A program made the position numbers and the translations under genes. Shown here piece after piece: positions 1-30,849 of a DNA stretch of 30,849 nt; positions within the stretch are counted from its first letter, which is position 1; each line of letters opens with the position of its first letter. The notes below the pieces were generated by a model. It did not search any database. It was not told where the DNA came from and worked only from the letters and a program-made list of their open reading frames with translations. This DNA is from a virus. Where the stretch lies: positions 1 through 30,849 of IMG/VR virus record IMGVR_UViG_3300036715_002612; one strand, written 5' to 3'.

Positions 1-127
1 CTCTTGAGAGTCCGGACCCGGAGGACGCGGCGCCGGCCGTGGGCCCAGAGCTCGCGGCCATTCGTGGTACCCCGCCAGCCGTGCAACCTCTTGATGGCGG
101 GGTTGCTATTCCCCGGCACTCCGCCGG
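1..127. repeat. Left copy of 127-bp terminal direct repeat (circular closure)
   Basis: Bases 1-127 are identical to 30723-30849. The length is a k-mer size commonly used by short-read assemblers, and the repeat lies inside a coding sequence. It is therefore best read as the overlap left by a circular assembly graph rather than a biological terminal repeat. Removing one copy gives a 30,722-bp circle. Confidence 0.9.
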
Positions 128-350
128 GGGGGTCCTTGTGCAGCCAGTAGGTCGTGGTCCCCCTGGCGAGGTCAGTCGTAGAGACGAGGATCACGGTGGC
201 TCCCACCTGGATCGACGTGGGCATGGTCACCACCCTCTCCTCCAGGGGGGAGCCATCGCTCCACCCCTCAGGGACCTCATGGACCACCTGGGTGCCCTGC
301 ACCCGGTATCCCTCTTCCGCCGCCAGCCGGATCGTCTTCTGTCCCGTCAT
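1..350 (-). CDS. Protein of unknown function, N-terminal part of a gene spanning the circular closure
   Basis: The gene starts at the ATG at 350 after a good ribosome binding site (GGAGGTGAGCC). It runs off the left edge and continues at 30722 down to a TGA at 30671-30673. The full product is 133 residues, begins MTGQKTIRLAAEEGY and ends APEEP. It looks soluble: I see no signal peptide, membrane segment, Cys cluster or recognisable domain, and the C-terminal half is Arg-rich. It is the first gene after the promoter at 392-419, so it is probably the first early gene. First-position early phage genes often encode host-takeover or regulatory proteins, but that is inference from position only. 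I do not recognise the family. Confidence 0.75.
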   Translation of the reverse strand, partial: MTGQKTIRLAAEEGYRVQGTQVVHEVPEGWSDGSPLEERVVTMPTSIQVGATVILVSTTDLARGTTTYWLHKDPPGGVPGNSNPAIKRLHGWRGTTNGRELWAHGRRRVLRVRTLK

Positions 351-391
351 GGCTCACCTCCTCGCGGCCCCATCCTGGCCGCTCTGAGAGT

Positions 392-419
392 AATATAAGC
401 CCCCAAATGGCCGTGTCAA
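392..419 (-). promoter_or_regulatory. Sigma-70-type promoter for the early (DNA metabolism) block
   Basis: On the minus strand TTGACA (419-414) and TATATT (397-392) are separated by 16 bases. The -35 box is a perfect match and the -10 box matches five of six positions. It lies about 40 bp upstream of the ATG at 350, in the largest gene-free stretch of the genome and after the terminator at 590-626. It would drive leftward transcription across the circular closure into the ERF/nuclease block. It also resembles the second promoter at 25653-25681. Confidence 0.75.
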
Positions 420-426
420 GAGCAAG

Positions 427-458
427 ATATAGTAGCGTCGGCGATGATACTACTATAT
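427..458. promoter_or_regulatory. 9-bp perfect inverted repeat upstream of the early promoter (operator-like)
   Basis: ATATAGTAG at 427-435 is mirrored by CTACTATAT at 450-458 across a 14-bp spacer. The half-sites are centred about 23 bp apart, roughly two helical turns, as expected for a dimeric DNA-binding protein. It begins 8 bp upstream of the TTGACA box, a position suited to an activator or repressor. The rest of the gene-free stretch 459-589 holds a (CG)6 run at 567-578 and a short CTTTATAAAG palindrome near 554, with no gene that I can support. Confidence 0.5.
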
Positions 459-589
459 ATTATGGTTTGCCCCTCGGGCGGGTCCTATGGAGGGCTCGAT
501 ATCCGCCCAGGGGCGGGAGGATAAATGCTCCCAGGGGCTTTTGGTAGCATGCGCTTTATAAAGAATCGCGCGCGCGCGAATAAATGAAT

Positions 590-626
590 CCCCCGCCGGG
601 CGGGTAGGGAAGGCACCCGGCGGGGG
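590..626 (-). terminator. Terminator-like hairpin at the end of the lysis block
   Basis: A perfect 11-bp GC-rich stem (CCCCCGCCGGG at 590-600 and CCCGGCGGGGG at 616-626) has a 15-base loop. In the minus direction it is followed by an A/T-rich run (ATTCATTTATT), not a clean U-tract. It lies just after the last gene (stop at 680) and before the early promoter, the expected place for the end of the long transcription unit. Confidence 0.65.
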
Positions 627-679
627 AGAGGCATGGAGACAGGGGAGGGGGCCTGCCCGCATGCCCAGGGGGGGCGCGA

Positions 680-1099
680 TTAGGGCTGCTGTGAAGGGGG
701 CGGGGACTGGCTCCTCGGCTCCTGAGCTCCCATGGCTCGTAGAAGCTCGAGGAGGGTCTGCTCCCGTGCCTGATGGAGCTCCTCGCGCTGCCGGAGTCGT
801 ATTGCGTTCTCCTGGTCGATGCACAAGCCCCCATCAGGCTGAGACTGGAAGTGTACGGCTGGAAGGGGCGGGAATGTCGGGATTTCCACCTGGGGCGGCC
901 TGCTGGAGGCGCATGCCGTAAAGAGGGCGAGACCTAGCAGGAGAGCGAGAGGGACCGCGGAGCCTCGCCAAATCAGCCCCTTCGCGCCAGACGCGCCTAT
1001 GGGGCAATAGGGCGGCGTTGGGCGGGTGGGGGGGGTGTTACCTCTGCCGTCTCCCAAATCGCCGCTTATAAGCCTTTTGGACGTGACTCCATTCTTCAC
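680..1099 (-). CDS. Rz1-like outer-membrane lipoprotein (o-spanin candidate)
   Basis: The product is 139 residues from a GTG start in a GTGA overlap with the upstream stop, with GGAGGAGC in front. A hydrophobic stretch (residues 48-62) ends in a lipobox-like FTAC, giving a lipidated Cys63. The mature 77 residues begin with a Pro-rich segment (RPPQ, PTFPPLP), then a DGGLC segment, a charged helix (about 95-125) and a Pro/Gln-rich tail. Short Pro-rich lipoproteins at the end of a lysis block are typical Rz1 o-spanins, which join an inner-membrane partner to disrupt the outer membrane. A 46-residue segment before the hydrophobic core is abnormal for a lipoprotein signal; a non-standard internal start near residue 42 could explain it. 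The partner may be the protein at 3713-3994 or the one at 1096-1317. Confidence 0.6.
   Translation of the reverse strand: MKNGVTSKRLISGDLGDGRGNTPPTRPTPPYCPIGASGAKGLIWRGSAVPLALLLGLALFTACASSRPPQVEIPTFPPLPAVHFQSQPDGGLCIDQENAIRLRQREELHQAREQTLLELLRAMGAQEPRSQSPPPSQQP
990..1042 (-). repeat. 53-bp dispersed repeat, copy A
   Basis: It aligns without gaps to 15811-15863 with 38 of 53 positions identical, including a run of 11 identical bases (ATGGGGCAATA in plus orientation). Both copies translate on the minus strand to a similar peptide (GN..., then PYCPI and G or S, then AS). This copy lies in the N-terminal extension of the lipoprotein gene. Confidence 0.55.
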
Positions 1100-1317
1100 T
1101 GGGCTCCTCCAAAGAGGCGGTCCATTTCGGCGGCGGTCGGTACGTGCCCATCTTCTCGGATGGAGTCTTCGATATGCCGGTGCATGATGAGGAGTGCCTC
1201 CGCTCGGCCTTCCTCCCGGCCCTTGCGGCGCTCCTCGATCAGGGCATCTCTGCGGATGAGCTCCATGCCGAGTCGCTCCGCAAGCCAGGAAAGAATTATG
1301 CGCAGGAGAAAGCCCAT
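1096..1317 (-). CDS. Small protein with hydrophobic N-terminus and charged helix, lysis block
   Basis: The product is 73 residues from the ATG at 1317. The N-terminus (MGFLLRIILSWLAERLG) is hydrophobic or amphipathic and could insert in or lie on the membrane. It is followed by a strongly charged helical segment (RRDALIEERRKGREEGRAE) and a short C-terminal helix. A membrane-proximal N-terminus plus a charged helix resembles a very short inner-membrane spanin, and the next gene is the Rz1-like lipoprotein with a GTGA overlap. i-spanins are normally longer, so this is only a suggestion. It might instead be an accessory holin or antiholin. I do not recognise a named family. Confidence 0.65.
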   Translation of the reverse strand: MGFLLRIILSWLAERLGMELIRRDALIEERRKGREEGRAEALLIMHRHIEDSIREDGHVPTAAEMDRLFGGAQ

Positions 1318-1321
1318 GGTC

Positions 1322-1639
1322 TCACCGCGAGGTCTTGAAGATTTTGAAGAGGATCACGGCGATATTGATCATGGTGTAGATGGCGCTGTCCTTCATGGTC
1401 GGGAAGGCTTTCTTCACAAGCCCAGCGACGGCCTCCTGCTTCTGACCAGGGGTCATCTTCACGAAGCCATCAATCAGCGTCTCCGCGCTGGAAACAAAGA
1501 GCTTGGTCTTCTCCCAGACCTCTTCGAGCGAGACATCGCCATCCCCGTTCTCGTCGAGATAGTGCTTGATGGACGGGAGCTTTCCGATAAGCTCGACGAA
1601 CCGGCTCTCAAACCATTCATATCCTTCTTTCCACCACAT
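1322..1639 (-). CDS. Small EF-hand protein with C-terminal hydrophobic segment
   Basis: The product is 105 residues from the ATG at 1639, with AGGAGCTGAAA in front. Residues 29-40 (DENGDGDVSLEE) form a canonical 12-residue EF-hand loop, with D29, N31, D33, D35, S37 and E40 at ligand positions 1, 3, 5, 7, 9 and 12. The sequence before it is aromatic and amphipathic (MWWKEGYEWFESRF), and residues about 84-101 (SAIYTMINIAVILFKIF) are hydrophobic enough for a membrane anchor. It lies immediately after the holin gene (3-bp gap), so a role in membrane lysis or its timing is plausible. Calcium binding is inferred from the loop. A single EF-hand usually pairs with another, so dimerisation is possible. 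I know of no named phage family with this layout. Confidence 0.75.
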   Translation of the reverse strand: MWWKEGYEWFESRFVELIGKLPSIKHYLDENGDGDVSLEEVWEKTKLFVSSAETLIDGFVKMTPGQKQEAVAGLVKKAFPTMKDSAIYTMINIAVILFKIFKTSR

Positions 1640-1641
1640 TT

Positions 1642-1845
1642 TCAGCTCCTTTCCCGCCGCAGAAAATCGGGGAGCTGGACGGGCGGCGGGGCGGTGTCCG
1701 TGAGCTCCCGTAGAATGATAACTGCCACACCGAGCCCCAGAAGAATGGGCCCGACGTATTTTTGCGGGATCACGTCCTGGTACATCTGCACGAGGCCCCC
1801 GATCCCGATGAGGACCCCCAGCAGTCTAGTCCTCCATCCCTTCAT
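1642..1845 (-). CDS. Holin (two predicted membrane segments)
   Basis: The product is 67 residues. The ATG at 1845 is preferred because the AGGAGG is five bases away; the adjacent in-frame ATG at 1848 is too close. A positively charged N-terminus (MKGWRTR) is followed by a hydrophobic segment at about 8-22, a short polar turn (YQDVIPQKY), a second hydrophobic segment at about 31-45 and a charged Pro-rich tail ending RRERS. Two membrane helices with short polar ends fit a class II holin, which permeabilises the inner membrane to release the signal-less endolysin encoded at 3228-3716. Family-level identity is not certain, as small membrane proteins are easily misassigned. Confidence 0.7.
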   Translation of the reverse strand: MKGWRTRLLGVLIGIGGLVQMYQDVIPQKYVGPILLGLGVAVIILRELTDTAPPPVQLPDFLRRERS

Positions 1846-2050
1846 CATGCCCTCCTTTCAACGCCATCCTAGGCGCCCATGCGCTACAGTCAGCGAATGC
1901 CCGCGGGGAAACCCGGGCCGTCATGTAGTCTGGAAGCCTGTGCACACGGGCGAAGAGACACCGACCTTGTGGGCCCTGGAACCCCGCATCGGCGGATTCG
2001 TAGGTGGCAAGGTCCGGGTCATAATAGAGACAGTCCTCACACCATGGCAT
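1826..2050 (-). CDS. Small Cys-containing protein (possible metal site)
   Basis: The product is 74 residues from the ATG at 2050, which overlaps the preceding stop as TGATG; AGGAGG lies about ten bases upstream. Cys residues occur as CEDC near the N-terminus, a GRC near residue 31 and a DCSAW near residue 56, a four-Cys set that could bind Zn or an Fe-S cluster. It has no membrane segment. Short proteins with a C-x2-C plus two distant Cys residues are common hypothetical genes in phages and I cannot give a function. It is translationally coupled to the phosphoesterase upstream, and its end overlaps the start of the holin gene by about 20 bp. Confidence 0.65.
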   Translation of the reverse strand: MPWCEDCLYYDPDLATYESADAGFQGPQGRCLFARVHRLPDYMTARVSPRAFADCSAWAPRMALKGGHDEGMED

Positions 2051-2964
2051 CAGAGAAAGCCTCCTCTCAGGAGCAGCCCACGTTTGAGCCGTTTCTTGGG
2101 CCGCTGGCAAGTCCTCATCATCTCCACTTCCGCGTAGACCCCACCGAGCGCCGAAGGCGGATAATCCGCCCGCTCCGCGTAATGGGATCCACTCGAGCCA
2201 GAATAGTAGGTGCGCAGATAGGCCCCGGTATTGAAACAGAGCTGCTTGGCCTCGCTCACCGCCAGCTGGTGGACGCCATAGGCCAACCCCACGCGCTCGT
2301 GCATAGTGCGAGAGTGATTATGGCCGGAGGCGACGATATGCGCGGTAGGATACCATCCTGCGCGATCGTCCACCCGATTGACCTTCGCACCGGGCTTCCG
2401 GCCGCCGCCTGCTCCATGGTGCGCGGCAATATCTAGCATCCACCAGTGCGGCGAACCGCGACTCCCCATGTCTGCCGCCTCGGGCCAGCGTAGGCGCATA
2501 TAGGCGCAATAGGCCCCCTCATAGGGCTTCCCGCGAAGACATTCCTTGGGCGCGGCAGAGAGCCCTAAGCCATCTGCCAGAATCTGAAGCGGGTCCACGC
2601 TGGCGCGCTCGAGTATTGCCTCCTCGTGGTTTCCGATGAGCATGAGACGGATTTTTCGGGCGATCGGCGCCAGCAGATCGAGGGCCATATTGACCTGCTG
2701 ATTGATCAGGTCATCCCGATGTTCGCCGATAATATCGGGATCCATCTGCGAGAGCCGCGCTCTGCGGTCCTGAAGGCAGATGGCGTCCAAGATGTCTCCG
2801 CCTAGAATCACGTGGCAGTCGGCGTCTTCGGCGATTTTGGCGATGTGTCGTTTGAGCAGGGCCTTATGGGCCCCCGCGTGGCCCAGGTGAAGGTCCGAGA
2901 GGATATAGATGCGCGTGCGAGCTTTGTCTTTGCGCGGCTCAAAGTCCCATTGCACTTCCTGCAT
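2050..2964 (-). CDS. Calcineurin-like metallophosphoesterase
   Basis: The product is 304 residues from the ATG at 2964, with a clear AGGAGG. It has the full metallophosphoesterase motif series: D-x-H (D24, H26 in SDLHLGH), GGD (D57), GNHE (N112, H113), a His pair in an AAHHG segment and GHNH further on. These ligands form the dinuclear metal centre of the family, which cleaves phosphomonoesters, diesters or nucleic acids. The substrate cannot be told from sequence. Phages carry such enzymes as accessory genes for nucleotide or nucleic-acid turnover. Its position within the lysis block, after a small HExxH protein and before the Cys-rich protein and holin, is odd and suggests late expression. 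The C-terminal 20 residues are very basic (KKRLKRG), which could favour nucleic acid. Confidence 0.85.
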   Translation of the reverse strand: MQEVQWDFEPRKDKARTRIYILSDLHLGHAGAHKALLKRHIAKIAEDADCHVILGGDILDAICLQDRRARLSQMDPDIIGEHRDDLINQQVNMALDLLAPIARKIRLMLIGNHEEAILERASVDPLQILADGLGLSAAPKECLRGKPYEGAYCAYMRLRWPEAADMGSRGSPHWWMLDIAAHHGAGGGRKPGAKVNRVDDRAGWYPTAHIVASGHNHSRTMHERVGLAYGVHQLAVSEAKQLCFNTGAYLRTYYSGSSGSHYAERADYPPSALGGVYAEVEMMRTCQRPKKRLKRGLLLRGGFL

Positions 2965-2973
2965 AGCCCCTCC

Positions 2974-3252
2974 TCACGGCCAGAGGTCGGGCACCTGCGC
3001 CTGGACCTGCCGGAGCCCTTCCTCCAGCCGTACAACGTCCTCCTCGCTCAGGTCAGGCAGGATGGCATGGATGGCCTCATGCAGCATGGTCCAGCGCTGC
3101 TCAGCCAGCCCGAGACCCGACCAGATGCGGATGGTTCTGGCGTCATAGTCCGTTTCTCCATAGCGCCCATCCTGCAGCCTCCGGGGAAAGCGGATCATCC
3201 ATCGTCGCCCATGCAAATATAGGGGCCTCATGTATAGACCCCATCGAGCCAT
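2974..3252 (-). CDS. Small zinc-metallopeptidase-like protein (HExxH)
   Basis: The product is 92 residues from the ATG at 3252, which has AGAGGAG four bases upstream. A later in-frame ATG at 3231 forms an ATGA overlap with the endolysin stop and is the alternative start. H58-E59-A-I-H62 is a classic zincin motif inside a predicted helix (MLHEAIHAILPD), and a Glu in the following LEEGL could be the third ligand. The small size and motif position recall ImmA/IrrE- or SprT-like minimal metallopeptidase domains, which cut a partner protein. The N-terminal half is basic beta-like sequence. It overlaps the 3' end of the endolysin gene, so the two are co-expressed. No target can be named. Confidence 0.7.
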   Translation of the reverse strand: MARWGLYMRPLYLHGRRWMIRFPRRLQDGRYGETDYDARTIRIWSGLGLAEQRWTMLHEAIHAILPDLSEEDVVRLEEGLRQVQAQVPDLWP

Positions 3253-3716
3253 AATCTCCTCTCCGCCTCCCGGCGGCGAACAAGTCCAGCGACTTCCTTT
3301 CCCCCTGCGAGCCGCCAATCGAGGAAATGCTCTGCAGCGCCTTTCAGGTCGCCTGCGTTCGCTTTGCGAAGCAGTGTTGATCTAGAGATCGCGCCCCCGC
3401 CGATGTTGTAGGTCAGCGAGGCGATCGCGTCGAATTGGGCCTGGTTTACGTCGGCCAGGAGCACGAGTCCTAATGTATTCTCGACGGATTGGAGGTCCAT
3501 GGCCAGGATGGCGTCAATCTGTTCATCAGTCAGGCCATCCCTCCAGATAAAGGCCCCGCTAGGCGTCCAGATTCTCCCGCTCGTCTTCTCTTGCGGCGTC
3601 AGGAGATGCCCGACGCCGATGGTCCACTTCCCTGCCACGTCCTGATAGGCATTTCGGCGCGCGCCCTCCCAGCGGCGGATGAAGGCTACTCCTTCCGGTG
3701 AGATGCGCGTAATCAT
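3228..3716 (-). CDS. Endolysin, GH24 (T4/P22-type) lysozyme
   Basis: The product is 162 residues, the normal size for a GH24 muramidase. The catalytic signature E-x8-D-x5-T is exact: E17 (in RRWEG), D26 (in YQDVAG) and T32 (in KWTIGVGH). A later TYNIGGG segment and a C-terminal RRREAERRLWLDG helix are also typical of the family. It hydrolyses the beta-1,4 bond between N-acetylmuramic acid and N-acetylglucosamine in peptidoglycan. There is no signal or SAR peptide, so it should need the holin for release. The ATG at 3716 overlaps the preceding stop as ATGA. Confidence 0.95.
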   Translation of the reverse strand: MITRISPEGVAFIRRWEGARRNAYQDVAGKWTIGVGHLLTPQEKTSGRIWTPSGAFIWRDGLTDEQIDAILAMDLQSVENTLGLVLLADVNQAQFDAIASLTYNIGGGAISRSTLLRKANAGDLKGAAEHFLDWRLAGGKEVAGLVRRREAERRLWLDGVYT

Positions 3717-3994
3717 GGCCTACGCTCCGCCAGGAACTGGAAGAGACTGTCTAGCCGCTTGTGGAGGGCGGCGATGCTGGCCTCCAGTCGCGCGATGTCA
3801 TTCCGGGTCGCGGACGTGCTGTCATGATCCGCGCGGCAGGTCATTAGGCGTTTCTGCACCTCCTGGATGAGCTGGGCGAGATCGCGATCTGTCGCGTGCA
3901 GATTCCTGATTTCAAACCAGAAAACCGCCTGCCCGATACTGAGCAGACCCCCAACGAAGAACCCGATGATCGTGATCCAATGCCCAGTCTCCAT
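3713..3994 (-). CDS. Membrane-anchored coiled-coil protein (i-spanin or holin-like)
   Basis: The product is 93 residues from the ATG at 3994, with a good AGGAGGC. One N-terminal membrane segment (about residues 6-27: WITIIGFFVGG then LLSIGQAVFWF) is followed by a long heptad-patterned helix (about 35-92) containing a single Cys. An N-in, C-out anchor with a periplasmic coiled coil is the layout of inner-membrane spanins (Rz). The gene is directly upstream of the endolysin with an ATGA overlap. The lipoprotein at 680-1099 would be its outer-membrane partner. The same layout also occurs in phage proteins of unknown function, so the role is inferred from topology and neighbours. Confidence 0.7.
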   Translation of the reverse strand: METGHWITIIGFFVGGLLSIGQAVFWFEIRNLHATDRDLAQLIQEVQKRLMTCRADHDSTSATRNDIARLEASIAALHKRLDSLFQFLAERRP

Positions 3995-4003
3995 GCTTGC
4001 CTC

Positions 4004-4600
4004 CTACCAACCGAACTTCCGACTTTTACAATGCGTCCATGCGGTGGCGGTTCCGGTATAGGACCCGGCTGCGATGGCGTAGCCCCAGTTGCCGTCCGCA
4101 TCTACTGCCGCCGCAGTCACGCGCACGCCCCCCGAGATGCGAGGATCGGACTGCATGGCCAAAGGAACGCCGGCATTATCGGGGCATGCTGTCCAGGCAG
4201 TGGTCCCGGTGGCGGTGATCCCATTGACGTAAACCGCTGCAGCGTCGGCAGAGGCCGTGCCGCTGGCGCAGATGCAGGGGGTTTGCGAGGAGAAGGCGTC
4301 GCTCGGCGTCGTGATAGACACGGAAGGGGCGGTGCTGTCAGAGACCTGGTAGTATTCGATGAATGCCCCCCGCGTGGCCGCCCCGCTATCTGTGACTGGG
4401 GAGGAGGCGCCTGATGCGATGGTCTCCGTCCTAATCGTCATGGTCGGCGAAGAGGACCGGATCACGGTATAAGGCCCAGTTCCGCCGCTCCAGGTCAGCA
4501 CGACGTCCGACCCGCTCTTGGTGACCATTAGGGTGACCGTCTGCGCCGCCACGGGTATAGCCAGTAGGGCCAGAAGAGCCGAAAGAAGCCCTCGTCTCAT
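4004..4600 (-). CDS. Secreted Ig/FN3-like two-domain protein with Sec signal peptide
   Basis: The product is 198 residues from the ATG at 4600, coupled by ATGA to the upstream gene. A textbook signal peptide (MRRGLLSALLALLAIPVAAQ) precedes a short FN3/Ig-like segment (VTKSGSDVVLTWSGGTGPY) and a second beta-rich module from about residue 85 (APSVSITTP, then a CIC motif and SGTASADAAAVYVNG), ending with Trp- and Cys-containing strands. Paired Cys residues fit an oxidising periplasmic or extracellular site. Beta-sandwich modules like these are common as add-ons in phage fibres, but a signal peptide is not. It follows the fibre and another signal-bearing gene, so it may act with them outside the cytoplasm. 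No specific family is recognised. Confidence 0.75.
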   Translation of the reverse strand: MRRGLLSALLALLAIPVAAQTVTLMVTKSGSDVVLTWSGGTGPYTVIRSSSPTMTIRTETIASGASSPVTDSGAATRGAFIEYYQVSDSTAPSVSITTPSDAFSSQTPCICASGTASADAAAVYVNGITATGTTAWTACPDNAGVPLAMQSDPRISGGVRVTAAAVDADGNWGYAIAAGSYTGTATAWTHCKSRKFGW

Positions 4601-4932
4601 GCATCCCTCCCTTCCAGGTCCTTGATCTCTGCGTGCGGGCCATCCAGCACCAGAGGCCCATCCGGCGTGCGTACGTAGAGCCGGAGCCAGATATCGCACT
4701 CGTGATCCAGAGCGCCCAGGTCCACTCGGGCCTGCTCGTCCGGAGTGAGTTCCCGGCCATCGTAGACGATCACCACCCGCTCGACGGCCCAGCCATTTGG
4801 CATTGGGTCCGGCAGGTAGAAGATGCACTGGCCAGTGCTGTTATCCACGGCAGGCTTGCGCCAGTGGAGAGGCGCATCGGCCAAGGAGGGTGTGGCGGCG
4901 AGGAGCAGGATGAATGGGAGAAGGCGTCGCAT
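4597..4932 (-). CDS. Small secreted protein of unknown function with Sec signal peptide
   Basis: The product is 111 residues from the ATG at 4932, with GGGGG seven bases upstream; an ATG two codons earlier (4938) is possible. The N-terminus (MRRLLPFILLLAATPSLADA) is a strong signal peptide, probably cleaved after an Ala. The mature part is short and beta-rich, has two Cys (TGQCIF and HECDIW), which could form a disulphide, and ends with an acidic/charged tail. It lies between the tail fibre (13-bp gap) and the two-domain secreted protein (ATGA overlap). It could be a chaperone or partner of the fibre in the periplasm, but this rests on position only. Confidence 0.7.
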   Translation of the reverse strand: MRRLLPFILLLAATPSLADAPLHWRKPAVDNSTGQCIFYLPDPMPNGWAVERVVIVYDGRELTPDEQARVDLGALDHECDIWLRLYVRTPDGPLVLDGPHAEIKDLEGRDA

Positions 4933-4945
4933 GGACATGCCCCCA

Positions 4946-7798
4946 TCAGTAAGCCACCCAGTTTGTCCCATTGAAGAAAACTGGGGTTATGGTCGTCCCA
5001 CCGCCTACCACTACTCCGAGATAGGTCGGATTCAGCGCGTCGGTCACGTATGCCGTATCGCCCTGCATGCCTGCGGGCAACGTCGCCACGGTGTAACCCT
5101 TCAGACGGAAACTCTTTGCGGTGATGGTACCGTCGCCGCTGCCCCCATCGGTCACTTTCATGACGCCAGCCGCGCTGCGCAGGAACCCTACATCACCGGC
5201 ACTCCCAAAATTGAGGTTGCCCGCCTCGCTCAGCGTCATTACCTTCGTCATATTGTGGTCTCGGAAGAAGATGCCAGAAGTGTTGAAGTCGAAGTAGGTC
5301 CCCGCCGCATTCTTATTGCGGAAGACCATATTCCCACCGCCATCTAGCTCGAATAATCCACTTTTGGCCCCGCCGCCGGAGGTGAGAGAAATGCCCGAAC
5401 CATTTCCTTGCCCAGCAGGAGCCCAGAGGAAAAGTGTTCCTTCTGTGGCCCCAATATAATCACCGACGGCAAATGTGATCTGGTTGTTCGCATTCACGAT
5501 TTTGATGGGGCCGTCCCCACTCGAGTGTGTACCAATCCCATGAGCAATAATGTCCCCAATCGCGCTGATGCTGGTCTTTATTGCTCCAGTAGAATCCTGC
5601 ATTTGCAGGAGGTCCGCCGTTTGGCCTGAGTAACCCTTGATGATGGCTCCAACCGTGCTGGGGTCTTGTACTTGGGCAGTGAGGCGGCCAGAAGAGACCG
5701 ACGAGGCAGAGAGGCCGCCGGAGAATGTGGTTGCGACGGAAGTTGTTGCCCCTCTTGCCGTGACCGTGGCCAGGGTGTCAGTATCCGCTGGCGGCGCAGC
5801 GCTGGTCCAGGATATACCGTTCGAGGTGAGGATATTGCCCGCTGTCCCGGCAGCCGGGAGACGCGGGTCGGATTCGATCATTGGAGAACGGAGGATCTCC
5901 TCGAAATACCCCTTCGCGGCATTATATGCCAGCAGGAGCCAAGAGCCAGCGCTGCTCTGGTAATCCGAGACAAGACCAGGAAAATGCGCCTTCGTGAGGT
6001 TGAAGTTGCCGTCCTCGAACTGAAGCAGCACCAAGAGGCCGTCGGCGAGACGCAATCCGACCATGAAACCGGCTGGCGCAAAGGCGGCGGATGAATAGTA
6101 ACGCATGATGGGAGCGGTGATATAGAGCCTGGTCTCTAATGGGAGAGGAGACCATCGTACCGCGCCAAGGGCCACACCACCATGGGCCTGCATCAGGTCC
6201 ATGGCCTCGCATGGCGTGACCATATAAATGTGGCCGGGGTCCGAGTTGCTGGCGGTGATATAGGCCGTTTCGCTCTCTAGGTAGAGGGTCGCCGCGCCGG
6301 CGGTCTTGGAGACGCCGACATTCGCTCCAGAGGCAGTCGCCTCTACCCCTGGGCACCAGGCGGTGATTGCGGCGGCGAGGTTGGTCGCCGTGACTTCATT
6401 GCTGGTCTGGGCCGAGAATTGCACGCCCTCAGTGAGGAGATAGTAGGCCGCCGTGGGGAGGCCATCATCTACCACCACTCGCACGCTCTGGCCGTAGAGC
6501 TGCGAGTAGTCAATGATGGTGAAGCCGGTCATGCCCGGCCCGCCACCGAGAGATAGGTCTCCGCCGGTCTTGTGGGTCGTGGCGTAAGGATAGGCCGCCT
6601 GCGCCGTGATGGTCGAGCTCGCCGGCTCCACGTCGGACGTAGCCGTCGAGCCGGCGTTGAAACCCGCCCGGAAGTTCTGTGTCGCGGCCCAATCCTGGGC
6701 GGTGTCCTTGCGAGCATAAGGCGTCAGGTCCTGATCACCTGTGTTGATGCCGGAGAGATTGGAGGCTTGTAGGGTACCTTGAATAGTGACTGACGGGGTG
6801 GCCCCTCCTTGCCCGCTGATGAGCGTCTGGGGCATACCATCAGGGCGTGCCACGTTGATCGAGAGTTTGGAATCCCCGCTCTCATAATAGCCAGCCTGGT
6901 AGCCAAGGAAGGTGCAACCCTTGTTGTGTTGACCCGAGAAGCCAGCCCAGGCGCCAAGCCCGGTGTTGTAGGCCCCATCCTGATTGGTCCAGCCGGCGTT
7001 GAGACCGATCCAGGTATTCCGGTTGCCATACTGATGCGAATGCCCGGCCCCCGCGCCGGCGTATGTATCCCCAGAAGCGGATATGATGGAGGCCCCGGCG
7101 CCACCCGAGCCGGCCACCGTGTCATCGTGGGCCGCAGTCGAATTCGGCGCGATGCCATTCCCTAGCCAGACATTGTTCTCCACCTGAGCACATATGCCGT
7201 TACCCCTGCCCACCGAGATGAGGTTGGGAGACAGAACCATCGCCGGGTTGCCATTCACGGTCAGCCGGGCAGAGGCCGCCCCAGCGACGTCACATGGGGC
7301 GCCTAGTGCGGTGTCGGCTACGCTATCCAGGAAGGTAATGCTGGTATTGTCGGCGATGGTCCCCACGTAATAGTAGGGATAAGCGGTGCCAGCCTTGTTT
7401 CGATAAACCTTCCGGCCCGTCACTTCAGACGGTCCGGTCGGGATGCCCGATAGCCGCGCCGCCTGAGAGGAGAGAGTAGCCGTCCAGCCGTAGCCAGGGG
7501 CCGTCTCACCCTGGGCGGTGACGTAGGTCACCACCCAGTAATAGGTGCCCGTGAGGGGGCCTGAGCCCTCTGCCGCGACCGAAGGCGCAGTAGGTGATGG
7601 GGCCGGGGTCTCGTGGATATCGAGGGACCCTGCTGTAGAGCCGCCAAGGGTAGAGGCCAGCGTGAGCGTGTAGGCATCCACGCCGGTCTTTGTCACTGTC
7701 ACGCCCGCGACGGGCTCATCAGAGGTGACGAGGATCTGGCTCTGAGCCAGAGCCAGGAGGGGCAGACAGAGGAGCGCGATAATCCATGCGCGTCTCAT
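4946..7798 (-). CDS. Large tail-fibre protein carrying an N-terminal Sec signal peptide
   Basis: The product is 950 residues from the ATG at 7798, with GAGGTGA upstream. The C-terminus is a classic phage fibre tip: a GYTVATLPAG segment, TDA, GGGTT, and a final FNGTNWVAY. Repeated stalk-like segments include DVGFLRSAAGVMKV and LSEAGNLNFG. Around residues 260-300 there are left-handed-roll-like repeats (IGLNAG, GLGAWAG, LGYQAG) as in trimeric adhesin heads. An FN3-like module sits near residue 75-130. The protein should trimerise and bind the host surface. Its N-terminus (MRRAWIIALLCLPLLALAQS) is a strong signal peptide instead of a tail-docking domain, which is exceptional. Neighbours are tail-tip and secreted proteins in the same operon. 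Confidence 0.9.
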   Translation of the reverse strand: MRRAWIIALLCLPLLALAQSQILVTSDEPVAGVTVTKTGVDAYTLTLASTLGGSTAGSLDIHETPAPSPTAPSVAAEGSGPLTGTYYWVVTYVTAQGETAPGYGWTATLSSQAARLSGIPTGPSEVTGRKVYRNKAGTAYPYYYVGTIADNTSITFLDSVADTALGAPCDVAGAASARLTVNGNPAMVLSPNLISVGRGNGICAQVENNVWLGNGIAPNSTAAHDDTVAGSGGAGASIISASGDTYAGAGAGHSHQYGNRNTWIGLNAGWTNQDGAYNTGLGAWAGFSGQHNKGCTFLGYQAGYYESGDSKLSINVARPDGMPQTLISGQGGATPSVTIQGTLQASNLSGINTGDQDLTPYARKDTAQDWAATQNFRAGFNAGSTATSDVEPASSTITAQAAYPYATTHKTGGDLSLGGGPGMTGFTIIDYSQLYGQSVRVVVDDGLPTAAYYLLTEGVQFSAQTSNEVTATNLAAAITAWCPGVEATASGANVGVSKTAGAATLYLESETAYITASNSDPGHIYMVTPCEAMDLMQAHGGVALGAVRWSPLPLETRLYITAPIMRYYSSAAFAPAGFMVGLRLADGLLVLLQFEDGNFNLTKAHFPGLVSDYQSSAGSWLLLAYNAAKGYFEEILRSPMIESDPRLPAAGTAGNILTSNGISWTSAAPPADTDTLATVTARGATTSVATTFSGGLSASSVSSGRLTAQVQDPSTVGAIIKGYSGQTADLLQMQDSTGAIKTSISAIGDIIAHGIGTHSSGDGPIKIVNANNQITFAVGDYIGATEGTLFLWAPAGQGNGSGISLTSGGGAKSGLFELDGGGNMVFRNKNAAGTYFDFNTSGIFFRDHNMTKVMTLSEAGNLNFGSAGDVGFLRSAAGVMKVTDGGSGDGTITAKSFRLKGYTVATLPAGMQGDTAYVTDALNPTYLGVVVGGGTTITPVFFNGTNWVAY

Positions 7799-7802
7799 CA
7801 GG

Positions 7803-8201
7803 TCACCTCGTTACGCGGGGCAAGACCTGCACGGTCCCCGCGAGGATGCGGTACTTCTCGCCTGCCGCTGTCGTGACAAAGAGGTCCCATTCCCCTGCGG
7901 CTGGCGCTGATAAGGCGGCAGTCGCATCATCAGAGAGCGAGACGCGAATGACGCCGCCTTTAGGGTCGGTGATCGTGCATGTGAACGTGGCCAGCACGGT
8001 CGCGGAGGATGAGGAGGCGCGGTATTGGGCCTCCGCCTTCCAGCCCGTTAGGTCCACCGCCGCGCCGGATGCATCCTTGAGCGTGAGGACCAGCGGGCCG
8101 AAGGTGCCGCCCTGGTTGATGGTGATGTCCAGCCGCCCCGGCTTCGCAGCCAGCGTCGCAATGCTGAGCAAGAGGGCCAAGATACCAACCGCTCGTCGCA
8201 T
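7803..8201 (-). CDS. Baseplate/fibre-adaptor Ig-like protein with added Sec signal peptide
   Basis: The product is 132 residues from the ATG at 8201, with AGGAGG five bases upstream. The body (GRLDITINQGGTFG, AVDLTGWKAEAQ, then GGVIRVSLSDDATAAL and a GEWDLFV segment) matches the BppU-N-type Ig-like domain often found just before tail-fibre genes. In the relatives I know, the protein starts at the D-I-T-I strand. Here a hydrophobic signal peptide (MRRAVGILALLLSIATLAA) is placed in front of that strand. This shows that the signal is an addition rather than part of the fold. The gene is four bases upstream of the fibre, with which the family normally works. Confidence 0.75.
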   Translation of the reverse strand: MRRAVGILALLLSIATLAAKPGRLDITINQGGTFGPLVLTLKDASGAAVDLTGWKAEAQYRASSSSATVLATFTCTITDPKGGVIRVSLSDDATAALSAPAAGEWDLFVTTAAGEKYRILAGTVQVLPRVTR

Positions 8202-8211
8202 AGCCGCCTCC

Positions 8212-8631
8212 TCAGTCAAGACTCAGAACGATGGCGCCGACGGGAAACTTTACCGGCGGGTCATTGGCATTGACCGTCTGCGCTGGCACGGTGGCCCAGG
8301 CCAAAAGGTTCCCGCCTGTCGCGGCGTCATAGATGCCGATGGCCACGATGGTCCCCCAGGAAGCCGTAGGCGTCGCAAAACTGATCTGAGCGGTGTTGGC
8401 GATCTGACCGCTAGCCGCGGCAGTGCCGAAATAGGGGTTGGTTGAAGGCGGGGTGTTGAGCTGCACCCTCGCATATCCTGTCCCACTCGTGGAGACCTCC
8501 GTCCCGCCCCCGGAATCGCTCGGCGGAGCCGTGAAGAGGGCCAGGTAGAGGGTCATCTGGCTGATGCCTGCCCTCCCCGTGATGGCGTTCAACACCTGGT
8601 TCTCGAAATAGTCTCCGAAACTCCCGGCCAT
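8212..8631 (-). CDS. Conserved phage tail-associated protein
   Basis: The product is 139 residues from the ATG at 8631 after TAGGAGGGCGCT. It shows the pattern of a common phage family: a DYFENQVLNAI helix, LYLALFTAPPSD, a GTEVSTSGTGYAR segment, SFATPTASWGT, and IGIYDAATGGNLLAW, ending in a hydrophobic strand. Members lie between tail-tip and fibre genes and are annotated as tail fibre or tail-associated proteins, but I know of no firm biochemical role. It has no signal peptide, unlike the four genes that follow. It lies between the tip protein (9-bp gap) and the BppU-like gene. Confidence 0.75.
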   Translation of the reverse strand: MAGSFGDYFENQVLNAITGRAGISQMTLYLALFTAPPSDSGGGTEVSTSGTGYARVQLNTPPSTNPYFGTAAASGQIANTAQISFATPTASWGTIVAIGIYDAATGGNLLAWATVPAQTVNANDPPVKFPVGAIVLSLD

Positions 8632-8640
8632 AGCGCCCTC

Positions 8641-11600
8641 CTAGTTATTCAGGTTCTTGAGGTTGTGCACGAGATAGAAGCGCCCGTTGCTCCCAATCAG
8701 GAAACACTTCGTCCCGGTTGTCAAGCTGTAGACCTTGCAGGGCTCATCGACGACTTGCTTCATCTCCAACACCCGCGGGGCCAGGGCGGTCTCGCCCATC
8801 ACCGTGAGCAGGCATCCGAGCTGAGCCTCTCCTGCCGTGATTTGCGGGCATGATGCAGGCTGGCGGCCGCGATCCCAGCGGAAAAGAAAGTGCTCCTCCG
8901 TGACGGCGAGCTCGCCATTCAGGAGAAGGACCCTGTCCGCATCATGCTCCGCTTTAGAGACGATGTAGTCTTCCACAATCTTCCCCGTCTGCTGGTCCAC
9001 GGAGAGGATGATGGCGCTGGTTTGGATGTCAGATATCGGCATAGGCCCGTCAGGCGTGAGGACAAGCATATCACCGCGGAAGCAGGTCCCCCCTGAGCCC
9101 CCGCTCCCGCTGGTTGGCGTCGAGGCTGAGGCGGCCGACATGGTATTGTCCGCGTTGAAATGGGCCCAAATATCGGACGAGGGGATGCCATCGCCGAAGA
9201 AATTGGCTGGGATCATGACTCCAAGGCGATATTTAGCAGCCCCAGTGCCCCCGGAATAATAGAAGGGCTGGAGCATCCCGGCCTTGAGGTCCGTCGTGGG
9301 CATGGCAGAAGAGTCTACCGGATCGCGCTCGCGCAGGAAGGAGCCGTCAAAGTAGATATCGCCCCCGACTTTCGCCATCATGGTGGCAAGCTTGCGCTTG
9401 GTCCCGGCAATGGTCGCCTGAACGCTCCCCGCATCAGCGAAACCGTCGGCGTCCGTGATGGCCTGCACGTTTGACGTGGCGAGCCCGTTGTAGAACTGCC
9501 CGCCGTTGTTGACGTGGAGACTCTCAAGGTATATCTTTTCCCCTGTTGCGGCGATGAACCAGGCCTTCCAGCCCTTGGTGCGATAGGTGGCGTCGGTCCA
9601 CTCGAAACGCTGGGAGTTTGTACCGACGATGAGGACGATCTTGCTCCTGTGGACCTCGAAGCGGAAGTCGGCGGTCGTGTTTGCCGCAAGGGCGCTGGTC
9701 AGAATCTGCGCAGACCCTATGGCCGTGGCCGTCCCGTTATTGTCCACGCCATAGAGCTGTACCTGGGAGGCCGAGAGGATGGCGATGTAATACCCATTCC
9801 TGCCATTATCATCCAGGAAGCCGAGTTTGTGCGTGGCGCTGAACCCGGAGAAGCTCCAGTCTCCGTGCATGGCGATCCGCTGTTTGTGAAGAGGGACATC
9901 TAGCCTGGCCGTGCTGCCGTTGTCTATCTCCACCCGCTTATTGGAGGCGTCATAGAAGGCCGAAGTGCTCGAGAAGGTCCAGGGCCACTTCGTGACTGGA
10001 TTCTCCCCTCCACCGCCTGGCTCTATGCTGGCCCACCATGTGCTATCGGTGCCGGTGGCGCTGGGGTAGTAGGACGATTCCTGCCCATATTTGTCTCGCA
10101 TGAGCAGGCGGATCTGGGGAGCTTCATATTCTACCTGGTGGTGGATGCGGATGCGAGCCTTCCCAGTGAGCCGCTGCGCCCAGATATTCACTACCTTGAC
10201 GGGTTCCCAGGTCGTCCCCCCGTCATAGGTGATCTCGACCTCGATTTCCTTGTATGCATTTGAGGCGGTGCTCCATTGGGCCTGAAAGTCCGTATGATGG
10301 GGCTTCCGGGTCTTTACGACCAGGCCAGTAAAGGCGGGAGCGCTGGGCGCAGAACCGCCTCCCGCAACCACCGAGGCCGCGCCGGTCGGCGGATTCGTCT
10401 CCCAATTCGCGTCTGAGCACGTCGGGGCCGACAGCGCCGTGCCAGTCTCGGCCCATGCCCGCACGTATAGAGTGCGGCCTTTCGTGTACATGTGCCGGCG
10501 ATAATAGGTGTAGGAGGTTTTCCCGCGCACATTGACCACTACCGAATCGTTGGCAGTGATCTTCGAGCCGTCCCATTCCTTGACCTGCACGTGCAGCTTG
10601 TGCGCCCCGGAGAATGTCAGCGGCACGGTCAGATCGCATTCTACTCTCCGGGTTCCAGGAATGTCCTGCTCGGTGCTCGTCAGCGTTCCGATCGTGGGCG
10701 TCGACGGGGCATCATTGAGGTTGGCCCACGAAGCACGCACCAGACTGGTCCCGGCCACGGAGAGCCCGAGCCGATGGTCATGCACGGCATTCCATGAGGC
10801 CATCACCTCCGAGGTGCCCTCTATGGAGGCCACGATATCGTGCGGCAGGACGACCGGGTCTTGGGGGTCTTCGATGTCAGACCCCGGCGTGGCCGAGCCG
10901 TAGATATAGGCGGTGGAATAGGTCCCGTCTCGATAGCGCCATAGCACCTGGATGGAGCCAATGTCCTCCAGAGCGTTGCTGTCGTAGGCGAGCGCGCCAG
11001 GCAGGGCAACCATGATTTTGGAGGTCTTGAAGCGCGCCGTAGTGATGAGGCCCTTTGTGTGGCTGTCTTGGGCGCTATTCCACTGGATGCGCACTTCGGT
11101 ATAGGCATAGGCGTTGAAATTGGGCATAGCCCCGGTGACGCCCCCATACTGGTGCGTGACTATGAGCGCGGCGAATTTCCCAGAGAGAACATAGGGGAAA
11201 TTGCCCGCTTTCACGGTATCTGCATCCGCGACGCGAATGTCGATGTTCGCGGCACTCGGAGCCGTACCGTAGTCGTAGACGGGCTGATTCGAAATAGGGG
11301 CAGAATACCATGCCGGGTCCAGCACTAGCCAGGTCAGCGCAACCGTCACGGGGCCGGGCTTGACCTCCTTCTTGACGAGGATGGCCTTGACGGCGGAGAT
11401 ATCACGGCCCCCGGTGGGATTCGGGACCCCCGTAAGCGTCAACGAGGCGACGTCCCCGATCTCCCATGCCAGCGCCTCGGCAAAAGCAGCATGCGAGATG
11501 AAGCATGGCGGGACGCTGAAGAAGGTAAGGAGCCGCGTGGCGAGAGAGCGCAGCGCCTCCTCGCCCTGCCAGGCATAGCGATAATTGGACCCGCCCCAAT

Positions 11601-13437
11601 TATAGAGCGGGCAAGGCATCCCAGAGGAATAAGAGGGGAGCCCGCGCAGGCCCTTCGATTTGACAGTGTAGGCATGCACGCCGAAACGGCTCTGCGATGT
11701 CCGGTTCTGGTCCATGAATACGCCGTCTATGCGGTAGTCGTTCTCGTCGAAGGTCCAGGTGCCGATATAGCGAGAGTCCCCTTCCGGGCCCCCGCTATCT
11801 ACGACAAGGTGGTTGGCATAATGCCCCAGCTCGCGGCTGCTCCGCGTCTCGCAGGCACCCATATAGTCATAATCTGCGAAGGCGTCCACGCGGTTGATGG
11901 TAGCCTCACGCTGGCGTTCAAGGCTGGGCGTCTTCCGCTCCGCGATGGAGGCGTCGGTGATGGTGATGGTCGGCACCCCCACCGTGTCCGGGAGATAGCC
12001 CATGCGAATCCGGCCCTGCGTGTCCAGTGTGAGCCAGGCCCCCATGGGCTTGAGAATCTCTTCCGCGATGAACCCCAGGACGTCCTTCTGCCGCTCGACG
12101 AGGAGAAGAGCGAATAGGTGATATGGGAGGGCGGCGCGAGTGGCGATGAAGGAGGCCGTGTCAATGTCTCCGATCGGAATCCCGCACCCGAGACCGTCCC
12201 CGTGGTCCCATGGCCCATTCCCGCCTGTGCTCGTGGTGGTGAGGAGTCGTAGGATGATATCTGCGCCATAGCCGACGAATGGATAGACGACCTTCCCCTT
12301 CTCGCCTTTCGGCTGAGTGTTCTCCCGCGTGCTCAGGACGGCATGCGCTATGGCCATACTGTCGGGGGTCGTGCTCTCGTCGATGGAGAGCGCTGCATAA
12401 ACCTCCCGCTTGAGCGTGATGAAGACCTGCGGCCGGTAGAGGAAGGCATGGTCGAAGGAGACAGGCGTCGTGCCATCCGTGCCGACAATATACTTCACGC
12501 GGATGCTCGCTGCCGAGGGGTGGTAGACGGCGATGGAAGCCGAATACGTACCCCACTCGCCCTCATGCCTAACCTTCCGTGCTGTACCGGTGGCGACCTC
12601 CAGAACTGCCCCGCTGGAGTCCAGAACCTCCATCTGCACGCGGAGCTGATATCGAGTTGCAGTCGGCGTACCATCGGTCTTCGCGTCGATCAGCGCGCAG
12701 TAGATATGGCCTTGCTTATGATCAGAGGGGAGAGGGACAGTCTGGGTGAGCGCGCCCGTGTTCGAGGCTCCACTGTTTACCTTCACCCCACCTCCGCTCC
12801 GGCCATAGGAGCTGCCCCATGTCGCGCTCCCGCCGGTGCAGTCCCAGGTCCAACCGCTCATCGAGGTGTCGAAGGTTGGGTTTATGGCAAGGTTGACGAG
12901 TGTCGGCAGCGTCGGCATCTTCCGGCGGCCCTTGATGCCGATGGCGCTATCCCTCGCCTGGAAGTCTTCGGCTACCGTCAGGAATGATTCGTCAATCTCC
13001 AAGATGCCGTTTTTGGCAAGACTGAGCGAGTCCTCGCAGTGGAGCTCCCATTTCCCGCCCTTCTCCGCCGCCTCACGCACATAGCCGATCCAGAGAGGCC
13101 GATAGTAGGTATCGGACCAGGTCGTCGCGGTGGAGTCGCCGAGATAGAGCACGCAGCGCTTGCCGATCACGTCGGCGGAATAGAGAGCGCTGCTGGCCTT
13201 GTAGGTGCTGCCTGCGAAGATATCCAGGAGCGTGACCGTTAACGTAGAGACCTTCGCCGTTCCCCCCGTGTAGTCGGTTTCCAGGGCCGGGCCCGTGATG
13301 GAGGAAATGATAGGGAGCGCCGAGGGCAGAGCCGCGAGGGGGATGGTCGAGAAATAGACCACGTCATCGATCGCCAGCACCCAGGCCGGGCTTTCGAGGT
13401 TCTTCTGGCGGATGAAGTCGCTGAAGACTATGCTCAC
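8641..13437 (-). CDS. Tail-tip / central hub protein with C-terminal Hint (intein-like) domain
   Basis: The product is 1598 residues from a GTG at 13437 that overlaps the upstream stop (GTGA). The N-terminal part (about 1-180) and 340-740 look like the structural hub of a siphovirus tip. Residues about 182-337 form an inserted carbohydrate-binding-like jelly roll (NLAINPTFDTSMSGW, then GGGVKV). Residues about 905-1125 contain FN3/Ig-like modules and 1140-1320 a lectin-like segment. A Gly/Ser linker (SGSGGSGG) leads into a 147-residue Hint domain from Cys1452: CFRGDMLVLTPDG (block A), AVTEEHFLF (block B, T1513 and H1516), VYSLTT and LVHN (H1591, N1592), then six more residues. It probably caps the tail and binds host glycans, and it is probably self-processed. 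Confidence 0.9.
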   Translation of the reverse strand: MSIVFSDFIRQKNLESPAWVLAIDDVVYFSTIPLAALPSALPIISSITGPALETDYTGGTAKVSTLTVTLLDIFAGSTYKASSALYSADVIGKRCVLYLGDSTATTWSDTYYRPLWIGYVREAAEKGGKWELHCEDSLSLAKNGILEIDESFLTVAEDFQARDSAIGIKGRRKMPTLPTLVNLAINPTFDTSMSGWTWDCTGGSATWGSSYGRSGGGVKVNSGASNTGALTQTVPLPSDHKQGHIYCALIDAKTDGTPTATRYQLRVQMEVLDSSGAVLEVATGTARKVRHEGEWGTYSASIAVYHPSAASIRVKYIVGTDGTTPVSFDHAFLYRPQVFITLKREVYAALSIDESTTPDSMAIAHAVLSTRENTQPKGEKGKVVYPFVGYGADIILRLLTTTSTGGNGPWDHGDGLGCGIPIGDIDTASFIATRAALPYHLFALLLVERQKDVLGFIAEEILKPMGAWLTLDTQGRIRMGYLPDTVGVPTITITDASIAERKTPSLERQREATINRVDAFADYDYMGACETRSSRELGHYANHLVVDSGGPEGDSRYIGTWTFDENDYRIDGVFMDQNRTSQSRFGVHAYTVKSKGLRGLPSYSSGMPCPLYNWGGSNYRYAWQGEEALRSLATRLLTFFSVPPCFISHAAFAEALAWEIGDVASLTLTGVPNPTGGRDISAVKAILVKKEVKPGPVTVALTWLVLDPAWYSAPISNQPVYDYGTAPSAANIDIRVADADTVKAGNFPYVLSGKFAALIVTHQYGGVTGAMPNFNAYAYTEVRIQWNSAQDSHTKGLITTARFKTSKIMVALPGALAYDSNALEDIGSIQVLWRYRDGTYSTAYIYGSATPGSDIEDPQDPVVLPHDIVASIEGTSEVMASWNAVHDHRLGLSVAGTSLVRASWANLNDAPSTPTIGTLTSTEQDIPGTRRVECDLTVPLTFSGAHKLHVQVKEWDGSKITANDSVVVNVRGKTSYTYYRRHMYTKGRTLYVRAWAETGTALSAPTCSDANWETNPPTGAASVVAGGGSAPSAPAFTGLVVKTRKPHHTDFQAQWSTASNAYKEIEVEITYDGGTTWEPVKVVNIWAQRLTGKARIRIHHQVEYEAPQIRLLMRDKYGQESSYYPSATGTDSTWWASIEPGGGGENPVTKWPWTFSSTSAFYDASNKRVEIDNGSTARLDVPLHKQRIAMHGDWSFSGFSATHKLGFLDDNGRNGYYIAILSASQVQLYGVDNNGTATAIGSAQILTSALAANTTADFRFEVHRSKIVLIVGTNSQRFEWTDATYRTKGWKAWFIAATGEKIYLESLHVNNGGQFYNGLATSNVQAITDADGFADAGSVQATIAGTKRKLATMMAKVGGDIYFDGSFLRERDPVDSSAMPTTDLKAGMLQPFYYSGGTGAAKYRLGVMIPANFFGDGIPSSDIWAHFNADNTMSAASASTPTSGSGGSGGTCFRGDMLVLTPDGPMPISDIQTSAIILSVDQQTGKIVEDYIVSKAEHDADRVLLLNGELAVTEEHFLFRWDRGRQPASCPQITAGEAQLGCLLTVMGETALAPRVLEMKQVVDEPCKVYSLTTGTKCFLIGSNGRFYLVHNLKNLNN
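8644..9084 (-). other. Hint domain (bacterial intein-like, no endonuclease) at the end of the tip protein
   Basis: This codes for residues 1452-1598. Known Hint features are present: a nucleophilic Cys at position 1, the T-x-x-H of block B and the terminal His-Asn. The residue after HN is Leu, not Cys, Ser or Thr, and only six residues (LKNLNN) follow. Canonical protein splicing is therefore unlikely, while N-terminal cleavage through a thioester and Asn-driven C-terminal cleavage remain possible. At 147 residues there is no room for a homing endonuclease. This is the profile of a bacterial intein-like (BIL) domain, closest to type A. Confidence 0.85.
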
Positions 13438-13865
13438 CGCGCCGCTCCCTCTGTGGCGAGTTTCAGGTTCAGGCGATATCGGGGATTGCCAACGAGTAGT
13501 TGCATTCCGTCGCTATCCGCCACCCAGACGCAGTATTGGTAGTAGGATTCTCCCGGCGTATTATCTGCGCCGTTGCGGTAGAAGGAGAAGACCTTGCCTG
13601 CCTTCGCGCAGTTATCCCAGAATGCGGCCCATGCCTGGGTGAACGGCCTGGCGCCGCTCCCGTCCCAGTCCTCTACTGCATCCGGGAAGGCCGCTGTCGT
13701 GGCTTCGATATGATAGCGCACGGGGACAGAAACCACCTGAACATAGGTCTGCCCTTCCGTGATGACAGGGGCGTGGCTCTTGTCGCGCTTCCAGTCGGTG
13801 AACTTCCGCGGGAGCCAGAGCGTGGTCGCGCCATAGATGATCTTGGGGTTGTCTGTCGGGATCAT
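13434..13865 (-). CDS. Distal-tail-type protein, upstream of the tip protein
   Basis: The product is 143 residues from the ATG at 13865, which overlaps the tape measure stop (ATGA) and has GGGGGTGGGC in front. The sequence begins with IIYGATTLWLPRKFTDW and contains a VVSVPVRYHIEATTA segment and FWDNCAKAGKVFSFYRNG, with beta-rich character throughout. Its place between tape measure and tip protein is that of the distal tail protein, which links the tube to the tip in siphoviruses. Sequence motifs alone do not prove this; position is the main support. It overlaps the tip gene by four bases, so the two are co-translated. Confidence 0.65.
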   Translation of the reverse strand: MIPTDNPKIIYGATTLWLPRKFTDWKRDKSHAPVITEGQTYVQVVSVPVRYHIEATTAAFPDAVEDWDGSGARPFTQAWAAFWDNCAKAGKVFSFYRNGADNTPGESYYQYCVWVADSDGMQLLVGNPRYRLNLKLATEGAAR

Positions 13866-15784
13866 GCCCACCCCCTAGCAGTGGCCTTCTGTACCATCCG
13901 CGCCAGTGCCCGTGCCGTGTCCTCGCTATCCACATAGGCCCCAGAGAGGTCAATGTACACATTCCCACCCAAGGCATTTGCTGGCGGAGGGTGAGGGATG
14001 ACAATCTCGCCCCGCTCTAGCACATAGGACCCGGTTGATGGGACTATCCCGCCGGCATGGAATTGCCCCTTGGGCGCATTCGGCGCTTTCTGTGCCATGA
14101 TGAGCGCTGCGGAGATGCCGGCCTGGACCCTCGCCAGGGCCGTCAGAGCAGGCCACATAGGGAAGGGCGCCGTGGCATATATGTGCATGACGGCAGCGGC
14201 ATAATTGATCCATACCTCGGCCAGCTTTAGAAGCTGCATCGCGCGGAAAGCGGCCTTGTTGTGGCCCCAGATTGTATTTATAAGTTGCTCAGCCCCTGAT
14301 AGGATTTGGGCCTGGGTCTGGTATTCTGCATCTCTGACTTTCAGGACCATCGCCACCTGCTTCTGGGCCTGGTCCATCCATAGATGGCCGAGTTGTGCAT
14401 AATATTCCATTGCATGTTGGAGGTCCTGGATGCGGGCCTCCTGGATGAGCTTCATGGCCTGCAGCATGGGGTCAGCGATCTGCTGCGGCGTCTTGAAAGG
14501 CCACGATGCTCCGTGTTCCATCGGCACCCACTCGAATGGGTCGGGCTTCTTTTTGTGCAGATCGTACCCTAGCTCCGCATTCCAGGCTTTCACCGCCTCT
14601 CCCAGCTCTCGGAGAGCACGCGCATGCTCCCGCGCCGCTGCCGCGGCCTCATGCCGGAGCTCGGTCTGCTCCTTACTCACATCCCTCTCGAGCTGCTTGA
14701 AGGCAGGGTCTGCCTCGAGTAGGCCCTCTGCTCGGAGCGTTATATCATGAAGAGACCCGGAGAGTTCTTCCAGGCTTTTCGCAGAGGCCGCGATCTCTGG
14801 AGCCTTCGCACCAGTCAGGATTGCTTCAAAAGGCGAGCTGCCGCTGAATATGGCGCGCAGCTGGGCGACTTGCACCCTCGCCTCCTCAGCCACCTGGCCC
14901 AGGATTCTCAGCTGGCCCGCCATCCCAGGTAGCGCTGCGCCATTCTGTTCTACCACACTCGCCGTCTCTCGGAGGGTCCAGTGGAGGGCCTGGAAGCCCT
15001 CTATGAGGGCCGGGTTCTCCGTGACCGCTCCCCCGATGGCTCGCTTGAGGTCAATCCAGCTATTCTTCACCTGCGCGAGCTGGCCATTGAAGCCCTCCAG
15101 GACCGCCTTGGACGTCCCACCGAGTTTCTGCTCTACGAGCTGAAGAACATAGCGCTGCGCTTCGAGCTGCCGATTTGTATCCATCAGCGTCTGAATGACC
15201 TGCTTTTCTTCGTCGGAGAAAATAATCCCACTTCGGCGTAGTGCCGTCAGACCTTCCACTGGGTCTTCCAGCGCTTTACCAAGCCTAAGCACGGCGCCAT
15301 TCAGATCCTCGCCCATCACGCTGGAGAGGTCCATGGCGGCTCGGAGGGCGCGAGGAAACTCCTCCCGGCCGATATTGCGGAATGTCAGCAGAATATTCTG
15401 CGCCTCCATGATCATGTCGCGCGAGTAAACGGAGGCATGCTGAAATTGCTCAGCCATCTCGGCCAGCTGGTGCGAAGTGTAGCCGGCCGCCATGCCGGTG
15501 GAGCGAACGATCGCCTCGGTCTTGAGGAGCGTCTCCTGTTCCTTGCCGCTCTCATGGATGGCTTCCGCCATGAACCGATAGGCTTCCGTCAAGGCCCCGA
15601 TCACGCCCAGGCTGGCGCCAATCTCCTTCGCGTATTTCGTGACAGAGGAGGCTGCATCGTCAAAGGCCGCCTGTCCCTTCTGCCCAGCCTGCTCTGCCGC
15701 ATCTCCGAGCTGGCGGACCTTCGTCAGAGCCCCTTTATCATCGAAGACGAGCTCTAGACGGAGCGGTACGCTATCGTCTGCCAT
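13862..15784 (-). CDS. Tail tape measure protein
   Basis: The product is 640 residues from the ATG at 15784 after TTAGGAGACAGCC. Long Ala/Gln/Glu/Leu-rich helical stretches, hydrophobic segments in the C-terminal part (about 510-560, WINYAAAVMHIYATAPFPMW) and a C-terminal GQFHAGGIVPSTGSYVLERGE motif are typical of siphovirus tape measures. The protein sits in the tail lumen, sets tail length and is ejected ahead of DNA. At about 0.15 nm per residue, the usual rule, it predicts a tail near 95 nm. It lies downstream of the tail tube and chaperone genes, as in lambda (G/T then H). Confidence 0.9.
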   Translation of the reverse strand: MADDSVPLRLELVFDDKGALTKVRQLGDAAEQAGQKGQAAFDDAASSVTKYAKEIGASLGVIGALTEAYRFMAEAIHESGKEQETLLKTEAIVRSTGMAAGYTSHQLAEMAEQFQHASVYSRDMIMEAQNILLTFRNIGREEFPRALRAAMDLSSVMGEDLNGAVLRLGKALEDPVEGLTALRRSGIIFSDEEKQVIQTLMDTNRQLEAQRYVLQLVEQKLGGTSKAVLEGFNGQLAQVKNSWIDLKRAIGGAVTENPALIEGFQALHWTLRETASVVEQNGAALPGMAGQLRILGQVAEEARVQVAQLRAIFSGSSPFEAILTGAKAPEIAASAKSLEELSGSLHDITLRAEGLLEADPAFKQLERDVSKEQTELRHEAAAAAREHARALRELGEAVKAWNAELGYDLHKKKPDPFEWVPMEHGASWPFKTPQQIADPMLQAMKLIQEARIQDLQHAMEYYAQLGHLWMDQAQKQVAMVLKVRDAEYQTQAQILSGAEQLINTIWGHNKAAFRAMQLLKLAEVWINYAAAVMHIYATAPFPMWPALTALARVQAGISAALIMAQKAPNAPKGQFHAGGIVPSTGSYVLERGEIVIPHPPPANALGGNVYIDLSGAYVDSEDTARALARMVQKATARGWA

Positions 15785-15914
15785 GGCTGTCTCCTAAGCC
15801 GGCCAACCCCGACGCGCTAATGGGGCAATAAGGCTCCGTTTGGGGACCGATCAAGGCGTTACCATTGCCATGCCCCCAAAAGGCTCCCATTCGCCCGCTG
15901 AGCGCGTCGGTCAT
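15771..15914 (-). CDS. Possible 47-residue protein between tail chaperone and tape measure
   Basis: A 47-residue frame starts at an ATG that forms an ATGA overlap with the end of the downstream chaperone frame, with GGGGAGAGG upstream. It ends 14 bases inside the tape measure gene. The peptide contains GNALIGPQTEPYCPISASG, the same pattern as the N-terminal part of the lipoprotein gene. The coupling signals support translation, but the composition is Gly-rich and no family is recognised. It could also be only a leader for the tape measure. Confidence 0.35.
   Translation of the reverse strand: MTDALSGRMGAFWGHGNGNALIGPQTEPYCPISASGLAGLGDSHGRR
15811..15863 (-). repeat. 53-bp dispersed repeat, copy B
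   Basis: Ungapped partner of 990-1042, 38 of 53 identical. It lies in the gap between the chaperone and tape measure genes. On the minus strand both copies encode TxPYCPI in the same frame, with synonymous differences (CCC/CCT, ATA/ATT) in the conserved codons. This hints at conservation as peptide rather than only as DNA. Confidence 0.55.
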
Positions 15915-16318
15915 GGGGCCTCTCCCCTCGGCTGCTGCCGCTTGGCCGCCTCGGCCATCCTCCGCTCGCGCTCCTCCCAGATCACCTCCCGCCGCCGGAG
16001 CCATGCCAGCACCTGGGATGGGGTCAGCCGCGGCATGATCGCCGGGAGAAGTGCCTCCCGGTAGTCGGCGTGAGCCGGATGGTCCCATATCGCGGAGAAG
16101 AGCAGAGCCGTCCGACTGAGGCCGTCCAGGTCCGGGCAGAGCTCCCGGTCCTGAATGGGGCAGCCCTCGCATCGCGCCAGGGGAGGCTCGCCATTCGCGA
16201 TGGCATCGCGTATAGCAGGGCAGGCTTCTAGCGGCACCGCCGCACGACGCCAGCATGTATCCGGGCCCGTTCCCTCCTGGGCCGTTACCTGCAAGTAGGC
16301 CCGGAGGGCGGCTAAGGG
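15911..16318 (-). CDS. Downstream part of tail assembly chaperone (GT-type), probably by -1 frameshift
   Basis: The frame is open from 16381 to a TGA at 15911-15913, but no ATG or GTG with a ribosome binding site is present near its beginning; the only early option is a TTG at 16294 with none. It lies exactly in the -1 frame relative to the upstream chaperone gene (16312-16650) and overlaps its end. A slip at the last sense codon before the stop (C CCT TAG at 16318-16312, re-pairing to CCC) would append 134 residues and give a product of about 246. The added part has Cys residues (CPAI, CEGC, ELC) and a charged helical end (EERERRMAEAAKR). This matches lambda gpG/gpGT-type organisation, required for tail tube assembly around the tape measure. 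Confidence 0.7.
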   Translation of the reverse strand, partial: PLAALRAYLQVTAQEGTGPDTCWRRAAVPLEACPAIRDAIANGEPPLARCEGCPIQDRELCPDLDGLSRTALLFSAIWDHPAHADYREALLPAIMPRLTPSQVLAWLRRREVIWEERERRMAEAAKRQQPRGEAP

Positions 16319-16650
16319 CGTTCCCCACTCTGGCCTCCATCCTCGGCCGGCACCGACCCAACGATGCGAGCGAAGAGCGCGTCAGGCACACCCCGGATGC
16401 GAAGGAGCGTGTCGAGTGAGTAGGGCAGGGGCGCACCATCCAGCGTCACACCCTCCCAGCCGAGCACATGCGCGCTCAGAATGTCCCGCATCACCTGCTC
16501 GATGTCGACCTCCACACCTCGCTCCGTGCCCAGCGAGTGGCGCGCATAGGCGGCCGTCACCGTCACAGGAAGTGCCTCGCGGTAGCGGATCACCGCGTCG
16601 CCGATGCGATATTCCCGGATTGTCTCTGTGTCAACGAGCTTGAACTCCAT
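16312..16650 (-). CDS. Tail assembly chaperone (gpG-like)
   Basis: The product is 112 residues from the ATG at 16650 with TGGAGGGCGC in front. It begins MEFKLVDTETIREYRIGDAV and has a helical middle (VDIEQVMRDILSAHVLGWEG). It is located between the tail tube and tape measure genes, where siphoviruses encode the chaperone that keeps the tape measure soluble and recruits tube subunits. Its end overlaps a frame entered by a -1 shift, the hallmark of the G/GT pair. The family is highly variable in sequence, so the call rests on position, size and the overlapping frame. Confidence 0.75.
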   Translation of the reverse strand: MEFKLVDTETIREYRIGDAVIRYREALPVTVTAAYARHSLGTERGVEVDIEQVMRDILSAHVLGWEGVTLDGAPLPYSLDTLLRIRGVPDALFARIVGSVPAEDGGQSGERP

Positions 16651-16701
16651 GCGCCCTCCAGTGGCAGAAGCCTGCCAGTCTCACCACTTGGCCGAATGCT
16701 A

Positions 16702-16717
16702 CTGGCCTATGGGCCAG
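16702..16717. other. Short hairpin between the 44-residue gene and the tail chaperone
   Basis: CTGGCC at 16702-16707 and GGCCAG at 16712-16717 form a perfect 6-bp stem with a four-base loop in the 85-bp gap before the chaperone gene. It has no U-tract, so it is more likely an RNA processing or expression-balancing element than a terminator. Confidence 0.35.
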
Positions 16718-16735
16718 GTGACGCCCAGTTGCGCC

Positions 16736-16870
16736 TCAGCGCTTGCGCTCGCGCGAGGGCTTCCATCCTGTCTTTCGCAGCGTGCCATATACATAGGCAT
16801 CCTTCCGCTCGCCTTTGAGCCCCTTCTTTGTCGCCTCGCGCTTCAGTTTCTGCTCCAGTTTCTTTGGCAT
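16736..16870 (-). CDS. 44-residue very basic conserved-type phage protein
   Basis: An ATG at 16870, seven bases after the tail tube stop, opens a 44-codon frame ending in TGA at 16736. The product begins MPKKLEQKLKREATKKGLKG, continues with a KDAYVYGTLRKTGWKPS segment and ends in RERKR; more than a third of the residues are Lys or Arg. The K-x-L-x-x-K-L-K and AYVYGT-x-RKTGWKPS pattern is one I associate with small phage proteins found in many genomes, whose role is unknown. The strong charge suggests binding to nucleic acid or an acidic partner. The ribosome binding site is weak, so coupling to the tail tube gene is likely. Confidence 0.75.
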   Translation of the reverse strand: MPKKLEQKLKREATKKGLKGERKDAYVYGTLRKTGWKPSRERKR

Positions 16871-16876
16871 TTTCCA

Positions 16877-18043
16877 TTACCCGATAATGGTTGCGCTGGT
16901 GTTGTTCTGGACAGCCAGATAGAGCGCATCAGCGGTGTCTCCGCTGGTACCGCCCGCATAACGGAAGCAGGAGGGAAGATGGGAAGTAGCAGGAGGACGC
17001 AGAGCCATGAATTGCACCTCATGCTCCACGCGCTTCCCGGCCTGGGTCTTCCGCTCCACCTTAGTGGGCATGAGCATCGGGAGCCCGATCTCATAGTAAG
17101 GATAGTAGGAGCCCGAAATGGCGGTCGGGAAGGTCCAGCGCACCCGGAGGTGGAAGTACGTCTCCACGCCGTCTTCCCAGCGCTTCAGGGCCGCATCAAT
17201 CAGGCTTTCGTTCGCATCCGTGACCTTGGGGAACTTGAGGGTAACCTTGATGTCCGTGAAGCCGTTGTCGCTCGGCTGGTCTGAGTAGGCGGTTGTGGTG
17301 AAGACGGACTCATACTTCCGATCTAGGGAGATGGTGATATGGGATGGTTTGATGGCGCAGGAATCATCGAATGCCACAGGCGTCCCGCCGATCTGGGCAG
17401 ACTGCGCGAGCCAGCACCCCGTAGGGCCGATATGGCTGTGATGCACCTTCCTGGTCGTATCCAAATATGTCACGTTGGACCAAGAGCCCGAAATGACGGG
17501 AGAGTCCCGGAGCACCCTGCTCCCGAGGCCCTTGACAGATATTTTGAGAGGTTTGCCTGCCTCGCTGGTGACCTCCAAGCCGCTCGGCTGCCATGATGGC
17601 ACCGAGAGATAGGAGGCCCCGTTGGTCTTCGCCCATCGGGCGGCAATGGTGAACCAGCGGCCGACGGAGTCAGCAAGACTCTTTCCGCCCGCGATGGTCT
17701 GGGTGTGCAGATAGGCCGGTGTGGTGCCCTGCTGCGTCGCCGTCGTCCCTGAAGCGAGGCAGGCGAAGATAAGCTCATCCATCGGGGAAGCAGCCGTGCC
17801 GGAGCAGTAGCGAGGTTCGAACTCCACTGAAAAGTTGACGTCCTCCACGTTCCCGAGGTCTACATATTGAGGCCAGCCATTGTCCGTTGTCTCCTCCACC
17901 TTGACCGATGGTTCCCCAAAAGGAACTGGGTTTTCGGAGACCTTGATGCCGTCCCCAGCCGCCAGGGCTTGCTCCGTGCCCCAGGCTGCGCTAGCCGGAG
18001 CCAGCGCGGCGGCCAGGCCATGCTCTTTTCCTGTCCAGGCCAT
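16877..18043 (-). CDS. Major tail tube protein
   Basis: The product is 388 residues from the ATG at 18043, in a TAATG overlap with the preceding gene and with GGAGGAAGAATA upstream. Beta-rich sequence with features such as VEDVNFSVEFEPRY, LADSVGRWFTIAARW, a SYLSVPSWQPSGLEV segment and HSHIGPTGCWLAQSAQIGG fits the phage tail tube fold, in which hexameric rings stack to form the tail lumen. The position after tail-completion and terminator genes and before the chaperone pair is standard. At 388 residues it is longer than minimal tube proteins, so an extra surface domain is possible in the C-terminal half. Confidence 0.75.
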   Translation of the reverse strand: MAWTGKEHGLAAALAPASAAWGTEQALAAGDGIKVSENPVPFGEPSVKVEETTDNGWPQYVDLGNVEDVNFSVEFEPRYCSGTAASPMDELIFACLASGTTATQQGTTPAYLHTQTIAGGKSLADSVGRWFTIAARWAKTNGASYLSVPSWQPSGLEVTSEAGKPLKISVKGLGSRVLRDSPVISGSWSNVTYLDTTRKVHHSHIGPTGCWLAQSAQIGGTPVAFDDSCAIKPSHITISLDRKYESVFTTTAYSDQPSDNGFTDIKVTLKFPKVTDANESLIDAALKRWEDGVETYFHLRVRWTFPTAISGSYYPYYEIGLPMLMPTKVERKTQAGKRVEHEVQFMALRPPATSHLPSCFRYAGGTSGDTADALYLAVQNNTSATIIG

Positions 18044-18246
18044 TATTCTTCCTCCTGCGCGGCCTTAGCCGCCTGAAATGGGCCACTCGCAGACATTGCT
18101 TCCTGGGGCACCTCGTACACGGCCTGGTCCACTAGATAGCCATATATCGGGTGCGTCTGCCCGACGCACTCTGGCCGGACCACAGCGCGGACGAGGCCCT
18201 CCGGCAGCGTAGTATCCATGGTCTCGGGGATCTGCCGCTTTGCCAT
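18043..18246 (-). CDS. Small protein between tail terminator and tail tube genes
   Basis: The product is 67 residues from the ATG at 18246 with GGGAGGCCTGATC upstream. The sequence (MAKRQIPETMDTTLPEGLVR, then HPIYGYLVDQAVYEVPQ) has a beta-like middle and an acidic end (AAQEEE). Its stop overlaps the tail tube start (TAATG). Small proteins of this kind are common beside tube genes but I recognise no family. A structural or assembly role in the tail is inferred from position. Confidence 0.7.
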   Translation of the reverse strand: MAKRQIPETMDTTLPEGLVRAVVRPECVGQTHPIYGYLVDQAVYEVPQEAMSASGPFQAAKAAQEEE

Positions 18247-18248
18247 GA

Positions 18249-18671
18249 TCAGGCCTCCCACTCAAAGTCCATTGTGAACGTTAGACGGAATGGGGCTAGG
18301 TATTCTCGTGCGTCGATGGTGCGGAAGCCGGTCCAGGTGACCAGTGACGTATACCCGCCCAGCGTCTGATCCGCTTCCAGTGCTTCAATGATGGCGTCCC
18401 GCAGAGATATCATCTGCGCAACGCCATACTCCTGGCCCGCGATCGCGACGGTCACCATGACCGTCATGCTCTCCTGGTAGGAGCCGCAGGTGAGCCTCGT
18501 CGCCGAGCTCTCCTGGACGGCGAGGTGAAGGACCACGCCCCGCTGACCGGGCAGAAGCGTCTCCAGCCAGGTGTCGGGGTCGGGCGGATAGGTTTCGACG
18601 CCGCCGACGCCATCCACGCCTTCGAGGGCAGTTTTGAGCTGCTCCAGAATCTGAACAAGGTTAGACGCCAT
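18249..18671 (-). CDS. Tail terminator-like protein
   Basis: The product is 140 residues from the ATG at 18671 with CTGGAGGAAGGCCA upstream. The pattern is an N-terminal helix (LVQILEQLKTALEG), a strand pair around ETYPPDPDTWLETLLPGQRG, a MTVMVTVAIAGQ strand, a helix (MISLRDAIIEALEADQ) and a final strand with FRLTFTMDFEWE. This layout and the gene position before the tail tube match the ring-forming tail terminators (lambda gpU/gpZ region). Identification is structural by pattern, not by motif. Confidence 0.6.
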   Translation of the reverse strand: MASNLVQILEQLKTALEGVDGVGGVETYPPDPDTWLETLLPGQRGVVLHLAVQESSATRLTCGSYQESMTVMVTVAIAGQEYGVAQMISLRDAIIEALEADQTLGGYTSLVTWTGFRTIDAREYLAPFRLTFTMDFEWEA

Positions 18672-19239
18672 TGGCCTTCCTCCAGGCCGCGACTAGTCGG
18701 GCCTTCTCCTGCGCCTGGCGGATTCCGAAGAAAGGTCGGCTCTCGTTGTTCCATCTGGCCTTATCATTGGCTTCGCGCCCGTAGAACCCAATAACTACCC
18801 GGAGGCGGTCCCGCGCCTCAGCATACAGGCTAGATAGCATCCGCCCGGTCCTCGTCAGGTTCACGACTGGGCCATAGAGGTTTGCCTTATACTCGGCATA
18901 TCCTCTAGGGAAGTACATCGTCTTACCACCACGTGGGCCCTTGCCTGTGCTCTTCAGGGTCGCCCCGGTGCGGCGGTTGTAGTTGCTGACCTTTGTCGGG
19001 GTTCTGGGCGTCTTAATGCCGCCCCTGGGCGCGGGTCGTTCCTGCAGGCTGATATAGCAGGGCCTAGTGGAATATGGTCGAAAGGGTTTCCCATCCACGT
19101 CGCGCCCACTTTCGGTACGGGTCCTGATGATATCGCGGGCCGTCGCCCCCACTTCCAGGCACACTCTCTCCGTGACCGTCTTGGCCACGGCGGCCTCCAA
19201 GGCCTTCTGGAATGCGGGCCCATCTAGTCGGAATCTCAT
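18661..19239 (-). CDS. HK97 gp10-like tail completion / head-tail joining protein
   Basis: The product is 192 residues if the ATG at 19239 is used (ATGA overlap with the upstream stop); an ATG at 19245 adds two residues. The N-terminal helix (AFQKALEAAVAKTVTERV), the TARDIIRTRT segment, the Pro/Arg-rich loop and the C-terminal NNESRPFFGIRQAQEKARLVAAWRK helix recall HK97 gp10-type proteins, whose C-terminus commonly has a P-R-P-F motif before the last helix. The family completes the tail and joins it to the head. The middle is longer and more basic (KGPRGGKTMYFPRGY) than usual. Confidence 0.65.
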   Translation of the reverse strand: MRFRLDGPAFQKALEAAVAKTVTERVCLEVGATARDIIRTRTESGRDVDGKPFRPYSTRPCYISLQERPAPRGGIKTPRTPTKVSNYNRRTGATLKSTGKGPRGGKTMYFPRGYAEYKANLYGPVVNLTRTGRMLSSLYAEARDRLRVVIGFYGREANDKARWNNESRPFFGIRQAQEKARLVAAWRKANGV

Positions 19240-20021
19240 AGGCATACCCCAGGCGGACGAGACGCATTCTCTGGGGGCGGGCCCGCATCCCCATTCGGGT
19301 CCGCGGTGATCATGCCGGCGGAGAGGGCAGCGTCCAGATCGGCCACATAGAGGCGCCAGGCGTGATCGCGCATGGCCGCGAGGGCGTCGGATGGAGCAGC
19401 GATGCCCCCGGTGTATACGTAGTAGAGCGTCAGGGCGGCGCCTGCTGTCTCTAGCCCTTCGATGCATGGCTCGGACGGATGTCCGTCCGTCATCAGACGG
19501 TAGGGATCGATGCCGCGCCCACGCAGGGCCTGCTCGATGGTCTGCTTGGCGGCTTGCTTATATGCGGCCAAGTCTCCGAATCCGCGCATCTGATCCGTGA
19601 GGATGGCGCGCACGGCGGCAATGTGCTCATCCCGGCATGCCCGCACGAGATACCATTCCGGCACGCCGTAGACGTGGCCTAATACCGTTACGCGATAGCC
19701 AGGGTCAGAGTAGTCCTCGGACCCTGCCGGCAGGGCATAGGTGAGGCGGAGACGCAGATATTGGGGCCAGTCCGTGAGGATGCGCGTCGCCAGGTTGGGC
19801 GCTTGTGGGTCGCCGATACTCCAGAGCGTCGTATATTGGCCCTTCTCGCTGGTAGCCCCCTCCACCGCCATCCCCGAGATGGTCCCGGCACAATATAGCG
19901 TCGCGAGGTCGAGCCGCAGCAGCGTCACATGGGGGCCGCTAGGCACATAGACGCCCAGGTCATGGACGGCGCTTGTTGCCGGCCCATCTTTGTCGCCTGC
20001 CGTCACCAGAGAGAACCGCAT
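19236..20021 (-). CDS. Head-tail connector-region protein of unknown family
   Basis: The product is 261 residues from the ATG at 20021 with a GGGGGCGC sequence nearby. The N-terminal half is beta-rich (FSLVTAGDKDGPATSAVHDL, LYCAGTISGMAVEG) and the C-terminal part mostly helical (FGDLAAYKQAAKQTIEQALRG, SDALAAMRDHAWRLYVADL). It lies between a small post-capsid gene and the tail-completion gene, where adaptor and stopper proteins are encoded. I do not recognise the sequence. It may combine an adaptor with another domain, since typical adaptors are 100-150 residues. Confidence 0.65.
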   Translation of the reverse strand: MRFSLVTAGDKDGPATSAVHDLGVYVPSGPHVTLLRLDLATLYCAGTISGMAVEGATSEKGQYTTLWSIGDPQAPNLATRILTDWPQYLRLRLTYALPAGSEDYSDPGYRVTVLGHVYGVPEWYLVRACRDEHIAAVRAILTDQMRGFGDLAAYKQAAKQTIEQALRGRGIDPYRLMTDGHPSEPCIEGLETAGAALTLYYVYTGGIAAPSDALAAMRDHAWRLYVADLDAALSAGMITADPNGDAGPPPENASRPPGVCL

Positions 20022-20038
20022 GATGCGCCCCCTATATA

Positions 20039-20074
20039 GCCCGGGCTGGAGGGGATCGGACCCTCAGCCCGGGC
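20039..20074. other. GC-rich hairpin between post-capsid gene and connector gene
   Basis: GCCCGGGCTG at 20039-20048 pairs perfectly with CAGCCCGGGC at 20065-20074. Four more base pairs follow inside, after a single-base bulge, with a seven-base loop. There is no U-tract on either side. It may be a partial terminator or an RNA-stability element that lowers expression of tail genes relative to capsid. Confidence 0.55.
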
Positions 20075-20081
20075 CTCGGAG

Positions 20082-20285
20082 TCAGATGTTCTCGCGCGGC
20101 CTACCGCGTTTAACTTGGTTATCCTCTTTCGCCGCACCATCCTCTGCCCTGCCCAGAAAGGCATATCCCTTCCGCTCATAATAGGCGCGGGTTGCGGGCT
20201 CAGCGGATACGTGCACCGGGATCGCCACTTCGAAACCGTCAGGCTTCCGGAAGCGCAGCGTCGTCATCGCCGACAGCACTGGCAT
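20082..20285 (-). CDS. Small protein downstream of the major capsid gene
   Basis: The product is 67 residues. The ATG at 20285 is chosen because AGGAGG lies seven bases upstream; a GTG at 20300 would place the ribosome binding site inside the gene. The sequence (TLRFRKPDGFEVAIPVHVS, AYYERKGYAFLGRAEDG, and a basic end KRGRPRENI) starts beta-like and ends disordered. Position suggests a decoration or head-completion protein, but I recognise no family. Confidence 0.7.
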   Translation of the reverse strand: MPVLSAMTTLRFRKPDGFEVAIPVHVSAEPATRAYYERKGYAFLGRAEDGAAKEDNQVKRGRPRENI

Positions 20286-20296
20286 ATCATGCCTCC

Positions 20297-21133
20297 TCAC
20301 AGCGCGGCATCATAGAACATGCCCACGCCATAGGCGTCCTTGCGCTCCGCAACGGCGAAGCGGCCCCAGGCATAGATTTCCCAGCCCATGCTCTCGATGC
20401 GCTTGACCTCGACCTGCAGCTCGTTCTCGATGCCGAGGGCGAAGCACAGCGGGTTGAACATCGCGCCGTGAGCGTCGTCATTGGCATCCGCCACGATGTT
20501 CCCGTCTGTGAAGATGGGCACGTTGAACAGGGTCTGCTCGAAGAATGGGCGGGTGGCATTATCGAGACCGGCCGGGAAGCCCTTCGAGCTATCGGGCGCC
20601 TTCAGGTCCTTGAACAGGTTGTACGCCTGGTAGGGATGGAGCACGCAATAATAGGGCGTGGGGACGTTGTTCTTCCGAAGCTTGGCGAGCGCCTTCCCGT
20701 ACTCGGCGACCGTCAGCTCCGTCCCGGCCGACCCGACGGTATTGGAGAGTCCAGCGAAGAGGCCCACGAGGGCCTTGTCGATCTCGATCCCGAAGGCCGT
20801 GCCGAGGCCAGTCGCGGCCTCCTTGATGATGTCGAAGTTGCCAGCCTTCGCCCGATTAACGGCCTCGTCCGAGATAGACACAGCCCCGCCATACTTCCCG
20901 CTGGTCAGAGTGACGCTGCCCACATTGAGGGTCGTGAAGGTGGAGAGAGGCACGCCCTCGGTCATGGCCGCCACATTGACGGTGCCCGTCTCCGGAAGAG
21001 TCAGTGTGCCGCTCTGCATCTGGTAGGTCTGGACGAGGTTGCGCATGGGCCCGGTCTCGCGGCTCGCCGTGAGGGCGAAGGCGACGAAGCTCGGGACGAG
21101 CGCCTGAATATCCGAATAGGTAGTGATAGCCAT
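20297..21133 (-). CDS. Major capsid protein
   Basis: The product is 278 residues from the ATG at 21133 after a strong AAAGGAGTAAAAA. The N-terminal part (DIQALVPSFVAFALTASRE, then NLVQTYQM and TEGVPLSTFTTLNV) and the C-terminal part (VEVKRIESMGWEIYAWGRF, KDAYGVGMFYDA) fit an HK97-fold coat. A VAAMTEG segment, a SISDEAVNRA helix start and a central VLHPYQAYNLFKDL helix are typical of short coat proteins that use a separate scaffold. The scaffold gene directly upstream and the strong ribosome binding site agree. There is no sign of a fused protease. Confidence 0.85.
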   Translation of the reverse strand: MAITTYSDIQALVPSFVAFALTASRETGPMRNLVQTYQMQSGTLTLPETGTVNVAAMTEGVPLSTFTTLNVGSVTLTSGKYGGAVSISDEAVNRAKAGNFDIIKEAATGLGTAFGIEIDKALVGLFAGLSNTVGSAGTELTVAEYGKALAKLRKNNVPTPYYCVLHPYQAYNLFKDLKAPDSSKGFPAGLDNATRPFFEQTLFNVPIFTDGNIVADANDDAHGAMFNPLCFALGIENELQVEVKRIESMGWEIYAWGRFAVAERKDAYGVGMFYDAAL

Positions 21134-21136
21134 TTT

Positions 21137-21688
21137 TTACTCCTTTCGTTTGCTCAGCCAGTCCAGATAGCCCTTCGGGTCGCGATAGGCCCAATCGAGC
21201 TGAGACTGGTGGTCGGTCATGTCCTTCCCGTTCCGCGATCCCGGGGGGGTCGTAGATGGGCCGCCCTTCTTCGCCGAGAGGAGGTCCTGGATGCCTTTGG
21301 CCATCTGGAGCTTCTCGCCCACAGACAGCCCTTCTGGGATGAGCTTTTTGGTCCTCTCGTCCCAGTCCTTCATGATGGCGGCGAGCTCCTCCTCCATGCT
21401 GGCCTCGATCTGCTTGAGGCGCTTCTCGTATTGCTCCCGCGTCTCGCGTTCGCGTTTGTAGAGCGCCTCGAACTCGCCGCGCTTCTTGGCCTCCTCTTCC
21501 TCCTGCGCCGCCAGCTTCTGCTCAAATCCCTTGAGCTTGCCCTGGAGGCGGTCTACGGTCTCCTGCCAGTTGATCAGCTTTCGCTGTGCCGCTTCCCACT
21601 CCTCCCGAGTGGGCGGGGTCCACGAATCACTCGTGGGGTGGGTGTTTTCGCCCGGCGTCTCGCTGGGCTTAGGCTTCTGCTCTTCCAT
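21137..21688 (-). CDS. Capsid scaffold protein
   Basis: The product is 183 residues from the ATG at 21688 with CGAGGAGGAATAG upstream. A disordered Pro/Thr-rich N-terminus is followed by a long, highly charged coiled coil (about 30-125, rich in Glu, Lys and Gln). After a Pro/Gly-rich linker comes a short C-terminal helix (LDWAYRDPKGYLDWLSKRKE) suited to binding the coat. This architecture and the position directly before the coat gene are those of phage scaffolds that shape the prohead and then leave or are degraded. No protease gene was found, so release without cleavage is more likely. Confidence 0.8.
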   Translation of the reverse strand: MEEQKPKPSETPGENTHPTSDSWTPPTREEWEAAQRKLINWQETVDRLQGKLKGFEQKLAAQEEEEAKKRGEFEALYKRERETREQYEKRLKQIEASMEEELAAIMKDWDERTKKLIPEGLSVGEKLQMAKGIQDLLSAKKGGPSTTPPGSRNGKDMTDHQSQLDWAYRDPKGYLDWLSKRKE

Positions 21689-22447
21689 CTATTCCTCCTC
21701 GAGGCGTCCCGCCTCTCCTGGTACTGGCTCCAAATAATGCCGGCAGTTCCAGCCGCCGCAAGACCAGACGACCGGAAGGTCGGTCCCGTTGTCCATCTCT
21801 TCCCATTCCTTGAGCGGGCGGGTCTCTCCATAGTGCTCTATGCAGAACTCATGCGACGTGGGAATGAGAGGGGGGCCCGCGTAGCGATAATACGTCGCCT
21901 TGAGCGCCTGCCCGGCCACGGCCCATGTATCGCGGATCGACTGCTGGAGCGCCGTCTCGATATAGGTAGAGGCATAACTTCGGAGGCTCCCCTCTAAATA
22001 GTCGAGTGCCTCTTTGTAGAGGGTCTTTGCGTCGACCCCGGTCAGCACTTGCTGCGCCATGATGGCACGGAGCCAGGAAAGGAATTTCCCCTCGACCGTC
22101 TCTTGCCAGCCGGCGTATTTGGCCTGGATCGCCGCATAGAGCATGTTGCTTTCCGAAGAGCCAAAGCTCAGCGCATCGATGCCCGCATCCACCTTCTTTG
22201 CGTATTCCAGCGCCGCCTGCCCAAATACCTCCGCCACATCATGCAGGCCGGAGCGCCCGATAGCGTCCTGTACCACCCTGAGGAGCTCGTCGAGGTCCTC
22301 ATAGCGCCAGACAGCCTTCTCATCCAGCGCGTCCGCCAGGTCTGCCTCAAGCGCGCGCAGAGCCTTCCCGAGCGCAAGGATCGCTTCATCGCCTCGCTCC
22401 TCTGCGATGGCTTCTAGACGGTCGCTGATGGCGGAGAAGTCAGCCAT
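21689..22447 (-). CDS. Minor head protein (SPP1 gp7 / Mu gpF-type)
   Basis: The product is 252 residues from the ATG at 22447, overlapping the portal stop by eight bases. It is mostly helical. The C-terminal part has the family signature: HEFCIEHYGETRPLKEWEEM followed by VVWSCGGWNCRHYLEPV, a Cys/His set (C-G-G-W-N-C-R-H) diagnostic of Mu F-like minor head proteins, which may bind metal. Such proteins are present in a few copies near the portal and may aid DNA ejection. The order portal, minor head, scaffold and coat matches SPP1-like phages. Confidence 0.85.
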   Translation of the reverse strand: MADFSAISDRLEAIAEERGDEAILALGKALRALEADLADALDEKAVWRYEDLDELLRVVQDAIGRSGLHDVAEVFGQAALEYAKKVDAGIDALSFGSSESNMLYAAIQAKYAGWQETVEGKFLSWLRAIMAQQVLTGVDAKTLYKEALDYLEGSLRSYASTYIETALQQSIRDTWAVAGQALKATYYRYAGPPLIPTSHEFCIEHYGETRPLKEWEEMDNGTDLPVVWSCGGWNCRHYLEPVPGEAGRLEEE

Positions 22448-23876
22448 TCTTCATCCCGCGCAGAGCATCTGACGTGAAGGCCGCCGGCCCGGGCGCCTGC
22501 GGCATGGCGATGGCTCGGACCGCTCGCTCTGCCGTGGCATTGGCATCCACGAGCGCCTTCGCGGCCGCCAGCGGGTCCGCTTCCTTGCGCAGCTCTGGGT
22601 GCGTGGCAAGCGCCCACTCGGCCCGGGACCGGACCAGCGCGCCGACTTCCAGCTGCCATTGCTGGGCCACGGCCATGGGGTCCTCATAAACTTTCGGAGA
22701 CGCGAAGAGAACCGTCACCTCTGAAGGATCGGCGGTCGGCCCTCCAGAATATCCCGCCACCGCCGAGGCCACGGCAACCAGATTGCTCCAGAAGGCTTTG
22801 TGAACCTGCTGTTTCGCCTCGCGGTACTCCTCCAGGTCCGCATTGTTGACCTGAAGCGCCACTCCGCTCGGGGCTTTTGTATCAATCACCCATTGCCCGC
22901 TCAAACCATGCGTGAAGGCGAGATATTGCAGCAGGTTCTGCAGGGTTTCCCAGCAGCCCTCGATGTTCGCGCTTGGAGAGGCGAAGAAAAAGTCCGGCGT
23001 CTCGCCGGATAGCCCACTCTCGAGGAAGACCAGGTTCCCGACCCCGACGGCCAGGTCCTTCGGTGGCGTGCTCCCGCGATAGACGGGTTGGCTTCCGGCC
23101 TGCAGGGACATAAGCACCATCAGCTCGGTGAGCTTGATGTTGAGCGTTCGCTGACACTGGATCAGGCTTTCTCGGATCACGCCATCCGGTTCACCGGTCA
23201 GAGGCGTCTCGGGGTACATAGGCACATAGGGGATCACGCCATAGCCGGGGAAGCCTGATGCTTCTGGGGCCCATTCTGCCGTCTTGTCCTCGCCGTCTTC
23301 ATAAATGCGATAGGATGTTGGGGTCCATTCGGTGCGCAGGATCACCTCCTCGCGCTTGGTCCCATTCTCCTTGATGGCGCGGCTGTAGATGGAGAGCGCC
23401 TCCAGAGCATCCCCATTCCAGACCGGTTCGACCTGATCTGGAGGCAGGCATACCAGGCGGAGCCGCTTCGTCTGATCGTCCCAATCCACACCAACCCAGG
23501 CAATGCCGCAGACCTCCGAGACACGATCTGCCTGGCGCAGGACGGGCGTGAGGTCCTCGGTGAAGAGCGCGGCGAACGCATCCGGGCCCTTCACTTCTGG
23601 CGGCTGCTTGTACAGCATCGCCAGCTTGTCCACGACTCGCCCAATGATGTTGAAGGTCATCTTCTGGGCGCGATAGAGGCGGGCGTTATTCGCCGAATAG
23701 ACGGCGGAGATGTCCGCGTCGAGCGTGTCAAGCTGCCGCCCCCGCAGAAGGTTGATGGCGCGGAGATACTGACTGCGTTTCGACTCCCAGGTCTCCCCAC
23801 CGCGGAAGTCTTGCGGATACCACACGCCGCCCGCCCACAGCGCCTTAAGCCCGCCTACAAAATCCTTCAGGCCCAT
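22440..23876 (-). CDS. Portal protein
   Basis: The product is 478 residues, the usual size, from the ATG at 23876 (GGGAGGAGCGA upstream, 10-bp overlap with the terminase). Features include a KMTFNIIGRVVDKLAMLYKQPP helix pair, a VCGIAWVGVDWDDQTKRLRL segment, a central PYVPMYPETPL wing and a long stem-like helical part (SLIQCQRTLNIKLTELMVLM). It forms the twelve-fold ring at the unique capsid vertex through which DNA enters and leaves. I assign it to the SPP1 gp6/DUF4055-like side by general pattern, without certainty about the subfamily. Confidence 0.85.
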   Translation of the reverse strand: MGLKDFVGGLKALWAGGVWYPQDFRGGETWESKRSQYLRAINLLRGRQLDTLDADISAVYSANNARLYRAQKMTFNIIGRVVDKLAMLYKQPPEVKGPDAFAALFTEDLTPVLRQADRVSEVCGIAWVGVDWDDQTKRLRLVCLPPDQVEPVWNGDALEALSIYSRAIKENGTKREEVILRTEWTPTSYRIYEDGEDKTAEWAPEASGFPGYGVIPYVPMYPETPLTGEPDGVIRESLIQCQRTLNIKLTELMVLMSLQAGSQPVYRGSTPPKDLAVGVGNLVFLESGLSGETPDFFFASPSANIEGCWETLQNLLQYLAFTHGLSGQWVIDTKAPSGVALQVNNADLEEYREAKQQVHKAFWSNLVAVASAVAGYSGGPTADPSEVTVLFASPKVYEDPMAVAQQWQLEVGALVRSRAEWALATHPELRKEADPLAAAKALVDANATAERAVRAIAMPQAPGPAAFTSDALRGMKNG

Positions 23877-25120
23877 TCGCTCCTCCCGCGAGGTGCTACC
23901 CCAAATATGAGATATCCGAGCGCGTCTGTCAAGTGGTCGTCGTCATCGTCATAGGCCAGCTGCTCAAGTCGGTCAATCAGACGCCGGCAGGACGGGTCGA
24001 TGAATAGCCTGCGCTCGCCGGAAGCGCTGAGAATCTGGGCCCGGACCGAGTTGTACTTGTCACTCTCCCGTAGAACCTGCCGCCAGTGAACCTGGAAGCC
24101 ATGGCCGCGCAAGACCTCGACATCCGTCGTGCCCATGGCATGCTGGCGCGCGCGTGCTGTGGGGTCTACCCAGAGCTGCGGTTCTGGGTAGGTCTCGCTG
24201 CCATAGAGAGCGCGCAGGCGCTTCCTGAGGAAGTCTGCCATGGCAGCCGTGTGCGCATTCTGGAGCTCGACCGCTTCCACTACCCACCATTCCGGGCCAT
24301 GCCGTTGCGCCAGAACGGCAGACATGGGGTCGACGTTGAAGTCCATCCCCACATATACCGGGAGCGCGGCGTCAAATGGGCATTCCCGGACATTCTCCGC
24401 CCTGGAGAAGGTATCGTAGACCCGACCAGCCGGAGCTTCGAAGGACGCCTCCCATTCCTGACGAAAGAGCCGCGGGTCTGTGGTTCGACGCGCCTCCTCA
24501 ATCTCCGCCGGGTCAAGGAGCGGATTGTCTATGCTCCTGAAATGAAAGCTCTTCCATCCCTCCACCTCCCCATCGCGGCGATATGCCTCATACAGGCCGC
24601 CAAAGCCGTCAGGCGTCCCCTGGATCTGGGCCCATCCCCTGGAGTCGGCGAGCGCAGGGCGTACGATCGCCTCCCAGACATAGGGCATCTTTGCCCCGGG
24701 CTCGCGCATGAACAGGTCAAACTCATCCAGAACCACGCCGGCGAAGCCTCGGTCGATCCCGCGCAGGCTGTCGGGGTTGTCCGCCCCATAGAGCGCTACC
24801 GATCCGCCTCGGTCCCAGGTCAGAATGAGGTCAGAGCGGTTGAGATCATATCTGCGCCTCGTGGCTCTCCGAATCAGCTCGGCCCATCGGATCACTTTCG
24901 CCCACTCGATTCGACGCGCCATGCGATAGGACGGAGCGATGTAGGCGAAGTGCCGAGGGGAGGCATAGGCGGCTGCGACCAGCCTAGCTGCTGCGAGCTC
25001 GCCCTTCCCCCACCGGCGGCCAGCCACGAGGACGATGTACCGATAGCCGTCGATCTCGCCGGCGCAATAGACCTCCTGCTGGCCTGCATGGAGGGGGTAA
25101 TGGAGCGCTTTATCCACCAT
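23867..25120 (-). CDS. terL: Terminase large subunit
   Basis: The product is 417 residues from the ATG at 25120. The packaging ATPase motifs are clear: Walker A at 34-41 (GRRWGKGE), Walker B with D132-E133 (GVVLDEFD), and a coupling segment with GTPDG. The C-terminal RNase-H-like nuclease has a first acidic residue in VGMDFNVDP (about 255) and the last ones in the DHLTDALGY segment (about 400), with acidic residues (DDDDD) in front. The enzyme cuts concatemeric DNA and pumps it through the portal. At 417 residues it is on the short side but has all domains. The 10-bp overlaps with both neighbours show a tight operon. Confidence 0.95.
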   Translation of the reverse strand: MVDKALHYPLHAGQQEVYCAGEIDGYRYIVLVAGRRWGKGELAAARLVAAAYASPRHFAYIAPSYRMARRIEWAKVIRWAELIRRATRRRYDLNRSDLILTWDRGGSVALYGADNPDSLRGIDRGFAGVVLDEFDLFMREPGAKMPYVWEAIVRPALADSRGWAQIQGTPDGFGGLYEAYRRDGEVEGWKSFHFRSIDNPLLDPAEIEEARRTTDPRLFRQEWEASFEAPAGRVYDTFSRAENVRECPFDAALPVYVGMDFNVDPMSAVLAQRHGPEWWVVEAVELQNAHTAAMADFLRKRLRALYGSETYPEPQLWVDPTARARQHAMGTTDVEVLRGHGFQVHWRQVLRESDKYNSVRAQILSASGERRLFIDPSCRRLIDRLEQLAYDDDDDHLTDALGYLIFGVAPRGRSEWA

Positions 25121-25553
25121 CCGAGCTCTTCTCCTGCCTCGGGTCCACGAGAATCAGCTTGACCGTCTGCTCTTCCTGGGCCTGCTCCACAACCTCGCGA
25201 ATCCCAGCCGCCTTGCGCGCCTGCTCCAGCGCAGTTTCTACGGTGCGCAGGGCCTCGGCATAGGTTGCCGGGTCCAGCCGCTGCATGGCAGCCAGGCCCT
25301 TGGCCAGGAGGGCATCCGCGACGCGGAGCTGCTTCGCCCGGAGCTCGGCCTCCGTTGTGCTAACCCGATTCAGGGTTTTGGTCGCGACGCGGTTACGGTA
25401 TTGTGCCCGGGCCTCTTCCCAGCCTTTCGCATGGCGGGTCACAGTGACACGAGCGCATTTGTATTTGTCCGCCAAGTACTGATGGGTGACGCTATCATCG
25501 CCTGAGATATACTCAGCCTTTATGGCTTCCCAGTTCAGGCGCGAGGCTGGCAT
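25110..25553 (-). CDS. terS: Terminase small subunit
   Basis: The product is 147 residues from the ATG at 25553 with GGAAGGG upstream. The N-terminal part (SVTHQYLADKYKCARVTVTRHAKGW) is a helix-turn-helix for DNA recognition, followed by helices for oligomerisation (LRAKQLRVADALLAKGLAAM, a coiled-coil-like TVETALEQARKAAG) and a charged tail. It selects phage DNA for packaging and activates the large subunit, whose gene overlaps its end by 11 bases. It is the first gene after the promoter at 25653-25681. The exact recognition site (pac or cos) is not visible. Confidence 0.85.
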   Translation of the reverse strand: MPASRLNWEAIKAEYISGDDSVTHQYLADKYKCARVTVTRHAKGWEEARAQYRNRVATKTLNRVSTTEAELRAKQLRVADALLAKGLAAMQRLDPATYAEALRTVETALEQARKAAGIREVVEQAQEEQTVKLILVDPRQEKSSDGG

Positions 25554-25588
25554 CTACGGCCCTTCCACCCTCCGCATAACCATTCTGG

Positions 25589-25626
25589 GCCTCCCCCTCC
25601 AGGGAGGTGGGGCTGGAGGGGGAGGC
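25589..25626 (-). other. Strong leader hairpin between late promoter and terminase genes
   Basis: A perfect 14-bp stem (GCCTCCCCCTCCAG at 25589-25602, CTGGAGGGGGAGGC at 25613-25626) has a ten-base loop. It lies about 20-60 bases into the predicted late transcript and upstream of terS. There is no U-tract. It may be an intrinsic pause, attenuator or antitermination site, or it may end readthrough from the replication block. Confidence 0.7.
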
Positions 25627-25652
25627 AGGGCTGAGGTAGGCCCTTTGTGCTC

Positions 25653-25681
25653 AATATAGGGCTCGATGCCCAGCCTGTCAA
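25653..25681 (-). promoter_or_regulatory. Sigma-70-type promoter for the structural/lysis block
   Basis: On the minus strand TTGACA (25681-25676) and TATATT (25658-25653) are separated by 17 bases, an optimal spacing. The -35 box overlaps the stop codon of the replication gene, whose TGA lies within TTGACA. It sits 100 bp upstream of terS and has the same two hexamers as the early promoter, so host RNA polymerase should serve both. Confidence 0.8.
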
Positions 25682-26979
25682 GTGGCTGCCTGAGCTTGTC
25701 CCAGAACCTCTTCTGGCACGTCTTCCGCGCCAGACCCGAGCGCGAGCATCTCCATCGCCTCCTCGGGGGTTGTTAGTCGTATGCCGGCGGTCATGAGGTC
25801 AGGCAAGATAGACTCCTGCGCCATGAAGAGGGCACCCGCCGGCACCGCCGCCCAAACCTGGCCGTCCAAGAGGCGAAATGGGACCGCTGGGCGGAGGCAG
25901 AGGTCCACTGTCTCCTGTTCGATCTCCCCCTCCTGGATGAGGCGCTCGATTCGGGCGGTGAACTCCAAGGCGGCTTGCGGGTCAGGTCGGAGCGGTTGAG
26001 GTTCAGGGTCTCGCTTCGGTGGAGGGGGCGGCGGTGCAAGGTCTCGATGCCCTCCTACGCGAGCATATATCTCTGCCTTGGTAGGAGTAGGCCTTGGTGG
26101 AGGAGAATTGGCTGGCGCAGGCTTCGCCTGGGAGTAATCATCCTCCCAGCCCATGGCGTGTAGCCATGTGGCTGGGTAGGGGATGTAGGCTCCGCCATCA
26201 CGGGTCCAATCCGGGGAGACCTTCGCTTTCTCGATGGCGGCGAGGATGCGATCCACAAGCTCCTTGGAGGGACGGAGCTGTTTCCATGCTTTCAGGGCCT
26301 GCCCCTTGCTGCGCTTCTTGGGATATGCATCCCAGAAGAGAGCAAAGGCCTCGTCAGAGGCCTTGGGGCCCCCTCCCGCGTGAGCGGGGGGGGATATAGG
26401 GGGGGATATTGTTTTAGTTACGTTATGTTCTGTTATGTTATGTTCCCTAAGGTCCTTATCTTGAGCTGTTATAAGGTCCTTATCCGGAGTTGTTATAAGG
26501 TCCTTATGATGCGCAGTTATAAGGACCTTATCCCGTGCTGTTATAAGGTCCTTATCATGAGCTATTATAAGCTCCTTATCTTGAGCTTCGATAAGGTCCT
26601 TATGATGCGCTTCGATAAGGTCCTTATCCGCGCTTGATGCCCACCTTGAGTGCATGGCGGCTCGACCAGCCATCGCCATCTTAGTGCGCTTTTGGAGTAG
26701 CTCCTCCCGGGCTTGATGCAACCACCGGTTGCGCCTCTGCCCATCGCCCGGGACCTCGTCGAAAGCTCCTTTGATCGCGTTATATAGTGTGCTCATGACG
26801 GTCTTATTCACCCGGAGGATGATGGCGAGCTTTGCAGGGTCGTCGGGGATGCTCCCGTTCTGCCATTGCCACATCAAGAGGAGAAACACGGCGCCCGTCT
26901 CCTCGAGAGTGAGGAAGGCGAATCGCTCATCCGTGAGAAAGTCCGCGGGGTAGATGGGCATGAAGGGGGGTGCTTTCAT
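25678..26979 (-). CDS. DUF1376-type replication initiator with iterons inside its gene
   Basis: The product is 433 residues. The ATG at 26979 is preferred because AGGAGG is six bases upstream and DUF1376 starts right there (PPFMPIYPADFL). An upstream in-frame ATG at 27090 would add 37 residues, but across a strong hairpin. The DUF1376 (YdaU) winged-helix-like region spans about 1-105 (LTLEETGAVFLLLMWQW). A linker of octapeptide repeats (DKDLITAQ type) spans about 116-180. The replication-protein C-terminal region follows (FALFWDAYPKKRSKGQALKAW, then IPYPATWLHAMGWEDD). The last 110 residues resemble a DnaA N-terminal-like helicase-contact domain (tentative). It probably binds the iterons and recruits host helicase, like lambda O. 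Confidence 0.85.
   Translation of the reverse strand: MKAPPFMPIYPADFLTDERFAFLTLEETGAVFLLLMWQWQNGSIPDDPAKLAIILRVNKTVMSTLYNAIKGAFDEVPGDGQRRNRWLHQAREELLQKRTKMAMAGRAAMHSRWASSADKDLIEAHHKDLIEAQDKELIIAHDKDLITARDKVLITAHHKDLITTPDKDLITAQDKDLREHNITEHNVTKTISPPISPPAHAGGGPKASDEAFALFWDAYPKKRSKGQALKAWKQLRPSKELVDRILAAIEKAKVSPDWTRDGGAYIPYPATWLHAMGWEDDYSQAKPAPANSPPPRPTPTKAEIYARVGGHRDLAPPPPPPKRDPEPQPLRPDPQAALEFTARIERLIQEGEIEQETVDLCLRPAVPFRLLDGQVWAAVPAGALFMAQESILPDLMTAGIRLTTPEEAMEMLALGSGAEDVPEEVLGQAQAAT
26406..26446. other. AT-rich stretch adjacent to the iterons (possible DNA unwinding element)
   Basis: It is about 73% A/T in a roughly 60% GC genome and contains repeated GTTATGTT motifs. It directly abuts the first iteron at 26447, as the AT-rich unwinding region abuts the iterons in the lambda origin. 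It is also coding (HNITEHNVTKT region of the replication protein). Confidence 0.65.
26447..26627. repeat. Eight 24-bp iterons with palindromic core (probable replication origin)
   Basis: Cores of the type ATAAGGTCCTTAT begin at 26447, 26471, 26495, 26519, 26543, 26567, 26591 and 26615, exactly 24 bp apart. The core is a 6+1+6 palindrome. Copy 4 has the centre base reversed, and copies 1 and 6 each carry a change. In the core the codons AAG and CTT never vary in their third base, while Ala and Thr codons between cores use different third bases. This points to selection on DNA as well as protein. Twenty-four bp is slightly more than two helical turns, placing the sites on nearly the same face. 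Confidence 0.85.
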
Positions 26980-27003
26980 GGCCGGCCTCCTGATAGAAGG
27001 ATG

Positions 27004-27035
27004 CCCCCCGGCGAGCCGGGAAACCCGCCGGGGGG
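27004..27035 (-). other. GC-rich hairpin in front of the replication gene
   Basis: CCCCCCGGCG at 27004-27013 pairs perfectly with CGCCGGGGGG at 27026-27035 across a 12-base loop, with a small competing inner stem. It lies just upstream of the AGGAGG of the replication gene. It may act as an attenuator or terminator for the early operon. If the 27090 start were used, it would have to be coding, which I consider less likely. Confidence 0.55.
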
Positions 27036-27144
27036 ACTGGGCGAAACGGGTGAAGGCGGATGAGCCCGTCGCGCCGTTCTCAGGTTTCATGCTACCGCCT
27101 TCTCATGCCAGTTCCCGCTGGCCGCCCCGAGGAGGGGCATCCAT

Positions 27145-27173
27145 AATATAATACCTCCTACCTGGGAGCGCAA
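27145..27173 (-). promoter_or_regulatory. Candidate weak promoter upstream of the replication gene
   Basis: TTGCGC (27173-27168) and TATATT (27150-27145) are 17 bases apart on the minus strand. The -10 hexamer equals that of the other two promoters; the -35 is only half-matched. A 12-bp palindrome, GCAAGCGCTTGC (27170-27181), overlaps the -35 and could be an operator. An AGGAGG plus a 13-codon frame (27144-27103) overlap the site and suggest an alternative: a leader peptide. Confidence 0.4.
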
Positions 27174-27538
27174 GCGCTTGCCGAGCGCTCGCTCTCGCCA
27201 TGCTTGGGCCCTTCCAAGCCTCCAGCATTGAGGGCCCGCCTAAGGACGTCGAGCACCTCCATCTTCCGCGCCTGCTGAGGCGTGCAGTGGAGCACTCGCC
27301 AGCCAAGCGCCGCGGCCTCATTCAGCTTCTCGGCATCGCGAAGCCATCCGGCCCCGAAGGTGTGGCGGCCTCCGGTCCAGATACCGCCGTCGATCTCCAG
27401 GGCCACTCGTCGGGTTGGCCAAGCCACGTCGAAGCGCCAGCGGCGAGGCGGAGCAAAGCGGTATTCGGCCTCTCCGGGAGCGATATCCGCCGTTGCGCGC
27501 AAGAGCAAGGAGACGATGGGAGAGGTGCGCGCCGTCAT
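27158..27538 (-). CDS. Small PD-(D/E)XK-type endonuclease (DUF559/Vsr-like)
   Basis: The product is 126 residues from the ATG at 27538, which overlaps the upstream stop as ATGA. The core RRWRFDVAWPTRRVALEIDGG, then GRHTFGAGWLRDAEKLNEAAALGW and VLHCTPQQ is the pattern of small phage nucleases related to DUF559/Vsr folds: Asp in FDVAW and Glu-x-Asp in LEIDGG as metal ligands, followed by a conserved GRH. The role may be in recombination intermediates, host DNA breakdown or packaging. The C-terminus is short and polar. It is the second nuclease of the early block. Confidence 0.8.
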   Translation of the reverse strand: MTARTSPIVSLLLRATADIAPGEAEYRFAPPRRWRFDVAWPTRRVALEIDGGIWTGGRHTFGAGWLRDAEKLNEAAALGWRVLHCTPQQARKMEVLDVLRRALNAGGLEGPKHGESERSASACAPR

Positions 27539-27894
27539 GGCTTGCCCTCTCTCTTTCGCGGGATGAACTTCCCGTCGGGGCCCCGCAGCGCATTGCACTC
27601 CGCCTCCTGGCGGCACCAGCGGAGGGCCTTTCGGAGCTGCAGATAGTACCAGGATGGGTCGATCCCGGCCAGCTGGAGCCAGAAGCCCACATCCCCGCGG
27701 CGGATCGCCTTCCGAGTCTTTGCCCTGCGCTTCGGAGACTCGTGAAGATATTCCTGCGCGACCGTCACCAATACGGCGATGGCGAGCTCGCGCTCATGGC
27801 GCAGCGTATCGCCGGGTTCGTCAGGCATCTGGCGGTGGAGGAGCCTGTCCAGTGCCTGGATTGCATGTAGTCTAGCGGAGGACCATGAGTGCAT
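27535..27894 (-). CDS. Hypothetical helical protein of the early block
   Basis: The product is 119 residues from the ATG at 27894 with GAGGAGAGACGCA upstream. It is mostly helical with many Arg residues (SPKRRAKTRKAIRRGDVGFW) and ends with LRGPDGKFIPRKREGKP. Its C-terminal part resembles short phage proteins with an S-W-Y-Y-L-Q-L-R-K-A-L-R segment that often stand next to nucleases. I cannot name a function. It overlaps the zinc-ribbon gene by 23 bp and the nuclease by four bases, so it is co-expressed. Confidence 0.7.
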   Translation of the reverse strand: MHSWSSARLHAIQALDRLLHRQMPDEPGDTLRHERELAIAVLVTVAQEYLHESPKRRAKTRKAIRRGDVGFWLQLAGIDPSWYYLQLRKALRWCRQEAECNALRGPDGKFIPRKREGKP

Positions 27895-28096
27895 TGCGTC
27901 TCTCCTCTCGCCATGCTGGCAAGCAGCTCGTGTGCACGATGCCTCCGATCATAAGCCCGGCATCGAGGCCCCGCCCGCAGACAAGGCACCGAGCGGGGAG
28001 GGCCAGCGTCACGGCGCTCCCTCCACAGTGCTCACAGCGCCCCTGCCGATCGACCTGGGTCTTCTGCTGGCAATCGGAGCAATAATATCTCCTCAT
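27872..28096 (-). CDS. Small double zinc-ribbon-type protein
   Basis: The product is 74 residues from the ATG at 28096 with GGAGGAAGCC upstream. The first metal site is C6-x2-C9 with C21-x2-C24 (YYCSDCQQK and GRCEHCGG), a zinc ribbon. The second is C37-x2-C40 with a later H-x2-C (ARCLVCGRG and HTSC), a treble-clef-like arrangement. Such proteins bind nucleic acid or act as adaptors. It lies between the paralogue pair and a helical hypothetical protein, overlapping both neighbours by a few bases. Confidence 0.75.
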   Translation of the reverse strand: MRRYYCSDCQQKTQVDRQGRCEHCGGSAVTLALPARCLVCGRGLDAGLMIGGIVHTSCLPAWREERRNALMVLR

Positions 28097-28533
28097 GGCT
28101 TCCTCCCCCCGGTCTGGCCATGAATGAGGGGCCATTTCAGCCGGATGCTCAAGAGGACCTCTCGGGTATCTCCTGGGAGCATCTGAGTGTGGAGGTCGGA
28201 TCCTGTGAGGGCCCGGAGGTCGGGGCCCTCCAGGCCGAAGAGAACGTATCTGTCCCGCAAGAAGGTATAGAAGGGAGCATCCGGGTCCCGCCGGAGCAGA
28301 AGCCGGGGCCCATCTTCCTCATCTCCGCTGAATGGGCGGAGCGAGACCTCCATGGCCATGGTTACGCCAGGCCGGAGTTCGCGGAAATTGCCGGTATTCC
28401 TGGTGCCATCGAGAAGATAATCGAGAGGGACCATCGTCATCCACCAGGCCGAGCAGTCTTCCTGGTCATAGACGCCGATAAGGGTCATAAGTGGGGCGCC
28501 ATCCAGCAGTTTGAGAACCGGGACATAAGCCAT
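28093..28533 (-). CDS. Protein of unknown function, tandem paralogue B
   Basis: The product is 146 residues. The ATG at 28533 is chosen because AGGAGG lies six bases upstream; an in-frame ATG at 28551 would place the ribosome binding site inside the gene. It aligns end to end with the upstream neighbour (28552-28998): shared segments are LKLLD, LIGVYD, WWMTM, LLDG, ELRP or KLRP, LLL-x-RD and LLPG or MLPG. The proteins seem soluble and alpha/beta with a hydrophobic N-terminal strand. I do not recognise the family. An early-block position suggests a role in DNA metabolism or host takeover, without direct evidence. Confidence 0.7.
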   Translation of the reverse strand: MAYVPVLKLLDGAPLMTLIGVYDQEDCSAWWMTMVPLDYLLDGTRNTGNFRELRPGVTMAMEVSLRPFSGDEEDGPRLLLRRDPDAPFYTFLRDRYVLFGLEGPDLRALTGSDLHTQMLPGDTREVLLSIRLKWPLIHGQTGGRKP

Positions 28534-28551
28534 CATACACCTCCTTTTCAT

Positions 28552-28998
28552 TCACCTGCTGGGGAGTTTTCTATCGAGAAGATCGTAGAGCGGCTCGAAG
28601 ATGCGGATGTCGAGGCCGACACACAGAAACTCCCCCGGCAGGAGGTCATGATGAGCCTCGAATCCAGTGAGCACCTCGATTTCTGTGCTTCCTAGATAGA
28701 AGATTAGGCGCCCATACGAACGGAGAGTAATGTTGATGGGATCATCAAGGTCCCTCGCGAGTAGAAGAGCTGGCTCGGGATCTTTGTGCTGGTCGAATAG
28801 ACGGAGAGTGATCCTCGCGGTCATGGCCAGGCTAGGCCGCAGCTTGCGCAGTTCCTCCTTATACGGGAGGCCATCTAGAAGGAGGGACAATGGGAGCATC
28901 GTCATCCACCAGTATGATGCTTGCCAGTGGTCATAGACTCCGATGAGTACGACGGGCGGTTTGCTGTCAAGCAGTTTGAGGATGCGCGTATAGCGCAT
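28552..28998 (-). CDS. Protein of unknown function, tandem paralogue A
   Basis: The product is 148 residues from the ATG at 28998 (AGGAGG six bases upstream), which aligns with the start of the paralogue. An earlier ATG at 29022, in an ATGA overlap with the nuclease stop and with its own GGAGGAGCA, would add eight residues. It shares the YDxxxxxxWWMTM core, the LLDG turn and the LLPG loop with paralogue B but is clearly diverged, so the duplication is old. It lacks the Cys residues of paralogue B. Function unknown. Confidence 0.7.
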   Translation of the reverse strand: MRYTRILKLLDSKPPVVLIGVYDHWQASYWWMTMLPLSLLLDGLPYKEELRKLRPSLAMTARITLRLFDQHKDPEPALLLARDLDDPINITLRSYGRLIFYLGSTEIEVLTGFEAHHDLLPGEFLCVGLDIRIFEPLYDLLDRKLPSR

Positions 28999-29018
28999 CC
29001 AATCCCTCCTCACCAGAG

Positions 29019-29828
29019 TCATTGCTCCTCCCCCTTCGGCTCAAGCGGATCATAGCGATGGCTGAGCTTCCACAACTCGAAACAGGACAACCACATCTGC
29101 TTTCCCCGCCACATCTCCCGGAGGTCGTGGCGGATGATATCCACGCGGCCTGGTTCAGTCGTCGAGAAGACGATATTGATGCCGCGCATAGCCCCCCAGT
29201 AGAGGCCATATGCGGCCAACTGGATCAGCCAGTGATCGTAGGGAGTCACTGGCTGCCCGGGCTTGGTCTTCCGGCTCTTCCAGTCGATGATAATGGGCCG
29301 GTCCTGGATGTCGTAGGGCGTGCTGCCCAGAACGAGGTCCACTCGCCCTCCGAAGCCGGAGCGGTGGGCAAAAGGGACCTCCACCGCCAGCACGTCGCGC
29401 CCCTCGGCATCGAACCACTTGGCATAGTGCTCGATATGGGGGGCAAACCAGGCCCCAGGAGGGAGCGGGGCGCTGGGATCCTGGTGCCAGCCTTCGAGGA
29501 AGGCATGGAGCTCGGTGCCGGCCTGGGCAGCCGAGTCACTTTCGCGGGCCATGTCCTGGAGAACGCGGCCTGCGAAGGTCTGGTCGTCCTCACCATCCTG
29601 ACGGGGGAGCGTGAGGGCGGAGAGAATGGCCTGTTCCAGCCGCCAGGCCATGAGGACCGGGGAGCTGAGCACGGACAGCACAGAAGTCACGCTGGGGTAC
29701 AGGCCCAGCACTCGCGCGTCCCTGAGGGTCGTTGGGCGCTCCGACCCGTCCTGGCTCTGGACCGTGTAACACGGCTCCCCAGCCGGGGTGTACCAGTGCG
29801 CTGGGGCTTCTGGCTTCGTGAGATACAT
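29019..29828 (-). CDS. RecB-family PD-(D/E)XK exonuclease
   Basis: The product is 269 residues from the ATG at 29828 with GGAGGTGGGC upstream. The nuclease core is clear: an upstream Glu/His region (ELHAFLEGWHQD), GGRVDLVLG with the metal-binding Asp, IIIDWKSRK with the D-x-K catalytic pair, and the HWLIQLAAYGLYWG helix (Q-x3-Y motif of RecB/Cas4-type nucleases). No four-Cys Fe-S cluster is evident. Beside an ERF annealing protein it forms a recombination pair analogous to lambda exo/beta: the exonuclease makes single strands and the annealase pairs them. The gene lies 20 bp after the annealase. Confidence 0.85.
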   Translation of the reverse strand: MYLTKPEAPAHWYTPAGEPCYTVQSQDGSERPTTLRDARVLGLYPSVTSVLSVLSSPVLMAWRLEQAILSALTLPRQDGEDDQTFAGRVLQDMARESDSAAQAGTELHAFLEGWHQDPSAPLPPGAWFAPHIEHYAKWFDAEGRDVLAVEVPFAHRSGFGGRVDLVLGSTPYDIQDRPIIIDWKSRKTKPGQPVTPYDHWLIQLAAYGLYWGAMRGINIVFSTTEPGRVDIIRHDLREMWRGKQMWLSCFELWKLSHRYDPLEPKGEEQ

Positions 29829-29848
29829 GCCCACCTCCTATTTCCCGC

Positions 29849-30499
29849 TCAAAACGGGATATCCTGCTTCCGCCTACCCCATTCCTCCCGCCACTCACTG
29901 TCCTTCCAGGCCCCTCCTTTGCAGCGGTCGGGGCAGGACCAGAAGGCCTCGTAGGGCCGGCCATCCTTGCTGGTCCCAGCCGGGCGGAAGCGAGTCGCCT
30001 TCCCGCAAACCTTGCAGGCCGGCGGGGGGACCGGCTCCCCTTCCGTCTCGGGAGGAGCCGGCTGGGGTTCGTGTGAGATGATTGGCTCGGATCGGGGGGC
30101 GGCCGGTCGGATCACGGGCCCGGTTTCGGGCCTCGCGGTGGCCGCCTCGGCGTCATCGTCTTCTTCTCCGGCGATCCCGAGGAGCGCCTGGAGGGCATAT
30201 CTCCGGGCATACGTGACGGCGCTCCCGAGGGCCTGGGGGTCGTCGGGCCGCGCAGGCCGAATCGGATAATCCGTTGTAATGGATTCGCCAGACTCGACAT
30301 GCACCAGCAGAGTCCGCAGGTGCCCGTCCTCGGGCATCTGCAGCATGAGGAGCCCGTGCTTGCGGAGCACAGGCATGACTGCATCGAGCAAGTCCTCTAA
30401 TCGGACGAACTTGTTCCCGAAATGGGGGTTCACTCCTCGCTTCTGCAGGCGCGGAAACTCCGCCTGCGCCTGCGCCAATGCTGCGATGAGCTCTTTCAT
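29849..30499 (-). CDS. ERF-family single-strand annealing protein with zinc ribbon and SSB-like tail
   Basis: The product is 216 residues from the ATG at 30499 (AGGAGG six bases upstream, ATGA overlap with the preceding gene). The N-terminal 130 residues match ERF proteins: ELIAALAQAQAEFP, NPHFGNKFVRLEDLLDAV, and the SAVTYARRYALQALLGI motif. After a Pro/Glu-rich linker (about 130-160) there is a zinc ribbon (C-x2-C in CKVCGK and C-x3-C in CPDRCKGG, with WKDSEW). The last residues are KQDIPF. The DIPF end equals the C-terminal tip of bacterial SSB, which recruits repair and replication proteins. It anneals complementary single strands in phage recombination. Confidence 0.9.
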   Translation of the reverse strand: MKELIAALAQAQAEFPRLQKRGVNPHFGNKFVRLEDLLDAVMPVLRKHGLLMLQMPEDGHLRTLLVHVESGESITTDYPIRPARPDDPQALGSAVTYARRYALQALLGIAGEEDDDAEAATARPETGPVIRPAAPRSEPIISHEPQPAPPETEGEPVPPPACKVCGKATRFRPAGTSKDGRPYEAFWSCPDRCKGGAWKDSEWREEWGRRKQDIPF

Positions 30500-30582
30500 G
30501 ACAGCCTCCTTTCGTCCCAATACGCCGCCACCAGCGCGGCGGCCAGTCCATAGATAAGTCCGATCACCAAGACCTCTGCCAT
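30496..30582 (-). CDS. 28-residue single-span membrane peptide
   Basis: The ATG at 30582 has a perfect AGGAGG six bases upstream (AGGAGGTGTGAG). The 28-codon frame ends in a TGA that overlaps the ERF start (ATGA). The peptide, MAEVLVIGLIYGLAAALVAA then YWDERRLS, is one hydrophobic helix with a charged C-terminal end. It could be a small membrane effector or simply a translated leader that couples ERF translation; both ribosome binding sites are strong. It is too small for family recognition. Confidence 0.6.
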   Translation of the reverse strand: MAEVLVIGLIYGLAAALVAAYWDERRLS

Positions 30583-30624
30583 CTCACACCTCCTTGCGGC
30601 GCTATTGCCGCTTTAGGATAAGCG

Positions 30625-30656
30625 ATGGGGAGCATGGCCCACGCCATGCCCCCCAT
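30625..30656 (-). other. Strong RNA hairpin upstream of the ERF gene
   Basis: Fourteen base pairs (ATGGGGAGCATGGC at 30625-30638 with GCCATGCCCCCCAT at 30643-30656) enclose a four-base loop. The one imperfect pair is a G-U wobble in minus-strand RNA but an A-C mismatch in plus-strand RNA, which suggests it functions as minus-strand transcript. It lies in the leader between the first early gene and the membrane peptide/ERF pair, with no U-tract. Confidence 0.65.
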
Positions 30657-30670
30657 TTGCGATGCTCCTT

Positions 30671-30849
30671 TCAGGGCTCCTCGGGGGCCAGATCAGGCCC
30701 CACGGTGACAGCCACATCCCCGCTCTTGAGAGTCCGGACCCGGAGGACGCGGCGCCGGCCGTGGGCCCAGAGCTCGCGGCCATTCGTGGTACCCCGCCAG
30801 CCGTGCAACCTCTTGATGGCGGGGTTGCTATTCCCCGGCACTCCGCCGG
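30671..30849 (-). CDS. C-terminal part of the closure-spanning protein of unknown function
   Basis: Right-hand fragment of the gene that starts at 350. Only 30671-30722 is unique here, because 30723-30849 repeats the left edge. The frame continues without a break through the junction (RVRTLKSGDVAVTVG) and stops at TGA 30671-30673. A ribosome-binding-site-like AAGGAGC and a strong hairpin (30625-30656) follow directly before the next gene. Confidence 0.75.
   Translation of the reverse strand, partial: GGVPGNSNPAIKRLHGWRGTTNGRELWAHGRRRVLRVRTLKSGDVAVTVGPDLAPEEP
30723..30849. repeat. Right copy of 127-bp terminal direct repeat (circular closure)
   Basis: Exact copy of bases 1-127. Joining base 30722 to base 1 restores an uninterrupted 133-codon minus-strand gene, which independently supports circularity. 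Confidence 0.9.

Follow-up and report, generated by a model that had tools for sequence, protein, structure and literature searches.

The array of eight palindromic repeats found inside a gene of the DUF1376 family very probably provides the iterons of a theta-type origin of replication, located in the gene of its own initiator and bound by the product of that gene. Both binding and firing are inferred, in the absence of data from binding, footprint or replication experiments. The DNA analysed (hereinafter the window) comprises 30,849 bp, positions 1–30,849 of the viral record IMGVR_UViG_3300036715_002612, and is a fragment. It has a GC content of 62% and contains terminase, portal and capsid genes with a tail block, as well as a recombination block encoding an Erf-like annealing protein and an exonuclease. 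The packaging/tail and recombination blocks are apparently all on the minus strand. The gene adjoining the initiator gene belongs with the packaging genes, and neither a helicase gene nor a loader gene was found across the 30.8-kb fragment.

Iteron array and AT-rich tract in the probable initiator gene

The initiator gene (25678–26979, minus strand) encodes a DUF1376 N-terminus, the iteron linker, a C-terminal domain and a Pro-rich extension. Its open frame starts upstream at 27090, and the Met codon at 26979 agrees with the start of the ortholog. The array (26448–26628, not assigned to a strand) contains eight TAAGGWCCTTA cores with a period of 24 bp and encodes the repeated octapeptide DLITAxDK; Tandem Repeats Finder returns a period of 24 and 7.5 copies for the same interval. 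Seven cores are exact, starting at 26448, 26472, 26496, 26520, 26544, 26592 and 26616. The eighth, at 26568, reads TAAGCTCCTTA, with a single mismatch that breaks one pair. The first-pass annotation described eight 24-bp repeats in register, each with a 13-bp palindromic core. The repeats and their register are borne out, but the 13-bp perfect palindrome (ATAAGGWCCTTAT) is present in only six of the eight cores, the exceptions being the outermost copy (26448) and the copy at 26568. The array begins at residue 118, between the N- and C-terminal domains, where the annotation had placed it. No further exact copy of TAAGGWCCTTA was found in the window beyond the array.

The array adjoins an AT-rich tract (26406–26447, not assigned to a strand), which is a candidate DNA-unwinding element. 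The lowest-GC 60-bp and 200-bp stretches of the window begin within or just beside this tract and span the array plus the 42 bp behind it. The AT-rich neighbour of the array was thus correctly recognised as such, although its AT content is 71% over these positions and not 73%. The tract holds an AT-rich 15-bp repeat in two copies, which encode EHNIT and EHNVT (26417–26445, minus strand). A possible degenerate site, AAAGCTCCTTT, is located at 26762–26772 (no strand), approximately where other DUF1376 genes have a pair of sites in the domain-coding part; it was obtained by a relaxed match, is weak and may be due to chance. Cumulative GC skew, suggested earlier as a check, is lowest at 25,600, close to the array; its amplitude is low, and the signal is weak.

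Core and spacer codons of the array behave differently, as the annotation had observed for their third bases. Specifically, Lys is encoded by AAG and Leu by CTT in eight of eight copies each, while the codons between the cores vary freely. Elsewhere in the gene, CTT is used for two of 33 Leu residues (Fisher 5e-7, calculated on tandem copies that are not independent). In copy 5, GAC is changed to GTC, which replaces Asp with Val and leaves the palindrome unharmed, since only the symmetric centre base is flipped. Near-copies of the core 10-mer occur 10 times in the gene, compared with a mean of 5.4 in synonymous-codon shuffles, and none of 60 shuffles reached this number. On this sequence evidence, the array DNA rather than the octapeptide is the object under selection, with the caution that tandem copies do not evolve as independent samples.

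Predicted fold of the probable initiator protein

The DUF1376 domain consists of residues 1–113 (26641–26979, minus strand) and is predicted to adopt a winged helix-turn-helix fold with a long last helix (residues 85–113). Its Pfam score for DUF1376 (PF07120) is 25.7 bits (E 1.5e-5), which does not reach the cut-off of 30.1 bits. The protein aligns with 66 relatives, in which G29 and W39 are invariant, and the predicted fold of the domain matches annotated DUF1376 viral proteins with an E of 1e-7. The whole protein matches the PHROG family 'primosomal protein' (2.7e-27) and also two 'replication initiation protein' families. A Pfam scan of the protein at E 0.1 returned DUF1376 alone, with no lambda O-type initiator and no RepA_N (PF06970). 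No relative in the PDB was found by sequence with the DUF1376 profile.

In the AlphaFold model of the domain (pLDDT 87), long helices come after a winged helix. The structures most similar to it are those of the N-terminal domain of RepA, the initiator of staphylococcal plasmids, one of them from a Rep–DNA complex (RepA structures compared: PDB 4pql, 5kbj, 4pt7 and 4pta). These domains occupy ranks 1–3 and 7 with Z of 7.0–5.8, below Z 8, and other winged helices are close behind. The match is moderate, with Z 7 and no Foldseek E below 0.001.

The C-terminal 'FWDAYPKK...WED' domain (26125–26364, minus strand) is helical and frequent in phage replication proteins; its model (pLDDT 72) has no structural match above Z 3.5. 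The Pro-rich C-terminal extension of about 150 residues (25678–26124) is absent from the ortholog and has no Pfam match. FWDAYPKK-domain proteins of other phages (L004–L031) have unrelated N-termini, and their linkers are often repetitive (TDTDTD, NPNPYPNPYPN). Repeated palindromes were observed in 3 of 21 FWDAYPKK-domain proteins outside DUF1376, so in-gene origins may reach beyond this family.

Repeated palindromes across the DUF1376 family

DUF1376 genes were collected from viral contigs, bacterial genomes and annotated phages, and 151 remained after removal of near-duplicates. For each gene we counted the most frequent palindrome with fixed 4-bp arms and a fixed gap of 0–3 nt, with a threshold of at least three copies. 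This count replaced a test for even-length palindromes, which is blind to odd-length cores such as that of the window. At least three palindromes with the same arms are present in 38 of the 151 genes, including that of the window, against 2.4 expected from synonymous-codon shuffles. In the control, the longest neighbour gene of the same loci, the numbers are 7 of 149 and 5.5 expected. About half of the DUF1376 genes have no repeated site in the palindrome-count test. A gene-blind scan of 150 loci (~5 kb) placed 31 of 34 clusters within the DUF1376 gene, which accounts for 16% of the DNA (binomial 2e-21; the sample includes related phages and is not fully independent).

The arms vary among phages and include AGCA-n-TGCT, TGCA-nn-TGCA, AACG-nn-CGTT, AGCG-nn-CGCT and ATCG-nn-CGAT. 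Sites recur directly behind the domain (nt ~310–390), and many genes also have a pair within the domain-coding part (nt ~165–205). Spacings between neighbouring sites are mainly 11, 12, 22 and 23 bp, which is approximately one or two helical turns. Most of these spacings are not divisible by 3, which puts the sites into different reading frames and rules out their derivation from a peptide repeat. The search proposed in the first-pass annotation, for in-frame palindromic repeats in the linkers of other DUF1376 genes, was strongly positive as to the repeats, but these need not be in frame, the spacings being mostly 11, 22 or 23 bp. The suggested double use of one sequence as peptide repeat and DNA target fits this phage, whose in-frame octapeptide is a special case within the family.

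An AT-rich stretch follows the last site (44% GC compared with 55% gene-wide, p 3e-11), and its GC rank is also lower than at the matching position in DUF1376 genes without detected sites. Several relatives have replication genes as neighbours: the next gene encodes a DnaC-type loader in three loci (L037, L038 and L042, the last from the cultured Pseudomonas phage AH02), a DnaB helicase in L041 and a putative replication protein (ydaV) in L035. One DUF1376 relative carries the annotation 'DNA replication protein O'. As far as the palindrome pattern goes, the same design, with different sites, recurs through this large uncharacterised family.

Other repeats were seen at two loci. In a Kosakonia locus (L168), the DUF1376 linker has an insert that by eye resembles a GIY-YIG/T5orf172-type nuclease domain, with GTAGCTAC palindromes in and around it. 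In L144, a tandem repeat with a 27-bp unit lies in frame in a neighbour gene ~2.1–2.3 kb before the DUF1376 gene and comprises at least 16 GCGG-nnn-CCGC palindromes.

Ortholog with two pairs of sites

A pattern scan of contigs for paired TAAGGWCCTTA identified two DUF1376 genes, on G001 and G003. The G003 protein is the closest ortholog of the window protein (41% identity over 309 positions, E 1e-60), and contig G003 has other genes in common with the window. A DnaB helicase gene lies directly after its DUF1376 gene. The linker of the G003 protein is SDKVVNKDLIKDLNKVVIQHNITKHN, and the octapeptide is missing. The linker DNA has two exact TAAGGWCCTTA palindromes with 12-bp spacing plus flanking degenerate copies, and an AT-rich tract of the same kind (AACATAACATAACTAAAC) is retained. 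The first-pass annotation had named relatives with a conserved octapeptide and a lost palindrome as grounds for refutation; G003 presents the reverse, with the palindrome kept and the octapeptide gone. When the octapeptide was searched for irrespective of codons, only unrelated proteins came up, and no relative that keeps the octapeptide with recoded DNA. Contigs G004–G007, which have paired TAAGGWCCTTA and no DUF1376 gene, were set aside. Exact-pattern matches to the window array in viral contigs were unrelated repeats only, such as one in a collagen-like gene.

In the 56.7 kb of G003, exact TAAGGWCCTTA occurs in two places only, the DUF1376 gene and one noncoding stretch. The noncoding pair (21153 and 21176, 23-bp spacing) is located at the head of the early operon, ~7.5 kb from the DUF1376 gene. 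This intergenic pair (L210:4490–4640; L221:12080–12220) adjoins four GTTAAC repeats. By analogy it is a possible second origin resembling SPP1 oriR, and an operator is not excluded.

The position of this pair is what speaks for reading the palindromes as operators for the replication operon, bound by the DUF1376 protein or another phage regulator, with the in-gene copies acting as roadblocks or autoregulatory sites. We consider this reading unlikely, because the clusters of the family are located inside the initiator gene (31 of 34) and not at promoters, and because they adjoin AT-rich tracts and the gene that contains them lies next to genes for a helicase or a loader. The G003 intergenic copy itself, with the GTTAAC repeats beside it, fits a second origin like SPP1 oriR (PMC6316719).

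Relation of the last helix to the type of site

A natural exchange indicates which part of the protein may go with the type of site. The DNAs of L057 and L075 are mostly 80–100% identical outside nt 250–400 and strongly divergent inside. The divergent segment is a single swapped cassette that comprises the domain's last helix together with linker and iterons, and the sites are TGCAnnTGCA in one gene and AGCAnTGCT in the other. In another pair, L175 and L179, a common N-terminus and AACG-type sites are combined with different C-termini, and thus the type of site follows the N-terminal part. When further swaps of the cassette were sought more widely, a single pair was clean; the others listed were less alike or had short, uninformative C-termini.

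In predicting the type of site across all members, the last helix has no significant advantage over the remainder of the domain (642 of 1000 permutations reach the difference), and covariation of the last helix with the site is not significant beyond overall relatedness. The role of the last helix therefore rests mainly on the L057/L075 pair and is otherwise pointed to by single columns only. We give about even chances to the proposal that DUF1376 proteins are a highly diverse group of initiators not recognised before. In this proposal, one contiguous specificity cassette of ~150 bp comprises the iterons and, directly before them, the last helix of the winged-helix domain; swapped in a single recombination event, as between L057 and L075, it would yield a new origin together with its reader.

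The lack of a significant family-wide covariation, together with the lack of binding data for the DUF1376 protein, leaves some room for the sites being bound by another phage protein or a host factor, with the DUF1376 gene as a mere carrier. This is improbable, as the type of site varies between phages and, in L057/L075, changes along with the last helix, and as the clusters lie in the DUF1376 gene and are rare in its neighbours. It is scarcely tenable that the array is merely a matter of the protein, an octapeptide linker that was duplicated in tandem so recently that its copies still have the same DNA: the repeat is in frame, the octapeptide is regular and such arrays can arise by tandem duplication, but the fixed codons are those of the cores and not of the spacers, Asp gives way to Val where the palindrome survives, the ortholog retains the palindrome and loses the octapeptide, the sites of other members are mutually out of frame, synonymous shuffles destroy the signal, and an octapeptide with recoded DNA has so far not turned up in any relative.

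Proposed model for initiation at the array

We propose a mechanism for an array that serves as the origin bound by its own initiator. The winged helix-turn-helix of DUF1376 probably binds each TAAGGWCCTTA as a dimer, a stoichiometry that is inferred, and the last helix of the domain would help to set site specificity. Occupancy of the eight sites would give a nucleoprotein complex and lead to melting of the AT tract at 26406–26447. The C-terminal domain may then bring in the replicative helicase, directly or via a loader; melting and helicase recruitment or loading are, like origin activity, inferences only. Because the iterons are located in the interdomain linker, sites can be gained or lost in multiples of 3 bp without harm to the protein.

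Under this proposal, DUF1376, which many phages and prophages encode and whose function is not known, would have a specific and testable task, the recognition of origins. Since each gene carries its own target, the sites can be read from the sequence, and the family offers paired protein and DNA data for learning a recognition code. The L057/L075 exchange suggests that replication specificity, and hence compatibility with other replicons, can be changed in one step.

Comparison with known systems

That an origin can lie within the initiator gene is well established from lambda O, SPP1 gene 38 and the RepA_N plasmids. What appears to be new, as far as the literature found shows, is the occurrence of such a design in a large uncharacterised family in which the palindromes differ between lineages, sites lie in both domain and linker, and a cassette has been exchanged in nature. 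Our literature search, which left subscription papers mostly outside its scope, found no paper characterising DUF1376 in replication, and an earlier description is not excluded.

In lambdoid and Stx phages, the iterons and the AT-rich tract of ori-lambda lie in the middle of the initiator gene O; Stx phages have six iterons and an O protein longer by 13 residues (PMC7466680). The window likewise has iterons and an AT-rich tract within its initiator gene, and several DUF1376 relatives have the initiator beside a helicase-loader gene. However, the Pfam scan detected no sequence relation to the O family. The sites differ as well, with 11–13-bp palindromes, a 24-bp register and eight sites in the window and spacings of 11, 12, 22 and 23 bp in relatives, and many DUF1376 members have sites also inside the domain-coding part. 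The parallel with lambda O drawn in the first-pass annotation thus holds for the architecture, but not as the sole parallel, because SPP1 gene 38 and the RepA_N plasmids are also among the closest systems.

SPP1 gp38 has two binding regions, oriL in its own gene 38 and oriR between genes (PMC6316719). Similarly, there is one in-gene cluster in the window and, in the ortholog phage G003, a second, intergenic cluster ~7.5 kb off. No sequence relation to gp38 was shown, and the second cluster was seen in G003 only, not in the window fragment. YdaU of the E. coli Rac prophage, which has an active origin, oriJ (PMC3945230), belongs to the same N-terminal DUF1376 family, and its gene is followed by ydaV; in contrast to the window, the YdaU gene of Rac-SA53 has only two phased sites.

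In RepA_N plasmids, the Rep boxes are central in rep and encode a linker (PMC5703833). RepA of pSK41 and pTZ2162 has a winged-helix N-domain and semi-palindromic sites, and in pPR9 the N-domain and origin module are exchangeable (PMC5703833, PMC7145576). The window repeats also lie in linker-encoding DNA, between the DUF1376 and FWDAYPKK domains, although here binding is inferred, and the DUF1376 N-terminal domain is also a predicted winged helix, with moderate similarity (Z ~6–7). Unlike RepA_N, DUF1376 is a separate sequence family, its C-terminal domain has no match to the RepA CTD, and its hosts are phages and prophages, in our sample mostly of Pseudomonadota. Judged from sequence alone, the window system was not found to fall into either the lambda O or the RepA_N family; by architecture, it belongs with lambda O, SPP1 gene 38 and the RepA_N plasmids.
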